NCBI GenBank assembly: GCA_018262855.1
Contig: JADFDO010000004.1
Span: 1 to 64,000 of the forward strand
Length of the DNA stretch: 64,000 nucleotides
Origin: Methanolinea sp.
Lineage (GTDB): Archaea > Halobacteriota > Methanomicrobia > Methanomicrobiales > Methanospirillaceae
Direction of reading: 5' to 3'
Numbering within the stretch: position 1 is the stretch's first letter; each line of letters starts with the position of its first letter. Under the pieces are notes generated by a model, which was given only the letters and a program-made list of their open reading frames with translations, had not been told where the DNA came from and made no database searches. Shown one piece after another: positions 1 to 64,000 of the stretch. Made by a program: the position numbers and the translations under genes.

Positions 1-446
1 AATTTTTCGCCAACATTCTTGAGGTGGGCGCACCGGGTGTAGCCTGACTTTTCCATGAGCCGGATGCAGGGGTGGTTCTCCCCGCAAAGGGTTCCAATCA
101 GCACATGAAGGCCAGCCGGCCCTGCAGCATTCTCAAGGCTATCGAGAGCCGATTTTCCAATTCCCTTTCCCGTATATCCGGGTTTTAAGTAAACGCTCAG
201 TTCCGCAGACCGGTCGTAGGCCTGCCGCTTCTTGTACTGGGAGAGAAAGCAGTACCCGATCGTCTCATCCCCTTCCCTGATGAGAAAAGAAGGATATCGC
301 GGGTTGGAGATGTGGAGGAACTCCTTTAATTCTTCAAGGGACATCCTCCCGCTGTGGAATGTTGCGGTTGAATTCCGGATATAATAGTTGTAAATTTCGA
401 GGATCTCATCCAGATCGCCATCAGTGACCGGAACAAACTCAACCAT
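1..446 (-). CDS. GNAT N-acetyltransferase, partial (C-terminus outside window)
   Basis: The reverse strand reads continuously from an ATG at 446 to the window edge, giving at least 148 residues beginning MVEFVPVTDGDLDEI. The order of features is that of the GCN5 fold: an N-terminal helix with an 'IYNYYIRNSTATFH' segment typical of phosphinothricin-acetyltransferase-like (Pat/YncA) enzymes, a beta strand with 'ELSVYLKPGYTGKGIGK' as the acetyl-CoA pyrophosphate-binding loop, then 'NHPCIRLMEKSGY' near the C-terminus. The family transfers acetyl from acetyl-CoA to a small amine or to a protein N-terminus; the substrate cannot be told from sequence. The gene runs off the left edge, so its stop codon is not visible. 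The gene at 35067-35561 belongs to the same subfamily. Confidence 0.85.
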   Translation of the reverse strand, partial: MVEFVPVTDGDLDEILEIYNYYIRNSTATFHSGRMSLEELKEFLHISNPRYPSFLIREGDETIGYCFLSQYKKRQAYDRSAELSVYLKPGYTGKGIGKSALDSLENAAGPAGLHVLIGTLCGENHPCIRLMEKSGYTRCAHLKNVGEK

Positions 447-583
447 CACCGAATAATTCTGCCGGGTATGATATCAATGATTCCGGAGTAGCATGGATGA
501 TGAGGGTGGATTCTGACCGGGTCAAGGTTATTTTTCTGTCTTATCTGTTCCCGCCCTGCTGCTGAACCCTGGCATGATCCGTT

Positions 584-1264
584 TCACTCCTGAGATTCCA
601 GTTCCGCAAGTACCTCGCGATCCTCGAGGTCATACCACTCTTCGTAGGCATCAGCGACCGCAAATGATCGGCCGGACCGGATGTTCAGGCATACAAGCAG
701 GTCTACCTCACGTGACACCATCTCGGCAGATGACAGGGATGCTGTGGGGACCGCCACCATGAGATTCCCGGGACAGAGGCTTCTGACACTCCGGATCGCT
801 GCGAGCATCGTGAATCCCGATGCAAGACCGTCATCGGTCAGGATCACGGTCTTCCCTCCCACAGGAGGCATCTTTTTCCCTCTGCAATACCTGGCAATCC
901 GCTCTGTGACGTTTTCCCTTGTTTCTTCAACCGCTCTCCCAACCTGATCATCAGTGAGCCCGAGGACTTGTCGCAACCGCTCGTTGATCAGCACCGTTCC
1001 GTCCCACGCCACTGCTCCAAACCCTGATTCCGTTGTCCCGGGTATCCTGACCTTCCTCACGATCGCGAGAGAGAATGGTGCACCGAGGGCCGCGGCAATC
1101 TCCTTTCCAACCGGCACTCCCCCCGCCGGGATAGCAAGGACAAGAGGTTGGGTAATCGAAGGAAGAGAGAGGAGGAATGCTCCCAGATTCCTCCCGGCAT
1201 CGTGGCGGCCGGAAAAGACACGAATCCGCTCCCGGAGAAGGGGATCATCGACAATTTCTCCCAT
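584..1264 (-). CDS. Phosphoribosyltransferase-domain protein
   Basis: A 226-residue cytosolic protein. The type I PRTase signature is visible as 'KTVILTDDGLASGFTM', the PRPP-binding loop with paired acidic residues, preceded by a 'LAIPAGGVPVGKEIA' strand-loop that usually contacts pyrophosphate and a 'GAPFSLAIVRKVRIPG' segment. Stand-alone PRTase-domain proteins of this kind occur in many archaea and are often annotated only as predicted phosphoribosyltransferases; the base acceptor is not predictable. A GTG at 1282 would add six residues; the ATG at 1264 is preferred as the commoner start codon, but neither has a strong Shine-Dalgarno sequence. It is a single gene with no evident operon partner. 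Confidence 0.8.
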   Translation of the reverse strand: MGEIVDDPLLRERIRVFSGRHDAGRNLGAFLLSLPSITQPLVLAIPAGGVPVGKEIAAALGAPFSLAIVRKVRIPGTTESGFGAVAWDGTVLINERLRQVLGLTDDQVGRAVEETRENVTERIARYCRGKKMPPVGGKTVILTDDGLASGFTMLAAIRSVRSLCPGNLMVAVPTASLSSAEMVSREVDLLVCLNIRSGRSFAVADAYEEWYDLEDREVLAELESQE

Positions 1265-1508
1265 GAGGGGTTGCTCTTGCACTCATGTGGGATAAACATG
1301 AGGATTGGATTGAACCCGGATTGGAATGGTGCCAAACCTGCCAGGACCTCAACATATGATCTCAAAAGGTTCCGATCAGGTCACCGGCTCCGTTATTCCA
1401 CCACGTAGGCCTTCTCAATGAAAATCCCCTCGTCAGAAAAGGATTGGAAAGGCATCGATCCCTGCCAACCAATCATAGCGTACATAGTATCCACGATACA
1501 ATACATGG

Positions 1509-2219
1509 ATGAATCATATCATGAACCGGGTATCAATTCTTCAAATAGGCGACATGCAGAACGGCTTTATTCAGGAAGACGGGAATCTGTATGTTCCGGG
1601 TGCAGAGAACCTGATCGACCCTGCAAATGATTTTTTGCGTCAGGTGAGCGAGGATGTTTTCGATCTCATCCTCATCGTGCTCGATACTCACTTCAGGGAG
1701 GAATACTACGAAACGCAGGAATCCCGGCAATTCCCCATCCATTGTGAATACGGCACGCGGGACTGGGAACTCGCAATCGATCTGAAAGCGGCTCCGAATA
1801 TCCGTTACATGATGAAAAATAATTTCAGTATGTGGACCAATCCCGGGAGACTGGCTCTGCAATGTACCGATCCTGCAAAAAAACGTGTGTATAATAATTT
1901 ATTCCATATATTGGATGATCCACATACTCCTTCGGAATGTATTCCCCGCGATGAGTTCCTGAAAACGTTCACCTCGGGCAGCCTCGCGGCTGATGTCGAG
2001 GTCACCCTGTTTGGTGTGGCGTCGGACTATTGCAACCGGTATTCGATGGAGGGGTGGCTCTCCCGCGGTGCCCGCGTTACGATCCTTCAGGACCTGACAA
2101 AAGGGATTGAGAAAGAAACTCCCCTTGTGCTTGCCGAAGACCAGTACCGGTGTTATAGACCTGAGAGGCTACGGGCTGTCGAGAGCGCCCAATACCTGCG
2201 GGAAGTGGCAGATACATGA
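1509..2219 (+). CDS. Isochorismatase/nicotinamidase-family cysteine hydrolase
   Basis: This 236-residue protein has the fold landmarks of the isochorismatase-like hydrolases: an early catalytic Asp in 'IGDMQNGF', the 'VLDTHFREEY' strand end, a 'FPIHCEYGTRDWEL' metal-site/acid region resembling nicotinamidase, a Lys in the 'MMKNNFSMW' stretch, and the nucleophilic Cys in 'GVASDYCNRYSMEGW'. Members hydrolyse nicotinamide, pyrazinamide, isochorismate or related amides. The His/Cys layout points to a PncA-like amidase rather than isochorismatase, but this is inference. An ATG four codons downstream (1521) is an alternative start. No operon partner; the next gene starts about 110 bases later. Confidence 0.8.
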   Translation: MNHIMNRVSILQIGDMQNGFIQEDGNLYVPGAENLIDPANDFLRQVSEDVFDLILIVLDTHFREEYYETQESRQFPIHCEYGTRDWELAIDLKAAPNIRYMMKNNFSMWTNPGRLALQCTDPAKKRVYNNLFHILDDPHTPSECIPRDEFLKTFTSGSLAADVEVTLFGVASDYCNRYSMEGWLSRGARVTILQDLTKGIEKETPLVLAEDQYRCYRPERLRAVESAQYLREVADT

Positions 2220-2327
2220 ACGGATACTGCCTGCCAGATGACGGGATACGGTAACTGACAGTGCATGAAGTTCCATTCCCAGGTCTCTCGAGGAAACCCC
2301 ATCTCAAAATAAAATCCCTTATCACTC

Positions 2328-4334
2328 ATGAGTGCAATCCACCTTTTCATGAAGCTCTCCGTGATTCTCATCTGCTTCTCGTTTCTGTTCGTTCTCACAG
2401 TGTCTGCATCTCCTTCACAGGCGGGTGTTGTGACAGCAGGGGATGGATATTCTCTTGCGGAACTGTCCATACCTCCCATAGACGGCCCCTCCGATCCCAC
2501 AGAAGTGGAGGCATTCCTCGACCTCGTCATGCCCGCTGCCATTGCACGGTATAATGCGCCGGGAGCAACCGTTGCGGTTGTAAAGGACGGAAGGCTTGTC
2601 GTTGCAAAGGGCTACGGCTACAATGATCTTGCGAACCGGATCCCCATCGATGCCGACACCACGATCTTCCGCATCGGTTCAATCTCAAAGCTCTTCACGT
2701 GGACCGCCGTGATGCAGCTCGTGGAAGAGGGGAAGATCGATCTTGATGTTGATGTCAACACCTACCTCAAAAACTTTAAAATCCCGGACACATACCCCGG
2801 GCAACCGGTCACAATGCGCCACCTCCTGACTCATACTGCAGGGTTTGAGGATACGAGCCTTCGCATGACCTGGGGAGATGTCGAGAGTCTCATATCGATC
2901 CAGGAGTATTGCGCAGAGAATATCCCGGCCCGTATATACCCTCCCGGTAGATTATCCCTGTACTCCAATTATGGTGCAACCCTTGCCGCGGTCGTAGTCG
3001 AAGATGTGAGCGGTGTGCCGTTTGATCAATACCTTCAGTCACGAATCTTCACACCGCTCGGGATGGACCAGACGAACCTCCGGCAGGATCTTCCCCCTGA
3101 GTTTGCATCAAGGCTCACGAAAGGATACAAGTTTGCCCACAGCGAGAACCTTCCCGCCGAGGATTATATCCTCACGGTCGGCCCGGCAGGAAGCATCAGT
3201 TCGACGGCCCCCGATATGGCAAAATTCCTGATCGCCCACCTGCAGAACGGGACGTACGGGAATGCGACGATCCTCTCACCTGAGACTGCGAATCTGATGC
3301 ACTCCTGGGCTTTTTCTGTCGACCCCCGAGTTTCCGGCATGTGCCTTGGTTTTTACGAGCAGTATTACAACGGGCGGCGCACGATAGGGCACGGGGGTGA
3401 CACCGATACTTTCCATTCGGAGCTCTGTCTCATACCCGAGGAACAGGCCGGGTTCTTTGTCTCAAGCAACAGTGCGGGAGGGCGAGGGGTTCGTGACGAG
3501 CTCTTCGCTGCGTTCATGGACCACTATTACCCGGGAGAACCGGTCGTACTCCCGGAACCTGATCCCTCTGCATCAGCCCGGCTGCAGCAGTATGCCGGCA
3601 CCTACGAGATGAACCGGCATAACTATGCCAGGTTCGAGCGATATATCGGGCTTCCGTCCCCTATCACAATCACTGCAACCCTTGAGGGAACGCTCCGGAT
3701 GGTCTCAAGCGATGGTACAGCCGAGTACATTGAGGGCGAGTCCGGCATCTTCTTCCCGGCAGACGGCTCACGCCCGGTCAAGGGGAATATCGTCTTCCAC
3801 ACCGCACCGGATGGCTCGGTTGAGTATTTCGCATACACGAATGTGCCGGTCATGGTCTATTCACGCCTGCCGTGGTTCATGACTGCCGAGTTCCAGGACA
3901 ACCTCAAGACTGCTTCAGGGATAATCCTTGGCACGGTCCTGTTCTGGCCGCTGCTCTTCCTCTTCAGGCATACCCATGCGATCCCCGAACCATTCAATCC
4001 AAAAACAGCCCGTATCGCTCGGTGGTGCGCAGGGATTGCCGCCCTCCTTCTGATTGCGTTTGTGTATATCCTGTTGCCATGGATCACGGGTAATGAAGGG
4101 ATATTGGGTACCTACATACAGACCCGGGAGATCCCGGGGACTCTCAGTGCGGTCCTCACAGTGCCGGTCATCGCTGCGATACTCACCATTGCAACCGTTG
4201 CGTTCGCAGTACTTGCATGGAAGGAGAAGTATTGGACAATCCCGCACCGGGTTCACTACACCATCATCGCCATAGCGCTCGTCGCCATGCTCTGGTGGGT
4301 GCATGTGAACAGGCTCTGGGCATTCTGCCTTTGA
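2328..4334 (+). CDS. Secreted serine hydrolase (beta-lactamase/PBP4 fold) with C-terminal membrane domain
   Basis: This 668-residue protein begins with a signal peptide (hydrophobic stretch about residues 9-27). It then has the serine beta-lactamase-like catalytic domain: S118-I-S-K121 (SxxK nucleophile motif), Y212-S-N214 (YxN) and H354-G-G356 (in place of KTG). Residues about 535-665 hold four hydrophobic segments, so the enzyme is probably anchored with its catalytic domain outside the cell. The family includes D-aminopeptidases, esterases and PBP4-like peptidases; archaea lack murein, so the substrate is unknown. It is the first of three consecutive paralogs (next at 4553 and 6261), each separately spaced. 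An in-frame ATG at 2349 is an alternative start. A hairpin terminator follows at 4362. Confidence 0.88.
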   Translation: MSAIHLFMKLSVILICFSFLFVLTVSASPSQAGVVTAGDGYSLAELSIPPIDGPSDPTEVEAFLDLVMPAAIARYNAPGATVAVVKDGRLVVAKGYGYNDLANRIPIDADTTIFRIGSISKLFTWTAVMQLVEEGKIDLDVDVNTYLKNFKIPDTYPGQPVTMRHLLTHTAGFEDTSLRMTWGDVESLISIQEYCAENIPARIYPPGRLSLYSNYGATLAAVVVEDVSGVPFDQYLQSRIFTPLGMDQTNLRQDLPPEFASRLTKGYKFAHSENLPAEDYILTVGPAGSISSTAPDMAKFLIAHLQNGTYGNATILSPETANLMHSWAFSVDPRVSGMCLGFYEQYYNGRRTIGHGGDTDTFHSELCLIPEEQAGFFVSSNSAGGRGVRDELFAAFMDHYYPGEPVVLPEPDPSASARLQQYAGTYEMNRHNYARFERYIGLPSPITITATLEGTLRMVSSDGTAEYIEGESGIFFPADGSRPVKGNIVFHTAPDGSVEYFAYTNVPVMVYSRLPWFMTAEFQDNLKTASGIILGTVLFWPLLFLFRHTHAIPEPFNPKTARIARWCAGIAALLLIAFVYILLPWITGNEGILGTYIQTREIPGTLSAVLTVPVIAAILTIATVAFAVLAWKEKYWTIPHRVHYTIIAIALVAMLWWVHVNRLWAFCL

Positions 4335-4361
4335 ATGAAAATTCACCTCAATTTTTTCCAG

Positions 4362-4384
4362 TGAAAACGCCTTCGGCGTTTTCA
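4362..4384 (+). terminator. Hairpin terminator after the first serine hydrolase
   Basis: A perfect 10-bp inverted repeat (TGAAAACGCC / GGCGTTTTCA) with a 3-base loop lies 28 bases past the stop codon of the gene ending at 4334. A T-rich tract precedes it. A closely similar stem follows the third hydrolase at 7717, suggesting a shared terminator type. The role is inferred from position and structure. Confidence 0.55.
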
Positions 4385-4552
4385 TGCTTTATGTTCGACT
4401 GCAGAGCGGTCATTGGCGGTTCGAGTGAATATTCCCTTGGAATAGTCATGTAGTCTCAACAGGGCTGATAAGAAAGGATCACAACCCTGAAATGCCATGA
4501 GAGAAAGAGCCATCCAGAGCAAGGGGTTGATCCTATTTCCCGATCATTCGCA

Positions 4553-6118
4553 TTGATTCTCCTCATCTCGGGATTTATCATCGCCGTGATGTTTTCCGGC
4601 TGTGTAACGTCTCCAGGAAGTCTGCAGGATATTGGAAAAACTGCAACGTCACCCGGCACCGATAATGGCAGGGATAACGTATCTGCCATCATCCCGCTGT
4701 TCGATACCTATGCCGAGCAGACCTTTGAAAGAAGCGGGGTCCCGGGGATGGCAATAGCCATTGTGAAGAACGACTCGGTTGTATACCAGAAATGCTTCGG
4801 CGTAAAGAATATCACGACGCAGGACCCGGTCACACCCGACACCCGGTTCCAGATTGCGTCAATATCGAAGTCCTTCACGACAGCCACGATTGCCTCCATG
4901 GTGGGTAATGGTGAACTGTCGTGGAATGACACCATTGCATCGCGGTATCCGGAATTCAGACTCTCCGATCCGTGGATAACCGGGCACATCACATTCCTCG
5001 ATCTCCTCTCCCACCGAACCGGGCTCCCCGAATATGTGGGAGACGAACTCCAGGAGATGGGATACAGCCGCCCGGAGATCATCCAGCGTCTCAGGCATGT
5101 CACGCTCACGGGAGACTTCCGTGGCGAGTATGCGTATGCAAACATTGACATCACGATTGCCGCAGAGGCTGCTGCCCGGAGGGCGGGAAAGCCCTGGGAG
5201 GAATTGATCTCAGAGCGGATCTTCGTCCCTGCCGGGATGCTGAACACCAGCGCCCGGTTCGACGACTTTGCCAGGGCTCCCGACCATGCCGACACCTATC
5301 CGATGACGAACAAAACGGCCATTCCGGGGCCTCTGATGGATGACGACGTGAACAGCCCCGCGGGAGGGGTAAGCTCGACCATCAACGATATGGCAAGGTA
5401 TGCAAGGCTCCAGCTGAACGAGGGGAGTATCGACGGGACCCGGGCGATCGATCCTGATGCACTGCGAGAGACCCACGCAGCTCATATCATCAGGAAAACC
5501 ACCAATTCAAGCATCGTCGCGTACGGGCTCGGCTGGGAGGTCACTGCCGCAAACGGGATGGTTCGGGTTGAGCACGGCGGGGATCTTACCAGCGGCGTAT
5601 CGACCTACATCGTGCTCTATCCCGATGAGAAGATGGCGATCGTGGTACTCACGAACGGATTCCCCGGAGGGCATGTCCTCAAGAAGGCGATCACGAACGG
5701 TTGGGACGATCTGTACTTCTCCGGGACGATCCGGAAGGACTGGTATCGCGAGCTCGAGGAGCAACTCCTGGAGGCGATGAAACCCGGAGCGTCGGTCATC
5801 GGTCCCCAGGAAGGGCTTCCCCCGGCTCCCGCGGATGCAAAACCTCCCCGCCCCTTGACTTACTACGAAGGGTCGTATACCCAGGACTATTATGGCACCG
5901 TCCGGATTGAGGCGAATGATGCGGGTCTCCTCGCATATCCCGGCCACCGCACTAACCCCATGATCCTCGTTCCCTATGATGGTGATACGTTCCTCGACAA
6001 GGAGAGCGGGACCGGTGTCAGGTTCACGGCCGGTTCCTCCGGGTTTGCAACCGATGTCCGGTTTGCACAGTATGAGCTGCCTGGTCGGACCGGGATTTTT
6101 TCCAGGATTCCTTCCTGA
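4553..6118 (+). CDS. Serine hydrolase lipoprotein (beta-lactamase fold)
   Basis: This 521-residue paralog of the preceding gene carries S103-I-S-K106, the YxN equivalent Y195-A-N197, and a late H-G-G ('VEHGGDLTSG'). The N-terminus ends in 'VMFSGC', a lipobox with the Cys at residue 17, so a membrane-anchored extracellular lipoprotein is likely. The only in-frame start is a TTG at 4553; upstream in frame there is no ATG or GTG before a stop at 4469, and the resulting signal sequence lacks the usual positive N-terminal charge. Either TTG is used or the 5' end has a sequence error or frameshift: an ATG at 4497 in another frame is preceded by no usable continuation. Substrate unknown. Confidence 0.82.
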   Translation: MILLISGFIIAVMFSGCVTSPGSLQDIGKTATSPGTDNGRDNVSAIIPLFDTYAEQTFERSGVPGMAIAIVKNDSVVYQKCFGVKNITTQDPVTPDTRFQIASISKSFTTATIASMVGNGELSWNDTIASRYPEFRLSDPWITGHITFLDLLSHRTGLPEYVGDELQEMGYSRPEIIQRLRHVTLTGDFRGEYAYANIDITIAAEAAARRAGKPWEELISERIFVPAGMLNTSARFDDFARAPDHADTYPMTNKTAIPGPLMDDDVNSPAGGVSSTINDMARYARLQLNEGSIDGTRAIDPDALRETHAAHIIRKTTNSSIVAYGLGWEVTAANGMVRVEHGGDLTSGVSTYIVLYPDEKMAIVVLTNGFPGGHVLKKAITNGWDDLYFSGTIRKDWYRELEEQLLEAMKPGASVIGPQEGLPPAPADAKPPRPLTYYEGSYTQDYYGTVRIEANDAGLLAYPGHRTNPMILVPYDGDTFLDKESGTGVRFTAGSSGFATDVRFAQYELPGRTGIFSRIPS

Positions 6119-6260
6119 TCCTTTTTTTCGGCCGGTGCCGATAGGATCCCCGTGTTCTGGCCGGGCTTCCACCATCCAGCACAACTTTTTTATTCATTCT
6201 TTGTTTTTGATCTACCTATACAGGTAACTCCTGACAATCCTGGAAAGATATGGAGTGGTG

Positions 6261-7676
6261 ATGGTGAATTGGAAGTACGTTGGTTTTTTGTTGGTGATCT
6301 TTGTCTGTACCGGGGGCTGTGTGAATTCGATTATCACTGAGGAACGTGGTGAACAGGCCATTACTGCAGGCATATCAACGCCTCTGAACGAATCTGACGC
6401 GAAGATATCCCGGAACCTCGATGAATATATGACCGCACTTACCGATGCAGGAAGGTTCAGCGGAACAGTCCATGTGGTGCGGGGTGATACTGTGCTCCTT
6501 TCAAAAGGATATGGGATGGCAAACCACGAGTTCGCCGTCCCCAACACACCACAGACCGTATTTCCCATCGCCTCAAACACCAAGCAGCTCACTGCAGCTG
6601 CTATCATGAAGCTCCAGGAGCAGGGAAAACTGAACATTACTGACCCGGTCATGAAGTATATCCCCAGTGCCACGAACTGGAAGGATATCAGGATTTACCA
6701 TCTTCTGGGCCATACCTCCGGAATCCCCTCAGATGGCGGATTTCTCATGACCGACCCGGTAACTCTCTCACTCCCTGAGATCATAGACAAGGTGAGCGTT
6801 CTTCCACTAAGCTTTCCACCGGGATCAGACTATTCGTATTCCAATAATGGCTATATCACCCTGAGTTACATCATCGAACGGGCATCAGGCATGCCATACG
6901 AGGAGTACATGAAAAAGGATCTCTTCCAGCCACTTGGGATGAACAGTACCGGGCAGGACAATGCCAGGGATGTGTTTACCAACCGTTCATCCGGGTATAC
7001 CACCATGGATGGAAAATACATCCATTACGATCTTCAGAACATCCACAACACGTATGGTGCCGGGTGTATGCATTCTACGACAGGAGACATGTTCCTGTGG
7101 ACCCGGGCCTTCAACACCCCTGGAGCAATCCTCACTCAAGAGTCAACAGAAGTAATGATTGAAAACCACTATGGAATTAATGTCAATGTAGTGAATAACC
7201 TGACCATGATCTCTCACAGCGGGCGGAACTTCGGGTTCATCTCACAGACATTTTCGATTCCTGAGGACAAGGTGAGCATCATATTCCTGTCAAATTATGA
7301 CAGGACCCCGTCGGGCACCCTCACAAAGGATCTTGCAAATATCGTGTATAATAAACCATACTCATTGCCTGAAAGGATCGATCGAAAGGCAATCCCGTTA
7401 AAGACTGAAGATATCGCCGAATATACGGGAATATACGAACCGGCATGGGAGAAGTCGTGGACATTTACAGTATATACTGCTGGAAACCGGCTGTTTTATA
7501 ATTCTGTAATGCCCAGGGAGACCGTCGAGCTCTTTTATGAGGGAAATGACACGTTTTTTATCACTCCGGAGTCAAATGATGCACTCATCTTCACCCGGGA
7601 TACCCGCGGGAATGTGATTGGACTGAAAATGTATACGTTGGAAGGCAATATCGACGATCTTGTAAAAGTGGTGTAA
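6261..7676 (+). CDS. Serine hydrolase lipoprotein (beta-lactamase fold)
   Basis: The third tandem serine hydrolase has about 471 residues. A lipobox 'VCTGGC' follows a hydrophobic segment, so it is predicted to be anchored outside the membrane. Catalytic motifs are S-N-T-K ('IASNTKQL') for SxxK, 'YSYSNNG' for YxN and 'SHSGRNFG' for the third motif (HSG instead of HGG). The ATG at 6261 is preferred over two preceding in-frame GTG codons because TGGAG lies just upstream. The C-terminal about 110 residues form a beta-rich domain of the type often attached to these enzymes. It is more divergent than the other two and has lower GC in its second half. A hairpin terminator lies at 7717. Confidence 0.87.
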   Translation: MVNWKYVGFLLVIFVCTGGCVNSIITEERGEQAITAGISTPLNESDAKISRNLDEYMTALTDAGRFSGTVHVVRGDTVLLSKGYGMANHEFAVPNTPQTVFPIASNTKQLTAAAIMKLQEQGKLNITDPVMKYIPSATNWKDIRIYHLLGHTSGIPSDGGFLMTDPVTLSLPEIIDKVSVLPLSFPPGSDYSYSNNGYITLSYIIERASGMPYEEYMKKDLFQPLGMNSTGQDNARDVFTNRSSGYTTMDGKYIHYDLQNIHNTYGAGCMHSTTGDMFLWTRAFNTPGAILTQESTEVMIENHYGINVNVVNNLTMISHSGRNFGFISQTFSIPEDKVSIIFLSNYDRTPSGTLTKDLANIVYNKPYSLPERIDRKAIPLKTEDIAEYTGIYEPAWEKSWTFTVYTAGNRLFYNSVMPRETVELFYEGNDTFFITPESNDALIFTRDTRGNVIGLKMYTLEGNIDDLVKVV

Positions 7677-8173
7677 AGAGCAGGACGGGGGTACCAGGTT
7701 CCTCACCTTTTTTCATATGAAAATCGCATCAGCGATTTTCATTTTGTATGCATGTATCTCGATGAGAACCATGTGATTTTTTTCGTTTTTTCGGGAGAAC
7801 CAGATTCCATGTACCGAAAAGCGGTAAGAAGGATAGGCTCATCTCTGGAAATTGCCATCTCAATTCTGATAGGTTTATTCCCTGGACATGCGCTCCAGGA
7901 TGCAAATCGAGGAACAGTGATCATATAGATCTGCAGGAACCCGTCTTCTTTCCCTGATTCATCAGTATTAACCACGCGACTCTATCTCATGAAGACGTGG
8001 ATGAGATCAGCAAAAAGATGCCGGTCACGAATAAAAATCCCCAAACTCCAGTCCTTTGAGGGAGAGAGGAAATCCCGTCAACTCCATCTTTATCACCAGC
8101 AATTTTTTCGAAAAGTGCCAGAGTCCTTCGATCTTATTGACTATACTATTCCCTTTAACATGTATTCCCAAAA
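7677..8173. other. Intergenic region with one hairpin
   Basis: This 497-base stretch separates the third serine hydrolase from the convergent acetyltransferase gene. Apart from the hairpin at 7717-7742 no convincing gene is seen: the short open frames lack Shine-Dalgarno sequences, recognisable motifs and a codon pattern like that of the neighbours. Confidence 0.5.
7717..7742 (+). terminator. Hairpin terminator after the third serine hydrolase
   Basis: A perfect 11-bp inverted repeat (ATGAAAATCGC / GCGATTTTCAT) with a 4-base loop lies about 40 bases after the stop at 7676 and is flanked by T-runs. The stem sequence resembles that at 4362 and, less perfectly, that at 60395. Function is inferred from structure and position. 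Confidence 0.55.
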
Positions 8174-8725
8174 TCAGGGGTTGAGTGCAGTGTATTCCTC
8201 CGCAAGCATCCCATAATACCGGGTCGATCGCCAATGGTCCCGGAGCCAGACATGCTCACGGATAGTACCCTCGTATATCAGCCCGCACTGCTCCATCAGG
8301 CGGGCAGAGGCTGAATTCAGATTGTCGCACTTGCCGAACACCCGGTGGAGCGAGAGCGTATCGAACCCGAACTCAATGTACTTCAGGAGGATCTCCCTGC
8401 CGTACCCAGACGCCTGGTATTCCGGAAGGAGCACAATCCCGACCTCCCCTGTGCTCTTCAGTTCGGGATCGATCTCGAGGAAGGTGAGCCCTGCAAATTC
8501 CCCTGTCCCAGCAACCCTCGCCGCAAGGATGTATCCCATCCTATCGGCCAGTTTTGATTCTTCAATCGCCCGCTTCAGGAATGCGGAAATCTGCTCGTCG
8601 TTCTCAAGCCATATGAGGACGTATCGCATCAGCTCGGGATCACGGGCGATCTTCTGGATATTCGAAAGATCCTCTTTTGTGAGATCTTCCAGGATCAGCC
8701 TTTCTGTCGTCATTCGAAACGCCAT
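8174..8725 (-). CDS. RimJ/RimL-type GNAT acetyltransferase
   Basis: A 183-residue GNAT protein beginning MAFRMTTERLILEDLT, the standard N-terminus of the RimJ/RimL/Acetyltransf_3 group ('TERLxLRxL'). The acetyl-CoA loop is 'LLPEYQASGYGREILL', followed by 'HRVFGKCDNLNSASARLMEQCGL', split here by its conserved Asn/Ser positions, and a C-terminal 'RDHWRSTRYYGML'. The group acetylates ribosomal-protein N-termini or small molecules; the target is unknown. The sequence GGAAGGA lies 10 bases upstream of the ATG and supports this start. It is a monocistronic gene, convergent with the hydrolase gene to its left and downstream of the CO dehydrogenase operon. Confidence 0.88.
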   Translation of the reverse strand: MAFRMTTERLILEDLTKEDLSNIQKIARDPELMRYVLIWLENDEQISAFLKRAIEESKLADRMGYILAARVAGTGEFAGLTFLEIDPELKSTGEVGIVLLPEYQASGYGREILLKYIEFGFDTLSLHRVFGKCDNLNSASARLMEQCGLIYEGTIREHVWLRDHWRSTRYYGMLAEEYTALNP

Positions 8726-8893
8726 GCTCGTTTCCTTCCGGCAAATTTCTATAAGGTAATGATTTTTTTAAAATGATGTAACCTTTTCATGTATTCATTT
8801 TCAATACCGGGAAAGAAATGCCCTTACTGTATTTTCGGCACCTGTGGTGTGAATATAATTCGGATACCCGATCTCGGGAGATTCAATGGCGCG

Positions 8894-9775
8894 TTATTTC
8901 CCGAAGCGTACCAGTGTCTTTTGGAGCGACCGCAACCTATCAATGAAAGGTGAACCCGTTCCCAGCAGGGGCCTGACATCGGGCTCACACCGTATCAGGC
9001 CTTCATCATAAGGGAGCACATGCACACCGGCGAACAGGTCCATGCTCCTGCCAAGGATCTCGCGGACTTTTCTTACGTCGTCTTCCGACCGGACACGGTT
9101 GATAACAAGGTGGATGTGAGGAATACCAAGTTCTTTTGCCAGGTGTGCGAGGTGCACTGCCACCTGCACCGCGTTGAAACTCGTGTCGGTCACGAGGATC
9201 GCGTGGTGGAAACCCCTCGCAATTGTTCGCCCGAAGTGCTCCACTCCTGCTGGCGTGTCCATCAGGATGACTTCGCCTTCCCGGAGATTGATATACCGGA
9301 TGACCGACTCGAGCAGGGTGTTTTCGGGGCAGAGGCACCCGGTTGCCGCCTGCACCACTGTACCCATGACGAGGATATTCACCCCACCGGGTCCTCTCAC
9401 CCCGAACCGTTCCACCACATCCGAGACATCCGGGTTCAGGGAGAGCATCAGGCCATATCCTCCGCCCGGGCGGGCACCGGTCTTCTCCTCCACGTAGTCG
9501 AAGTCTCTTGCCAAAGGGACGATCCTGTCCCGCTCTTCCCAGGGAATCCCAAGCGCAAAGGGAAGGTTCATCTGGGGATCTTCGTCAACGGCGAGCGTGG
9601 TAAACCCCTCCCTTGCAAAGAGATGCACAAGAAGGGCGGTGATCGTGGTCTTTCCGACTCCCCCTTTTCCGGTAACGATCACACGGAATCCCTTGTCGGA
9701 TACTATCCGGGTATTCCCCCTGAGTACCCTGGCTGCGTCGAGCATCTTCTCCCTCTGAGCAGGGGCATCAGCCAT
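8894..9775 (-). CDS. cooC: CO dehydrogenase maturation ATPase CooC
   Basis: A MinD/NifH-type P-loop ATPase of 293 residues. It shows the deviant Walker A 'VTGKGGVGKTT', a switch-like 'VDEDPQMNLPFALG', and the Cys-x-Cys pair in 'ATGCLCPENTLL', which in CooC dimers forms the nickel/zinc-binding site. Known CooC proteins use ATP hydrolysis to load nickel into the C-cluster of CO dehydrogenase. The longer open frame to 9856 would overlap the upstream gene heavily; the ATG at 9775 is chosen because GAGGAGG sits just before it and it overlaps the preceding stop (9768) by only a few bases. It is the last gene of the operon, consistent with a maturation role for CooS at 12811-14700. Confidence 0.9.
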   Translation of the reverse strand: MADAPAQREKMLDAARVLRGNTRIVSDKGFRVIVTGKGGVGKTTITALLVHLFAREGFTTLAVDEDPQMNLPFALGIPWEERDRIVPLARDFDYVEEKTGARPGGGYGLMLSLNPDVSDVVERFGVRGPGGVNILVMGTVVQAATGCLCPENTLLESVIRYINLREGEVILMDTPAGVEHFGRTIARGFHHAILVTDTSFNAVQVAVHLAHLAKELGIPHIHLVINRVRSEDDVRKVREILGRSMDLFAGVHVLPYDEGLIRCEPDVRPLLGTGSPFIDRLRSLQKTLVRFGK

Positions 9776-10595
9776 GGGTAGCTCTGCCTCCTCTCCCGGC
9801 AAGGATCTCATTTTGTGCAAGCTGTTTGCCCCGGCACTCCGGGCAGAGCCGTGCAATTTCTTCTTTCAACGGAGTATCCAGCCGTGCCAGTACGGAAGCA
9901 GAGAGTTCTCTGGGCGCATAGTATCTTCCACAGCATTCGCACTGGGAGAGCGGGACCCGTGTATCGCTCCATGACTTCATGACCCGGTCTGCACCGACAT
10001 CCTCCATCTCAATTGCATTCGTCGGGCAAACCCTGACACAGGCGCCGCATCCGAAACAGTCTCTGCTCGGTGCGTAATACGGCGTGTTGACCACAGTATA
10101 CGGACCACGGTTGATAAAATTGATTGCACCGGCTCCCATGATCTCGCTGCAGGCCCTTACGCAAAGCCCGCACAGGACACATTTATTGCCGAGCGGATCG
10201 CCCTGTTCGATCCTCTTCAGGAACCGGGTCCTGGTCACGCCGTAATGGGCCGCCATGTCCCTGATTACATCCGATTTGGGCGCCTCTGCAAGGTAAAGTT
10301 CGAAAAGGATGCTCCGGTGTTTTTCGATCTCCGGCGTGTCGGTCAGAACCTCGAGCCCGTCAGCTGCCCGCAGCGTGCACGACGTAGCCATCTCCCTTTT
10401 TCCTTTCCGGACGACCTCGACCATGCAGAGTCTGCAGGCACCGTACGGGTCAAGTGATGCCTCGAAGCAAAGATGCGGAATCTCGATCTTTTCCCGTATT
10501 GCAACCGACAGGAGAATTTCCCCTTCATTGGCCCGATACTTTTTCCCGTTGATGGTTACGGTGACTGGTTTTCCCGGGATCTTCTGCTGGATCAT
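9768..10595 (-). CDS. HoxU/NuoG-N-like iron-sulfur electron-transfer subunit
   Basis: A 275-residue protein resembling the N-terminal part of NuoG, HoxU or the Fe-Fe hydrogenase HydA, but without any catalytic domain. A plant-type [2Fe-2S] domain has Cys43, 54, 57 and 73. Two [4Fe-4S] motifs follow: C139xxC142xxC145xxxC149 and C180xxC183xxC186xxxC190. A C-terminal Cys cluster (219, 221, 222, 251, 254) could bind zinc or a further cluster and is not typical of HoxU. Its likely job is to wire the FMN subunit (10592-12292) to the CooF/CooS side. Its start overlaps the stop of the NuoF-like gene by 4 bases, indicating translational coupling. It lacks the molybdopterin or H-cluster domains that would make it a formate dehydrogenase or hydrogenase. 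Confidence 0.88.
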   Translation of the reverse strand: MIQQKIPGKPVTVTINGKKYRANEGEILLSVAIREKIEIPHLCFEASLDPYGACRLCMVEVVRKGKREMATSCTLRAADGLEVLTDTPEIEKHRSILFELYLAEAPKSDVIRDMAAHYGVTRTRFLKRIEQGDPLGNKCVLCGLCVRACSEIMGAGAINFINRGPYTVVNTPYYAPSRDCFGCGACVRVCPTNAIEMEDVGADRVMKSWSDTRVPLSQCECCGRYYAPRELSASVLARLDTPLKEEIARLCPECRGKQLAQNEILAGRGGRATHG

Positions 10596-12292
10596 GGGTT
10601 CACCAGCGCATCGTATTCATCCCTGAAATACGCAAGGGTGGTCAGCACGGGGTTTGGGGCTGTTTGTCCGAGCCCGCAGAGAGAAGTGGCAACGATGGTC
10701 TCTGTCAGGTCGGTAAGTATCTCGAGGTCTCTCTTCGTCGCTTTCTTTGCAAGGATCTTGTTGAGAATGAGGAGCGTGTGCTTGAGCCCCTCACGGCAGG
10801 GGACGCATTTTCCGCAGGATTCTGAAGCTGCGAAATTGATGAAATACCGTGCAATGTCGACCATGTCCGTATCCTCGTCCATGACGACAATTCCTCCGGA
10901 ACCCATGATTGAGCCGACCCGGTTCAGGCTCTCGTAATCGACTGGAGTATCAAATAGTCGTGCGGGAATGCAGCCACCGGAGGGGCCTCCAGTCTGTACG
11001 GCTTTCACTTTTTTATTGCCGGCGCCGCCATTGCCAATTGTAAAGACGATCGTGTTGAGCGATGTCCCGAGCGGAACTTCGACGAGGCCGACCCGGTCAA
11101 CCTTACCCACAAGGGAGAAGACCTTGGTGCCGGAATTTCCCTTGGCCCCGATTCCCGCATACCATTCGCTCCCTTTACTGATGATGACCGGTATGTTGCA
11201 CCAGCTCTCGACATTATTGAGGTCGGTAGGGCATCCGAAGAGTCCCCCCCCGGGATCAGTAAGGCGCGGCGGGCGGGGGTGGGGCCGCCCGGTCCTCCCC
11301 TCGATTGAGGCGACAAGGGCCGTGGATTCTCCGCACACGAATGCACCGGCCCCCGTAGCGATTCCTATATCGAACGAAAAGCCCGTGCCGAAGATATCCT
11401 TTCCCAGCAACCCATATTCCCTGGCCTGCCCGATTGCGGTCTCTAGGCGCCTGATGGCAAGAGGATATTCCGCCCGGATGTAGATGAGGCCCTCGCTGGC
11501 ACCGATCGCGTATGCGCCAATAAGCATGCCTTCGAGTACCATGTGGGGGTCGCTCTCCATCTCGTTCCGGTTCATGTAGGCCCCGGGATCGCCCTCATCA
11601 GCATTGCAGATGACAAACTTCCGGTCGCCCTCCGCATTGCGGGCGATCCGCCATTTCAGTCCGGTGGGAAACCCCGCACCGCCACGTCCCCTGAGGCCTG
11701 ACTTCTCGACTTCGCCGATGATTGCCTCGGGGGCCATGCCCGAGAGCGCTTTCAATGCGGCGGCATATCCACCAATCGCGATATATTCGTCGATCTGTTC
11801 AGGGTTGATAAGGCCTGAATTCCGCAGGATCACCTTCTTCTGGTGTGAGAAGAACGGGACGTCCCCGTAGCGTGGGATTCCGTCAAATCCCGCGCCATAC
11901 TCTTGGGTGTATCCCGTGATATGATCCCACGACGGGATCCTGCAGAGCGCTTTCTCCACCGGGACCTCCCCCTTTTCAACCGCACGGACGATCTTTTCCG
12001 CATCACCTGGAGTAACCCTGTGCAGGATGACGAGCGGTTTTCCCGGGATCGTGATGTTGACGAGCGGCTCTTCCCTGCAGTAGCCGATACATCCGACCCG
12101 GGCGAGTTCGATGTCCGGATTCTGCTCACCGATGATCTCTCTGATGCGATCGTACACCCTCATGCCGCCGACCGCGATCCCGCAGGTCGCAAGGCCAACT
12201 GCGATTCGGGGTTTTTCCGGCCTTATTTTCCGCAACCCGGATCTACTGACCTTCTCCAGGTCTGCTGCAGACACGATCCTCATGGCGTCCAC
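10592..12292 (-). CDS. NuoF/HydB-like FMN- and NAD(P)-binding diaphorase subunit
   Basis: A 566-residue flavoprotein. Residues about 25-105 form a thioredoxin-like [2Fe-2S] domain (Cys37, 68, 72). The FMN/NAD domain follows with 'GLRGRGGAGFPTGLKW', 'CNADEGDPGAYMNR' and 'GAGAFVCGESTALVASIEG', and the C-terminal [4Fe-4S] site is 'SCGKCVPCREG' plus the later 'TSLCGLGQ'. This is the NAD(H)-reactive subunit of complex I, HoxF and electron-bifurcating HydB enzymes; the extra C-terminal ferredoxin domain of HydB is absent. It should exchange electrons between NAD(P)(H) and iron-sulfur clusters. Its start overlaps the stop of the NuoE-like gene (12280) by about a dozen bases. NAD versus NADP preference cannot be read from sequence. 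Confidence 0.92.
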   Translation of the reverse strand: MDAMRIVSAADLEKVSRSGLRKIRPEKPRIAVGLATCGIAVGGMRVYDRIREIIGEQNPDIELARVGCIGYCREEPLVNITIPGKPLVILHRVTPGDAEKIVRAVEKGEVPVEKALCRIPSWDHITGYTQEYGAGFDGIPRYGDVPFFSHQKKVILRNSGLINPEQIDEYIAIGGYAAALKALSGMAPEAIIGEVEKSGLRGRGGAGFPTGLKWRIARNAEGDRKFVICNADEGDPGAYMNRNEMESDPHMVLEGMLIGAYAIGASEGLIYIRAEYPLAIRRLETAIGQAREYGLLGKDIFGTGFSFDIGIATGAGAFVCGESTALVASIEGRTGRPHPRPPRLTDPGGGLFGCPTDLNNVESWCNIPVIISKGSEWYAGIGAKGNSGTKVFSLVGKVDRVGLVEVPLGTSLNTIVFTIGNGGAGNKKVKAVQTGGPSGGCIPARLFDTPVDYESLNRVGSIMGSGGIVVMDEDTDMVDIARYFINFAASESCGKCVPCREGLKHTLLILNKILAKKATKRDLEILTDLTETIVATSLCGLGQTAPNPVLTTLAYFRDEYDALVNP

Positions 12293-12765
12293 CCGTACTC
12301 GCCGAGGATTACCGGGAGGTCTTCAGGTGTTGCGTACCCGTACAGGTTGCCGTCGATTCGCAGCACCGGAGCCATGCTGCAGGCGCCGAAACAGCGTGCA
12401 ATCTCCACCGTGAATTTCCTGTCAATTGTCGTAACGGATAACTTACCGTCGTCAGTGACGTCACTCTTTATCCCTAGCAGCCCTTCGAGCGCTTCCAGGA
12501 TTGCAACCGCTCCCTTGACGTGGCATGCCGTGCCCATGCAGACCGTGATCACGTGGTCCCCGACAGGCCTGAGGGTGAAGTATGAATAGAAAGTGGCAAG
12601 ACCGTAGAGCTGCGAGAGGCGGACGCCGAGCTTCTCTGACAGCAACTCGAGAGTTTCCCGGGGGACGTACCCTTCCTGGTTCTGGATCTCCCCTAAAATC
12701 CCAAGGAGCCTCCCGGCAGGTGCATCATGGCGTGCAATAATGGCATCGAGTGTCCTTTCGTCCAT
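12280..12765 (-). CDS. NuoE/HydC-like [2Fe-2S] subunit
   Basis: A 161-residue protein with the complete NuoE signature: an N-terminal helical bundle ('LGEIQNQEGYVPRETLELLSE' split across its helix turn) and a thioredoxin-like [2Fe-2S] domain with Cys76, Cys81, Cys125 and Cys129 ('VCMGTACHVKG' and 'ARCFGACSMAP'). In complex I, NAD-reducing hydrogenases and bifurcating hydrogenases this subunit binds beside the FMN subunit and may hold an off-pathway or bifurcation-related cluster. It starts 45 bases after the CooS stop and overlaps the NuoF-like gene, so it is part of the same transcript. Length is normal for the family. Confidence 0.92.
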   Translation of the reverse strand: MDERTLDAIIARHDAPAGRLLGILGEIQNQEGYVPRETLELLSEKLGVRLSQLYGLATFYSYFTLRPVGDHVITVCMGTACHVKGAVAILEALEGLLGIKSDVTDDGKLSVTTIDRKFTVEIARCFGACSMAPVLRIDGNLYGYATPEDLPVILGEYGWTP

Positions 12766-12810
12766 GGTATCCTCTTCTTAAAAAACGGGATAGTTTCCCC
12801 GATCCCGTGA

Positions 12811-14700
12811 TCAGATACCAAGCGCTTTTCTCTTTCTCTCGATCTCGGCCTCGAGGAGTCCGGCAGCCTTTACAGGATCTGGCTCGACCGCAAATGACGC
12901 ATTCACGAGACCCGTGAGCTGGGAGGCGAGGAGATTGGTGACGTTCGGGCTCCCGAAGATCTTGGGCGGGATGCCAAGGACTACGTAGACACCGGATGAG
13001 ACAAAGTAGGTGCCGATGGAGATGGCTTTCTGGGAATACCATTCCGGTGCTGCACCACCGATGGGAAGATCTCCGATGCCGACGCCCAGTTCCTTTGCGA
13101 TGTTTGCCGCAAGCATGAGAATTCGGGAGCAGTCGACGCAGGAGCCCATGTGCAGGACTGGCGGAATCCCGAGCGCATTGCAGATTGATTTGAGCCCTTC
13201 TCCTGCAAGGTCGGCTGCCTCAGGGACGAGCAGTCCAGCCTTTCCGCATGCAATCGCGGCACACCCTGTCTCGACGACGAGGATGTTTCGTTTGATCAGC
13301 TCTTTCGCGAGCGTGACATGCCCAAAGTCCTGCTTTATCTTCGGGTTGTTGCAGCCGACGATGCCCACGGCTCCCTTGATCTTGCCGGCAACGATCGCAT
13401 CGATCAGTGGCTTGTAGGTGCCTCCCAGCGCTTTCCGGATCGCTTCCTCAGAGAATCCTGCCATCAGATCGATGGGTTTTTGGGGAATTCTGATCCTGCC
13501 GGGGTTCCGGTTCGGGTAGTTATCGATTGCCACCGTGATGATCTCTTTCGCGGTATCAAGGGCAGTCTCCGGCCTGAATTCCATGTAGGTGGCGCCGGGA
13601 ACTTTTGCTTTCTGGCTTGTACTTACAACTTTTGTATGGTAGCAGGCGGCAGTCTGCGCAATTGACGGGAAGATGCACTGGTAATCGATGACCATCACCT
13701 CGACCGCACCGGTTGCTATTGCAAGCTCCTGGTCAAGAAACGTTCCCGCGATGGGAATGCCATGCCTCATAAGAAGTTCATTGCCGGTACAGCACATGCC
13801 CACGATATTGATACCCTTTGCACCTTTCTCTGTGGCATGTTTTTTTACCTGCGGGTCCTCTGCGGCTTTCACGATCATCTCAGAAAGGATGGGATTGTGC
13901 CCGTGGAGGACTATGTTGACCATATCCTTCTTGAGCGTGGCAAGGTTCGCACGGGTGCGAAGCGGAGTCGGGGTCCCGAACAGGATATCGGATCCCTCCG
14001 TTGCCATCATCGAGCCACCCCATCCGTCAGAAAGCGAGGTCCTCATCGCATGCAGGAGGATGTTTACGTAGTCTGCCCCGACACCCATGTGGATCCGGTG
14101 CATGGACTCCACAATCTCGCGATCGACACTCCGGGGAACGATGCCCAGTTTCTTCCAGGCATCTTTCGTCTTCTCCGGGGCCCTTTCTGCCATCTGAATT
14201 TTATTCCTGAGCGTCCCGAATTCCTCGAGCAGTATGCGGGCAACGTCTTTAGCAATCTCCTCCTTCTTCCTCTTCTCAGTCTTGATGCCGTATTCCTTGG
14301 CAATCGCTTTCAGTTTCACTTCATCGGTTATCTGGTAGCCCTGGCTCTTCCCTTCAGCGGTCTCAAGAAGGACTTCCAGGACCTCCCGCCCATGGTCAGA
14401 ATGGGCTGCAGCCCCTGTCGAGAGATCATCGAGCAGGTTCCGTGCCACGATAAGGTCTGCATTCGCCCCGCAGACACCCTTATCTGGTTTTTTGCCGAAC
14501 GGCTCGATACGACAGGGGCCCATGGCACACCGGTTGCAGCAGACCCCGAGCTGCCCGAACCCGCACTGCGGCTGCTGATCAATGAGCCGATCCCACGCGG
14601 TATATACACCATCTTCTACCGCTTTGGCGATAATCTCCTGGTCGGTCGCATCAAGCGCCCTCTGCTCTGCCAGTTTCTTTGCTCCAAATGCATCATACAT
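12811..14700 (-). CDS. cooS: Anaerobic carbon monoxide dehydrogenase catalytic subunit CooS
   Basis: A 629-residue Ni-Fe-S CO dehydrogenase that catalyses CO + H2O to CO2 + 2H+ + 2e-. D- and B-cluster cysteines are Cys46, 54, 55, 58, 63 and 77 ('CGFGQLGVCCNRCAMGPC'). C-cluster ligand positions are visible as 'LHGHNP' (His266/268), 'GMCCTGNE' (Cys303/304), 'DYQCIFPS' (Cys342), 'IVGCNNPK' (Cys450), 'ETGCAAIACGK' (Cys480) and 'HMGSCVDCSRI' (Cys521). The length and motif set fit the monofunctional CooS type, not the CdhA subunit of the acetyl-CoA decarbonylase/synthase complex, and no ACS subunits are adjacent. A strong GGAGG precedes the ATG. Genes for CooF-like, diaphorase and CooC proteins flank it in one operon. 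Confidence 0.96.
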   Translation of the reverse strand: MYDAFGAKKLAEQRALDATDQEIIAKAVEDGVYTAWDRLIDQQPQCGFGQLGVCCNRCAMGPCRIEPFGKKPDKGVCGANADLIVARNLLDDLSTGAAAHSDHGREVLEVLLETAEGKSQGYQITDEVKLKAIAKEYGIKTEKRKKEEIAKDVARILLEEFGTLRNKIQMAERAPEKTKDAWKKLGIVPRSVDREIVESMHRIHMGVGADYVNILLHAMRTSLSDGWGGSMMATEGSDILFGTPTPLRTRANLATLKKDMVNIVLHGHNPILSEMIVKAAEDPQVKKHATEKGAKGINIVGMCCTGNELLMRHGIPIAGTFLDQELAIATGAVEVMVIDYQCIFPSIAQTAACYHTKVVSTSQKAKVPGATYMEFRPETALDTAKEIITVAIDNYPNRNPGRIRIPQKPIDLMAGFSEEAIRKALGGTYKPLIDAIVAGKIKGAVGIVGCNNPKIKQDFGHVTLAKELIKRNILVVETGCAAIACGKAGLLVPEAADLAGEGLKSICNALGIPPVLHMGSCVDCSRILMLAANIAKELGVGIGDLPIGGAAPEWYSQKAISIGTYFVSSGVYVVLGIPPKIFGSPNVTNLLASQLTGLVNASFAVEPDPVKAAGLLEAEIERKRKALGI

Positions 14701-14730
14701 GGAAATCTTCCTCCTTCTCCTCTTTTCCCC

Positions 14731-15333
14731 TCACAAATTCGCCATCTCTTCAAGGATTGCCCGGAACGCCCGGACATTCTGTGGGATCTTCGGCACTTCC
14801 ACATCGGTTCCCTCGGACTTGATCATCCGCATCGTGAAATCCTTCCTGCTGACGCGGATGAGGTCGTCGGCATCCCCGAACTCCAGTGCACCGGTCTTGC
14901 ATGCTTCGGCGCAGGCAGGGATCCTCCCTTCTTTCTGCCGCTCGATGCAGTTGTCGCACTTTGCATTGACCTCCCGGCCGGTATCAAGCTGGTGCACTCT
15001 CTGGAAGTGGATGATGCCGAACGGGCATGCCATCGCACAGACCGCACACCCGATGCACCGGTCATACCGGACCAGCACAGAACCGGTCGCAGCATCGCGT
15101 ATGAGTGCCTCAGTCGGGCAGACCTGCATGCACGGTGCCGGGTCGCAATGCCTGCACCGGTTGGGGAATGTTAGATAGTTGACTCCCACCTCGACGTGAA
15201 TGCGCGGCAATGATCGTTTCTCTTCGTGGATTGCATCGAATAACCTCCTGCTCGCTGCGTGTTCGATCGCACATGCGACCTCGCAATGCCTGCACCCGAT
15301 ACACAGTTCAGGCCGAACATATACGGTTTTCAT
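14731..15333 (-). CDS. cooF: CooF-like polyferredoxin (four [4Fe-4S] clusters)
   Basis: A 200-residue electron-transfer protein with four Cys tetrads: 11/14/17/21, 60/63/68/72, 93/96/99/103 and 126/129/141/145. This is the HycB/CooF/DmsB-type arrangement in which electrons pass along a chain of clusters. As first gene of the operon, 30 bases upstream of cooS, it is the natural partner that accepts electrons from the CooS B/D clusters. The ATG at 15333 is preceded by GAGGAGG. No membrane segments or signal peptide are seen, so the complex is predicted cytosolic. In CO-oxidising bacteria CooF delivers to a hydrogenase or to a ferredoxin:NAD oxidoreductase; here the NuoEF/HoxU genes suggest the latter. 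Confidence 0.9.
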   Translation of the reverse strand: MKTVYVRPELCIGCRHCEVACAIEHAASRRLFDAIHEEKRSLPRIHVEVGVNYLTFPNRCRHCDPAPCMQVCPTEALIRDAATGSVLVRYDRCIGCAVCAMACPFGIIHFQRVHQLDTGREVNAKCDNCIERQKEGRIPACAEACKTGALEFGDADDLIRVSRKDFTMRMIKSEGTDVEVPKIPQNVRAFRAILEEMANL

Positions 15334-15420
15334 ACATTGTGCCTCCTCATCTTCTCACTCCCGGGCGGCAACCGCCCACCGTTGAACCTTTGTCGATCAA
15401 ACCCCTACTTACGAACATCC

Positions 15421-15444
15421 ACTATATACGACTTTTTATAGTCA
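15421..15444 (-). promoter_or_regulatory. Candidate promoter/operator of the CO dehydrogenase operon
   Basis: About 90-110 bases upstream of the first operon gene, the minus strand carries an AT-rich TATA-like element (CTATAAAAAG) within nested inverted repeats: ACTATA...TATAGT at 15421-15442 and GACT...AGTC at 15430-15443. Such a dyad over a TATA box could be a repressor site. The surrounding 15334-15683 region holds no gene. This is a reading of sequence pattern only. Confidence 0.4.
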
Positions 15445-15683
15445 CTTTCAAATTACCGTAGGGGCCTGGATCCCGGATCGGAACACTAAAACGAATCGGT
15501 GAATCTTTCCCAGCTGAATCGTGGGATGATCCCCGCTCCTGAATATTTTTATGCTGCTGGGGAAATGGTTGATCTTTACCCGGGTCTTTCTATGCATGAA
15601 AAAATCGGCTATTTTTACAGGTATCCCGTTAAAGATAACTGAAAAACGGGAGATACCCGGGATATATTTCTTCGAAAAATCAC

Positions 15684-16355
15684 CTACTGCTTTGCAACAT
15701 CCATCAATATCCTAACTACCTCATCCGGCATGTCAGCCATCGGGACATGGGATGACGGCAGTTCCAGGTAAGTCCACCCTCCCGGTGCGGCCTCAATCTT
15801 CCGCCTCGCTGCACCAGTCACGACAGCAAACTCGCTCTTCGTGCAGAGGATATAGGTCTTTTGGATGGATTCCAGGATCTTTGGATCGAACCGGATCTTC
15901 TCTATGTATGCTTTCGCCGGTTCCAGGCCGGTAAATGACAGGGGATCGCTCCCCTCCGATGAAAATAAGTCAAAGAGCGACTGTCCGGGAGCGGGCAGTG
16001 CGGCATCGAGATACACAAGACTCCTGATCCGCTCCGGCATCCTGTCCGCAACCCCTGTAATGATCATTCCGCCGTAACTGTGCCCGACAAGGATGAGATC
16101 CCACAGACGGTTCTGATCTATCAGGGTATAGATCTGTTCAATGTGCCCGGACAGGCCTGTGGTGTGCTCGTCTTCAAGCGTCGGTGCGAAAGCCTGGTGA
16201 CCGTGTACCGCGAGTGCCGCGACGGTCCCGTCCCAGTACTTCCCGCCAAGCTGGCCACCGGGAGGATAGTCGTTCCGCCCGGCAAGCCGGTTCCATGTAT
16301 CGGTCGAAAGGTTGCCTCCCTGCACGAGCACAAAGGTGGTCATTGGATGCACCAT
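15684..16355 (-). CDS. Alpha/beta hydrolase (esterase-like)
   Basis: A 223-residue alpha/beta hydrolase. The nucleophile elbow is 'LVGHSYGGMI', an oxyanion-type 'VLVQGGNLSTDTW' lies near the N-terminus, and the C-terminal His is in 'LPSSHVPMADMPDEV'. The compact form and the 'SHVPM' ending match the plant methylesterase/hydroxynitrile-lyase-like group also seen in bacteria as salicylate-esterase-like proteins. No signal peptide, so cytosolic. An ATG four codons in (16343) is an alternative start. It is transcribed in the same direction as the CO dehydrogenase operon but separated by about 350 bases with its own terminator-free gap; no functional link is evident. Confidence 0.85.
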   Translation of the reverse strand: MVHPMTTFVLVQGGNLSTDTWNRLAGRNDYPPGGQLGGKYWDGTVAALAVHGHQAFAPTLEDEHTTGLSGHIEQIYTLIDQNRLWDLILVGHSYGGMIITGVADRMPERIRSLVYLDAALPAPGQSLFDLFSSEGSDPLSFTGLEPAKAYIEKIRFDPKILESIQKTYILCTKSEFAVVTGAARRKIEAAPGGWTYLELPSSHVPMADMPDEVVRILMDVAKQ

Positions 16356-16520
16356 CTTTCTACTGGGCCCGGTATTGGTTTTATCCTTTTGAGTATCTGG
16401 TATCTGCTGTTATCCATCACCTGATGTGAAGCCCCATAACAACGGCCATTGGATATCATTCCGAAGAGATTCCCAACCCTTTATCATCTCTTCCTCTCAT
16501 TATCCCGAAAGGGATTGAGT

Positions 16521-17036
16521 ATGTCCACCCGAATACTGGTCGCGTACGCATCGGTGCACGGATCGACTGCCGAAGTCGCCGAAGCGATAGGAAAAGCATT
16601 GCAAAAAGAAGGTTGCACCGTTGACCTGGCTGTCATGAAATCGGTGACGTCACCGGGGGATTATGATGCAGTCGTCATCGGAGCGCCGGTCTACATGGGA
16701 AAGATGGTGGGCGACCTGAAAAAATTCGTGGGGAAGCACCGTGATGCACTCGCAAAGGTCCCGATCGCTGCATTCTGCGTGGGCGTGGCGCCGCTCGGAA
16801 AAGACCCGGGCGATGTCGACACTGTGATGAATATATTCCGAACAGCCCTCGAACCTCTTGAGCCTGTTACTGTGACTATGTTTGCCGGAAAAATTGACAT
16901 GCAAAAGCTACCATTCATGCACAAGTGGATATGGAAGAAGATGGACGGGCCTGTCGGGGACTTCCGTGACTGGGAGGCGATCGGGGCCTGGGCAGGGGAT
17001 CTGCCGGGAAAATTCGGGATATCCGTAGGGGCCTGA
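16521..17036 (+). CDS. Flavodoxin-domain protein (HemG-like)
   Basis: A 171-residue flavodoxin. The FMN phosphate-binding loop is near the start ('LVAYASVHGSTAEVAEAIG') and a second FMN contact is in 'VIGAPVYMGKMVGDLKKFV'. The C-terminal part with 'FAGKIDMQKLPFMHKWIW' resembles HemG-type protoporphyrinogen oxidases and the flavodoxins annotated 'flavodoxin domain' in many methanogens. Likely a cytosolic electron carrier or FMN-dependent oxidoreductase. The ATG at 16521 is chosen over an upstream TTG (16449) because the flavodoxin fold begins there and AAAGGGA precedes it. Confidence 0.88.
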   Translation: MSTRILVAYASVHGSTAEVAEAIGKALQKEGCTVDLAVMKSVTSPGDYDAVVIGAPVYMGKMVGDLKKFVGKHRDALAKVPIAAFCVGVAPLGKDPGDVDTVMNIFRTALEPLEPVTVTMFAGKIDMQKLPFMHKWIWKKMDGPVGDFRDWEAIGAWAGDLPGKFGISVGA

Positions 17037-17071
17037 TCACCCGCGGGTTCCCCTCATCTCTCTATCCCGCC

Positions 17072-17641
17072 TCAATCCTTGTTTATCCCGTTTCTCACCT
17101 TCCGGATGATATCTGCAACCATTTGCCGGAACTCTTCACCGATTGTCTCCCACGATGGACAATCCTGCGGGGATTTGGACGACCCGGCCTCCTGTGACGG
17201 ATTCGGCTCCTGGCACTTAAGTCCTGCGAAGATCGAGACATATCCTGCGATCAGGACAATGATGATGACAAATGGTAGCAGGAACAGGGCGATGACATCC
17301 AGTGCAGGCGAGATCCCGGTTGAAAAGTAGCCATCGACATATTTCAGGACGGCCAGCAGGAACGAGACCAGCAGCACACTCCCAACCGCATTGAAGAGGG
17401 GGAACGGGAGGTTGAATGGAAACGGGAACACAGCAAAGATCTCCCCGACCATGAAAAGTACCGAGAAAAGGACGATAAGAGGAGCATACGCAAACAAAAG
17501 ATCCACGAACCCCTCAAAGAGCGGCCACGACGTGTGGGTCGCGACGTACCGGAATACGACGAGCACGATGAGGAAGACAAGGATACCTAAAAGGCCCGAT
17601 ACCAGGGCCCTGAGTGGGGTTTTCCGGGAATGTGGTTTCAT
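17072..17641 (-). CDS. Membrane protein of unknown function
   Basis: About 189 residues with three to four hydrophobic segments (around residues 9-30, 42-68, 78-100 and 115-145) and a charged C-terminal tail rich in Ser/Pro/Glu. No recognised family motif. The ATG at 17641 is preferred over 17722 because the extra N-terminal stretch is Cys/Pro-rich and unlike a coding start. It is convergent with the flavodoxin gene. Confidence 0.6.
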   Translation of the reverse strand: MKPHSRKTPLRALVSGLLGILVFLIVLVVFRYVATHTSWPLFEGFVDLLFAYAPLIVLFSVLFMVGEIFAVFPFPFNLPFPLFNAVGSVLLVSFLLAVLKYVDGYFSTGISPALDVIALFLLPFVIIIVLIAGYVSIFAGLKCQEPNPSQEAGSSKSPQDCPSWETIGEEFRQMVADIIRKVRNGINKD

Positions 17642-17794
17642 GGGATTCGGTTTTTTACAGATACAGGAGAAAGGTATTGCACCAGGAGTGATAAAGGGTG
17701 GTGCAGCCTGCCTGATGCACATCAGCGCAGTTCCATGATTCCGGCAAGTCAGGGCTTTCCCATGCGAAAAAAGCAGAGATTTCCAAAAAAGATG

Positions 17795-19558
17795 TCATGA
17801 CTTCTTCACAAGGTGATTTCTCCTTTCCCCTATCTGCTGGCGCCACATTGCGTAATAGAGTCCTTTCTGATCGAGCAGATCCTCGTGTGACCCGGTCTCG
17901 ACGATCTTCCCCTTCTCAAGCACGTAAATGACATCCGCATGCATGATCGTCGAGAGCCGGTGGGCGATCAGGATCGATATCTGCTCCCTGTTCATCGAGA
18001 TATTGCGGATCGTATTCGTGATCTCCTCCTCTGTAAGGGAATCGAGCGATGAGGTGGCTTCGTCGAAGATCAGGAGCCGTGGGTGCCGGATGATCGCTCT
18101 CGCGATGGACACACGCTGTTTCTCACCGCCGGAGAGTTTCATGCCTCCCTCGCCGATGATGGTGTCGATGCCGTATTGCGACCTGGAGAGGAGGGTATCG
18201 CACGCAGCCTTGTCCAGCGCGTCCAGGATCTGCTCATCGGTCGCATCCGGCTGGACAAAGAGGAGGTTCTCCTTGAGCGAACCCGCGAAGAGCTGCGGTT
18301 CCTGCGTCACGAACCCAATCTGCCTCCGAAGAGGGTTATACCGGATCTGGTGGGAAGGGTGTTCATTGAAATAGATCTCCCCTGAACCCGGGCGGTACAG
18401 TCCCACCAAGAGCTTGACAAGCGTGGACTTCCCGGACCCCGAAGGACCGACAAACGCGATAGTCTCACCGGTCTTCACATCAAACGAGATCCCGTCGATG
18501 GCATTGTACGTTGCGGACCTGTGACGGAACACCACGTTCTCAAAACGTATTGATTCCAACCTGTCGATGACAACCGGGTTCTCGGGATTTGTTTCGACCG
18601 GTTTCTGCATCAGCTGGTCAAAGCTGTTCACCGACGCATCAACCTCCCGGTAGGAGAGGATGAATGTCCCGAGATCCTGCAGGGGTCCGAAGATGGTCGC
18701 CGATATCGACTGCATCGCGATCAGTTCCCCGGTCGTGAGCACGTTCCGGAAGATCAGCCAGAGGAGAATGAAAAGGATTGACTGCTTGAGGATGCTGATC
18801 GTGGTCCCCTGTAAAAATGTCAGGGTCCGGACCTTCTTCACCTTCGACATCTCAAGGTTGAATATCTTGAGGTTATGCTCCCGGAGCCGCCGTATTTCCG
18901 GGTAGGTGAGGCCGAGGCTTTTCACGAGCTCGATGTTCCTGAGCGATTCGGTGATCACTCCCGACATCCTGTTCGTCTCCCGGTTGATCGCCCGCTGCGT
19001 CGTCTTGATCCTGTTACTCAGAAGGCCTGTGAGTGATCCGAGGACCACGATTCCGACCAGGAAGACCGGGATCAGCATCCAGTTCTTCGTGACAGAATAG
19101 ACGAGCAGGAACCCCATCCCGATGACCGACGAGAAGAGGACGTTGATTGCCGTCTGCATGAACATCTGGGTGTCCATTCTCACCTTCTGGAGAATCGACA
19201 GGGTCTCCCCGCTCCGCTGGTCCTCGAACTCGTTGAAAGAAAGCCGGAGCGTCTGTTTCAGGCCTTCATTGAATACCTGCATTCCGAAACGCTGGACGGC
19301 GAGCCGGGCAAAATAATCCTGGAATGCCCGTGCCAGCCGGGACAATAGTGCGATTGCGATCGCCACACACAGCCAGAAGATCACCCCACTGACAAGCTGA
19401 TTTTCAGGAAGGTGTGCTGGATTTAAAGCATACTCGTCGATAATCTTCCCGAAGATCAGCGGATCGATCAGGTTCAGGAGCTGGCTGATACCTGCCAGGA
19501 TTAACGCAACAAGGATTAGCCACTTCTGTGGCTGCAGGTACTTCCAGATAACCTTCAT
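17795..19558 (-). CDS. ABC exporter half-transporter (fused permease and ATPase)
   Basis: A 587-residue type I ABC exporter of the MsbA/LmrA class. Residues 1-310 hold six transmembrane helices. The nucleotide-binding domain shows Walker A 'GPSGSGKST', a Q-loop 'FVTQEPQLFAG', signature 'LSGGEKQR', Walker B 'LLIFDEATSSLD' and H-loop 'AHRLST'. It should work as a homodimer exporting a hydrophobic substrate or peptide; the substrate is not predictable. It appears single and monocistronic. Confidence 0.95.
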   Translation of the reverse strand: MKVIWKYLQPQKWLILVALILAGISQLLNLIDPLIFGKIIDEYALNPAHLPENQLVSGVIFWLCVAIAIALLSRLARAFQDYFARLAVQRFGMQVFNEGLKQTLRLSFNEFEDQRSGETLSILQKVRMDTQMFMQTAINVLFSSVIGMGFLLVYSVTKNWMLIPVFLVGIVVLGSLTGLLSNRIKTTQRAINRETNRMSGVITESLRNIELVKSLGLTYPEIRRLREHNLKIFNLEMSKVKKVRTLTFLQGTTISILKQSILFILLWLIFRNVLTTGELIAMQSISATIFGPLQDLGTFILSYREVDASVNSFDQLMQKPVETNPENPVVIDRLESIRFENVVFRHRSATYNAIDGISFDVKTGETIAFVGPSGSGKSTLVKLLVGLYRPGSGEIYFNEHPSHQIRYNPLRRQIGFVTQEPQLFAGSLKENLLFVQPDATDEQILDALDKAACDTLLSRSQYGIDTIIGEGGMKLSGGEKQRVSIARAIIRHPRLLIFDEATSSLDSLTEEEITNTIRNISMNREQISILIAHRLSTIMHADVIYVLEKGKIVETGSHEDLLDQKGLYYAMWRQQIGERRNHLVKKS

Positions 19559-19662
19559 GCCTGTCCTGGAAATGCCCGCAGTATTCTCACGAGACCATTC
19601 ATTTCACGGTAGCTTTTCATCAACGAACTATTCATACCGGGAGGTGCCGCTTGCCCGATCTC

Positions 19663-19782
19663 TTATATGCTTCCAAGCGCCACGAGTTCCTCAATCTCTT
19701 CCTCCTCCTCATCCCCTGTAGGGGTATCCTTCCTGGACGAACCAGGGGTGAAGAGCGATTTCAGCCAGGAAAAAAATCCCAT
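19663..19782 (-). CDS. Small acidic protein, unknown function
   Basis: A 39-residue frame starting MGFFSWLKSLFTPG with an amphipathic N-terminal helix and a Glu-run (DEEEEEIEE) near the C-terminus. AAAGGGG lies just upstream of the ATG. The frame lies downstream of and divergent from nothing obvious, about 100 bases before the ABC gene's start region. It could be a small membrane-associated protein. No homology is recognised. Confidence 0.4.
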   Translation of the reverse strand: MGFFSWLKSLFTPGSSRKDTPTGDEEEEEIEELVALGSI

Positions 19783-19957
19783 ACATGACCCCTTTGATGA
19801 AAGGTGTATGGAGCGAGGGGTCTTATAGGGAACGGACACGGGCAACACGCGAGAGTACACATCCCATTTTCTTCCATCCAATCATGAGAAAATCAAAAAA
19901 AATGAACCGGGTTTACCCGGCTGCAACTCGTTCAAATAATAATGAAGCAGGAAAAAA

Positions 19958-21124
19958 TCAGACGTGGGAGTTTGCCGCTCTCACCCACACCGCTGATGCG
20001 TACGAATCATTTCCACCACTGTTGGCGACTGTGAGTGTAACCACATAGATTCCTGCATTGGAGTAGGTATTGACCGGATCCGGCTCATGCGATACATTCC
20101 CGTCTCCGAAGTCCCATTTCCATGTTAGAGGTCCGCCGGACGAGCGATCGGTGAAGACCACGGCAAGGGGCGCGTACCCGAGCATGGGTGACAGGGTGAA
20201 TCGTGCATCCGGTGGAGATCCCGATGGGAAGACTTCGATATAATCCTGTTTTACGGCAGCCTTTTCCCCGCCACTGTTGCCCGCCGTCAGGGTGACGGTA
20301 TAGATGCCCGGGATCTCGTAAGTGTGCTTCACCCAGGGTGTCTCATTCGCCCATGCAGCGGTTCCATCGCCAAAGTCCCACCACCGTGTATCGACCACGC
20401 CAATCGTCGTGTCCGAGAACTCTACCGAAAGCGGGGCCTCACCGGAGAGAGAAATCCCATAGAAATCCGTGGTGGGAGGACTCTTCGGTGTCGCGTTGAT
20501 ATACTCTTTCCTGGTCAGGGAACTCGACCCTTGGGTGCTGTTCACAGTCAGCGTGACGTTGTAGAGACCGGGATCTTCGTAGGTGTGATCAACCGAGTAG
20601 CCAGCCCCGGTGGTCCCATCACCGAAATCCCAGAGGAATTCTTCATAGGACCATGAATGGGATACATTCTCGGTGAACCTGACCGTGAGCGGCACTTCCC
20701 CTTCAGTGGGATAGGCACTGAAATCGGACAATGGTGGCGGGGGGATACTCTCTTCGGACTCCCCTGATAGATCAAGACTGACTGTCTGCCCGGCAGAAAA
20801 TGTTGATGTTTGATCTGCAGGGATCCCGTTAATGGTGAACGCAATGGGAATCGTGCATCCGCAGGCATACTCGCCCTCGGATACCTGCACGATCAGTTTC
20901 TCGTCCCACACTCCGGGTCCTCCATACAATCCCTCCTCAATAACCGTGATCTCATCCCTGACCGTGCCATTCACCTCTGCACCGATCTCGGTTCCAACCG
21001 GTGCAGGCCTGCCGTTGAGGGTCACATTCCCGAAATATTCGCTCGGGAGGGGAGGAGACGCGATCACAACGGGAACAGGGATGAGAATGAGAACAGCCAG
21101 AATAAGAAATAAGAAACGCTTCAT
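19958..21124 (-). CDS. Secreted surface protein with three PKD domains
   Basis: A 388-residue protein with a signal peptide (residues 1-22). Residues about 28-122 form a beta-rich N-terminal domain ('YFGNVTLNGRPAPVGTEIGA' type), found in front of PKD arrays of methanogen surface proteins. Three PKD domains follow at about 135-213, 220-298 and 305-385, each with the 'WDFGDG' core. Such Ig-like modules mediate surface adhesion or S-layer association. No C-terminal anchor is visible. The three PKD modules align in order with three consecutive PKDs of the 51470-56428 protein. A run of A/T just upstream of the ATG may include a TATA box. Confidence 0.88.
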   Translation of the reverse strand: MKRFLFLILAVLILIPVPVVIASPPLPSEYFGNVTLNGRPAPVGTEIGAEVNGTVRDEITVIEEGLYGGPGVWDEKLIVQVSEGEYACGCTIPIAFTINGIPADQTSTFSAGQTVSLDLSGESEESIPPPPLSDFSAYPTEGEVPLTVRFTENVSHSWSYEEFLWDFGDGTTGAGYSVDHTYEDPGLYNVTLTVNSTQGSSSLTRKEYINATPKSPPTTDFYGISLSGEAPLSVEFSDTTIGVVDTRWWDFGDGTAAWANETPWVKHTYEIPGIYTVTLTAGNSGGEKAAVKQDYIEVFPSGSPPDARFTLSPMLGYAPLAVVFTDRSSGGPLTWKWDFGDGNVSHEPDPVNTYSNAGIYVVTLTVANSGGNDSYASAVWVRAANSHV

Positions 21125-21415
21125 TTGTGTGTTCTACTCCATGAATCGTTCATTTTTCCAAATTCTTTGTATATAATCAATATTTAACTATAATAAATAA
21201 TTTTCTATGAATAGCGTGGTAAATCAGGTCTTTTGAAGAATTGCAAGGTATCATCAGATGGTTTCTGATTTAGACCGGGATACACGTTCTGTAGTTGATT
21301 ACTCTCCTTCGGGTGCCGGTCTGGATGCACCTGTAATGAGCACGATCCCGTCACATCAGGTAAATGCAGGGGCATCCTGGCTTTTGTGGGAGATTGAAGT
21401 ACCGGTCTTTCGGGG

Positions 21416-22060
21416 CTACCGCTTCAGAGCCCTCATATAGATGCCGTGAAAACCGCCGGAATGCTCCCTGTCAGTCAACATCTCCATGCTCTGCACGGAA
21501 AATCCACCCTTCTCGACCAGGTTATGGAGCGCTTTTTGGGTATACAGCACGGTTCCAGGCTGCCTGACTCTCCCGAATACCTTCATGTTCCGCAGGATAA
21601 CCCCTAATAATCCTCCGATCCCTGTTCCCTCGTTCGTGGGTACGGTAACAAGAAGCCTGCCTCCGGGCTTTAAGATCCGGTGCATCTCCGAGATTGTCGT
21701 CGGACCATCAACCATGTTGAGGGTGAGCCCGAGAAATGCGCAGTCAAAGGCACCGGAGGCAAAGGTGGTCTTCTCGCAGTTCTCTTTCCGGACCGAAACG
21801 TTGGGAATCCCTTTCATCTTCTCCCTGGTGAGTGCGACCATCTGCTCCGAGAAATCTGTGGCGACTACGCACTTGGACCGTGTTGCGAGTGCGGGAGTGA
21901 AGAATCCTGTTCCGCACCCGAACTCCACGGTCCTGCAGAGATCCCGTTCCTTCTCCAGCTCTGAAAGGAGGATCTGCCGCATCGAATTCCCGAAAACGTA
22001 ATCGATCCCGCCATCGTAGACATCAGCCACCCTGTCCCAGAACTTTTCCGCAGCTGTCAC
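21416..22060 (-). CDS. Class I SAM-dependent methyltransferase
   Basis: A 214-residue Rossmann methyltransferase. SAM motif I is 'VEFGCGTGFFTPALA', the acidic ribose contact follows in 'VVATDFSEQMV', motif IV-like 'FDCAFLGLTLNMV' and the post-motif 'MHRILKPGGRLLVTVPT' are present. The layout is that of the UbiE/Methyltransf_11 group. Substrate unknown. The start is GTG at 22060; no better ATG exists upstream in frame. Confidence 0.88.
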   Translation of the reverse strand: MTAAEKFWDRVADVYDGGIDYVFGNSMRQILLSELEKERDLCRTVEFGCGTGFFTPALATRSKCVVATDFSEQMVALTREKMKGIPNVSVRKENCEKTTFASGAFDCAFLGLTLNMVDGPTTISEMHRILKPGGRLLVTVPTNEGTGIGGLLGVILRNMKVFGRVRQPGTVLYTQKALHNLVEKGGFSVQSMEMLTDREHSGGFHGIYMRALKR

Positions 22061-22378
22061 ACCGGAAGGGTAGACCGGGGAAAGAGATGAATTTTTTTAA
22101 AGAGCGGTTCCTTCATTTTTATCTGCCTGCATACGTGCTGAAAGGGGAGTCATGTAGTTTTGTTAATTCCTTTGAATCCAGCAGACAAAAGAGTATTTCG
22201 TATCCCGTCCGGATTCAAAGGAAAGGTGCAGGGAGTTTTAATGATCGTGAATCAATTGGGCATGGTGTGATGCCGGCTTGCACCACCATCGGTTTCCCAG
22301 GTTCCGATGGAGAACCATGAGGGATGGGGACACCATTGAAGTATCACCTTATAGGATACGATTTCCGGCAAATGCCAG
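22061..22378. other. Intergenic region without a recognised gene
   Basis: This stretch of about 318 bases lies between two methyltransferase genes on the same strand. It contains short A/T-rich runs near 22090-22100 that may hold the promoter of the gene ending at 21416. No open frame with a plausible ribosome site or motif was seen. Confidence 0.4.
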
Positions 22379-22957
22379 TCAGATCCTCGTGATGGATGAG
22401 AGCCACGCCCGGGATCCTCCCGGCCTTGTCCGACTCTCGAAGATCGCTCCCCGGATCCAGTTGATGCGCCATCCTGAAGAGAATGCCTCCTGTATCTCTA
22501 TCTGGGTAATCCGGCGTGGTCCATAGCCTCCCGGTTCGAGCTCTGAGAACGCAAGCATGAAATACGATCCTTCAGGCCTGATGACAGAATGGAGGTTTCC
22601 GACATACTCTGGCCTGGCCTGATCGGAGAGGGTATGAAAGAAGCCGGAGTCGATGACGGTATCAAACAATCTCCCTATACTGGCGAGGTGAAGGGAATCC
22701 TGTATGCTGAAGATAGCTGCAATGCCCTGGGCTTCTGCTTTTGCCCGGGCAATCTCGATCACCGACTTTACCGAATCCACTCCCCAGACTTTATGGCCAC
22801 GCTCAGCAAGATAGAGGGCGTTATCACCTTTCCCGCAACCCACATCGAGAACGGATCCATGTATGTCACCTGATTCTTCGAGCTGCACGAACTCCCGCTG
22901 TGCTCTCCCAATATCCCACGGCGGGGTGCCGTGATAGGCCTTTTCGAAGAAATCCAT
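22379..22957 (-). CDS. Class I SAM-dependent methyltransferase (TehB-like)
   Basis: A 192-residue methyltransferase beginning MDFFEKAYHGTPPWDIG, an N-terminus characteristic of TehB/Methyltransf_25 proteins ('W...P'). SAM motif I is 'VLDVGCGKGDNALYLAE', motif II 'VWGVDSV', and 'DTVIDSGFFHTLSD' is motif IV. Family members methylate thiopurines, tellurite or small thiols; substrate here is unknown. It is unrelated in detail to its neighbour at 21416. Confidence 0.88.
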   Translation of the reverse strand: MDFFEKAYHGTPPWDIGRAQREFVQLEESGDIHGSVLDVGCGKGDNALYLAERGHKVWGVDSVKSVIEIARAKAEAQGIAAIFSIQDSLHLASIGRLFDTVIDSGFFHTLSDQARPEYVGNLHSVIRPEGSYFMLAFSELEPGGYGPRRITQIEIQEAFSSGWRINWIRGAIFESRTRPGGSRAWLSSITRI

Positions 22958-23071
22958 AGTATACCTGGGATTACGCTGTAGTGATGATGACGTTTTCGAT
23001 GGATTGGGGGTTGAGACACCTTTTCTCGTGGTATCCCCGATTTGGAAGAAATAAAGGTACCTTTACTTTCT

Positions 23072-23350
23072 TCACTCAGGTCCGGCGGGACTTGTTCTTT
23101 CGGCCGGGACTGCCACGAGGGTCTCAATCTCCATCCTGTCCAGCCGCTTAAGGACTGTGTTCATTGCGACTTTCTCATCCGGGGCCTCAAAGATCACGAC
23201 GGTGTCGTACCTCCCGAGCGTCCAGTAGATCTGAAGGTACCTGACCTGTCCCTTTGTGTCGGCTTCGATATCCCTGATATTCTCAGCCACCACCTGCTTT
23301 GAGAGCGTCTTCCTGAACTTCACAAGTGCAATGAAAAGCATGGTATACAC
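23072..23350 (-). CDS. GYD-domain protein
   Basis: A 92-residue protein with the GYD-family core: 'VRYLQIYWTLGRYDTVVIFEAPDE' split over beta strand, G-R-Y-D and following strand, then helix 'AMNTVLKRLD'. These are small alpha/beta dimeric proteins of unknown function common in archaea. The first codon is GTG at 23350; an ATG at 23341 with AAGGTG just upstream is an equally good start. Confidence 0.82.
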   Translation of the reverse strand: MYTMLFIALVKFRKTLSKQVVAENIRDIEADTKGQVRYLQIYWTLGRYDTVVIFEAPDEKVAMNTVLKRLDRMEIETLVAVPAERTSPAGPE

Positions 23351-23635
23351 CTTTTTTCAGGCATGGTAGTGTGTGCGATGAGGATATTTTTCTGCAGTAT
23401 CCCGGAGATCCGGCAGGAGATTCGGCGAAAACACTCCCTTCACACAGACCAATATCCGCCAGGTTATTGCAATCCCCCAATGGAGGCGGAGGTTTCACCT
23501 ACACGGGAATTGGGAATTCCGCGTATTTCTTCCCCTTCACGCGGTGAGGGGCAGGTGCCGGATGGGGTGTGTCCCATTCCATATTTATATAACCTCCTGA
23601 CTTCATCCTCTTCTCAATCACATGAGGAATAATCC

Positions 23636-25369
23636 ATGCTCGAATCACTCGACGTGAGAACCCTCATCGTCATACTCGTACTCGGCCATGCCGTTGCTGC
23701 ACTCCTCCTCTTTTTCGATACGCAAAAACGAGCCCAGCTGTTCGATGTCCTTTTCATGGCCAGCATGGCTCTCCAGAGTGCTGCCTGGGCTCTTATTTTA
23801 CTGCGGGAAACCGCACCTGACGTGATCTCATTCTCGATCGGCAACAGCATCATCCTTGTCGGGTTCTGTATCGAGGGGATCTGCCTCCTTTCCCTTGAGC
23901 GGCTGGTCAAGAAGCACTGGCGTCAGTTCTATGCTTCCGTCCTTATCATCCTCCTGGTATTCTGGTGGATTCCGGGACTTTCTCACTACATCCGGCTCGG
24001 GATAGCGTCATTCATCGTCCCCTTCTTTTTCGGCTTCCCTGCCCTCTTTCTCATATCTACTGAATCAAGATCCACCCCTCTCCGGAAATTCCTTGGAGCG
24101 ACGATCCTGATCTACATCTTTGCGACGGTATTCCGCGGAGCGTTCATCCTGATGGCAGAGAGCTATAACCTGACTATCCCCCACCCTTACCAGATCCTGT
24201 TCATGCTCACCCAGGTTGCGTTCATGGTCCTCGCGAGCACTGGCTATATTCTCCTCAGGAAAGAGTGCATATGCGAAAACCTGCAACGGGATATTGAAAG
24301 GCGAAAACGGGTAGAAGACTCTTTGAGGAAGAGTGAAGAGCTTCACCGGCTTTTGGTGGAGAACGCAGGCGATGTGATCTGGGCGATGGACCCCTCCGGC
24401 AGGTTCACCTATGTCAGTAAGTCGGTCGAGAAGATACGGGGTTATACTGCCGCCGAAGTGCTCCAGCAGTCATTCGAGGAGACCCTGGCTCCCGCATCGC
24501 AGGAAATTGCGAGAAGGGAACTGAATATGCGTCTCGAGGAAGTCAGGAAGGGCCGGCGCTTTTCTCCTTACATTGGTAAACTGGAACAGACCTGTAAGGA
24601 TGGCTCGACTGTCTGGACAGAGGTGGTCACGTCCGGGATCTACAACGAGAAAGAAGAGTTCGTTGCCATTCTCGGGATCTCACGCGACATCACCGAGCGT
24701 AGGCTCATCGAGGAGGCACTCAGGAAGGCCAACCGCCAGCTTACACTCCTCTCCGGGATCACCCGGCACGATATCCTCAACCAGGTCACCGCGCTCGGCA
24801 TGTATCTCGCGATAATCAGGGAAGACATGAAAGATCCGTCCATGACCACGTTCCTTGAAAAGGTCCAGTCCATCACAAACACAATCCAGGCCCAGATTGC
24901 ATTTACCCGGGTATACCAGGACATCGGGAGCCAGGAGCCACAGTGGCATGACCTTGAGGCAGGGATCCGAAAGCTCGAGATCCCCGGTGCAGTAACCATG
25001 GATGTCAATGTAAAGGGGATTGAGATCTTCTCCGACCCGATGTTCGAGAAGGTCTTTTTCACCCTTCTTGACAACTCGATCAGGCACGGAGACCATGTCA
25101 CACAGATAACGGTCTCATCCATTGAGTCTGAGAAGGATCTGAAAGTTATATGGGAAGACAACGGTATCGGTATACAGCCCGGGGAGAAGGGGAATATATT
25201 CAAGAGGGGTGTCGGGAAGAACACCGGGCTTGGACTCTTCCTCGTCTCCGAGATCCTTGCACTAACCGGCATCGCGATCCGGGAGAACGGAGAGCCCGGG
25301 AGAGGTGCCCGGTTCGAGATGCTGGTCCCGAAGGGAGCATGGAGAAGGGCGGGAACTGCAACCCGGTGA
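23636..25369 (+). CDS. Membrane-bound PAS histidine kinase
   Basis: A 577-residue sensor kinase. Residues about 10-205 hold seven hydrophobic segments (a 7TM-like sensor), residues about 230-360 a PAS domain with PAC ('GISRDITERR'), and the kinase core starts at His378 in 'ITRHDILNQ'. The ATPase domain carries N-box 'LLDNSIRHGD', 'WEDNGIGI' (G1) and 'TGLGLFLVSEIL' (G2). The phospho-acceptor region is the archaeal HisKA-like type rather than a bacterial HisKA. A GAGGA site precedes the ATG. Its core is strongly similar to that of the 27528-31295 kinase, for example 'GSQEPQWHDLE'. No adjacent response regulator. Confidence 0.92.
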   Translation: MLESLDVRTLIVILVLGHAVAALLLFFDTQKRAQLFDVLFMASMALQSAAWALILLRETAPDVISFSIGNSIILVGFCIEGICLLSLERLVKKHWRQFYASVLIILLVFWWIPGLSHYIRLGIASFIVPFFFGFPALFLISTESRSTPLRKFLGATILIYIFATVFRGAFILMAESYNLTIPHPYQILFMLTQVAFMVLASTGYILLRKECICENLQRDIERRKRVEDSLRKSEELHRLLVENAGDVIWAMDPSGRFTYVSKSVEKIRGYTAAEVLQQSFEETLAPASQEIARRELNMRLEEVRKGRRFSPYIGKLEQTCKDGSTVWTEVVTSGIYNEKEEFVAILGISRDITERRLIEEALRKANRQLTLLSGITRHDILNQVTALGMYLAIIREDMKDPSMTTFLEKVQSITNTIQAQIAFTRVYQDIGSQEPQWHDLEAGIRKLEIPGAVTMDVNVKGIEIFSDPMFEKVFFTLLDNSIRHGDHVTQITVSSIESEKDLKVIWEDNGIGIQPGEKGNIFKRGVGKNTGLGLFLVSEILALTGIAIRENGEPGRGARFEMLVPKGAWRRAGTATR

Positions 25370-25461
25370 TTCCCGGTAACCAATCAGTATTCATGCATCC
25401 AGCTGATGAAAGTGTGCGAGTTGCAGGCCATTCCCCGGGAGTTCCGGACAGTGCCGCCCGA

Positions 25462-26865
25462 TCACCCCTGTTTTGCTCTCCTTTTTGCAAGCACCCTGCT
25501 CTTCTCGATCGTTTCGCGGAATGGGCGAATCATGTGGGTGACCAGATTCTTTTCCACGTTTTTCCTGATTCCGGGGATGTCAAGGAAGAAAGAGAAGAGT
25601 CGGTTTCCTATCCTCTCCAGGTAATTCTTTGTCGGGAAATCATAGAGCCCGTGCGTGCGGAAATAGCGATCGTCTGCCTTGAAGATCGCCCGCATCCCTC
25701 CCCATATCTCGTCCCGGAAAAGCTTTCTCCCTCCGACAGCCTGGAACGTGGCAGGGGATATGTACCCCTGCTCTGCAAACCTGACCGAGCGCGATGCAAG
25801 GGTCCGGATAGCAGTATCGATCTCGCCAGAGTCTCCTGACTCATTCGTCACGATCCCGACAAGGTTAGCCTTTCCCATCATAACCCGCATAGCAAGAACC
25901 TCACGCAGGTTCGGGAGGTGGGCGAGCGGGCCTTCCACCAGGTACCCGATCTGTTTTCCCTCAAGTGCCGGCACGTGCCCGTTGAAGAAACTCCGGTCGT
26001 TCCACTGCTTCCAGGTGGCCGACAGGTAGCGATCACGGATGGTCCCTGCCATGATCAGGATATCGGCCGGAACCACATACTTCTCCCAGAAATCCCGGAA
26101 CCCATCCTTATAGACGCATATATTGTCAAATGCACATCGGCAGCAGCCGAGGCATCCTCCCTTCATCATCGACTCCCTGATGTCAGCAACCATGACCGGT
26201 CCGGCATAGATCCCTGCCATCTCGCGGACCATTGTCTCCTGAACAGATCCCGGTTCTGCATCGTGGAGGATTACCACCTTTTTTCCGCAGGTATCCACGC
26301 CTGTTTTCCGGCCACTGGGTACATAGGATGGCATAGCCACCGGTAGCGGGGGAAATTCGCGCTGGATTGACCTTTTTTCCCGTATTGCATCGATAAAATC
26401 GGAAAAAAACAGGATCAGCCGCTCCTGGCAATCTTCTGATTTCAGGTCCTGCATGTGGGCCGAGTAAAATCCCACGTAATGCATGCCGAAATCCTCGGAG
26501 ATTCCGTGGAGGTAAACGTGGGCAGTGTGATCGAAAAAGTGGATAGACGTGGTGAGCACGGCTGTATATTTCCCGGCGAATGCCTGCATCGCATCACGTT
26601 CCGCTGCCAGCTCGATGAATCGCTTCAGCTGGCCCGGCACGAGCATGAAATAGACGGGGGTTGCAAAGAACATGCCGTCAGATTCCCTCACCTTGTTGAG
26701 CGCCACGTCCCATTCCTCCCGGTCCTGTTCCATCTTCCTGATATCCCGGCCTGCATGCACGACAGAAAAGGTATGCTCCGGGAATGCCTGCTCGATAAAG
26801 CGGACATACTGAAGCGTAATGCTCTCCTCACCCTTGGGGCTCCCGGAAATGACACAGATCTTCAT
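25462..26865 (-). CDS. Double-flavodoxin oxidoreductase (NADPH-dependent FMN-reductase-like)
   Basis: A 467-residue protein with two tandem flavodoxin-like domains. The first (about 1-165) starts 'MKICVISGSPKGEESIT' and has 'FATPVYFMLVPGQLKRF', typical FMN-contact loops of the FMN_red family. The second (about 195-380) lacks the first loop but has a Cys motif 'GGCLGCCRCAFDNICVYKD', of the kind found in iron-sulfur flavoproteins, and 'ADILIMAGTI'. The C-terminus (about 390-467) is basic and helical. It begins 21 bases after the AbrB-like gene and is probably co-transcribed with it. Fusion of two such domains is unusual; the reaction is unknown. Confidence 0.82.
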   Translation of the reverse strand: MKICVISGSPKGEESITLQYVRFIEQAFPEHTFSVVHAGRDIRKMEQDREEWDVALNKVRESDGMFFATPVYFMLVPGQLKRFIELAAERDAMQAFAGKYTAVLTTSIHFFDHTAHVYLHGISEDFGMHYVGFYSAHMQDLKSEDCQERLILFFSDFIDAIREKRSIQREFPPLPVAMPSYVPSGRKTGVDTCGKKVVILHDAEPGSVQETMVREMAGIYAGPVMVADIRESMMKGGCLGCCRCAFDNICVYKDGFRDFWEKYVVPADILIMAGTIRDRYLSATWKQWNDRSFFNGHVPALEGKQIGYLVEGPLAHLPNLREVLAMRVMMGKANLVGIVTNESGDSGEIDTAIRTLASRSVRFAEQGYISPATFQAVGGRKLFRDEIWGGMRAIFKADDRYFRTHGLYDFPTKNYLERIGNRLFSFFLDIPGIRKNVEKNLVTHMIRPFRETIEKSRVLAKRRAKQG

Positions 26866-26885
26866 TATCGGTCACTGCTCTAGGC

Positions 26886-27128
26886 TCAGTCTTCTGGTGC
26901 CTCTTCGGGTTCCCGGTCGAATACTGTCAGCATCTTCATGGCCATGGCATGGAAGGAGTCTGCCTTGACGATCGCTATACCCCTCTTTTCATCTCCCAGG
27001 ACGAGGAGCGTATCACCTGGTTGGATAGAGAAGATCTCCCTGGCTTTCTTCGGGATCACGATCTGGCCCCTCTCGCCAACCCTGACCGTGCCAAAGATGT
27101 GTTTTCCCTTGTGGTCACCGTCAAACAT
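26886..27128 (-). CDS. AbrB/MazE/SpoVT-family DNA-binding regulator
   Basis: An 80-residue protein with the swapped-hairpin DNA-binding core 'FGTVRVGERGQIVIPKKAR' followed by 'FSIQPGDTLLVLGDE', the AbrB 'L-x-P-G-D' signature. The C-terminal half has a helix and an acidic tail. It sits upstream of, and close to, the double-flavodoxin gene, so it is likely an autoregulated transcription factor controlling that gene. A repeated AT-rich motif lies upstream at 27143-27188. Confidence 0.9.
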   Translation of the reverse strand: MFDGDHKGKHIFGTVRVGERGQIVIPKKAREIFSIQPGDTLLVLGDEKRGIAIVKADSFHAMAMKMLTVFDREPEEAPED

Positions 27129-27527
27129 GATTATTCACATCTTTCATACTTTTCATATATTCATATTTTTATGATAAGTATGATAAATATGTTTTGGTAT
27201 TTTCCCAAATTCCGATTGTGCTTTCTGTGGGAAAAACCTGCATTCTCATTGTTGCAGGTGACGCTCTACCTGGAATACCCTGCCCTCTCAAGCCCCCACG
27301 GGGATCAGCGAATGAATTGAAAAAAAAGATGCGGAACGTTTGGAAGATGCAGGTTCTATGACTGCTACAATAGAGAGGGGGATAGAAGATCGGAAAAAGG
27401 GAAGGCTATCTGCCAGCCGAAATGCGTGTCCATACCGACTTTTCTGATGCAGCCTCACGCATACGGCAGATCGCAAAGTGCCCCGAGGCCAAGGGGAGTA
27501 GGAGAGCCATCACCAACCACAGCGAGA
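27129..27527. other. Intergenic region between regulator and large kinase gene
   Basis: A stretch of 399 bases separating two genes on the same strand. Its left part holds the promoter/operator described separately. The rest has short open frames that lack recognisable features; the sequence near 27300 (run of A) is AT-rich and may act as terminator for the kinase transcript. No gene called. Confidence 0.4.
27143..27190 (-). promoter_or_regulatory. Repeated AT-rich motifs upstream of the AbrB-like gene
   Basis: TTCATA occurs at 27143, 27152 and 27160 (spacing 8-9 bases), followed by ATGATAAGT and ATGATAAAT at 27171 and 27180. The two sets are roughly complementary in orientation, so the region has partial dyad symmetry. 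Multiple short phased repeats just upstream of a regulator gene suggest an operator for autoregulation and a TATA element on the minus strand. This is inferred from pattern only. Confidence 0.4.
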
Positions 27528-30500
27528 TCAGGGGGATATCCTGAACTGTTCCTCCGGGACCTTTATCTCGAAGCGTGCCCCCCTGCCCGGGATACCCGTT
27601 TCCCTGATCGTGATCCCTGTGAGCGCGAGGATCTCCCGTACAAGGAACATGCCAAGGCCGGTATGCTTCCCGTATCCCCGCTCAAAGATCTTCTCCTTCT
27701 CACCTTCTGGGATACCAACCCCGTTATCCTCCCAGAGGAGGAGGAGAGCCTCCCCTGTGCGGCGGGAAGAGACTGTGATTTCCGTCGCATGTTCGCCATG
27801 CTGGAGGGAGTTGTCCAGCAGGTTGAAAAAGACCTTCCCGAGCATCAGGTCCGCATATACCTCGATCCCACCGACAGAAGAGTTGAGAGTGACTGAACCA
27901 GGGACGTACGCCAGTGGGAGCGTGCTCTCCAAATCCTGCCACCGCGGTTCCTGGCTCCCGAGTTCCTGGTACACCTTTGCCTCTTCGATGAGAGACTGGA
28001 TTGCGAGAGTGGCCGATTCAATTTTTGCGATGTAATCTCCATGAGTGGGATCAGTGCTGGCTTCTTTCGCGATACCAAGGTACCCGAGGATAACAGCAAT
28101 CTTGTTCTTGATATCATGGCGGGTGATGCTTGTGATGAGGTTGATCTGGTGGTTCGCAAGCCGAATCGCATCCTCCGTTTTCTTCCGGTCCGTGATATCG
28201 ACTGCAAGACCCCGAAGCCCGGTCAGATTCCCTTCTGCATCCATCACCTTTGACGAGCGGATCTCAAGGGTCAGTTCATGCCCGTCCCTGTGGCGGGCAG
28301 GGACCTGAAGCGGGGGAAGCGGCGAATCCGACATGATATGTTCTGCAAGACCCTGCATCACAAATGGCTTTGCCCGCTCCGGAACCAGTTCCGTGATCGA
28401 TCTTCCGAGTATCTCTTCCGGCATGTATCCCAGGATCCTGCTGACCATCGGGCTGATATACACGAATAATCCCCGGGGATCGATCTCCCACACAATATCG
28501 GGTGATGTCTCGACAAGAGATCGAAATCTTTCCTCGCTTTCATGGAGTGAATCTTCTGCATGCTTGCGATCCGTGATATCCCGGAGGATCCCGGACAATC
28601 CGACAACTCCCCCGGAAAGATCGAAGATTGCAGTGCCGTTATCCTCCATCCAGCGTATCATACCGGATTTATCCCTGATCCGGAAGATCGTGATGGTAGA
28701 CCGCCCGGTTGTGAGAGTCGTTTCAAAATCACGAAGTACCCCCGGGAGATCTTCTTCCTCGATGAAGGATGTGAGGCTTCTTGACAATACCTCGTCTTCA
28801 CTGAATCCATAACGTGAGATCTGGGGGCTGATATTCCGGATCACGCCCGTGGTGTCCATTGAATAGATGATATCGTTGGAGTTTTCCACCAGCGAGCGGT
28901 ATTTCTCCTCACTCTCCAGGAGGGCTTTCTCAGTCTGTTTTACTGCGGTGATGTCGGTCAGCACGTTCATGATCGCAGGGGAACCCTCAAAAGAGATGAC
29001 CGTTCCACGGATATTGACGATCCTGCGTTTTCCTTCCCTTGGCTGCAGTTCGATCTCGTACGATTCGTTCAGGCCGTGATCAAGTCGTAACCGGATGGAT
29101 TCGGCGACCTTTGCATGGTATTCAGGGGCAATAAATTCAAGAATGGAATGGCCTACCACCTCGTCCGGAAGCCGCCCCATGGATTCTGTCATCGCTGGAT
29201 TGACATAGAGGATCACGCCGTCCCGGTGAACCACGACAAGATCGGGCAGATTATCAAGGATTACGCGGATCTTTTCCTCGCTCTGACGCAACGCATCCTC
29301 AGCTGTTTTAAGGGGAGTTACATCGACCACAGACGCAACGCTGTTCCCGGTATCCGGTATCACGTCGACATGGACAAAACAGAAATGGATGGCTCCGCCA
29401 GAATCGACAAGCCTGCATTCATACACATTCGGGACTGCAACGGGATCCCGGCGCCTTTCAGTATGATACTGCTTCATCCGATCGACATCGTCAGGGTGGA
29501 TGAAAGTTGTCCAGCTCTGCTGGTTCTCCATCTCCTTGCGTGAAACACCGGTGAGCCTTTCGAACCCGGCGTTTGCCCGGAGGATGGTAGTATCGGGTGC
29601 GATCAGGATGGTTCCGGTCCCTGTGTTCTCAAAGACGGTCCGGTACAGGTTCTCGGATCGTTTCAGGTCCTCTTCCGCTTTTTTCTTCCCAGTGATGTCC
29701 CTTAAGATACCCTCGATGCCGGCTATTTGGCCTTCAGGGTTGTAATAATAATGGCTGTTGGTGGAGACTCGGACGACAGATCCATTCACATGCCTCAAAT
29801 TCAATTCGTAATCACGGAGAAATCCGTTCTCCTTGAGCTTTGCAAGAAATGCTGCGCGATCCGCAGGATTTTCATACATCTTCGCAGCAATTGGAAACCC
29901 GACCAGTTCATCAACAGAACGGTACCCGAGAAGATCAGCACCTGATGGGGATATCAGGAGTATGTTCCCTTCCATGTCAGTCCTGTAGAACACATCCTGA
30001 ATATTCTCAAAGATGGTGCGGAACTTCGCCTCGCTCTCCCGGAGGGCTGCCCCCTGCCTTCTCTCCTCGGTCACATCGAAGAATGTTCCAAAGGATGCGG
30101 GCCGGCCCTTATACAATCCAAGGTAGGTCCTGACCTGCATCCTGATCCGGCGAATTCCATCTTTGTGAAGCAATGAGAATTCGTACCGTTCCGGGACCTC
30201 CTTCCCCATAGCCCGGTCTTTTGCCCTGGATACTACCATGTCCCGGTCCTCGGGTGCGAGGATATCGGCAAGGAGTATGCCATTGAGCTCCTCCGCTGAA
30301 TAACCGGAGAGGCCGGCAAGGGCCTGATTATAAAAAACAAGGCGGCCATCCTGGAGGATGAATACTCCGTCCCTGTTGTGTTCGACAAGTATGCGGTATT
30401 TCTCCTCGCTCTCCCGGAGGGCTTCTTCCTGGGCCTTGAGCTGGTCGTACTTCTCCCGGAGTTCCTCTTCGGCGGCCGCAAGATTCGTATATGCGGAGTT

Positions 30501-31295
30501 AAGGTCATCGGTTTTCTTGAGGAGTTCTTCCTCAATTCTTTTCAGTTTGGTAACCTCGGCAGCCATGGTCAGGATCGCAGGCTTGTTATTGATAGTGACC
30601 GGGATTGTGGAGAAAGAGGCGTGGATGCGGCCGCCCCCCTTGCCGGTCAGGGCAACCGGCATGTTGTCAATTCTTCCTGACATCAGGAATTGAGAGGCGA
30701 GCTTGCCGAAATCAATGAGCGAGAGGAGCCCTATCTCTATGGGACTCTTCCCCAGCACTTCTCTCTCCTGATACCCGCTGCTCTGCAGGAAAGCCCGATT
30801 GACGGAGATAAACTTTCCATCCGGGAGGCTGTTGATTGCGATAGGATACGGACTGTTCTCAAAGATAGTCCGGAACTTCTCCCCACTCTCCTTGACCAGG
30901 TTCTCTGCCTGTTTTCTCCTGACAGCCTGCCTGACCTTGTGAGCGAGTTCAGTAAACTGCGCCTTCGGGTCACCTCCTTTCTGGAGATAGAAGTCCGCAC
31001 CATTGTTGATCGCGGCGATCACGACCTCCTCGCGCCCACGGCCTGTAAAGAGGATGAATGGTATATCCCCGAACCTCTCCCGGACTGCCTTCAGGAACCC
31101 GATTCCGTCCATCTCCGGCATCTGGTAGTCGGAGACAATGACATCGAAGGATCCATGGGAGAGCATTTCGAGGGCCTGCCCCGCAGATTCCGAAATGCTG
31201 ACGTTGAACTCCCCGAGTTTCTGGAGATATATCTGGGTGATATTCAGGAGGGCGGGTTCATCATCGACATAAAGAACACGTATCCATCCTTCCAT
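27528..31295 (-). CDS. REC-PAS x7 hybrid histidine kinase
   Basis: A very large soluble sensor kinase of 1,255 residues from the ATG at 31295 (an upstream in-frame ATG at 31385 would add 30 non-conserved residues). An N-terminal receiver domain ('VLYVDDEPALL', phospho-Asp in 'IVSDYQMPEMD', Lys in 'YLQKGGDP') is followed by seven PAS/PAC units, each opened by 'ESEEKYR'-type helices, then the archaeal HK core with His near residue 1060 ('ITRHDIKNK') and an ATPase domain ('LLDNSLQHGE', 'WEDNGVGIPEG', 'TGLGMFLVREIL'). Receiver-first architecture lets an upstream kinase modulate it. The core is paralogous to that at 23636-25369. Confidence 0.93.
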   Translation of the reverse strand: MEGWIRVLYVDDEPALLNITQIYLQKLGEFNVSISESAGQALEMLSHGSFDVIVSDYQMPEMDGIGFLKAVRERFGDIPFILFTGRGREEVVIAAINNGADFYLQKGGDPKAQFTELAHKVRQAVRRKQAENLVKESGEKFRTIFENSPYPIAINSLPDGKFISVNRAFLQSSGYQEREVLGKSPIEIGLLSLIDFGKLASQFLMSGRIDNMPVALTGKGGGRIHASFSTIPVTINNKPAILTMAAEVTKLKRIEEELLKKTDDLNSAYTNLAAAEEELREKYDQLKAQEEALRESEEKYRILVEHNRDGVFILQDGRLVFYNQALAGLSGYSAEELNGILLADILAPEDRDMVVSRAKDRAMGKEVPERYEFSLLHKDGIRRIRMQVRTYLGLYKGRPASFGTFFDVTEERRQGAALRESEAKFRTIFENIQDVFYRTDMEGNILLISPSGADLLGYRSVDELVGFPIAAKMYENPADRAAFLAKLKENGFLRDYELNLRHVNGSVVRVSTNSHYYYNPEGQIAGIEGILRDITGKKKAEEDLKRSENLYRTVFENTGTGTILIAPDTTILRANAGFERLTGVSRKEMENQQSWTTFIHPDDVDRMKQYHTERRRDPVAVPNVYECRLVDSGGAIHFCFVHVDVIPDTGNSVASVVDVTPLKTAEDALRQSEEKIRVILDNLPDLVVVHRDGVILYVNPAMTESMGRLPDEVVGHSILEFIAPEYHAKVAESIRLRLDHGLNESYEIELQPREGKRRIVNIRGTVISFEGSPAIMNVLTDITAVKQTEKALLESEEKYRSLVENSNDIIYSMDTTGVIRNISPQISRYGFSEDEVLSRSLTSFIEEEDLPGVLRDFETTLTTGRSTITIFRIRDKSGMIRWMEDNGTAIFDLSGGVVGLSGILRDITDRKHAEDSLHESEERFRSLVETSPDIVWEIDPRGLFVYISPMVSRILGYMPEEILGRSITELVPERAKPFVMQGLAEHIMSDSPLPPLQVPARHRDGHELTLEIRSSKVMDAEGNLTGLRGLAVDITDRKKTEDAIRLANHQINLITSITRHDIKNKIAVILGYLGIAKEASTDPTHGDYIAKIESATLAIQSLIEEAKVYQELGSQEPRWQDLESTLPLAYVPGSVTLNSSVGGIEVYADLMLGKVFFNLLDNSLQHGEHATEITVSSRRTGEALLLLWEDNGVGIPEGEKEKIFERGYGKHTGLGMFLVREILALTGITIRETGIPGRGARFEIKVPEEQFRISP

Positions 31296-31573
31296 GGTAC
31301 ATGCATGTAGGGATTCCACTATATCATGACTTTTGATTGTGACATCAATGCTGGAATGGAGTGATTGATTGTGGTAACAATCCATGATATGCTGCGTAAC
31401 AGCCTATCATTCGCTCAATAGTCGGGCTAAGCTCTCCCCTGAAACCGTTTCCACACACTCCCTGGACTGTTCGGATCCGCCTTGCAGGGTGAGAATCCGA
31501 GACGGATACATGCGTTCTGATCTTTACAAGGATATATTTCCAGCCGGGATAAAGTGGGAAGAAGGAGAGCACC

Positions 31574-32173
31574 ATGCAGTTCTCAGATATCATCATGAAG
31601 AGGTATGCAACGAAGAAGTTTGACGGAAAACCTGTCCCGGATAAGGTTGTACATGAGATCCTTGAGATTGTCCGTTTTGCCCCGTCAGCACTCAACCTCC
31701 AGCCCTGGAAGATAAGGGTTGTTACGGACATGAAGCTGAAGGCAGATCTCAAACCTGCGGCGTTTGGCCAGGAGCAGATCACTACGTGCTCCCACCTGCT
31801 CGTCTTCTGTGCAGACCCGGATTATGACAGCCTTATCCGGCGTCTTGGGGCACTCCTCGAAAAAAGTAATGTTCCCGGAGAGACCCGATCGATGATTCTA
31901 CATATGGCACAGGAGTTCGCGGGGAGAATGTCACCCGAGCAGAAACTCGCCTGGTCAACGGCACAGACCTATCTGGCACTTGGAAATGCCCTCAACGGGG
32001 CAAAGTCTCTCGGGATCGACTCATGCCCGATGGGAGGATTCGACCCTGCAGAGTTCAGCCGCATCCTGAAGATCCCAAAACCCCTCGTCCCGGTCATGCT
32101 CTGCCCGCTCGGATATGGTGCCGATACCCCGATGCCCAAAGTCCGGTTTGCAAAAGAGGATATCATCTTCTGA
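31574..32173 (+). CDS. Nitroreductase-family flavoprotein
   Basis: A 199-residue FMN-dependent oxidoreductase. The N-terminus 'IIMKRYATKKFDGKPV' is the nitroreductase signature with the FMN-phosphate Arg/Lys, 'RFAPSALNLQPWK' is the second FMN-contact loop, and 'SLGIDSCPMGGFDP' is the conserved 'G.dscp..G' motif of the NfsB/YdjA group. It should reduce nitro-compounds or quinones with NAD(P)H; the natural substrate is unknown. GGAGA lies 6-8 bases upstream of the ATG. It is convergent with the STAS-kinase gene, whose end is 20 bases away. Confidence 0.92.
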   Translation: MQFSDIIMKRYATKKFDGKPVPDKVVHEILEIVRFAPSALNLQPWKIRVVTDMKLKADLKPAAFGQEQITTCSHLLVFCADPDYDSLIRRLGALLEKSNVPGETRSMILHMAQEFAGRMSPEQKLAWSTAQTYLALGNALNGAKSLGIDSCPMGGFDPAEFSRILKIPKPLVPVMLCPLGYGADTPMPKVRFAKEDIIF

Positions 32174-32193
32174 CAGGACCGGCCTCACCCATC

Positions 32194-34551
32194 TCATCCT
32201 AACGTGTTGCAGAGGAGGGAGGAGGAGATCCAGGCATATTCTTTCATGTACTCGTTCACGCTCACATATGCCGGAACGCAGAGCGTATAGTAGAGGAGCG
32301 CCAGGTAATACTGGCGGATATCCTCGTCAAGCAGTGTGATGGTATCTGCATACCTCCGCAGCTGCTGGATCACCGAAAACGCTTTTTGGATATCGGAATC
32401 GGTGATATATCCGGGAATTATCGGGATCTCCCCAAACCTGTCCGGTTTTAAGAACACCTGTTCCAGAGAAGCAAGCTTTGCCAGGCGGTCTTCTGAGAGA
32501 ATAGGGATCATCTCGAATTTGAGAACACATTCGAGCTTTGCAATATCCCGGAGAATATGGGAATGGCCGGTCATGGCAAAGTCGATCAGCCACATGTTCT
32601 TCTCCTCGTCCATGAGCACATTCTTCATGTTCAGGTCGCCGTGGACCGATCCCTCGTACACATTCCAGAGTGAAGGGAGACGTTGCGGGAGGACATGGTC
32701 CATGAAATAGAGGGGATTTTTTGATCTCCCCAGGCCATACGGTAGTTCGAAGAATTCCTCATCAGGGGAGATACCGTAGCGTGATTTCGCCCATTCTTTC
32801 ACAGCCCCGTAATTGAAGATATCCGCATAGACCCGGTAGAGAGGGAGGTCTTTGAGCCTGGGCTGGCCGTACCATGCCCGTAGCACTTTCCGGAAGAGCG
32901 TATCGAAGACGGTGAGCACCTCCCCTGTCTGATGGTTGAGGTAATACTCTTCGAGCGAGGAGATCCTGCCCTGGCTCCCCTGGATGCCGACGAACGTATA
33001 GAGGATCCCACCGTACTCCCCCGAGCGGCCTGTCTCTATGATCTGCGTGGCATTGTTCTGGATGTACCGCTTGACGTGCCCTTCGTACCCGTCGATCTCC
33101 GCCTTGATGTTCTTCCACCGGTCAAGTTTCAGGACAAAGGGCATCTCCCTCCGCCCCTGGCGGTCATAGGCATCATCTCGGAAGACAAGCGATCCGCTGA
33201 ATCCCCCCGAGAGCGGGTGGAGATGGATTTCGTCGCATTCATGGTGGACATCGCGGACTATCCGTTCGTAATCGGGATTCCATCCCCTGACTTCACCTTC
33301 GATAACGATCTCGGTTCCCCTATTCTGCCTGACATCCGAAATTATGGAGAGATGGAGGGTTGCCCTCTTGATGGTCGTGGCGGTTGAGAGATGGCGTAAC
33401 ACCGCAGGGACCCCTGACGAGAGCACATATGAGACCGTCTCGCATGGGTCACTGCTCTCCGGTTCCTGGATTGTGGGAAACATCAGGCACATGATCCTTG
33501 GAGAATACCCTCCGGGAACCTGAACGTCACCTGCCAGGGTATGGAGGATAGTGCTGTCCCACCCTCCGGACTGGTATGCAGGATCCGCGACAATCGCACA
33601 TCCCGCCATTGACCTTTCACGGGATGCGGACGCATGAGCCGGATCGGGAAGTCCTGCTGGCTGGGACGTATCGATCAGGGACACCCGTGAGGATTCTCCA
33701 CAGAACGTGAGAGAGAGGATCCCCCTGTAGCTGGGTGTCGAGTTCCTGGCGAAGTCCTGGAGCGCTTCGATAAGATCGGCGAACGCGATCCCCTGCTCTT
33801 CCTCTGATCGCACTTTTACCATGAATTGTGGAGAACCTGACGATACGATGAGGAAGGAGGCGGTCACCGGGATCGACGCCTGCTTTGTATCGATGATGAG
33901 GTAATCAAGGATGTCGTGGCTCTCCGGAGGGAGCCACGCGGCAACCGGGCCAAGGGAGAGGAAGTCTCCCTCCGGGATCTTCGCATGACCCGTCTGCCGG
34001 CCCGGTGCCCCCCACCCCATGGACGATGAAGTCGAAGGTATGTTGACCTGGATCGCCAATCCTTCTGCGGAATCCCCCGTGCCTCCTTCGTGGGGAGTGC
34101 CGAAAATTTCGAGAGTGTTCCTGTCAGTTCCCGTGCGAATTACCGTGAATTCTGCCCTCTTCGCATGCCAGATCCTGGGGTAGTGTTCACCCTCTTCCGC
34201 GGCCCGGGCTGCTGTTGCATGTGCTGCAAGGACCGCATCCCTGCAGGAGGGATGGAGGGAGAGGAGTGTTGAAAACCCGGTCATCTCAATAACCGAGAGG
34301 GGGTAGGGCTGGACGCCTGATAGGTGGAGCTTCCCCCTTCGTCCCTTCAGCGTCTTCTCGGCGGATATGATCACCCTGATCCCTGCACTGCTCAGGTAGG
34401 GAACATGCTCCATGTCAAAGACCGCAGTCCTGTCGGTCTCTTCGAGGTGCCGCTCAAAGGAATCTCCAAGATCGATCGCCCCGAGTGAATCCAGTCGACC
34501 ATCCATTGAGAGAACAAGGATCCCATCCTGACGAGTTGAAGACACCTGCAT
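32194..34551 (-). CDS. STAS-domain / aminoglycoside-phosphotransferase-like kinase fusion
   Basis: A 785-residue protein. Residues about 1-110 are a STAS (anti-sigma-factor-antagonist-like) domain with the 'PYLSSAGIRVI' loop, whose Ser is the usual phosphorylation site. Residues about 110-430 are not recognised. Residues about 440-785 form a kinase-like domain with a glycine-rich 'LSGGFSGSLVF', a Lys in 'FVLKLDRW', the catalytic loop 'VHGDLNMKNVL' (Asp639, Asn644) and 'LIDFAMTG' (Asp657). These residues suggest an active small-molecule or protein kinase of the APH/choline-kinase type. The combination implies a regulatory, phosphorylation-based switch. A GGAGGG precedes the ATG. No known partner gene is adjacent. 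Confidence 0.8.
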   Translation of the reverse strand: MQVSSTRQDGILVLSMDGRLDSLGAIDLGDSFERHLEETDRTAVFDMEHVPYLSSAGIRVIISAEKTLKGRRGKLHLSGVQPYPLSVIEMTGFSTLLSLHPSCRDAVLAAHATAARAAEEGEHYPRIWHAKRAEFTVIRTGTDRNTLEIFGTPHEGGTGDSAEGLAIQVNIPSTSSSMGWGAPGRQTGHAKIPEGDFLSLGPVAAWLPPESHDILDYLIIDTKQASIPVTASFLIVSSGSPQFMVKVRSEEEQGIAFADLIEALQDFARNSTPSYRGILSLTFCGESSRVSLIDTSQPAGLPDPAHASASRERSMAGCAIVADPAYQSGGWDSTILHTLAGDVQVPGGYSPRIMCLMFPTIQEPESSDPCETVSYVLSSGVPAVLRHLSTATTIKRATLHLSIISDVRQNRGTEIVIEGEVRGWNPDYERIVRDVHHECDEIHLHPLSGGFSGSLVFRDDAYDRQGRREMPFVLKLDRWKNIKAEIDGYEGHVKRYIQNNATQIIETGRSGEYGGILYTFVGIQGSQGRISSLEEYYLNHQTGEVLTVFDTLFRKVLRAWYGQPRLKDLPLYRVYADIFNYGAVKEWAKSRYGISPDEEFFELPYGLGRSKNPLYFMDHVLPQRLPSLWNVYEGSVHGDLNMKNVLMDEEKNMWLIDFAMTGHSHILRDIAKLECVLKFEMIPILSEDRLAKLASLEQVFLKPDRFGEIPIIPGYITDSDIQKAFSVIQQLRRYADTITLLDEDIRQYYLALLYYTLCVPAYVSVNEYMKEYAWISSSLLCNTLG

Positions 34552-34659
34552 CCCGGATTCACCCTCCTCGATACGCTGGTAGTACTACCTGGTCACAGGA
34601 TTCCATAAACAATCCGGATTGCATTATTGGCTGTTGTTTTAAGGTACCTGGTGCATCAA

Positions 34660-35067
34660 TCAGGTCTCCTTCTCCCGCTCCTTTCCACAGGATGAACACC
34701 TCCAGCGGTGAATGTTGATAACACCCCCGCATACACTGCAGGTCCATCGTTCTCGCTCTTTCTTTACAAAAGCCCGGATTCCATGCTCCTTGATCACCTC
34801 GAGATTTTCGAGCATGCTCATCCCGTACTTGGTCCTGTACCGCCTGTCCAGCTGTGCAAGACGCCTGCAGGGGTATTTCTCGCAGGTATGGCGATACCTG
34901 TCGCGTACCTCTTCACAGGAATAGATCGTGCAGTGCCTCCTGCATGCACAGTTCGCGGAATAGCATCCATCGCAATGGTTCTTCTCCCGGAGGTATGCCA
35001 TGCAGATGGCGCAGTCCATCCCGCAGGGAGCAATAAGAGTCGTCCGGAAGGGATTCCTTTGCGCCAT
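34660..35067 (-). CDS. Cys-rich DUF3795-like protein
   Basis: About 135 residues. The N-terminal half has the DUF3795 pattern 'LIAPCGMDCAICMAYLR', 'CDGCYSANC' and further Cys pairs, and the C-terminal end is a zinc-ribbon ('CSVCGGV' ... 'CSSCGK'). Function is unknown for the family; the many Cys suggest metal or cluster binding. The ATG at 35067 overlaps the stop of the acetyltransferase gene (TGATG), so the two are translationally coupled. Choosing the longer frame (35142) would create a heavy overlap. Confidence 0.78.
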   Translation of the reverse strand: MAQRNPFRTTLIAPCGMDCAICMAYLREKNHCDGCYSANCACRRHCTIYSCEEVRDRYRHTCEKYPCRRLAQLDRRYRTKYGMSMLENLEVIKEHGIRAFVKKERERWTCSVCGGVINIHRWRCSSCGKEREKET

Positions 35068-35561
35068 CAGATCTGCTTCTCCATCCAGACCATATCGAAA
35101 AAGTTGCCCCGTTTCTTTCCCACGTTCCTGAACCGCCCGCACTCGGAAAACCCGTTCTTTTCATGGAATCGTATGCTGCCCTCGTTCCGGGAGGAGACAC
35201 TCGCGAGGATTACTGAGATCCCCTTCTTCCTGCACTCGGTTTCAAGGTGATGGAGCATCCTGGTCCCGAGACCCTTTCCGGTATCTTCCGGACGGATGAA
35301 AAACGTTATCTCGGCGGTATGGGCAAACACGGGGAATGGATTATAAGGGCGGAGTATCCCGAACCCGGCAAGGGATCCTTCCCCGATCCTGACCGCGACA
35401 GTCGGATACCCCCGGGCCATCTGCATCATCAGGTCGAAGAACTCGTAAGTGACCCTTGTCTCGGGATATGCCGCGTCGCTGTGCCCTACGTAGTAATTGA
35501 AGAGGTCTATCACCGCAATGCGGTCCGATTCTTCAAGGGGGGAGAGGACGAAATCCTGCAT
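35067..35561 (-). CDS. GNAT acetyltransferase (Pat/YncA-like)
   Basis: A 164-residue GNAT protein. Its acetyl-CoA loop is 'IRPEDTGKGLGTRMLHHLE', followed by 'ASVSSRNEGSIRFHEKNGF', the conserved tail of phosphinothricin-acetyltransferase-like enzymes, and a C-terminal 'FDMVWMEK'. It is translated ahead of and coupled to the Cys-rich protein gene, so the two may act together. Family resemblance to the partial gene at 1-446 is clear. Substrate unknown. Confidence 0.88.
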   Translation of the reverse strand: MQDFVLSPLEESDRIAVIDLFNYYVGHSDAAYPETRVTYEFFDLMMQMARGYPTVAVRIGEGSLAGFGILRPYNPFPVFAHTAEITFFIRPEDTGKGLGTRMLHHLETECRKKGISVILASVSSRNEGSIRFHEKNGFSECGRFRNVGKKRGNFFDMVWMEKQI

Positions 35562-35652
35562 GGATAATCACCGGGGTGGTTTTTTTCTAGTCCTGGCTGG
35601 CAATCGGGAAAATTCTTAATCTATCCTGGCACTGAATATTTTTCGACTACCA

Positions 35653-35805
35653 TTGAATGATCTGTATTCATCAATACTATTGATTCTCATCATCATCGGA
35701 CTTCTGGTAGTACCCGCTCTGGTTGGCCTCGCGAGCCTGGCAATACTCTACCGCATTCTCTCGTGGGTAGAGGGGTTATTGACCCGGGTGGTGATCCTTT
35801 TTTAG
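35653..35805 (+). CDS. Small hydrophobic ORF (single-pass membrane peptide)
   Basis: A 50-residue frame from a TTG codon (LNDLYSSILLILIIIG...) with one or two strongly hydrophobic helices and a basic C-terminal segment, ending with TAG at 35803. No Shine-Dalgarno sequence is seen and the start codon is non-standard, so this is uncertain. It lies between the GNAT gene and the next small membrane ORF. Confidence 0.35.
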   Translation: MNDLYSSILLILIIIGLLVVPALVGLASLAILYRILSWVEGLLTRVVILF

Positions 35806-35862
35806 ATTGCTCCTTATCAATGTACTCGCATTCGTATGGCTTGATCTCGACCCTTTTCCGAA

Positions 35863-36141
35863 GTGATGGCAACTTTTATCCTTGGAATTCCGGTCTCGGT
35901 GCTGATCCCGCAATTCCCGTTCCTGTCTCCTGAAAAGAATCCTATCTCTTTCTCGCGGACGCTTCGCTGCTACTTCCTTGTCGCTATGAGCGCAATCCTT
36001 TTTGAATATCTATTTTTTACATCAGGGATTGCCATGAACCGCTTCTTTTTCTTTCACACGCCACTCTCAATTTCGATTCTCTTCCTGGGTTTTATTGCGG
36101 GAGCGATTCTCATGTCCACGGTTTTCTATAACCGCACATGA
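35863..36141 (+). CDS. Small membrane protein, unknown function
   Basis: A 92-residue frame with two predicted helices (about residues 33-52 and 66-88). Codon use is AT-richer than the neighbours. There is no recognised motif and no strong ribosome site, so it may or may not be a real gene. It precedes the repeat-protein gene by 65 bases, including a TATA-like element. Confidence 0.4.
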   Translation: MMATFILGIPVSVLIPQFPFLSPEKNPISFSRTLRCYFLVAMSAILFEYLFFTSGIAMNRFFFFHTPLSISILFLGFIAGAILMSTVFYNRT

Positions 36142-36173
36142 AAAGTTGGTTTTGGTCAAATCAACACACCAGG

Positions 36174-36182
36174 TATTTATAA
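36174..36182 (+). promoter_or_regulatory. TATA box of the repeat-protein gene
   Basis: TATTTATAA lies 24-32 bases upstream of the ATG at 36206, the spacing expected of an archaeal TATA box feeding a leaderless or very short-leader transcript. No Shine-Dalgarno sequence is seen between it and the start codon, consistent with a leaderless mRNA. Confidence 0.5.
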
Positions 36183-36205
36183 GATTCGAACCGTAGTATT
36201 CCACC

Positions 36206-36586
36206 ATGAAAAAACCCATGCTTTGTATTTTGGCGTGCATTGTTGCCCTTTTCCTTGGCACCACATCGCCCGTGCTCGGGTATGACTTTTCTGCGAACAA
36301 TTACTTTGGCTCTTCCACCGGTGCGGGCCTCTTCAGCGGATACACACCCGGCAACTCATTCGGTGCTGACCTCTTTAGCGGGTATTCGCCGGGTAATTCT
36401 TTCAGTGCATATCCTTTCATGGAATATACCCCGGGCAGCTTCTTTGGTGCTGACCCCTTCAGCAGATCTACCCCGGGCAGCTTCTTTGGTGCTGACCCCT
36501 TCAGCGGATCTACCCCGGGTAGCTTCTTCGGTGCTGACCCCTTCAGCGGATTTACATCGAGAAATTATATTACACCTATGAACTGA
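36206..36586 (+). CDS. Secreted protein of 14-residue Phe/Gly/Pro repeats
   Basis: A 126-residue protein with a signal peptide (MKKPMLCILACIVALFLG, cleavage near residue 25). A degenerate lead-in (residues 26-45) is followed by five tandem units of 14 residues at 46-59, 60-73, 74-87, 88-101 and 102-115. The consensus is S/YTPGSFFGADPFSG. The last two units are identical, and the tail is 11 residues long. The repeats are rich in Phe, Gly, Pro and Ser with one Asp, suggesting a beta-rich, possibly aggregating or polymer-forming surface protein. No family is recognised. It has its own TATA box and no downstream partner before the convergent gene at 36653. Confidence 0.7.
   Translation: MKKPMLCILACIVALFLGTTSPVLGYDFSANNYFGSSTGAGLFSGYTPGNSFGADLFSGYSPGNSFSAYPFMEYTPGSFFGADPFSRSTPGSFFGADPFSGSTPGSFFGADPFSGFTSRNYITPMN
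36341..36550 (+). repeat. 42-bp coding tandem repeats, five copies
   Basis: Five 42-bp units encode the 14-residue repeats of the secreted protein. The three right-hand units are nearly identical in DNA, including synonymous positions, which points to recent duplication, whereas the left-hand two are diverged. Confidence 0.85.
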
Positions 36587-36652
36587 GAACTGCGGGGCAC
36601 AACCGGAAGCGACTCCGGATCATACCCCGAAATTACCCTTCTTTTTTCAGAT

Positions 36653-37993
36653 TTAGGTGGAAAGAGTACTGTTGCCGGTCATGCGTATCCAGTATCCCCT
36701 GAAAGGATAAACAGGATTCGCATCACTATGGCTTCCGGAACCATTCCTGACAATGGACACCTCATAGAACTGCAATGAGGAATCATACCCAATAACCTGG
36801 TCCCAGTGATCCAGGAGTGAACTGAGTGCCTCCCTGGCAGCAACCGGCTGTGCCGAGGCGAACCCGATCGAATTCCACCCTGTATAGAGTGGTTTTCCCG
36901 ACGGGCTCGGGGATGTCACGGAAGAATACATGAGCGATACGTACCTTGAATCGGCCGAGTAGATCCAGATTCCGTCCAGGAGATTCACCGTATCGCCATA
37001 TCTCAGTTGCGTCCATGCTCCAATCTCTCCATCGTAGGTGAAGATCGAATGGCCTTCCTTGTTCACCCCAGAAAATACGACATCCGCAGTGTTGTGCCCC
37101 TCGGCAAGTGCTTTCGGGACCGAGATGAAGTTCCATCCGGAGTGAAGGAGCATCTCGATCACCGGTTGGGTTGCGGTTGAGGTCGGGCTGGACGTCGCAG
37201 TAGTGGTAGTGGGGGTAGTAGTAGTAGTGGTAGTAGCAGGGGGAATAGTAGTGGTCGTTGTAGTAGTAGTTGTAGTAGTAGTTGTAGTAGTAGTGGTTGT
37301 GGTTGTCGCGGTAGTTGTGGGGGTAGTGGTGGATGTCATTGTAGTAGTAGTGGTTGTGGTTGTAGCGGTCGCTGTGGGAGTGATCCCATTTCCGACCTGG
37401 AGGGTCTGCGAAAGGGCGGTCTCCCCGTCCACCAGGATGGTAATCGCAACACTCCCTTCAGTCACCCCATTTACCACAAATGTGATCGCAGAATCTTCCG
37501 GGCCAGACTTGCCTCCCTGCAATGTCATGCTGGTCGTGATCGAGGTTACATCCTGGGTAGCATTACCACCCAGCGAGATCAGATCAAAAGTCCCTGATGG
37601 AATGGAACCCGAATCTGTGGTCGAATATACCCCACCCTGTGAGAGTCCCACTTTCTTCACCTCGGTACCACCCTTCCTGATAATGAGCTGGTTTGTCGAG
37701 GTATTCCAGAGCGTTGCGGAGAGGAATCCGTCGTTGAGGGAGAAGGGAAGGAAAAGGTTTTCGAGCTCGAACGAGAAGGTGCCCCCGGGAGTAGCTGCAA
37801 AGGTCCCCTGGATCTGTATCGAGAAGAGGCTTGTGTCAGGCAGATCGATGATTGAGATTGTGACCTGGTCCCCTTCATCGATCTGGTCCGGTGTGACCGA
37901 TATCGCGAGTGCTGACACATTCTGCGCAAGGAGCAGCAGACCACAGAGGAGACAGCACCGAAGAACCGTTACTGGTAAGGCCTCCCCGTCCAT
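36653..37993 (-). CDS. Secreted surface protein with poly-Thr linker
   Basis: A 446-residue protein. After a signal peptide (residues about 10-28) an N-terminal beta-rich domain (to about residue 205) opens with 'ISVTPDQIDEGDQVTISI', a form common in methanogen surface proteins. A run of about 70 residues, almost all Thr with occasional Pro/Ala, follows. The C-terminal domain (about 285-446) starts 'LLHSGWNFISVPKALAEG' and contains two 'GWNSIGF'-type strands, a domain seen in other Methanomicrobiales extracellular proteins. Thr-rich linkers are usual O-glycosylation targets in archaeal S-layer proteins. No C-terminal anchor. A TATA-like GATAAATAG lies about 25-30 bases upstream on the minus strand. 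Confidence 0.85.
   Translation of the reverse strand: MDGEALPVTVLRCCLLCGLLLLAQNVSALAISVTPDQIDEGDQVTISIIDLPDTSLFSIQIQGTFAATPGGTFSFELENLFLPFSLNDGFLSATLWNTSTNQLIIRKGGTEVKKVGLSQGGVYSTTDSGSIPSGTFDLISLGGNATQDVTSITTSMTLQGGKSGPEDSAITFVVNGVTEGSVAITILVDGETALSQTLQVGNGITPTATATTTTTTTTMTSTTTPTTTATTTTTTTTTTTTTTTTTTTTIPPATTTTTTTPTTTTATSSPTSTATQPVIEMLLHSGWNFISVPKALAEGHNTADVVFSGVNKEGHSIFTYDGEIGAWTQLRYGDTVNLLDGIWIYSADSRYVSLMYSSVTSPSPSGKPLYTGWNSIGFASAQPVAAREALSSLLDHWDQVIGYDSSLQFYEVSIVRNGSGSHSDANPVYPFRGYWIRMTGNSTLST
37166..37383. repeat. Low-complexity triplet repeat encoding poly-Thr
   Basis: An imperfect triplet repeat (GTA/GTT/GTG on the plus strand, ACx Thr codons on the minus strand) about 218 bases long encodes the poly-Thr linker. 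It is prone to slippage, so its length may vary between strains and could suffer assembly error. Confidence 0.8.
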
Positions 37994-38143
37994 ATAGCCA
38001 CATAGGCAGACAGACTATTTATCGGTTCGGTGCTCTGGGCACAGTGCCCGGATTCGGATATCCGCGAATTGGATAGCATGTCCTCCTTCCGGGGGTAACT
38101 GCGGTAGTCCTGGCGAGAGTGTTTCTTTCAGTTATAATCATTA

Positions 38144-38998
38144 GGGTAAAGTATCAACTTAGCCCCTAACTTTTCTCTAACAGTTGAATAATTCTCCGAA
38201 CCTTAATCCTTTCTGGGTCAGAACGGTGATTATATCTCCATACATATTCAGCGAGATATAGAGGAAGTTTCTCCCGGCGTATTCCTCCTTTTGAGGCAAG
38301 TTTGCGTTTCAGGTATCCCCAGAATCCTTCCAGTCCATTGATGTGATTCCCTTTACCATCGCTATATTGCCTCTCTCCGTGATTCACCAATCGATGAACA
38401 AATCCTCGAGATGCGATACCTGTGTATGCCCTCCAGGTATCAGAACAGACGATGGATCCAGGAGAGACCTGTCGGGTGATGAGAGGCTGCAGGGTGCCGG
38501 CCTCAACATCATTCACTACTTCAGCCCACACGGTTCCATTGCGACAAAGAATCCCAAACACTGGTTGCTTCTTTGTTCCTCTTCCTCGTTTGGTTCCCGA
38601 TTCCCGAATCGTTTTTCGTTTGTTTTTCCATTGACCTCCAAGATATGTTTCATCGACTTCAACCGTGCCTGAAAAGATATCAGGAACATCTTTGATCATG
38701 GTGAGTCGGATCCTGGTTAATGCTCTCATTACTCGTTGTTTATCGAACCCGGTCTGTTCTGAAATTGAATTCGAACTCTGTTCCATGAGAAACAGATGGA
38801 TGATTTCTTTCCATTCATCTCTTGAAAATGTCAGGGGTAATTTATGGGGAGTGAATTCGTACTTGCATCGCGCACAACGTCTCTTCCCATCACTCATTTT
38901 GTATAACTTTTTTGAATTGCATTTTAGACATGCAATTTTTGTCATTATTATCCCCGTAAATCATTCTTTATTCTAGGGGCAATAATAACACTTTACCC
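38144..38998 (-). mobile_element. Intact IS1595-family insertion sequence (855 bp)
   Basis: The element is bounded by 24-base imperfect inverted repeats: 38144-38167 and 38975-38998, which match at 'GGGTAAAG' and 'GCCCCT' with several mismatches between. ATCATTA occurs immediately outside each end (38137-38143 and 38999-39005), a 7-base target duplication in line with the short duplications of this family. Between them is a full-length transposase. The element sits in the intergenic region between the poly-Thr protein and the propeller/PKD protein. Confidence 0.85.
38166..38945 (-). CDS. IS1595-family (ISXO2-like) DDE transposase
   Basis: A 259-residue transposase. An N-terminal zinc-ribbon has 'CLKCNSKKLY' and 'RRCARCKYEF', the IS1595-type 'Cx2C' pairs. 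The catalytic acids are in 'VEVDETYLGGQWK' (D), 'IVCSDTWRAYTG' (D) and 'INGLEGFWGYLKRKL' (E), forming the DDE triad. The length is normal and no frameshift is present. The stop codon lies at the left inverted repeat. The gene likely drives mobility of the surrounding element. Confidence 0.93.
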   Translation of the reverse strand: MTKIACLKCNSKKLYKMSDGKRRCARCKYEFTPHKLPLTFSRDEWKEIIHLFLMEQSSNSISEQTGFDKQRVMRALTRIRLTMIKDVPDIFSGTVEVDETYLGGQWKNKRKTIRESGTKRGRGTKKQPVFGILCRNGTVWAEVVNDVEAGTLQPLITRQVSPGSIVCSDTWRAYTGIASRGFVHRLVNHGERQYSDGKGNHINGLEGFWGYLKRKLASKGGIRREKLPLYLAEYVWRYNHRSDPERIKVRRIIQLLEKS

Positions 38999-39237
38999 AT
39001 CATTATTATCACCGCTATGGTTTTCTTCCTGTTTCTCAAGGTCATCGGGACTATGTACGATTGATAACCTCCACATTGTTCATCTTCCGAAATTCACTCT
39101 TACTTTTAGAGAGAAAGCACGTTTCCAGGGAAAAGCGTGCATGAATCCAAGGATCTTCAGATCGTTAATTCGCTATCAGTGGAGTGCCCCGGACCAGGGA
39201 TACGTAATTATATCTGATCAGGAATATATCTGAAGCC

Positions 39238-41715
39238 ATGCACAATCAAGGTGGCAGTATAGCTCTGCGTATAAGTGCAGGGTCTCTTCTTATCATCCTA
39301 CTCTGTCTGTCTGCCTCATGCATCCCTAACGTAACCGCGGACAAAGCGGCAGAACACACTCCCCTCATGTTCCGGGCAGATCCCTCCCATTCAGGGATGA
39401 ATGATGACGGGGGGATTACCCCTGTCGAAACCCTGGTATGGATGAATATCTCCGGTGATCGGGTCTATTCAAGTCCTGCCGTGGTTGATGGCGTGGTCTA
39501 CATAGGAAGTGATGATAACAACGTGTATGCGTTTGATGCAGAGACAGGCACGGAGGTCTGGACCTTTGAGACCGGAGGACGGGTCCTGACAAGCCCGGCC
39601 GTAGTGGGTGGCGTGGTGTATATCGGCAGTTATGACAAGAATCTTTACGCACTCGAAAGTTATACCGGAAATGCCCTCTGGACCTTCCCGATGGATGGGT
39701 GGGTCACGGCAGATCCTGTGGTCGCAGATGGCGTGGTCTACTCCGGTAGCCTGGGTGACAAACTATATGCGGTCAATACCACCACGGGTGAAGAGATCTG
39801 GAGTGTGTCACTCGGGGAAGACTACTCTGTCGCCTCGAGTCCAGCAGTCTGCGGTGGTGTGGTATATGTGGGAGGAGGAGGCGGACTCCTTCATGCGCTT
39901 AATGCCACTGACGGATCGGAGATATGGAATTTCACTTCGGGATACGGGATATCATCGAGCCCCTCGATCGATGACGGAAAGGTGTTCTACTCGAGCTGGG
40001 ACAAAATTGTGTATGCCCTGGATGCATCAAATGGTGCAATGCTGTGGAATTTCACGACTGGGGGTAGTGGAGAGATGGACTCATCCCCTGCTGTTGCATA
40101 TGGCGTTGTATACATAGGAGGTTGTGACAACAATGTGTATGCACTTGACGCCCTCACCGGGGAGGAGATCTGGCACTTTTCCACCGGGAACGTGGTCTAT
40201 TCCAGCCCTACCTATGCAAATGATGTCGTGTACGTAGGGAGCTGGGATGGGAAAATGTATGCCATAGATGCTCTGACAGGGGAGGAGATCTGGCACTTTT
40301 CCACCGGCGACCCTATCTTTTCGAGCCCTGCGGTGGCAAAAGGCATCGTCTACTTCGGCAGCCTCGATCATAGTATCTATGCCGTCGGACAGCCACCGGA
40401 TTCTCCCCCCGTCGCAGACTTTACTGCAAACGAGACCTTCGGACTGGTCCCGATGACCGTCCAGTTCACCGATTCTTCCACAGGCCAGGGGCTCTCCTAT
40501 CAGTGGGACTTCGGGGATGGGACGGCAAACTCGACCGAACAGAATCCGGTCTATACCTACACCGTGGGAGGAACGTACGATGTTACGCTCACGGTGGGCA
40601 ACAATGCCGGCTCCAGCACGCTCTGGAAAGAAGGGTATATCACTGCCATGGAGCCGATGCCCCCGATAGGTGGTGATCCGGCATATTTCATGATCCATTC
40701 GAACGTCGATGGGGCAGAAGTATACTTCAATGGTGACTGGTACGCGGGGACAATCGAGAATGGCACACTCCTTGTGGAGACCTGCACGACCTGTACGCCC
40801 GTATGGATGTATACCGTGAAAAAATGCGGGTACTTCTCCCTGACGCAGGAGAACGATGTATTCCCCGGTAAGGATCAGACCGTGCACCTGTATGCAAACC
40901 TCACCGCCCCTAAAGAGCCCCTGATTGCCGATTTCTCTGCAAATGTCACGGAAGCATCCGCCCCGCCGCTCCATGTCAGGTTCCTCGGTTCGCACGTCGG
41001 CATTGCAGAATCCTGGAACTGGAGTTTCGGTGACGGGACATATTCTGAAGAGGAAGAACCGGCCCACACCTATACAGAGTTCGGGAATTACACGGTCAGC
41101 CTCACGCTCTCCAACAGCGCCTGCCAGGAGGATACAATGGTGAAGGAAAATTTCATCAGGATCGCCGAGAAGCCTCCCTTCGCTGCCGGTTTTACCCTCT
41201 CCTCCTCGGGAGGGCCAGCGCCGTTTTCGGTCAGATGCACGGACTCTTCGAGCGGAAATCCGACCAGGATCGTATACGACTTCGGTGATGGGTTCATGGT
41301 AATGGGACCGGACTCATCCCATACCTACCGATCAGCCGGGACGTATACCATAACACAGACAGTCGCGAAGTTCGACCCTGCCACTTGGTCGACCTTGAAG
41401 AGCACGGCAACAAAGCAGGTGGAAGTGTTCAAGGTATTCCCTCTGGGCCCGCTCGCAGGATTTTCGGCTTCGCCAGTGACCGGTTCGGCACCGCTCACGG
41501 TCACCTTCACGGACGAATCACTCGGAGACCCGACATTCTTTATCTATAACACCGGGGACGGATTCAGGCTGATGGGTGCAAATCCGACCTACACATACAG
41601 GACGCCGGGCATCTATACGGTGACCCAGAAAGTCATGAAGATTGATCCAATCTCAAGGCAGATCTTGAGCGATGTCCTGGTGAAAGAGAATCTTATACAC
41701 GTGACGGCCGGATAA
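39238..41715 (+). CDS. Secreted eight-bladed PQQ-type propeller with PEGA and PKD domains
   Basis: An 825-residue extracellular protein. After a signal peptide (about 1-32), residues about 43-385 form eight PQQ-like blades, each with 'SSPAVxxGVVYxGS...D...YALDAxTGxExW', including 'GDRVYSSPAVVDGVVYIG'. Two-to-three PKD domains flank a PEGA-like domain (about 480-555, 'VDGAEVYFNG'). In total four PKD-type units are seen (about 390-470, 560-640, 645-735, 740-825), the last two with unusual 'YDFGDGF' and 'YNTGDGF' cores. The blades lack obvious PQQ-contact residues, so a binding or structural role is more likely than quinoprotein catalysis. It parallels the 51470-56428 protein. Confidence 0.9.
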   Translation: MHNQGGSIALRISAGSLLIILLCLSASCIPNVTADKAAEHTPLMFRADPSHSGMNDDGGITPVETLVWMNISGDRVYSSPAVVDGVVYIGSDDNNVYAFDAETGTEVWTFETGGRVLTSPAVVGGVVYIGSYDKNLYALESYTGNALWTFPMDGWVTADPVVADGVVYSGSLGDKLYAVNTTTGEEIWSVSLGEDYSVASSPAVCGGVVYVGGGGGLLHALNATDGSEIWNFTSGYGISSSPSIDDGKVFYSSWDKIVYALDASNGAMLWNFTTGGSGEMDSSPAVAYGVVYIGGCDNNVYALDALTGEEIWHFSTGNVVYSSPTYANDVVYVGSWDGKMYAIDALTGEEIWHFSTGDPIFSSPAVAKGIVYFGSLDHSIYAVGQPPDSPPVADFTANETFGLVPMTVQFTDSSTGQGLSYQWDFGDGTANSTEQNPVYTYTVGGTYDVTLTVGNNAGSSTLWKEGYITAMEPMPPIGGDPAYFMIHSNVDGAEVYFNGDWYAGTIENGTLLVETCTTCTPVWMYTVKKCGYFSLTQENDVFPGKDQTVHLYANLTAPKEPLIADFSANVTEASAPPLHVRFLGSHVGIAESWNWSFGDGTYSEEEEPAHTYTEFGNYTVSLTLSNSACQEDTMVKENFIRIAEKPPFAAGFTLSSSGGPAPFSVRCTDSSSGNPTRIVYDFGDGFMVMGPDSSHTYRSAGTYTITQTVAKFDPATWSTLKSTATKQVEVFKVFPLGPLAGFSASPVTGSAPLTVTFTDESLGDPTFFIYNTGDGFRLMGANPTYTYRTPGIYTVTQKVMKIDPISRQILSDVLVKENLIHVTAG

Positions 41716-41748
41716 GGTCCTGCCGTCGCTTTTTTCCTGGTTCCTGGA

Positions 41749-42036
41749 TCAGATCCATTCAAGATCTGTATCGGCCAGATCTCCGCCTTTATCCCCGGTA
41801 TTCATCGTTCCTGAAGGTTCGATAAGCATCACGGTTGCCACTTCCTCACAGACAGGTTTATGTTCTACACCACGGGGAATAACTGTCATCTCCCCCTCCT
41901 GCAGGTGAAGGGTCCTGTCCCGGAGGGCAATCTTCATCTGCCCCTCGATCACCAGGAACACTTCATCGGTCTCTTCATGCCGGTGCCAGATAAACTCGCG
42001 CTTTGCTTTCACGAGTTTGAATTCGTACTGGTTCAT
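41749..42036 (-). CDS. Small cupin-domain protein
   Basis: A 95-residue single-domain cupin. The metal motif 1 is seen as 'FIWHRHEETDEVFLVIEG' (two His, Glu and a later Gly), and motif 2 as 'VIPRGVEHKPV' (His). The fold would bind a metal ion and a small molecule. Such proteins are common and of unknown specificity. It is convergent with the propeller/PKD gene. Confidence 0.9.
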   Translation of the reverse strand: MNQYEFKLVKAKREFIWHRHEETDEVFLVIEGQMKIALRDRTLHLQEGEMTVIPRGVEHKPVCEEVATVMLIEPSGTMNTGDKGGDLADTDLEWI

Positions 42037-42361
42037 CCTGGCAATGAGCTTGTAGGCATGCAGGTAGCAGATAAGATCCGCATCCCCTTAAAATTGACCA
42101 CGCGTACCTCCATATCAACTCAAACCTGTGATATCTGATCACACACTGACTTCCCCTTTACATCAGGATGTCGTTATCAACTGGCGGGAACAATGCATTG
42201 CAGTTTTCCCACTCTGATTTTCCTGCCTCCCGGTTCTCGTCATTACCCATGAGATACCAGCAACTTCGTTAACCGCCGAAGCATCGCAAACTGAGAAACA
42301 TCCGACCCAGAAGGCTGATATACTGTCAAAGCAATGCCTCTGCTTACGGAGATCGGGAGAT
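42037..42361. other. Divergent intergenic region
   Basis: These 325 bases separate the cupin gene from the divergent Lon-like gene. A GGGAGA ribosome site sits just before the ATG at 42362. A few AT-rich stretches near 42080-42150 could hold promoters for both sides. No further gene is seen. Confidence 0.4.
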
Positions 42362-44758
42362 ATGGTAAGAAAATTACCCGTAGCACAATACCGGAACCAG
42401 TTCGATACCTCCTCAATTGAGTGCAACACGACGAAGGACCTCCAGCCATTGCAGGAGATCGTCGGCCAGAAGCGTGCCCTCTCGGCCCTGACATTCGGGA
42501 TGAATATAGAGGAGAAGGGTTTCAATGTCTTTGTCTCCGGCATGCACGGGACCGGGAGACTTTCAGCAGTATGTAAGTTCATCCGCGAGCTCGCAAAGAC
42601 CAAGTCACCAGGCCATGACTGGATTTATGTCAATTCCTTCGAGAATCCCTACCAGCCAAATGCCATCCGCCTCCCTCCCGGGATGGGAAAGCAGTTCAGG
42701 GTTGACATGGCAAACTTCATCGCAGAGGCAAAGAGGTTCATTCCCAAAGCATTCGAGAGCGAGGATTATGCGAACCGCCACGATGCCACTCTCCGCGAAA
42801 TTGAAGAGCAGAAAGCACTGCTGCTTGCCCACATCGATAAGGTAGCCCAGGAGAAAGGATTCATTGTCCAGCCAGGACCACAGGGTCTCCTTACCATTCC
42901 ACTGCAGGAGAGCGGTGAGCCGTACCAGCAGGAGGAATTCGTCAAGCTTCCTCCTGAAGTCCAGGTGCAGTTCCAGAAACGGAAAGACGAGCTTCTGGTC
43001 GAACTCCGGAACGCATTCAGGCAGATGCGTGATCTCGATAAGAAAGGGGCCGAAGCGCTCGTCGCGCTGAACCGTGATGTGGTTCTGAATGCCATTGGCC
43101 ACCGGACTGCCGCACTCAAGGACAAATACGAGCACGTCGATGAGATCGGTGAGTATATCGACTCGGTCCAGAGCGATATCGTCGAGCACATCCCACAGTT
43201 CATTCCTGAACCATTGCAGCAGTCACAACCTTCACCGGGGCAACCGCCGCAGAGCCCTGAGTTACCGTTCCGGAAGTACGAGATCAATGTGATTGTCGAC
43301 AATTCCGGGGATGACGGTGCACCGGTCATCTTCGAGCAGAACCCATCCTACATGAACCTCTTTGGAAAGATCGAGAAAGAGGTCCAGTACGGTGTTGTAA
43401 CCACCGATTTCACGATGATTCGACCCGGGTCAATCCACCGTGCAAACGGAGGGTTCCTGGTCATGATGGCGGAAGATCTCTTCAGGAACCCCATGTCCTG
43501 GGATGAGCTCAAGACCTCACTCAAGACCGGGGAGATTATTATCGAGGAACCCGCCGAACGGATGGGCTTTATCTCCACAAAAGGCATAAAACCCGAACCC
43601 ATCCCGCTCTCCCTCAAGGTGATCATCATCGGGACTCCCGATATCAACTACATCCTCTATACCATGGATCCGGACTTCCAGGAGCTCTTCAAGGTGAGGG
43701 CGGATTTCGATACCTCGATGGATCGAACCGATGAGAATGTCCGGAATTATGCATCCTTCATCTGCGGCCTCTGCGAGGAATTTCACTACAGGCACCTGGA
43801 CAAGTCCGCCGTGGCAGGGGTTATCGAATATGGCTCGCGTCTCGCTGAAGACCAGAAAAAGCTCACCACACGCTTTTCTGTTGTGTCTGATCTTATTGCT
43901 GAGGCGAACTTCTATGCTGCCCAGGAGGGATCGGAGTTCACGACATCCCGTCACGTCAGGAAAGCCATCGAAGAGAAGGTTTACCGTTCGAACCTGATCC
44001 AGGAGAAGATACAGGAATACATTGCAAAAGGAATCATCCTGATCGATACGGAAGGGGAGAAACCAGGACAGGTGAACGGCCTCGCTGTCATTGGCCTTGG
44101 GGAGATCTCGTTCGGGAGGCCTGACAGGGTCACTGCGAGCATCGGTATCGGGAGGAGCGGCATTATCGATATCGAACGGGAGGCCGCAATGGGGGGGCCG
44201 ACCCACACCAAGGGAGTCCTGATCCTCTCGGGATTCCTGAACGAGCGGTATGCCCGGGACAAGCCCCTCGCGCTCTCTGCGAGGCTCGTCTTCGAGCAGA
44301 GTTACTCGGGTGTGGATGGCGACAGCGCCTCAAGCACTGAACTCTATGCACTTCTCTCTGCGATTTCAGGGATTCCCATAAACCAGGCTATCGCAGTCAC
44401 CGGTTCGGTGAACCAGAAAGGCGAGGTTCAGGCCATCGGAGGGGTCAATGAGAAGATCGAGGGATATTTCGAGGTGTGCAAGGTAAAGGGGCTCTCAGGG
44501 AAACAGGGAGTCATGATCCCGGAAAGCAACGTCCAGAACCTGATGCTGAAGGAAGAGATCGTCGAGGCAGCAAAGGCCGGGAAATTTTCGATCTATCCTG
44601 TCAGCACCATAGATGAAGGGATCGAGGTGCTCACCGGTGTCCGTGCAGGGAAGAGAATGGAGAACGGGACTTTCGAAGAAGGCACGGTCAATTACCTTGT
44701 GGACAGGCGGCTCAGGGAGATGGCGGAGACCATGAAGGGATATCTCCCCGGCATGTGA
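42362..44758 (+). CDS. Lon-like AAA+ protease with degenerate P-loop
   Basis: A 798-residue soluble protein of the LonC/YcbZ-type (AAA_32) family. The N-terminal part contains 'VSGMHGTGRLSAVCKF', where the P-loop Lys is replaced by Arg; the middle has a coiled-coil-like helical stretch (about residues 130-270) and the family segment 'DFTMIRPGSIHRANGGFLVM'. The C-terminal protease domain holds the Ser-Lys dyad: Ser in 'GVDGDSASSTEL' and Lys in 'GGVNEKIEGYF'. LonC of Meiothermus is known to lack ATPase activity, which fits the altered P-loop. It likely degrades unfolded or specific proteins in the cytoplasm. Its ATG is preceded by GGGAGA. It is a single-gene unit. Confidence 0.92.
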   Translation: MVRKLPVAQYRNQFDTSSIECNTTKDLQPLQEIVGQKRALSALTFGMNIEEKGFNVFVSGMHGTGRLSAVCKFIRELAKTKSPGHDWIYVNSFENPYQPNAIRLPPGMGKQFRVDMANFIAEAKRFIPKAFESEDYANRHDATLREIEEQKALLLAHIDKVAQEKGFIVQPGPQGLLTIPLQESGEPYQQEEFVKLPPEVQVQFQKRKDELLVELRNAFRQMRDLDKKGAEALVALNRDVVLNAIGHRTAALKDKYEHVDEIGEYIDSVQSDIVEHIPQFIPEPLQQSQPSPGQPPQSPELPFRKYEINVIVDNSGDDGAPVIFEQNPSYMNLFGKIEKEVQYGVVTTDFTMIRPGSIHRANGGFLVMMAEDLFRNPMSWDELKTSLKTGEIIIEEPAERMGFISTKGIKPEPIPLSLKVIIIGTPDINYILYTMDPDFQELFKVRADFDTSMDRTDENVRNYASFICGLCEEFHYRHLDKSAVAGVIEYGSRLAEDQKKLTTRFSVVSDLIAEANFYAAQEGSEFTTSRHVRKAIEEKVYRSNLIQEKIQEYIAKGIILIDTEGEKPGQVNGLAVIGLGEISFGRPDRVTASIGIGRSGIIDIEREAAMGGPTHTKGVLILSGFLNERYARDKPLALSARLVFEQSYSGVDGDSASSTELYALLSAISGIPINQAIAVTGSVNQKGEVQAIGGVNEKIEGYFEVCKVKGLSGKQGVMIPESNVQNLMLKEEIVEAAKAGKFSIYPVSTIDEGIEVLTGVRAGKRMENGTFEEGTVNYLVDRRLREMAETMKGYLPGM

Positions 44759-45134
44759 AATGCGAATACCCCGGTATCACTCCGTATCATACCTGAGAGA
44801 ATCAGACCCTTCAATCTCTCCAGTATCGTGCCTCAAAGATACGCTCCACCTCTCGTTTTTTCCGGATATTACACGAAAGGGAGAACCTTATCTTCACCAT
44901 GAGGAAAAAGTACGCATATGTATGCCTGCATTCAATACCGAAAGGTAAGATTTCCATGGCATGAAAAATGGAGTCTTCCCATCCCTGGCAGGCCCGGGGA
45001 TCTCAGGGAGAATGGATTATCGCGTTCGAAACTGCCTGACGATCTTACATGGTTCATCCATGACAGGACTGATGAAAAGATCACCCGGAACTCCCCGGAT
45101 TCCGGGCTGACCTAAGTTTTCAACCGTGAGAATC
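44759..45134. other. Intergenic region without a gene
   Basis: A 376-base stretch between the Lon-like gene and a small gene on the same strand. Short open frames are present but none has a ribosome site, a motif, or codon use like the neighbours. No strong hairpin was recognised. Confidence 0.4.
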
Positions 45135-45359
45135 ATGTCATTGTTCGATGCTGGTTCACCCGATACACCGAATTTCAGACTTATCCGGGTCGAAAAACTC
45201 ATCCGCCTGCTCCGGGAAGTCCCTGAAGATTACTTCATCGAGGCGAACCCCCTCACCGCGAACTTCGTCCTCTTTAGAAAAGAAGGGGACATCTATGAGC
45301 AGAGGGGCTGGATTGATACCAGGGATGAAGAACTTCACCTTGTTGATGAGGAACAGTAA
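45135..45359 (+). CDS. Conserved-looking small protein, unknown function
   Basis: A 74-residue protein from ATG 45135 (GTG 45126 would add three residues) with GTGAG just upstream. It reads MSLFDAGSPDTPNFRLIR and later 'GWIDTRDEELHLVDEEQ'; the balance of hydrophobic and charged residues and the beta-like ending look like a folded small protein. No family recognised. Located 70 bases before the flavin reductase gene, possibly co-transcribed. Confidence 0.55.
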   Translation: MSLFDAGSPDTPNFRLIRVEKLIRLLREVPEDYFIEANPLTANFVLFRKEGDIYEQRGWIDTRDEELHLVDEEQ

Positions 45360-45429
45360 TCAGGTGTGGGTGGATTCAACATCCTGACGGGATCTTTTAA
45401 TCACAATACTCTCCTTAGTATAGAACACC

Positions 45430-45990
45430 ATGAAGAAGATCACACTCGGCCCGATGCCGTACATGAGTGTCATGCCCACCGTGCTTGTCGGTGCAGATGT
45501 CGCAGGAAAGCCCAATTACATGGTTGCAGCGTGGGCGACCGTCGCCTGTATGGCACCGCCGATGGTCTGCGTGGCGATCAACAAGGGACGCTATACTTGG
45601 AAGGGAATTGAGGAACACAAGACCTTCTCCCTGAACGTGCCTTCGGTCAACCAGATGATCGAGACCGACCACTGCGGAATTGTTACCGGTGCACAGCAGG
45701 ACAAGTCCGGGGTATTTCATTCGGTATATGGGATACTCGGGACAGCCCCCCTTGCAGAGGAGTGCCCGGTCAATATCGAATGCAGGCTCTTCCAGGCCGT
45801 GGACTGCGGGAGTCATATGCTCGTGATCGGCGAGATCGCAGAGATCCATGCGAATCCATCATTTATCACAGATGGCAGACCGGATATCGAAAAGATCCAG
45901 CCACTGATCTACGCCCAGAGTACCTACTACCAGGTAGGAAAAGAGGCAGGGAAGGCATTCTCATCCGGGAGAGAATATCAAAAGAAGTGA
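45430..45990 (+). CDS. Flavin-reductase-like (FlaRed) protein
   Basis: A 186-residue flavin-reductase/NADH-FMN split-barrel protein. The N-terminus 'LGPMPYMSVMPTVLVGADVAGKPNYMVAAW' (broken at its middle) is the FMN-contact region of the DIM6/NTAB family, with 'TWKGIEEHKTFSLNVPS' following as a conserved beta-strand segment. These proteins reduce or bind FMN in an NAD(P)H-dependent way. It is close to other flavoproteins in the window (31574 nitroreductase, 25462 double flavodoxin), though not in one operon. Confidence 0.9.
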   Translation: MKKITLGPMPYMSVMPTVLVGADVAGKPNYMVAAWATVACMAPPMVCVAINKGRYTWKGIEEHKTFSLNVPSVNQMIETDHCGIVTGAQQDKSGVFHSVYGILGTAPLAEECPVNIECRLFQAVDCGSHMLVIGEIAEIHANPSFITDGRPDIEKIQPLIYAQSTYYQVGKEAGKAFSSGREYQKK

Positions 45991-46072
45991 GAATCTCGGG
46001 ATCTCAGGAGAGAATTCTGCGAGGGGATACCCAATCCATAATCCCGTCCACGGGCTACAGATACCGGTGAAT

Positions 46073-46579
46073 TCACCGGGTTCTTTCTTCTTTCCTTGCT
46101 TCGTTCAATGCATCCCGCTTCTCTGATGCTGCGGCGAAGATCGCGGCGATTGCGTTCCGGTTCTCCTCGAATTCTGCCATATCCGTCTTCTTCCCGCCGA
46201 TTTCCGCAGGTGTATAGGGGATTTCACCGATCGCGGAAAAATCGTCCTCGGCCACCAGGGCACAGAACTTTCTTCCAATCCCCGGCTCAACCACATCGTC
46301 GAGCGGATTCTTTCCCCGGTACTCCACGTCGATATTCAATGCATCCTCCAGTTGCCCAAGCGTCACGGTTGCAAATCCGAGCACGATGATCTCTCTGGGA
46401 TCGAACACGTTGACCAGGGAATACATCCGGTTGCTGCTCCCCTCGACCTCTTTCCCTTTCACACCGAATCCCTTGGTGTGGAACCATGCTTTTCGGAAAT
46501 CATCGTAAGTCTTGCCTTCTTTTAATCTTCTCGTAAGAATTGAGACGGTGGTCATCAATTTAGGCATCTCATTATCCAT
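46073..46579 (-). CDS. Hypothetical protein (possible dimeric alpha-beta barrel)
   Basis: A 168-residue protein with a 'VSILTRRLKEGKTYDDFRKAWFHTKG' N-terminal strand-helix, shown here in part, that is typical of small ferredoxin-like or ABM-type proteins, then 'EIIVLGFATVTLGQLEDAL' and a long C-terminal helix. No catalytic motif is recognised. An ATG at 46555 is an alternative start. It converges with the flavin reductase gene; the two ends are about 80 bases apart. Confidence 0.65.
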   Translation of the reverse strand: MDNEMPKLMTTVSILTRRLKEGKTYDDFRKAWFHTKGFGVKGKEVEGSSNRMYSLVNVFDPREIIVLGFATVTLGQLEDALNIDVEYRGKNPLDDVVEPGIGRKFCALVAEDDFSAIGEIPYTPAEIGGKKTDMAEFEENRNAIAAIFAAASEKRDALNEARKEERTR

Positions 46580-46673
46580 GCTCTCTCACAGGCGAGAGAT
46601 TGGTAATTGGATTATTTTAAGAAATTGGCCCGTCGATGAACGATCCGCACTGCATGGATCTTTCGTATGGTTC

Positions 46674-46847
46674 CTACCTGCTCACGCGACCTTTATCGGG
46701 ACATATACCGTCCCGTTGAGCCAGTCTGCAGTTTTCCGCCACTCCATCAAAAAGAAATGATACGGCGAGGAGACATGAAAGGAGGATGATCCCCGCAAGG
46801 ACCAGAACCCACGGGCTCCCGAGTGGGCTTTCCCGGGAAGGTGTCAT
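46674..46847 (-). CDS. Small single-pass membrane protein
   Basis: A 57-residue frame from ATG 46847 with one clear transmembrane segment ('WVLVLAGIILLSCLLAVSFLF', shown as adjacent blocks of a single helix). The frame has a weak ribosome site and no recognised family. Possibly real. Confidence 0.35.
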   Translation of the reverse strand: MTPSRESPLGSPWVLVLAGIILLSCLLAVSFLFDGVAENCRLAQRDGICPDKGRVSR

Positions 46848-47011
46848 GATACTACCTGCCCATTTGTGAATAAAAATTGATCTCACATATCTCATCTTCA
46901 CTTTCTTGTGCCAGTGAGGACCTGATGCAGGTCATCTTTCACATCAATTTCGGGAGACTTAATAAGGAAAAAATCAATTGGCTGAGGGAAAATTTACTGG
47001 AGATTACTTCC

Positions 47012-47467
47012 ATGAAACTCATCACTACCCTGATTCTTGCAGGTCTTGCCTGCATTCTTGTACTCGCTGCAGGCTGCACGAACACCCCAAGTACACCCGC
47101 CATCACCACAACCCCAACCACCGTGGTCACCACCGTTCCCACCACTGCTGCCCCGGTTCTGTCCTGGACAGGGACATGGAATACTACGTGGGCTGAGGAC
47201 GTGAACTGGTCTGTCGATGTCATACGCATCACACAGACCGGCTCATCCGTGACCGGCATTTACGAGGTCGGAAATGGCACAATCAGTGGAAACGTGACGG
47301 GAAGTAGCCTTACCGGTGTCTGGTCAGAAATCGACGGAGAAGATGTATACGAAGGTACATTCGAATTCGTGATGTCTGACGATAAAAAATCATTCACCGG
47401 CAAGTGGGCGAACACTGGTGAAGATCTTGCAAACTCGACCTACCCCTGGAATGGTGTCCGGGTTTAA
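47012..47467 (+). CDS. Small lipoprotein, Thr-rich linker and beta domain
   Basis: A 151-residue protein from ATG 47012 with a signal peptide and lipobox 'VLAAGC' (Cys near residue 22), a short Thr/Pro-rich linker, and a C-terminal beta-rich domain ('WTGTWNTTWAEDVNW' onward) with repeated Gly/Ser turns. CTGGAG lies 10 bases upstream of the ATG. The longer open frame to 46877 adds residues without a signal peptide. Predicted extracellular and membrane-anchored; function unknown. Confidence 0.75.
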   Translation: MKLITTLILAGLACILVLAAGCTNTPSTPAITTTPTTVVTTVPTTAAPVLSWTGTWNTTWAEDVNWSVDVIRITQTGSSVTGIYEVGNGTISGNVTGSSLTGVWSEIDGEDVYEGTFEFVMSDDKKSFTGKWANTGEDLANSTYPWNGVRV

Positions 47468-47543
47468 CCGGGATACCTTTTCGCTCCCCTTTTTAAGATC
47501 AAAGACTATCCCTTTTTCTCTTTCAGCACCAACCCTCACATTA

Positions 47544-47651
47544 ATGTCAGCCACACGTACCATTCTCATACTCATCGTCGTGATCACAGCACTTCTCGCT
47601 GCCGGCTGCACCCAGCCGGAGACCAAGACGGGAGAAGATGCTCCCGGATAA
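47544..47651 (+). CDS. Very short lipoprotein
   Basis: A 35-residue frame MSATRTILILIVVITALLAAGC... with an N-terminal hydrophobic segment and a lipobox 'LLAAGC' followed by only 14 residues. It lies 76 bases after the previous lipoprotein gene and is followed by a hairpin with T-run. It could be a small anchored peptide, or a remnant; too short to be sure. Confidence 0.5.
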   Translation: MSATRTILILIVVITALLAAGCTQPETKTGEDAPG

Positions 47652-47662
47652 CTGGGACATAA

Positions 47663-47692
47663 TCCGGTTTCCCTGACCGGATCCCATTTTTT
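47663..47692 (+). terminator. Terminator after the small lipoprotein genes
   Basis: TCCGGT (47663-47668) and ACCGGA (47676-47681) form a 6-bp stem with a 7-base loop, followed by a six-T run at 47687-47692. It is well placed to end the 47012-47651 transcript. Confidence 0.5.
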
Positions 47693-47715
47693 ACATACGT
47701 TCATGGGATTACTCC

Positions 47716-48462
47716 TTAAATCCCCTTCACCAGGTTCCTCTTCTGGATGACCTTCGCAGCCCAGATAAACAGGAGGATCACGGCGAAAATTACGGCTATG
47801 TCGATCCAGGGTGGGTACACTGCATCGCCGTTCAGCGCCATGCGGAACAGATCGACGAGATAGGTCAGCGGGGAGAGCGAGGTGAGGAGAAAGAAAGGAC
47901 CGCTCAGCTGGGAAAGCGGGATGAAGATTCCTGATATGAAGATGAGCGGGAGGCGAACGAGGCTCGAGAGCATCATGATATTCGACGGATTGTTGGTGGT
48001 CGGGGATGCGAGCAGGGTGCCCAGTGCCGCAAATGCCACCGACCCGGTCACGAGCCCGAGCAGGAGGAGCCCTGAGCTGAAGAGAGGAATCTGGAAGATC
48101 AGGGTGCAGGCAGCGAATACGATCGTCGTGATCCCGATACCAAAGAGCGCTCCTGCCAGGAGGTCTCCGATAATGACGCTCTCGAGGATAACAGGGAGCG
48201 AGATGAGCCGCTCGTAGGTCTTCTCACGCTTCTCCCACGGCGTGATCAGTGGACCAACCGATGAGGATGTGAAAAAGAGCATCATCCCGAGGAATCCCGG
48301 GAAGAACGGGATGAGATCGAGGTCGCGGCCGATGAAGAACGTCAGGAACATGATCAGGGGAAAGAGAAGCCCGAAGACCACCACAGGTCCCTTGAAGTAA
48401 TAGATCCGCATGTTCTTCTCGGCCACCACCACAATGCTCCGGAAAAAGGTCCTCCAGTCCAT
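47716..48462 (-). CDS. ABC-2 type transporter permease
   Basis: A 248-residue membrane protein with six hydrophobic segments, opening with a cytosolic helix and 'VFGLLFPLIMFLTFFIG' as first membrane helix. The ABC-2 fold is supported by 'FISGIFIPLSQLSGPFFLLTSLSPLTY' (broken at its turn). Its ATG is only 3 bases after the ATPase stop, so the two genes are translationally coupled and form one exporter. Substrate not known (drug, lipid or polysaccharide are usual). Confidence 0.88.
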   Translation of the reverse strand: MDWRTFFRSIVVVAEKNMRIYYFKGPVVVFGLLFPLIMFLTFFIGRDLDLIPFFPGFLGMMLFFTSSSVGPLITPWEKREKTYERLISLPVILESVIIGDLLAGALFGIGITTIVFAACTLIFQIPLFSSGLLLLGLVTGSVAFAALGTLLASPTTNNPSNIMMLSSLVRLPLIFISGIFIPLSQLSGPFFLLTSLSPLTYLVDLFRMALNGDAVYPPWIDIAVIFAVILLFIWAAKVIQKRNLVKGI

Positions 48463-48465
48463 CGG

Positions 48466-49383
48466 TCACGCTCCCCCCGTGAGGCGGACAAACGCCTCTT
48501 CGAGTGTCGGGTTCGAGGTCGCTATGGAGACGATTGTAAGGTGTTCCTGTTCTGCGAGGTATGCAAGGTATTTCACCGCAGCATCTGGATTCTCGGTGAA
48601 GATCCGCCACTTGTCTCCCCATGGTTCAACTCTGGTGATCCCGGGTGCGGAGAAAAGGCCGGCTTCCACTCCCTGGTCGAAGGCGACCTCGACATACCGC
48701 GAGGTATCGAAGGTCTTCTTGAGTCTTTCTGGGCTCTCGGTGGCGACGATCCTGCCCCGGTTGATGACGCTGATCATCGAGCAGAGCGCATTCGCCTCCT
48801 CGATGTTATGAGTGGTGAGAAGGATAGTGCTCCCTTCCTGGTTCATCTCACGGATGGTATCGAGTACGAGCCGGCGGCTGTACACATCGAGCCCGGTGGT
48901 CGGCTCGTCGAGGATGAGCACGGGCGGGGAATGGACGATCGCACACCCGATGCTGATCCGCTGTCGCATTCCTTTCGAGAATGTCCGGACATAATCATCT
49001 TTCCGGGCCGAAAGGCCAAGCCTCTCCAGGATCTCCCCGGCACGCTCCTTTATGGTCTCTCTGTCCATCCCGTAGAACTTTCCGGAGATGATGAGGTTCT
49101 GCTCGGCGGAGAGATCGCTGTAGACCGTGCTGTTCTCGGGAATGACCCCTAGTTTCAGCTTCGCGGTGAGCGGTTCCTTCTGCACGTCGGTTCCGAGGAT
49201 CTGCACGCTCCCGGCATCAGGGATCAGCACTCCCGTGATCATCCTGATAGTGGTGGTCTTTCCCGCCCCGTTGGGGCCGAGGAATCCGTAAATGCTCCCT
49301 TCAGGGATGGTGATGCTGACATCATCAACCGCGGTGACCGGCCCGAATGACTTCCTGAGGTGCTCTGCAACGATTGCGTCCAT
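48466..49383 (-). CDS. ABC-2 type transporter ATP-binding subunit
   Basis: A 305-residue ATPase with Walker A 'GPNGAGKTT', Q-loop 'GVIPENSTVYSDLS', signature-like 'FSKGMRQRISIG', Walker B 'VLILDEPTTGLD' and H-loop 'TTHNIEEA'. The C-terminal extension (about 215-305) has the ACT-like shape of CcmA/DrrA-type ATPases. It precedes the permease in one operon. The ATG has GAAGAG upstream. Divergent 61-residue membrane-protein gene at 49578. Confidence 0.95.
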   Translation of the reverse strand: MDAIVAEHLRKSFGPVTAVDDVSITIPEGSIYGFLGPNGAGKTTTIRMITGVLIPDAGSVQILGTDVQKEPLTAKLKLGVIPENSTVYSDLSAEQNLIISGKFYGMDRETIKERAGEILERLGLSARKDDYVRTFSKGMRQRISIGCAIVHSPPVLILDEPTTGLDVYSRRLVLDTIREMNQEGSTILLTTHNIEEANALCSMISVINRGRIVATESPERLKKTFDTSRYVEVAFDQGVEAGLFSAPGITRVEPWGDKWRIFTENPDAAVKYLAYLAEQEHLTIVSIATSNPTLEEAFVRLTGGA

Positions 49384-49577
49384 CTCTTCGCTTCACCCAG
49401 TTTTCTCCTTGAACCTGATGAGTATATCCGAACAGGACATAGAAACCGGGCAACGCCGTCACAAAGGCTGCTCCCACTCTCAAAGTATATCCTTTTTTCG
49501 TGAATGGATTCAGGGCCGGATCGCGTGACCATTATTATCATTCCCGACCATACGTCTCTTACCCGCTGGAGCACACG

Positions 49578-49766
49578 ATGAGGCGAACTATCAAAGAAAC
49601 ACTCTACCTGCTGTTGATAGGACTGGCGGCGGTCGCTATCCTGTGGTTCATCCTCTCGCGAATCCATATCGTGGTGTTCACCATGATCCCCTGGTGGGTC
49701 CTCGGGCTGATGATCCTCGTCCCCATCATCGTCATTATCCTCGTTATAGATCATTTCATTGATTGA
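49578..49766 (+). CDS. Small two-helix membrane protein
   Basis: A 62-residue protein from ATG 49578 with two hydrophobic helices (about 11-27 and 31-55) and a short N-terminal basic tail (MRRTIKETLY). CTGGAG is 5-10 bases upstream. The two helices are separated by a short turn with a Pro and Trp. Divergent from the exporter operon; function unknown. Confidence 0.6.
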   Translation: MRRTIKETLYLLLIGLAAVAILWFILSRIHIVVFTMIPWWVLGLMILVPIIVIILVIDHFID

Positions 49767-49981
49767 CGGTCCCTGTACTTGGGTTCAAACCCCGGGGTGG
49801 GAAATTCCGACATTTGCCATTCATGAAATCAGGTTCATGTGTCCGGAATCCCCTTCACAATACAGGAACGCTCTCATGAAGACGATCCTTCTTGCGGGAA
49901 CCGGTCTTCGCGGGCATTCCCGAAAAACTTCGCAATGAATAAGAGCAGGACGATGGAACCACACATACAGGCTGGTATCAA

Positions 49982-51241
49982 ATGAAATCATCTGCCTTCG
50001 TCCTTTGTGTAGGAGTACTTCTGTGTGCTGCAATCCTTGCAGGATGCACGTCAATGAAAGCCCCGGAGGGCCCCGTAGTTACGACCACCCCCACCCCCCC
50101 TCTGCCTGCAGACATGATGTTTGTCACCGAGGACTATCCTCCGCTCAATTACGTGGAGAACGGGACGATCAAAGGCATCTCTGTGGATATCCTCCGGGGA
50201 GTACTCCGCGAGATGGATGCCCCGGTCTCCTCCGACACGATCAGGGTACTTCCATGGTCAAAGGCCTACGAAACTGCACTCTCGCGCAACAATACCGCTG
50301 TGTTCGCCACAATCCGCCTCCCCGAAAGGGAGCCCCTCTTCAAGTGGGCTGGGCCGCTCGACTCTGAAAGAAAGGTGATTTTTTCACTCACGGAAAATCC
50401 CCCTGCGATCGCATCACCTGCCGATCTGAACCACTACACAATCGGCGTCGTGAAAGAGGACTCGGCACACCTCCAGCTCCTCGGACTCGGGGTGAACGCC
50501 TCACAGATCTATGCCTACCCGACAGCCCCGAGCCTTATCTCCGCGGCCCAGGAGAAGACGATTGATCTCTGGTGTTACGGTGAAACGGCGGGCAGGTACT
50601 CGAGCAGGAAAGTAACGGGAGATCCCAACTATTTTGTGGTTGTATACTCACTCGAATCCCAGGACCACTATTTTGCGTTCAACAGGAACACCTCCGACCA
50701 GTACGTCGCGGAGTTCCAGGCAGCCCTTGACACACTCCGAAACCAGCCGGATGACACAGGAATCACCGAGTACCAGAGAATCATGTACCATTACCTCGGG
50801 GTCTCCTGTATACAGAATCCTCCGGTTTCCAGGGAGCAGGTGACCGGTCTCGTGAACTTCACCGCGGAGGAGATCGAAAAAGACACTCCGGGAACAATAG
50901 CACGGATCAATTCAGGGGAGCACCCGTTCTGGGACCGTGAGAACAGGGCTCTTTATGTCTTTGTATACGACACGAATGTGACCATTGTCGCTGAAGCCGA
51001 CAATCCCCGCCTGGTCGGAGCACATATGAAGGGAAAGACTGATGTTGCCAGCACTCCGTTCCGCGATCAGCTCGTGGAGAAGGCGCTCGCCGGAGGGAGT
51101 GGATGGGTGGACTATATCTGGATTATTCCCGGAGAGAATGGTGTCTATTACAAGTCAGCGTATTGCCGGCTGGTCAAGGGGAGTGATGGAGAGGCGTATA
51201 TCGTAAGCAGCGGGATGTATACGCCGTGCAAATCTGCCTGA
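49982..51241 (+). CDS. Lipoprotein with solute-binding and Cache-like domains
   Basis: A 419-residue lipoprotein with lipobox 'ILAGC' (Cys22). Residues about 45-260 match the SBP_bac_3 fold of amino-acid-binding proteins: 'MFVTEDYPPLNYVENGTIKG' opens the domain and 'GIVKEDS'-like strand patterns follow. A C-terminal extracellular domain (about 285-415) with 'YVFVYDTNVTIVAEADN' and 'GSGWVDYIW' resembles a single Cache domain. Neither a permease nor an adjacent kinase is present, so a stand-alone ligand-sensing or scavenging role is inferred. It starts an accessory region with the giant surface protein. Confidence 0.82.
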   Translation: MKSSAFVLCVGVLLCAAILAGCTSMKAPEGPVVTTTPTPPLPADMMFVTEDYPPLNYVENGTIKGISVDILRGVLREMDAPVSSDTIRVLPWSKAYETALSRNNTAVFATIRLPEREPLFKWAGPLDSERKVIFSLTENPPAIASPADLNHYTIGVVKEDSAHLQLLGLGVNASQIYAYPTAPSLISAAQEKTIDLWCYGETAGRYSSRKVTGDPNYFVVVYSLESQDHYFAFNRNTSDQYVAEFQAALDTLRNQPDDTGITEYQRIMYHYLGVSCIQNPPVSREQVTGLVNFTAEEIEKDTPGTIARINSGEHPFWDRENRALYVFVYDTNVTIVAEADNPRLVGAHMKGKTDVASTPFRDQLVEKALAGGSGWVDYIWIIPGENGVYYKSAYCRLVKGSDGEAYIVSSGMYTPCKSA

Positions 51242-51469
51242 CGGGTATCCGGAGGGGACAGCCTGGAACTCCTCCCGTCTCCCCTCCGATGAGTGGCATG
51301 AACCGATCACTTTTTTCCACTTCGAGAGTAACCGTCCGGCATAGTATCAAGCAAAGGTTCCGATCCTGAAATGAGACCCTCTTCAATAAAAAGAATCGTT
51401 CGTCTGGTTGAGGATACCCGGATCAGATCCCGCGGAATGATACCGGGAAAAAAATGAATACGAGTCCCT

Positions 51470-54400
51470 TCAACGCACAACGACACGCCGGGATGTCGTA
51501 CTCTCACCGATCGAATTTGTCACGGTAAGGGAGACCGAATACGTGCCGGGTTCAGTGAAGGTATTGACTGGGTTCCGGAGTGTTGACGTCTGGCCGTCAC
51601 CAAAGTCCCACTGCCATCCGGTCGGGCCGTTGAAGGATCGGTCCGTGAACTGAACGCTCATCGGAGAGGATCCAAAGGTCTTGTTCATAGCAAAGAAGCT
51701 GACCGGAGACCGGGTCGCCGGTCCCGGGGGAGTGGTAGGGGTAGTCGTAACGGAAGGTGTTGGCGTGGGTTGCGGGGTGTAGGGGGGGAACACCCTCGTT
51801 GGCCTCACCCAGACATATGACGTGAACGAATCGCTCCCGCCACTGTTGGATGCCGTCAGCCTTGTGATATACCTCCCGGCGGTGGCATAGACATGGGTCG
51901 GGTTCTGCTCTGAAGAGGTGTTCCCGTCGCCGAAGTCCCACTGCCATGCGATCGGAGAACCAGTCGAGCGGTCTGAGAACTTCACGGTAAGGGGGGCATA
52001 TCCCATCATGGGCGCTGTAGAGAAGCGGGCATCCGGAGGTTTACCTGATGGATCGACCTGTATATACCCAATCTTCGTGATTGACGCCTCACCTCCCTCA
52101 TTTCCGGCAATCAGAGATACGGAATAGGTGCCCGGGAACGAATACGTATGTGAGACACTGGATGTCTCATTCTCCCAGGCCGAAGTCCCGTCACCGAAGT
52201 CCCAGAACCTGGTGGTGATGATCCCGGTAGAGGTGTCTGTGAACATGACATCAAGCGGAGCATCGCCTGACAAAGGTGTAGCCTTAAAGTCCGGGTCGGG
52301 AGCAAGCGCCTGCGTGACATTGATATACCCGGATTTTGTAGCGCTGCCGGAACCAAACGCGCTGTTCACCGTCAGGGTGACGTTATAGAGGCCAGGATTC
52401 TCGTACGTGTGGTAGAGCCAGCTTCCGGTTCCGTTCGTTCCATCACCGAATTCCCAGATGAACTCGTCATAGTACCAGGCATAGGGAACGCTCTCCCAGA
52501 ATTCTACCTCGAGAGGAGCGTTCCCCTCATGAGGGTATGCGTTGAAATCCACATCGGGCGGCGGGGGGTTGACACGGATGTAGTCTTCCTTTGTGATGGT
52601 GTCGGTCTCGTTTGTCCTGCTGACCGTCAGGCTGACCGAGTAGTTCCCCGGGTACGTGTAAGTCACGACAGGATTTTTCTCGGAGGAGAACTCGTTGCCG
52701 TAAGTGGGAACTGCCTCCTTTGTCCCGGCGTCCCGGATCGGGTAATAGGAGTCCTTCTCAAAGACCCACGACCATGCACCAGGGTTTCCGGTTGAAGCAT
52801 CGCTGAACTGGACTGATACGGGCACGGTGCCACTGGTCACGTTTGATGAGAAGTCTGCCTTCAGGGGGGCAACATCGTGGACGACAACACAATCGTTCTT
52901 GCACAGTGTGCTCTCTCCCTCGCTGTTTACGACCTTGAGTGTCACGCTGTACGATCCGGCCGAGAGGTATTCGTGGACGGGGTTCTTCTCCGTCGAAGTC
53001 GCTCCGTCACCAAACTCCCATGAATAGGAAAGCGGCAGGGAGCCTGTCGACTGGTCAAGGAAACTGATGGAGAGTGGGGCATTCCCGTTCAGGGGAACGG
53101 CTGCAAAGTCTGCAATGGGCGGGATGATCTCGGTCCATGCGGTGTTGTTTACCCAGGTCTCATTGACAAGGCCGGTCATTCCGACAGTCTTTGTGCCGAT
53201 GGTGTAGCTCCTTGATTGAGTAAGCCCCGTGGCAGTATAGGACTGTATTCCTTTTGCCACGTCCTCCTGGTATATCCCGTCAAGGTATACCATCACGTGC
53301 GAGAGATCGGCTGACTGGGGATCGGTCCAGTTCCAGGTTATCCTGTCCATCTGGCTGGAGGTTGCATGGAGGTCGCTGACGCTTTCGGGAGGGATTTTGG
53401 GAGCGGAGCCGAAAGCATAGAGGTTGCCATCCCTGCTCCCGATATACACAATGCCTTCTGCAACGGCAGGGCTGGAATATATCTCGTCACCTGTCGTGTA
53501 ATTCCAGAGGTGTATTCCTGTTGTTGCGTCGAGTGCGTAGATGTTTTTATCATAACTCCCGATATAGACGACGCCGTTTGCTACTGCAGGGCTGGAATGA
53601 ATCGGGCCTCCTGTTGTATAATTCCAGATGAGCGTGCCCGTGTCCGTATCGAGAGCATAAAGATTGTAATCATCGCTGCCGAAATAGACGACACCATTCG
53701 CGACTGCGGGGCTCGAAAACACGGCATCGCCGGTCATGTAGTTCCAGAGGAGCGTGCCTGTGTCCGCATCGAGAGCATAGACGTTCCTGTCAAAACTCCC
53801 CACATAGACGACCCCATCCACGACCGCCGGACTGCAGTCTATGCTATCACCGGTCGTGTAATTCCAGAGGAGCGTGCCTGTGTCCGCATCGAGAGCATAG
53901 ACATTCCTGTCAAAACTCCCCACATAGACGACCCCATCCACGACCGCCGGACTGCAGTCTATGCTATCACCGGTCGTGTAATTCCAGAGGAGCGTGCCTG
54001 TGTCCGCATCGAGAGCATAGACATTCCTGTCAAAACTCCCCACATAGACGACCCCATCCACGACCGCCGGACTGGAATATACATAGTCCCCTGTCGTGTA
54101 GTTCCAGAGCAGACCTCCGGTTATGGCATCCAGGGCATAGACGTTCCCATCAGTGTTCCCGATGTAGACCACTCCGTGTGCGACTGCCGGGCTGGAATAG
54201 GTATAGTCCCCGGTCGTGTAATTCCAGATGTGCAATCCTGTTGCCGCATCAAGGGCATAGACGTTCTTATCACAGCTTGCACCATAGAGAACCCCATCCA
54301 CCACCGCAGGGCTTGACTCCACCCAGTCCCCTGTTGGATACTCCCAGATGAGATTCCCTGTTGCTGAATCGAGTGCATAGGTGTTGTAATCATAACTCCC

Positions 54401-56428
54401 GAAATAGACGACACCATGTGCCACCATGGCGGTTGACTCCACTTCATCCCCGGTGGTAAAGTTCCAGAGAAGCGTCCCATCCGGCCTTGTACCGCCGTCA
54501 TCGTACACGCCCGAGTTCTCAAGGTCCGATCGGAACTTCCATCCCTTGGAAGCCGGGATTGTCCAGGCGGTATCGGTCACCATGGTCTGGTTGATCTTCC
54601 CGTTCCTCCCGACCGTTTTAATCCCAATCGTGTAGGCTGTCTCCGGGGAAAGCCCGGTCGCGGTATAGGTCTCTGTCCCCTTCAGGACGACACGCTGGAA
54701 GCCCCCGTCCATGTATACCAGGACATGGGAGAGGTCATCGGTGGCAGGATCTGTCCACGTCCAGGTGATCGAGTCCTTCCCGCTGGTCGTGCTGTGGAGA
54801 TCGGTCACGCTCGCCGGAGGTTTTGTCTCGCCGGAGGATACCACCCAGACCTGGCACCCCGCATAGGGATTTGCGGTTCCTACGACTATCCCCTCCGGGG
54901 TGGTGAGCATCGTCCGGAACCCGTAGTTGTTCGGATCACCAAATCCGTTCAGATCGACAGGTATCCATTGTTCCCCGTCGGGGCTTCTCCAGAGGTCGGC
55001 ACCCCCGAACGTCTTTGCCAGGATCTTGATCAGGGGGATGATGTAGGATGGATCAACATTCCACTTTTGCATACTGGAGATCTCTGAAAGCCCCATCAGG
55101 AATGGCCCGGTTTCATGGGGCCATCCATCGTCTCCAGGAATCTCCCATGAAGAGAGTGCCTCCTTCAGGATCTCATACCCGCCTGGGACTTCATCGATAT
55201 ACTGGGCGAGGGAGAAGATATCGTAACTCCCGAGATACAGGTTCCCATCGTACTCTTCAAACGACCAGGCATAGAGGTTGAAGGGGTTTGCAAACCCGGA
55301 CGGCCAGCCGCTCAGGGCCGGATCACGGGGATCGGTGGGGATCTTTGGTTCCTCGTCCCCAACGATCAAGTCCCACGAGTCCCCCGCATTCACCCTTATC
55401 ACGTCGAATCCCTTCACTCCTTCGGTCCCGGTGGCGAACGGGAGGTTCATCGAACCGACGTAGAGGGCTCCCTGATACTCCCTCATCGTGCCTCCAAGGA
55501 CATTCCAGGCATCCCCGGCACCCCCTGAAACAACCCTGACCCAGTCACCCGAATTGGAGGGATCGGCAGTGGTGCTCCTCCACACCTCGAACCCGTTCGT
55601 CTCTGACGGCCCGATGGGGTTTCCCGTTCCTGCATACAGGTACCCATTGAAGCTCCTGAGTGCGGCGGTCTGGAAGTCGGCAACCTTCACCCACGTATCT
55701 GTAGTGGCGGAGGGAGAGGCGGATACGAAGATCCCGTCACCGGTCCCGACGTAAAGCTTCCCGTGGTGTGAGGTGATCGCACGGGTGTCCCGTGATAAGA
55801 TACCGTCCGTGTTCACCTTTTCCCAGTTCGTCCCATCGGTTGATCTGATGAGGAGCGTCCTTCCGAATCCGAACCCTACACCGGCATAGAGCGCTTCATT
55901 CCCGCTGGAGTCATTGAACGTGGCCATTGCACGGTACCCTATCCCTTCAGGGTAGGTGTACCCGTTCGAAGGATTGACAAAAGTGGGAGCCTGGTGCACC
56001 TGGGTCCAGAATCCCTCATGATACTTCCAGATCTCCCCGCTCATATCGTTCGACCATGCAACCGTCTCCTCCTGAGATGGGAGTGTATGGTTGGGAAGAA
56101 CGAGGGGTGGTGGAGGCGATCCTGCTGGGGTGGTCAGGAATGAGAGCGTCCAGTTTTCAGGGAATGCTCCCTGTGATTTCATTGCCTGGGCAACGAAATA
56201 GGGGATGTTCCGCCCGGTTCCCACGTATAGGTCCCCATCGAACTGGGCGACGGACCATGCATAATTGTTCTGGGGGTCCCCGAACCCTCCATCACTGATC
56301 ATTTCAAGCCTGGTGAATGCCGATGTCTCTTCCTCCGCTGCAGCGATTCCAACCAGGAGTGAGACTATGATGGCGAGTGCCAGGAACCAGATCCCCGTTA
56401 TCATTCTCGCGTTATTGTGGTGTTTCAT
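51470..56428 (-). CDS. Giant secreted propeller/PKD surface protein
   Basis: A 1,652-residue protein from ATG 56428 (upstream ATG at 56458 lacks a better site). A signal peptide (residues about 10-32) is followed by an N-terminal propeller-like region to about residue 560, an Fn3-like unit, then nine PQQ-type blades (each about 40 residues, with motif 'SSPAVVDGVVYVGS'), a second Fn3-like unit, and six PKD domains, the last preceded by a Pro/Thr-rich linker. The paralog at 39238 has eight blades. The blades contain an exact 120-bp duplication (53821-54060). The three PKDs at about residues 1310-1560 correspond in order to the whole PKD array of the 19958-21124 protein. Probably a surface or cell-cell contact protein; no anchor sequence seen. 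Confidence 0.9.
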   Translation of the reverse strand: MKHHNNARMITGIWFLALAIIVSLLVGIAAAEEETSAFTRLEMISDGGFGDPQNNYAWSVAQFDGDLYVGTGRNIPYFVAQAMKSQGAFPENWTLSFLTTPAGSPPPPLVLPNHTLPSQEETVAWSNDMSGEIWKYHEGFWTQVHQAPTFVNPSNGYTYPEGIGYRAMATFNDSSGNEALYAGVGFGFGRTLLIRSTDGTNWEKVNTDGILSRDTRAITSHHGKLYVGTGDGIFVSASPSATTDTWVKVADFQTAALRSFNGYLYAGTGNPIGPSETNGFEVWRSTTADPSNSGDWVRVVSGGAGDAWNVLGGTMREYQGALYVGSMNLPFATGTEGVKGFDVIRVNAGDSWDLIVGDEEPKIPTDPRDPALSGWPSGFANPFNLYAWSFEEYDGNLYLGSYDIFSLAQYIDEVPGGYEILKEALSSWEIPGDDGWPHETGPFLMGLSEISSMQKWNVDPSYIIPLIKILAKTFGGADLWRSPDGEQWIPVDLNGFGDPNNYGFRTMLTTPEGIVVGTANPYAGCQVWVVSSGETKPPASVTDLHSTTSGKDSITWTWTDPATDDLSHVLVYMDGGFQRVVLKGTETYTATGLSPETAYTIGIKTVGRNGKINQTMVTDTAWTIPASKGWKFRSDLENSGVYDDGGTRPDGTLLWNFTTGDEVESTAMVAHGVVYFGSYDYNTYALDSATGNLIWEYPTGDWVESSPAVVDGVLYGASCDKNVYALDAATGLHIWNYTTGDYTYSSPAVAHGVVYIGNTDGNVYALDAITGGLLWNYTTGDYVYSSPAVVDGVVYVGSFDRNVYALDADTGTLLWNYTTGDSIDCSPAVVDGVVYVGSFDRNVYALDADTGTLLWNYTTGDSIDCSPAVVDGVVYVGSFDRNVYALDADTGTLLWNYMTGDAVFSSPAVANGVVYFGSDDYNLYALDTDTGTLIWNYTTGGPIHSSPAVANGVVYIGSYDKNIYALDATTGIHLWNYTTGDEIYSSPAVAEGIVYIGSRDGNLYAFGSAPKIPPESVSDLHATSSQMDRITWNWTDPQSADLSHVMVYLDGIYQEDVAKGIQSYTATGLTQSRSYTIGTKTVGMTGLVNETWVNNTAWTEIIPPIADFAAVPLNGNAPLSISFLDQSTGSLPLSYSWEFGDGATSTEKNPVHEYLSAGSYSVTLKVVNSEGESTLCKNDCVVVHDVAPLKADFSSNVTSGTVPVSVQFSDASTGNPGAWSWVFEKDSYYPIRDAGTKEAVPTYGNEFSSEKNPVVTYTYPGNYSVSLTVSRTNETDTITKEDYIRVNPPPPDVDFNAYPHEGNAPLEVEFWESVPYAWYYDEFIWEFGDGTNGTGSWLYHTYENPGLYNVTLTVNSAFGSGSATKSGYINVTQALAPDPDFKATPLSGDAPLDVMFTDTSTGIITTRFWDFGDGTSAWENETSSVSHTYSFPGTYSVSLIAGNEGGEASITKIGYIQVDPSGKPPDARFSTAPMMGYAPLTVKFSDRSTGSPIAWQWDFGDGNTSSEQNPTHVYATAGRYITRLTASNSGGSDSFTSYVWVRPTRVFPPYTPQPTPTPSVTTTPTTPPGPATRSPVSFFAMNKTFGSSPMSVQFTDRSFNGPTGWQWDFGDGQTSTLRNPVNTFTEPGTYSVSLTVTNSIGESTTSRRVVVR
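53821..54060 (-). repeat. Exact tandem duplication of a 120-bp propeller blade
   Basis: Bases 53821-53940 and 53941-54060 are identical. A third copy to the left (53701-53820) matches its right half with a single substitution. The 120-bp unit encodes one 40-residue blade. Perfect identity, including synonymous positions, marks recent duplication, expansion by slippage/recombination or gene conversion. Confidence 0.9.
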
Positions 56429-56871
56429 AGATGCCCCCCTTTCGGTCAGGGGTGGCAATTGTAGGGGGAGATTCAGGGGCCCGGGTTGTTCGTCTATTCC
56501 TGGGTTTGTGAGAGTGGGATCCCCGGAGTGAGTGATTGTGCCGGTTCACAGGGATCTGAACTGAGCTCCAACCGCATGGCTCTCAAATCGTGTGCCCTCC
56601 CCGGTTCGATGAGAGAGGATCTCAGCCGTAGACCACCGGTGTCCAAGACCTCAGTCTTCGTCTTAGGTACCTCTTGCCTGCCCCTGATTCGTTCTGTGCC
56701 ACCTTGACCGAAAACAGGTAAATGGTACTCTCATTATACCAGTATATAAAACTTTTTGTGCTCCGTGGGCTATATGGCCGTAAAATGCCACAAGGCTCCT
56801 CTTCCACGGTGTTTTTTCAAAAATCTCACGGGAGATTCGAGCCACTGACGGTAAAAAAAAGAATGTACGTG
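56429..56871. other. Intergenic region upstream of the giant protein
   Basis: About 443 bases between the giant surface-protein gene and the small membrane gene at 56872, both on the minus strand. A TATA-like element at 56742-56751 is the only suggestive feature. No open frame with a plausible start was found. Confidence 0.4.
56742..56751 (-). promoter_or_regulatory. TATA-like element, possible promoter of the giant surface protein
   Basis: The minus strand reads TTTTATATAC here, a near-consensus archaeal TATA box, about 310 bases upstream of the ATG at 56428. If used, the transcript would have a leader of about 290 bases. There is no plus-strand gene nearby, so orientation toward the giant gene is likelier. 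Low confidence. Confidence 0.3.
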
Positions 56872-57243
56872 TCATCCTGACCGCTGCACGGTCCGGTATT
56901 TAAAGTAGAGGTGTCCGGCTATGAAGGGTGCGAGGACTGCCCCCGAGAATATCACGATGGTCTTCCAGGAGAGGTTGAATGCAAGGATTACATCCTGGAC
57001 AATGATGAGAGCGAGAGTAATCACCCCAAGGATGACGGCAAGTGTCTTTGCCAGGAGCATCGGGTCCACCGGTCGGACAATGAAGAAAAATACAATGAGA
57101 ATGGCTGCAACGAATACCACATATGCGAGGGGCCGGAACACTTCAGGTACTACATATTTCTGGGTGATGGTGAACACGTCGGCAAGTGCGATGAAGAAGA
57201 TGAGGATTAACCACTGTAGACGTGAGAGCGGGTACCATTTCAT
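56872..57243 (-). CDS. Small membrane protein with four helices
   Basis: A 123-residue protein from ATG 57243, chosen because the longer frame adds a non-hydrophobic N-terminus. Four hydrophobic segments are seen (about 10-26, 35-55, 64-84 and 92-112) with few charged residues between. The pattern is that of small archaeal integral membrane proteins without an assigned family. It lies next to an HNH-nuclease gene but no link is evident. Confidence 0.6.
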   Translation of the reverse strand: MKWYPLSRLQWLILIFFIALADVFTITQKYVVPEVFRPLAYVVFVAAILIVFFFIVRPVDPMLLAKTLAVILGVITLALIIVQDVILAFNLSWKTIVIFSGAVLAPFIAGHLYFKYRTVQRSG

Positions 57244-57368
57244 AGAGAATATTTCACTTCTTCGAGATTTTATAAACAGGTAACTCCATGGTATGGAATC
57301 AGAATACAATCGTGAAATCTCATCTTCTCTCCATCATTATCCAGCCTGGAAAAACACAAGGACATTCA

Positions 57369-58553
57369 TCAATGCACGATCTTTTTCAGCTCCTCTATCG
57401 TGAGCTTCGGTTCCGCCCTGTGGATCATCCGGTGGCAATTTGAACACACCGGAACACACTTTGTAACCGGGTCCACTTCTCCCCGCGATGAGGGTTCCCC
57501 GCAGTGGACCTCGATGTATCCTTCACCAAACCTGCCATACTTTTCTGAAAAATTGAATCCACAGACCGCGCAGGTGTCGCCATGAACCCTGATCGTCCGG
57601 TTCCGGATCGCGGGATCCATCTCCATCTCATTCGGATTTGATCCCCGTCTGGTCCCGGTGATGACCCCTGCCTTCGCAAGTCCCAGGTCCCCATCCGGTA
57701 TAACATCCTGTGGAAACAGGATGAACCGTGCCAGATCTCCGATGAATTGCCCCGGTGTATGGGTATGGCATGAGAACCTGCCAACGTACCGGAACCCGGA
57801 ATCCCGTTTTTTTCTCCTGTACAGCACCACAATCTCGTTTCCCTCGCTCTCGTGGTTGGTGATCAGCCCGCCAATCCTTCCCTTGAATTGCCCTTCAAGC
57901 TGGAGAACCTGCCCGTCAAAATGGTTGCGGAAGGAGAGCCCATCCGGGCTTCTCTCCTCGGTCACAAAGAGCCACACGGAAGAAGTGTCCCTCGGTACAT
58001 GGATCCCGTTCCTGATGATGGCATCGGTGATCTGGAATGTGTCTTTCAATTCCTCCCGGGAATAAGTTTTCAGTAACTCCAGGGAGGTGGAAGACCGTTT
58101 TACCTCTTCGAAGAAGAGCAGGAACTTCGATGGTGACCGGGTTTTTTTGATCTTCATCTCTGGAGCAGTATCATCGGATTCGGCATGGCTCCTGAAAAAC
58201 GCCGTCCATGCAGGGAACCAGTCCTGGATAAGGTTCTGGAGATCGCTCTTCCATACAAGGCGGGTCCTCGGGTTCTTCTCGATCAGCATCTCGAAATACG
58301 CCTGGTACTCGATCACCCCGAACGAGAGGCCCACAGGCCTTTTCTCGCCCAACGACATTGTCTCAAGGCCGAAGAATGGCCGTATCGCAACCGGAACCGC
58401 CATCTCGTGGTGGATAAACGAGGACCGGTCCATCCTCTTGACCGCAACCGTATCTGAGAGGATTCTCCACGAATGTGATTTGTGCAGGATTGCCGGATCG
58501 GCATCCCCGTCCCGGCGTTGTTCACCACCCTTGATTCTCCCGGGAGTTCTCAT
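57369..58553 (-). CDS. HNH endonuclease with N-terminal recognition-like domain
   Basis: About 394 residues from ATG 58553; the frame extends to 58763 but the added segment is Pro/Gly-rich and unlikely. The C-terminal HNH domain has 'CAVCGFNFSEKYG', 'GYIEVHCGEP' and 'VCSNCHRMIHR', i.e. the H-N-H residues with two zinc-binding Cys pairs. The middle segment 'YSREELKDTFQITDAIIRNG' with 'SSVWLFVTEERSPDG' resembles domains that read modified DNA next to HNH nucleases in type IV-like restriction systems. No methylase or other restriction subunit is adjacent, so a modification-dependent nuclease is a plausible but unproven assignment. Confidence 0.7.
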   Translation of the reverse strand: MRTPGRIKGGEQRRDGDADPAILHKSHSWRILSDTVAVKRMDRSSFIHHEMAVPVAIRPFFGLETMSLGEKRPVGLSFGVIEYQAYFEMLIEKNPRTRLVWKSDLQNLIQDWFPAWTAFFRSHAESDDTAPEMKIKKTRSPSKFLLFFEEVKRSSTSLELLKTYSREELKDTFQITDAIIRNGIHVPRDTSSVWLFVTEERSPDGLSFRNHFDGQVLQLEGQFKGRIGGLITNHESEGNEIVVLYRRKKRDSGFRYVGRFSCHTHTPGQFIGDLARFILFPQDVIPDGDLGLAKAGVITGTRRGSNPNEMEMDPAIRNRTIRVHGDTCAVCGFNFSEKYGRFGEGYIEVHCGEPSSRGEVDPVTKCVPVCSNCHRMIHRAEPKLTIEELKKIVH

Positions 58554-58848
58554 GGAAGCACCAGATTTGATGATACGAAACCCGGATCGATAAAGCTTAT
58601 TTTTGGTACCTGGGGTCGTTTCCATCGAACCCTGAAAACTCCCTCCCGGAGGAGAACCGTTCCTGTGGGTATATGGCCAGGTTTCCTGACCCAAAGTGAA
58701 TCCCACAATAGACCCTGGAATCAGAAGAAGAACGTCTTGACATAAGGGTTCTGCCGATAACACCCCATATGCATGTACCCACCAGGTGCAGGATCAAGCA
58801 TTCCGGATCAAAAACAACAAAACGGTCAGCCCCCAAATAGTATTTTCC

Positions 58849-59697
58849 ATGATCAGTGTCCACAATCTCTTCCCATTCATTCTCGTGTGTGCCCTTCTCC
58901 TCGGCGCCGGCTGCCTGCAGGGAAAGGAAACAGGGGGGTCGGCCGGGCCGACTCCTCCCACCGGACATGCTGCCATGCAGAACGCACTTGGAAATGTGAC
59001 TGGAGGTATCCAGTCGACACTCGATAGACTTGACTCCACTCTCTCGCTTGCTTCAAGAACACTCGGGACGACCGGGATCTCAGGAGCGGGTGCAGATGAA
59101 GTGCTCTCCGGTGTTGCAAACTCACACCCTGCCATCATCAACGTGATCACCTACGATCAAAATGGCACTGTGGTCGCAGCCGAACCAGATTCAGCAAAGA
59201 TCCTCATCGGCCAGAACCTCCGGAAGTATGATATCGTCAAAAAGACCCTCGCGACACGGCAGCCGCAGATGAGCGATCTCCTCTCTCTCGCAGAGGGTGG
59301 AGACGGGGCAGTGCTTGCACACCCGGTCTTTTCGCCAGGTAAACAGTTCCTCGGCGTTGTCAGTTCGGGTATCTCACCCTATGCCCTGGTTACCCCCATT
59401 GCTAATCAGGTAATGGAGAATACTCCTTACACCTACATGGTGGCACAGACAAACGGCCGGATTCTCTACGATCCCGATCCGCAGGAGGTCGGAAAAGAGA
59501 CCTTCAACGAGACGCTCTTTGCAGACTTCCCCGGGATCATCGAGCTTGCCCGCCACTATTCCGGGAACCGGACAGGGTATGACACCTACTCATTCTATAG
59601 CAGCGGCTTTGGGAAAGTCGTATCAAAAGAGACCCTCTGGGATACAGTCGGGCTTCACGGCACAGAGTGGAGGGTGCTGGTAATCTCCGAGGTATAG
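58849..59697 (+). CDS. Cache-domain lipoprotein
   Basis: A 282-residue lipoprotein from ATG 58849 (longer frame to 58786 lacks a signal start). Lipobox 'LLLGAGC' sits after a hydrophobic segment. The rest is extracellular and matches a dCache-like fold: a long N-terminal helix ('ALGNVTGGIQSTLDRLDSTL' region), then 'INVITYDQNGTVVAAEPD' and a second strand set 'YTYMVAQTNGRILYDPDPQ'. These domains sense small ligands and are normally fused to kinases or chemoreceptors; here there is no cytosolic output domain, so an auxiliary sensor role is inferred. Ends with a short tail 'WRVLVISEV'. Confidence 0.82.
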   Translation: MISVHNLFPFILVCALLLGAGCLQGKETGGSAGPTPPTGHAAMQNALGNVTGGIQSTLDRLDSTLSLASRTLGTTGISGAGADEVLSGVANSHPAIINVITYDQNGTVVAAEPDSAKILIGQNLRKYDIVKKTLATRQPQMSDLLSLAEGGDGAVLAHPVFSPGKQFLGVVSSGISPYALVTPIANQVMENTPYTYMVAQTNGRILYDPDPQEVGKETFNETLFADFPGIIELARHYSGNRTGYDTYSFYSSGFGKVVSKETLWDTVGLHGTEWRVLVISEV

Positions 59698-60490
59698 GCG
59701 GCCACATCCTTCCTTTTCCAGCGCGCAGTCTGGGTTGGAGTGTGGGTTTTCAATTTCCCTTTCAATATGACCTTTTTTTATATGAGTCGGGTTCGGAAAA
59801 CCGGTTTGATGAACCCTGATGGAGTATTTTGGCGGATGCACCTTTTTGATGTTCGGAATAGGGTGAAAAGGCGCTACATCGTAGCTGATTCATGGATGGA
59901 TCAACGGCGGTGTGAATGATACCAACCAACATATTTTATATGCCGATACGATATCTCATTCAGGTGTACCGAGAAGCGCTCCGTCATTCAAAGCCTGGAG
60001 TTCCGCCTATAATAATGCCACCTTGATTGTATAGTGCTTTTTCAGGCTGGCGCCGCCCGCTAAACGGTGCACCGGATTCCTTTCACCACGGTTTTTGTAG
60101 TGTAAACCGGCAGTACACCATGCACAACAACGTTCTCTTGTACACCTGCCGGGTATTTCAAGGGCGAATCCAGCATCGAAAGCACTTTTGTTGTTCATGC
60201 ACTGATTATCCCGGAAATCCCGTCAAAACATGTGTTCATCTCAGGCTGTTTCATCAGCGGTGTGAAAAGCAGCACTAACTATGAGGGGAAAAACCTGAAA
60301 GGGAAAACCACATGGCAGTGATCATATCACCTTTGTATTCAGCCCCGTCTTATCAAAAAAACCTGATTCACATCGATCCATACGCATACACAATGAAAAT
60401 CACGGATGCGATTTTCCTATAAAAAAGGATCATGTGCGATCCTTCAGATCCTGGTATCATGCCAGGGCTTCCCTGCACGATGGAGTCTTC
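59698..60490. other. Long intergenic region without a recognised gene
   Basis: This 793-base gap between convergent genes holds short open frames on both strands but none with a ribosome site, family motif or typical codon use. A hairpin lies near its right end. Slight AT-richness near 59930-59950 may mark a promoter remnant. It might contain decayed coding sequence, but nothing could be aligned by eye. Confidence 0.45.
60395..60416. terminator. Imperfect hairpin of the GAAAATC...GATTTTC type
   Basis: GAAAATC (60395-60401) and GATTTTC (60410-60416) form a 7-bp stem with an 8-base loop. The stem matches that of the element at 7717-7742, so it may be a decayed copy of the same terminator/hairpin type. 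It lies just after the end of the hydrolase gene reading leftward (60491). Confidence 0.4.
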
Positions 60491-61783
60491 TCATACGGGT
60501 ATTTCCATCATGTCCTGCCCGATAATCAGTCTCCCGGTGAAATTATCCTTCGCCCGCAAAAGGTGCGAAATCGGGGTATTGCCGGGCACAATATGGTTGA
60601 GCACGAGCGTGTCAACACTGCAGTTGCTCGCGACCGACCCGACCGCATCTATGGGGGTATGAGCAGTCAGGAGATGCGTCTTTAATGCAAACGCAGGGGT
60701 ATTTTGATCGGGATCCCCCATCCTTTCATCGATCCAGGCCCGATCAATGACCTCATGCACGAGGATGTCGGCCCCGTCTGCAAGTTTCTCCAGGTTCCCC
60801 CTGGTATCCGGACCGGTATCGCCAGAGAATACCACCGATCCCTCCCGGGTGTCAAAGCGGTAGGCAAATGCCGGGTATACCTGGTGATGATCGACGAGGG
60901 TCGCGGTCACCACCACATTCTCATCCCTGTATACTTCAAAGGGATCCATTGCTGCGCAGGTCGTCCCGTTGCCAAGATCCACGTCCGGGGCCGGGAAGTA
61001 AATATCCCCGGGATACGTTCCCCCTATCTCCCTGATCTCGACCAGTTTCGTGAAATCGCGGTAGGCATTGTCCAGTGTCATATCGTTGATCGTCTGGGCA
61101 TAGGCCTGCCAGATCAGGTTCGTCATCTGCCTGGTACCCGGTGTCGGGGTTACCAGCGAGGGATTCGCACTGTCCGTGTAGATGATCGTGCCGTTCCGGG
61201 CACGATAGTAGGATTTATCGATCTCAAGGGCACCCCTGTCAGCAGGCCCAACCACGATGAAGGGGACGATGGTGACATTCCCTGTCAAAGGGTCTGTCTT
61301 CGTTCCAAGGCCTGTACCCGGGCCTATGAGAAGGAGGGAGGGATAATCGGCGATATGGTCCTGGTGAAGGTGAGTGAAGAAGAGTGCTCTCGCATTCTCG
61401 AGGAACGTGGAGGTACCTGAATCGCTCTCTTGGGTATTGAAGGCCTGGGAAAGCCTCGATGTCGAACCCTGCCCGAGGTCTATGATGTAGATGGTATCCC
61501 CGACAATGAGGGCGGATGAGGAACTAGCCCGGTCCACTGCCGGGTACCAGGTCACTCCACCGGTGGTTCCGAGCAGCACGAGCCTCGTTTCGGAATCGTC
61601 ACCTCCCGGGGGATTGATTGGATAATAATTCCTGTCCGGCAGACCTTCCTGGAGATCACGCATCCGGGCGGGGACAGTCACTTTCTTCTCGCCGTCAACT
61701 GCGTTCGGAATAATGTCTCCGGCTGCACCTGCGGCAAGGATTGCAATCAGGATACACACGATCAGGATAATGGGAAATTTCAT
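60491..61783 (-). CDS. Secreted metallo-beta-lactamase-fold hydrolase
   Basis: A 430-residue protein from ATG 61783 with a signal peptide (residues about 1-22). The MBL metal motif is 'FFTHLHQDHIAD' (His138, His140, Asp142, His143), with a later Asp in 'VVFSGDTGPDTRG' and His in 'LVLNHIVPG'. The overall pattern is of the arylsulfatase/ribonuclease-Z-like MBL proteins, predicted to be exported. Reaction unknown. The longer frame upstream (to 62038) overlaps the divergent histidine-phosphatase gene and is not used. Divergent genes leave 193 bases for promoters. Confidence 0.88.
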   Translation of the reverse strand: MKFPIILIVCILIAILAAGAAGDIIPNAVDGEKKVTVPARMRDLQEGLPDRNYYPINPPGGDDSETRLVLLGTTGGVTWYPAVDRASSSSALIVGDTIYIIDLGQGSTSRLSQAFNTQESDSGTSTFLENARALFFTHLHQDHIADYPSLLLIGPGTGLGTKTDPLTGNVTIVPFIVVGPADRGALEIDKSYYRARNGTIIYTDSANPSLVTPTPGTRQMTNLIWQAYAQTINDMTLDNAYRDFTKLVEIREIGGTYPGDIYFPAPDVDLGNGTTCAAMDPFEVYRDENVVVTATLVDHHQVYPAFAYRFDTREGSVVFSGDTGPDTRGNLEKLADGADILVHEVIDRAWIDERMGDPDQNTPAFALKTHLLTAHTPIDAVGSVASNCSVDTLVLNHIVPGNTPISHLLRAKDNFTGRLIIGQDMMEIPV

Positions 61784-61976
61784 ACTGCACCCGTTTTTCC
61801 ACGATATGAGAACTTCTCGGGAAGGGGATGTTAATGGTTTCTTTGTTGATCTCCGGATCTCCAACCTCGGTGCAGGATCCTGTATAAAACAGGGATTGTG
61901 GTGTAATTGGTAGCAAGGTGCTTTTGACGAACCGAGGCATATTTCCCCTCTGCAATCCCAGATACTGTAACCACGA

Positions 61977-62660
61977 ATGAAACCCGGTGATTTTGTCCTC
62001 GATCTGTTGCAGGATACTGAATTGACAGGGAGGACCATCCTCCTCCTTCGTCATTCGAAGAGGGACTCCTTCCAGGGCGTCCCGGAGCACATACGCCCAA
62101 CGGTCGAGATCACCCCCGAGGGTGTCCGGATGGCAAGGGAATTCGGGGAGGCCCTCTCCGCCGTTGCTCCAGGCAGGCAGATCTTCCTCGGTCACACCGT
62201 CGCCCGCCGCTGCCAGATGACGGCTGAATGCATTGCCGAAGGCTATTCTGCCCCCGGAAATATCCACATGGTGGACTATCACCAGGAGATCGAAGAGCCT
62301 GTCGTAAATCTCTCCGACTTTGTCGCAATGAGGGAGGAACTCGGATGGCAGGCTCTCATGAAACAATGGCTCCTTGGGATGGTCCCCCTGACGGTCATGC
62401 AGGACCCACGAAGGTATTCCGATACACATCTTGCCAGGCTGCTTTCATTTCCCGGTATGGATGAAGGGGATGTATTTGCAGTAATCGCACACGACATTAC
62501 CCTCTTCCCGATCGTATACAGCGTGTTTGGAATGCCGGTCACCACGATCGACTTTTTAAACGGCGTTCTGATCTCTGCCAGGGAAAATATCGCTGAGATA
62601 CGGTTTGCGGATGCCGGATGTTCACTCAGGAAGGTACTCCCAAATCACGGTTCTGTGTGA
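61977..62660 (+). CDS. Histidine phosphatase (phosphoglycerate-mutase-like) family protein
   Basis: A 227-residue protein with the phospho-His motif 'LLLRHSKRDS' (catalytic His26, following Arg), and a second His region 'AVIAHDITLFP'. The Lys after the RH motif and the absence of a canonical 'RHGE' suggest the histidine-acid/SixA-like branch. Likely a cytosolic phosphatase or mutase; substrate unknown. Upstream region shared with the divergent secreted hydrolase. Confidence 0.83.
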   Translation: MKPGDFVLDLLQDTELTGRTILLLRHSKRDSFQGVPEHIRPTVEITPEGVRMAREFGEALSAVAPGRQIFLGHTVARRCQMTAECIAEGYSAPGNIHMVDYHQEIEEPVVNLSDFVAMREELGWQALMKQWLLGMVPLTVMQDPRRYSDTHLARLLSFPGMDEGDVFAVIAHDITLFPIVYSVFGMPVTTIDFLNGVLISARENIAEIRFADAGCSLRKVLPNHGSV

Positions 62661-62737
62661 GAGTCCTGATGATGAGTCCCGGAAGGCTGTAGACCAGGGT
62701 TCCATACCCCTACTGCAATTGAGAGGAGCCGAGCCGT

Positions 62738-63691
62738 TTATCGTTCGACTTCAAGGATACCCGGGACGGCCCGTGAGATATCCTCAACGATCGAATTCTT
62801 GATCTCCGCCCTCCTGGATGACGCGGTATAATATTTGACCACCATAAGAATCTGGTGCTTGTCGATATGGACAAAGACTGAAGGCTCTGTACCGATCTCA
62901 GGCATGAATTTTCTGTCGCCGAGCTGCTCAATCTCACGGGCCGCTTTTCCCTGGATCTCGACGGTATGCCTGTGCACGATATCAACAAGGAGTGCCCGGA
63001 TCCTCTGGATATCGGCAGAGAACGGCAGCGTGATCCGGATCTCATCGCCCATGAAGGAGAGTTCCCTGCTCGTATTGGTGATCGTTTCCCGAAAAAGGAT
63101 GCCGTTTGGGACGGTGACGATCTGCCCGGTGGCATGGTCCCCGGATTCCTCATCAAGTTTCATCAGGGTAGTCCGGAAGAACCCGACATCCATGACAGTC
63201 CCGTATACTCCCTTGACATGGATCCGATCCCCGATCCGGTACAACCGGGTGACGAGCAGCACAAGGCTCCCGACCATGTTCTGGATAAGATCACGGAGGG
63301 CAACGACAATGGCTCCCCAGATGATGCCGATGACAAGCACGATCTCCTTGGGGTCCTCAACCCATACCATAAGCCCGAGAAGGAGGCCCAGCCCGACGAG
63401 AATTGCGGAAAAGATCCTGACCGCAGTGAACCGGGATGCCTCATCCGGGAGTTTTCTGACAATCGCGTATACCCCGATCGAATAGAGAATGAGGATTAGG
63501 ACTGCAACCAGGAGCGTCGCAAAGATCTGTTCAAAGATGGAATTTGCAAAAGGGCTCTTGATGATGATCTTCACATCGGGGGCGATATTCTCAGACTCAA
63601 GGATCTCTGCAACGACCACCATCCCTATCATCACGCCGATAATAGAGAGAAGGAGCAGGAAATACCTCATCGGGAGGGTATATGATCGCAT
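62738..63691 (-). CDS. MscS-family mechanosensitive channel
   Basis: A 317-residue protein with four or five N-terminal transmembrane segments (about 5-30, 52-75, 90-110, 120-145). The MscS pore/beta region is visible as 'NMVGSLVLLVTRLYRIGDRIHVKG' (in part), 'GTVMDVGFFRTTLMKLDE' and 'VPNGILFRETITNTSR', followed by the soluble C-terminal chamber. It should release small solutes upon hypo-osmotic shock. An alternative ATG lies seven codons in (63670). It stands alone; convergent with the phosphatase gene. Confidence 0.9.
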   Translation of the reverse strand: MRSYTLPMRYFLLLLSIIGVMIGMVVVAEILESENIAPDVKIIIKSPFANSIFEQIFATLLVAVLILILYSIGVYAIVRKLPDEASRFTAVRIFSAILVGLGLLLGLMVWVEDPKEIVLVIGIIWGAIVVALRDLIQNMVGSLVLLVTRLYRIGDRIHVKGVYGTVMDVGFFRTTLMKLDEESGDHATGQIVTVPNGILFRETITNTSRELSFMGDEIRITLPFSADIQRIRALLVDIVHRHTVEIQGKAAREIEQLGDRKFMPEIGTEPSVFVHIDKHQILMVVKYYTASSRRAEIKNSIVEDISRAVPGILEVER

Positions 63692-63911
63692 GGTGCGTGG
63701 GATTTATCACACCTTCCCCCATGAATCTGTCTGTTTTTATCTGCACACCTCATGTCCTGAGAGGAAATGGGCGCCACAGTCACGAGAAGTCCATCAGGAA
63801 AAATGGTGATGATGGAGTTTCCGGGAAAGATACCTCTGGCTGTCCAGTAATGTGATCATGTGCCTTTTAAAATAAGGGATTTTCCCTGACACAGAGGGAT
63901 GAGAAAATGCT

Positions 63912-64000
63912 TCAATCAGGGAATTTCTTTCCTTTTGTCGAGTACCTTATGACTCCTTCAGGGCAGACGTCGGCACAGGTTGCACAGAGGATGCAGTCGG
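63912..64000 (-). CDS. Ferredoxin-like [4Fe-4S] protein, partial
   Basis: The minus strand at the right edge encodes the C-terminal end of a ferredoxin: 'DCILCATCADVCPEGVIRYS' (C-x2-C-x2-C-x3-C-P motif) before the stop codon at 63912-63914. The N-terminus lies outside the window. A 2x[4Fe-4S] or pyruvate:ferredoxin-type accessory subunit would fit, but cannot be decided from the part seen. Confidence 0.75.
   Translation of the reverse strand, partial: DCILCATCADVCPEGVIRYSTKGKKFPD

Follow-up and report, generated by a model that had tools for sequence, protein, structure and literature searches.

One point of comparison for the protein reported here is SH (MspA), the protein of the tube-like archaeal sheath, known from Methanospirillum hungatei (PMC6242892, PMC10593813 and PMC11576556, cited throughout from extracts of these papers). 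SH is exported, occurs in the same lineages and is encoded by genes that adjoin those of relatives of our protein. Its members are of about 280-380 residues, with conserved cysteine and a published beta-sheet core; in the extract of PMC11576556 this core consists of two six-stranded beta-sheets and a cap domain. In contrast, our protein has a 101-residue repeat part with no match to SH. Phenol-soluble polypeptides account for ~20% of M. hungatei sheaths and their removal costs rigidity (PMC6242892, extract), and extra densities are described on the sheath interior near the plug (PMC10593813, extract).

A second point of comparison is provided by curli CsgA and the chaplins, bacterial functional amyloids with imperfect repeats (PMC6242892, extract), which like our protein are small, secreted and rich in Gly, Ser and Asn. 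The likeness is one of description: the amyloid units are of 19-41 residues against 14 here, and a low-confidence model of our protein contains no beta structure.

The repeat-protein gene

The gene, termed type A, occupies positions 36206..36586 (+) of the window, the 64,000-nucleotide stretch of Methanolinea sp. DNA that was analysed. It encodes 126 residues from ATG to stop, as given by the ORF call and by an orthologue in the sister species Methanolinea sp. UBA275 (G003; the window genome is G000). Residues 1-25 (36206..36280, +) form a signal-peptide-like segment, assigned from hydrophobicity, with a helix predicted at residues 4-20 and a resemblance to the N-terminus of a relative in G006. 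One degenerate unit precedes five full 14-residue tandem units of the type YTPGSFFGADPFSG, rich in Phe, Gly, Pro and Ser, at residues 46-115 (36341..36550, +; units 1-5 at 36341-36382, 36383-36424, 36425-36466, 36467-36508 and 36509-36550). Tandem Repeats Finder, run on the window, returned a period of 42 with 5.6 copies at 36319-36555 (score 241). The C-terminal tail (36551..36583, +) includes TSRNYITPMN, ten residues that are identical in G003. The layout given in a preliminary description of this DNA, five 14-residue units behind a signal peptide, was thus confirmed.

A TATA box, TATTTATAA, was located at 36174..36182 (+), where it would direct a start at the ATG or beside it. Its end lies 24 nt before the ATG, and in the G003 orthologue the same box is found at the identical position, the flanking bases having diverged. 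Leaderless genes are common in archaea. The conserved position of the box fits a leaderless transcript and supports the earlier suggestion that the gene has its own TATA box and a leaderless-looking start.

The mature protein (~101 residues) is 24% aromatic and 50% Gly, Ser, Pro and Asn, has six acidic and two basic residues and a pI of 4.1, and contains no Cys; N-glycosylation sequons are absent from the protein. With so few basic residues it would call for a protease other than trypsin, such as chymotrypsin, in mass spectrometry, which could account for proteins of this kind having been overlooked. No match was obtained in Pfam, NCBIfam or PHROG, and the best PDB match (E 0.1) was to transporters and started in the signal segment, in line with the earlier statement that the protein is without known family. 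An AlphaFold model calculated from a two-sequence alignment had a pLDDT of 43 and, with no strands, showed little beyond the signal helix. A low-confidence model of this kind is compatible with disorder but, from so shallow an alignment, proves little. The repeat part probably has no stable monomeric fold.

Along its full 126 residues the G003 orthologue shows 79% identity, and it has five units and the same tail. The two genes differ at 75 nucleotides, distributed 12/15/48 over first, second and third codon positions, and the dN/dS ratio, ~0.15 for the whole gene, is 0.06 within the repeats; the two other forward frames contain stops in both genomes. The third-position bias, the dN/dS and the equal length and unit number indicate a real, selected gene, and on this comparison of sequences the ORF is a genuine conserved coding gene under purifying selection.

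Pairwise comparison of units 3, 4 and 5 gave 2, 2 and 4 differences in 42 nt, which bears out their reported near identity in DNA. At third positions they show 0-2 differences among themselves, against 3-5 to their G003 orthologues. The recent expansion proposed from this similarity was half right: comparison between the species gave five units in the window lineage and five in G003 and thus no expansion, and what looks recent is that units 3-5 became homogenised along the window lineage at unchanged copy number. The other parts of that interpretation (a real, secreted-looking protein with a TATA box and no family) stood.

Relatives and sheath-protein genes

Homologous repeats were searched for in close relatives and were found. 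The close form (type A) is present in two of 13 genomes of the genus, the window genome included; elsewhere in the searched genome contigs it was found at one distinct place, in G003. Reading of weak matches gave a further form, type B, comprising 14-residue YTP-repeat proteins in G001 (C104) and G007 (C11). These are 68% identical to each other and about 32-35% identical to the window protein, the identities of the G001 protein to the two members of type A being 32 and 35%. A profile built from type B alone recovered the type A copy of G003 (E 1.5e-6), and the window copy was not recovered at 0.01. As a control, the repeat columns were permuted 1000 times with period and composition kept. The A-B scores were reached by 2/1000 and 0/1000 permutations against G001 and by 15/1000 and 16/1000 against G007, and the unit order YTPxxxFGxxPFSG was found to be common to the family beyond period and composition. 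This comparison of sequences supports a shared descent of types A and B.

The third form, type D, is the repeat protein of G006 (C45), with a 23-residue period and the core PFGGYTP. It is the syntenic counterpart of type B. Its signal segment is like that of the window protein (score reached by 0/1000 shuffles), and the A-D repeat scores are weaker, being reached by 15 and 57 of 1000 permutations. Types B and D share with the window protein a signal-like N-terminus, YTPxxxF units of 14 residues (in G006 the PFGGYTP core on its 23-residue period), a TATA-type leaderless-looking start and a pI of about 4, and the mature part is without Cys in those relatives for which it was computed. In a phylum-wide draw of 392 genomes, a four-protein A/B profile matched three genomes, all of this genus; since the same profile misses the G006 relative, absence outside the genus is unproven. 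Searches of viral contigs with types A and B gave no relatives. Weak matches of the first search in G007 (C119), G009, G049, G053, G071, G073 (a long VGSGV repeat), G087, G096, G102, G107, G110, G115, G162, G062 and G003 (C64) were rejected as unrelated or out of frame. The YTP-repeat proteins thus form a narrow family, new among secreted repeat proteins; of the papers listed in literature searches, none describes such proteins in its title or in the opening of its abstract.

In G001 and G007 the type B gene directly follows that of a secreted protein of about 325 residues, homologous to secreted proteins adjoining repeat genes in G080 and G083. The G073 member of this neighbour family has 377 residues from a GTG start and a mass of 40.5 kDa, with D43, K363, C257 and C271. 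For SH of M. hungatei JF-1, the extract of PMC6242892 gives 377 residues, 40.6 kDa and C271, with one cysteine counted, and that of PMC10593813 gives two cysteines, Cys257, D43 and K363; the G073 sequence has two cysteines, against the one of PMC6242892 and the two of PMC10593813. The agreement in length, mass and four residue positions identifies the neighbour family as SH. Comparison of the SH profile with the PDB gave nothing useful, so the identity rests on length, mass and the four published positions. We take G073 to be M. hungatei JF-1 or near to it.

The gene order in G006 and G007 is CbiQ-type transporter, Kelch/PKD protein, SH, YTP-repeat protein, HemK-like methyltransferase (the CbiQ and HemK names were assigned from the sequence without a family search, Kelch/PKD from a family search). 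In G001 the cassette is present up to the contig end. Ten regions around the HemK-like gene were compared (G000, G003-G011). Seven genomes (G000, G003, G004, G008, G009, G010 and G011) have CbiQ and HemK without the Kelch-SH-repeat cassette, and in G005 CbiQ is absent at the HemK site. The SH, repeat and Kelch genes are thus present or absent together at this site. Two small secreted-looking proteins of about 100 residues, without repeats, are encoded and conserved between the CbiQ-type and HemK-like genes in G000 (C11, L232, 6900-7942) and in G003 (C37, L233, 3756-4982), which indicates that small exported proteins are common there. Between SH and the repeat gene of G006 (C45, L240, 6903-7429), partial broken HemK-like copies show signs of duplication. 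In G002 (C21, L113) and G001 (C104, L079) the contig stops at SH or just past the repeat gene; such loci seem prone to assembly breaks, and repeat genes may be under-counted.

The types B and D genes lie directly downstream of an SH gene (G001, G007, G006), unlike the window gene, which has no SH gene adjoining. No SH gene was found in the window, and a Methanospirillum-type SH profile gave no match to its ORFs. A search of the whole window genome located SH at five places (C26:137786, C29:83822, C6:19984, C6:22183 and C17:7201), the nearest of which, C26:137786, is about 101 kb from the window gene. The convergent neighbour (36653..37993, -) encodes a secreted-looking protein of 446 residues with a Thr-rich stretch and no Pfam family. 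This gene and those that follow (PQQ/PKD protein, cupin-like, Lon-like) are syntenic in G003, where the type A copy starts 210 bp from the contig end and its upstream neighbours lie beyond the sequence. Low-complexity tandem repeats coding for Thr were observed at 37199-37381 within the neighbour gene. A transposase-like ORF (38166-38945; type assigned from the sequence) lies between the Thr-rich and PQQ/PKD genes and has no match in the syntenic G003 stretch. Further along the window, a 120-bp tandem repeat of about seven copies (53472-54307) was observed within a 1662-codon ORF (51470-56458, -).

A TPR lipoprotein of about 570 residues was observed near SH genes in many Methanolinea genomes, the window genome (C6, L133) among them, and in G032 (loci L133, L118, L121, L122, L123, L125, L126, L137, L141, L143 and L147). 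It is a candidate sheath assembly factor. Those compared from SH clusters of Methanolinea and G032 are 38-85% identical. The TPR protein encoded beside the Methanospirillum repeats shares only 23-29% identity with these lipoproteins, and TPR genes are also present in control regions; both weaken a link to the repeats, which was left as a lead.

Other short-repeat families and their distribution

Two further groups of short secreted tandem repeats, some of them beside SH, were compared: FNSSEIGTMQNSQK of Methanospirillum (genus g13, named through the identification of G073), which shares the 14-residue period, and TPSSGKTFDDVFKAP of Methanolinea, with a period of 17. The examples computed are 8% and 12% aromatic and have N-glycosylation sequons, the window protein being 24% aromatic and free of sequons. 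The FNSSEIGTMQNSQK repeats were found in eight of 232 genomes of the order. They adjoin SH genes in G076, G080 and G083, form gene pairs beside a Trm5-like and a TPR gene, with no SH there, in G073 and G077, and lie beside a Trm5-like gene in G084. The G073 pair is located at C1:3489371-3489826 and C1:3490198-3490632, and most of its repeat units contain a Lys. The 17-residue family was found in 14/232 genomes of four genera. Its genes adjoin SH genes, or fragments resembling SH, in G002, G005, G006, G007, G009, G010 and G011, a fragment ends a contig holding SH in G001, and in G003, G004, G014, G015, G032 and G095 no SH gene lies within the fetched stretch (some being short contigs).

The permutation test did not support homology between type A and the Methanospirillum repeats, whose scores were reached in 178 and 270 of 1000 permutations, nor homology to the 17-residue family. 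The shared period of 14 is not evidence of descent, and from their sequences both families are probably unrelated to that of the window protein. A Methanospirillum-type match in G057 (765-residue frame, E 3.7e-4) was left out of the counts. Pfam names falling on Methanospirillum repeats (among them motilin/ghrelin, Zap1 zinc finger and DUF1601) were set aside as repeat artefacts, each match spanning 10-12 residues.

Forty SH-centred regions were scanned, two of which (L130 and L138, chosen partly for repeats) were dropped to leave 38. The control set comprised 60 regions, taken for the most part from the starts of contigs in six genomes and holding 344 secreted ORFs in 768 kb. Secreted short-repeat genes were present in 7/38 SH-chosen and 1/60 control regions; the p value of 0.005 is optimistic, since the 17-residue loci are orthologous and non-independent, the control set is mostly of contig starts and L112 was picked for its repeat-adjacent-like SH. 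The sole control match is a pilin-like low-complexity protein with an antisense frame, and p is 0.0009 if it is discounted.

SH was found in 53/232 genomes and in 13 of 40 genera. The three repeat groups united cover 23 genomes, all of them SH-bearing: five with types A, B or D (G000, G001, G003, G006 and G007), eight of g13 and fourteen with the 17-residue family. All five repeat-bearing genera are among the 13 of 40 with SH (p 0.002). The 13 SH genera all belong to one family of 17 genera, within which the same count has p 0.21, so the distribution agrees with a sheath connection without proving it; phylogeny at the family level could give the pattern by itself.

Possible role in the cell envelope

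The reading we favour, as a serious possibility short of a probable one, is that the window protein contributes to the cell envelope as a minor structural polypeptide and associates with the SH sheath as a hoop filler, a glue or part of the end plug. The window gene is tied to the sheath only through its homology with the SH-adjacent types B and D; the link of the family to the archaeal sheath is indirect but specific. The earlier guess at a surface polymer gains the same indirect support from the adjacency of the G001, G007 and G006 homologues to sheath-protein genes, and gains none from the window gene's own position relative to SH.

For the window protein we infer that it is exported and disordered, that it associates physically with the sheath and that it serves as filler or glue. 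Its mature part would consist of a sticker-and-spacer motif of 14 residues, repeated in a short tandem array, with Phe/Tyr and Pro as stickers and Gly, Ser and Asp as spacers. The repeats may bind several SH subunits, or one another, through Phe/Tyr-Pro contacts, and could fill the seams between hoops or help to form the plug. As it contains no Cys, the protein would take no part in the network of disulfides that has been proposed for SH.

It is also possible, if somewhat doubtful, that the protein is secreted as a low-complexity component of the envelope or of a matrix (in contact with the S-layer, in the extracellular matrix, or in adhesion to syntrophic partners) and is not specific to the sheath, the adjacency of some relatives to SH reflecting a clustering of genes for exported proteins. 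The Thr-rich and PQQ/PKD genes around the window gene, the lack of SH in the window and the other small secreted proteins in the same variable CbiQ-HemK site of G000 and G003 would all be expected from such clustering. It accounts less well for three separate SH contexts with such genes (the type B/D cassette, the Methanospirillum SH-SH-repeat arrangement and the 17-residue family in SH clusters), or for the 344 secreted ORFs of the control regions, among which no comparable protein was found.

A secreted peptide precursor or decoy with fast repeat turnover, bacteriocin-like or directed at envelope-binding viruses, is unlikely. The patchy occurrence of the close form, the divergence of forms between species and the homogenised repeats would suit it, but the repeats are under strong purifying selection (dN/dS 0.06), no genes for processing, immunity or export were recognised beside the window gene, and no relatives were found in viral contigs or phage families. 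A spurious frame over a DNA tandem repeat is barely credible, for even though a 42-bp repeat keeps all frames periodic and another forward frame is open for 113 residues from an inner start, the codon-position pattern of divergence, the same length and stop in G003, the stops in the other forward frames and the conserved TATA box all speak for the gene.

Returning to the association with the sheath, we put forward tentatively, as something that may well not hold, a wider proposal: short secreted repeat proteins with units of 14, 17 and 23 residues, belonging to several unrelated or very diverged families, would form a recurrent accessory class of the SH sheath. They would act as fillers, glue or plug parts, undergo repeat turnover, travel with SH as cassettes and correspond to the minor sheath and plug polypeptides.

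The issue addressed is which components other than SH build the sheath, join its hoops and form the intercellular plugs. In the extract of PMC11576556, genomic context yields no suggestion for sheath assembly or plug proteins. As the 2024 survey names no accessory sheath protein from genomic context, the repeat genes are testable candidates, and they make up a short list that includes two adjacent genes in G073, the genome taken as M. hungatei JF-1.
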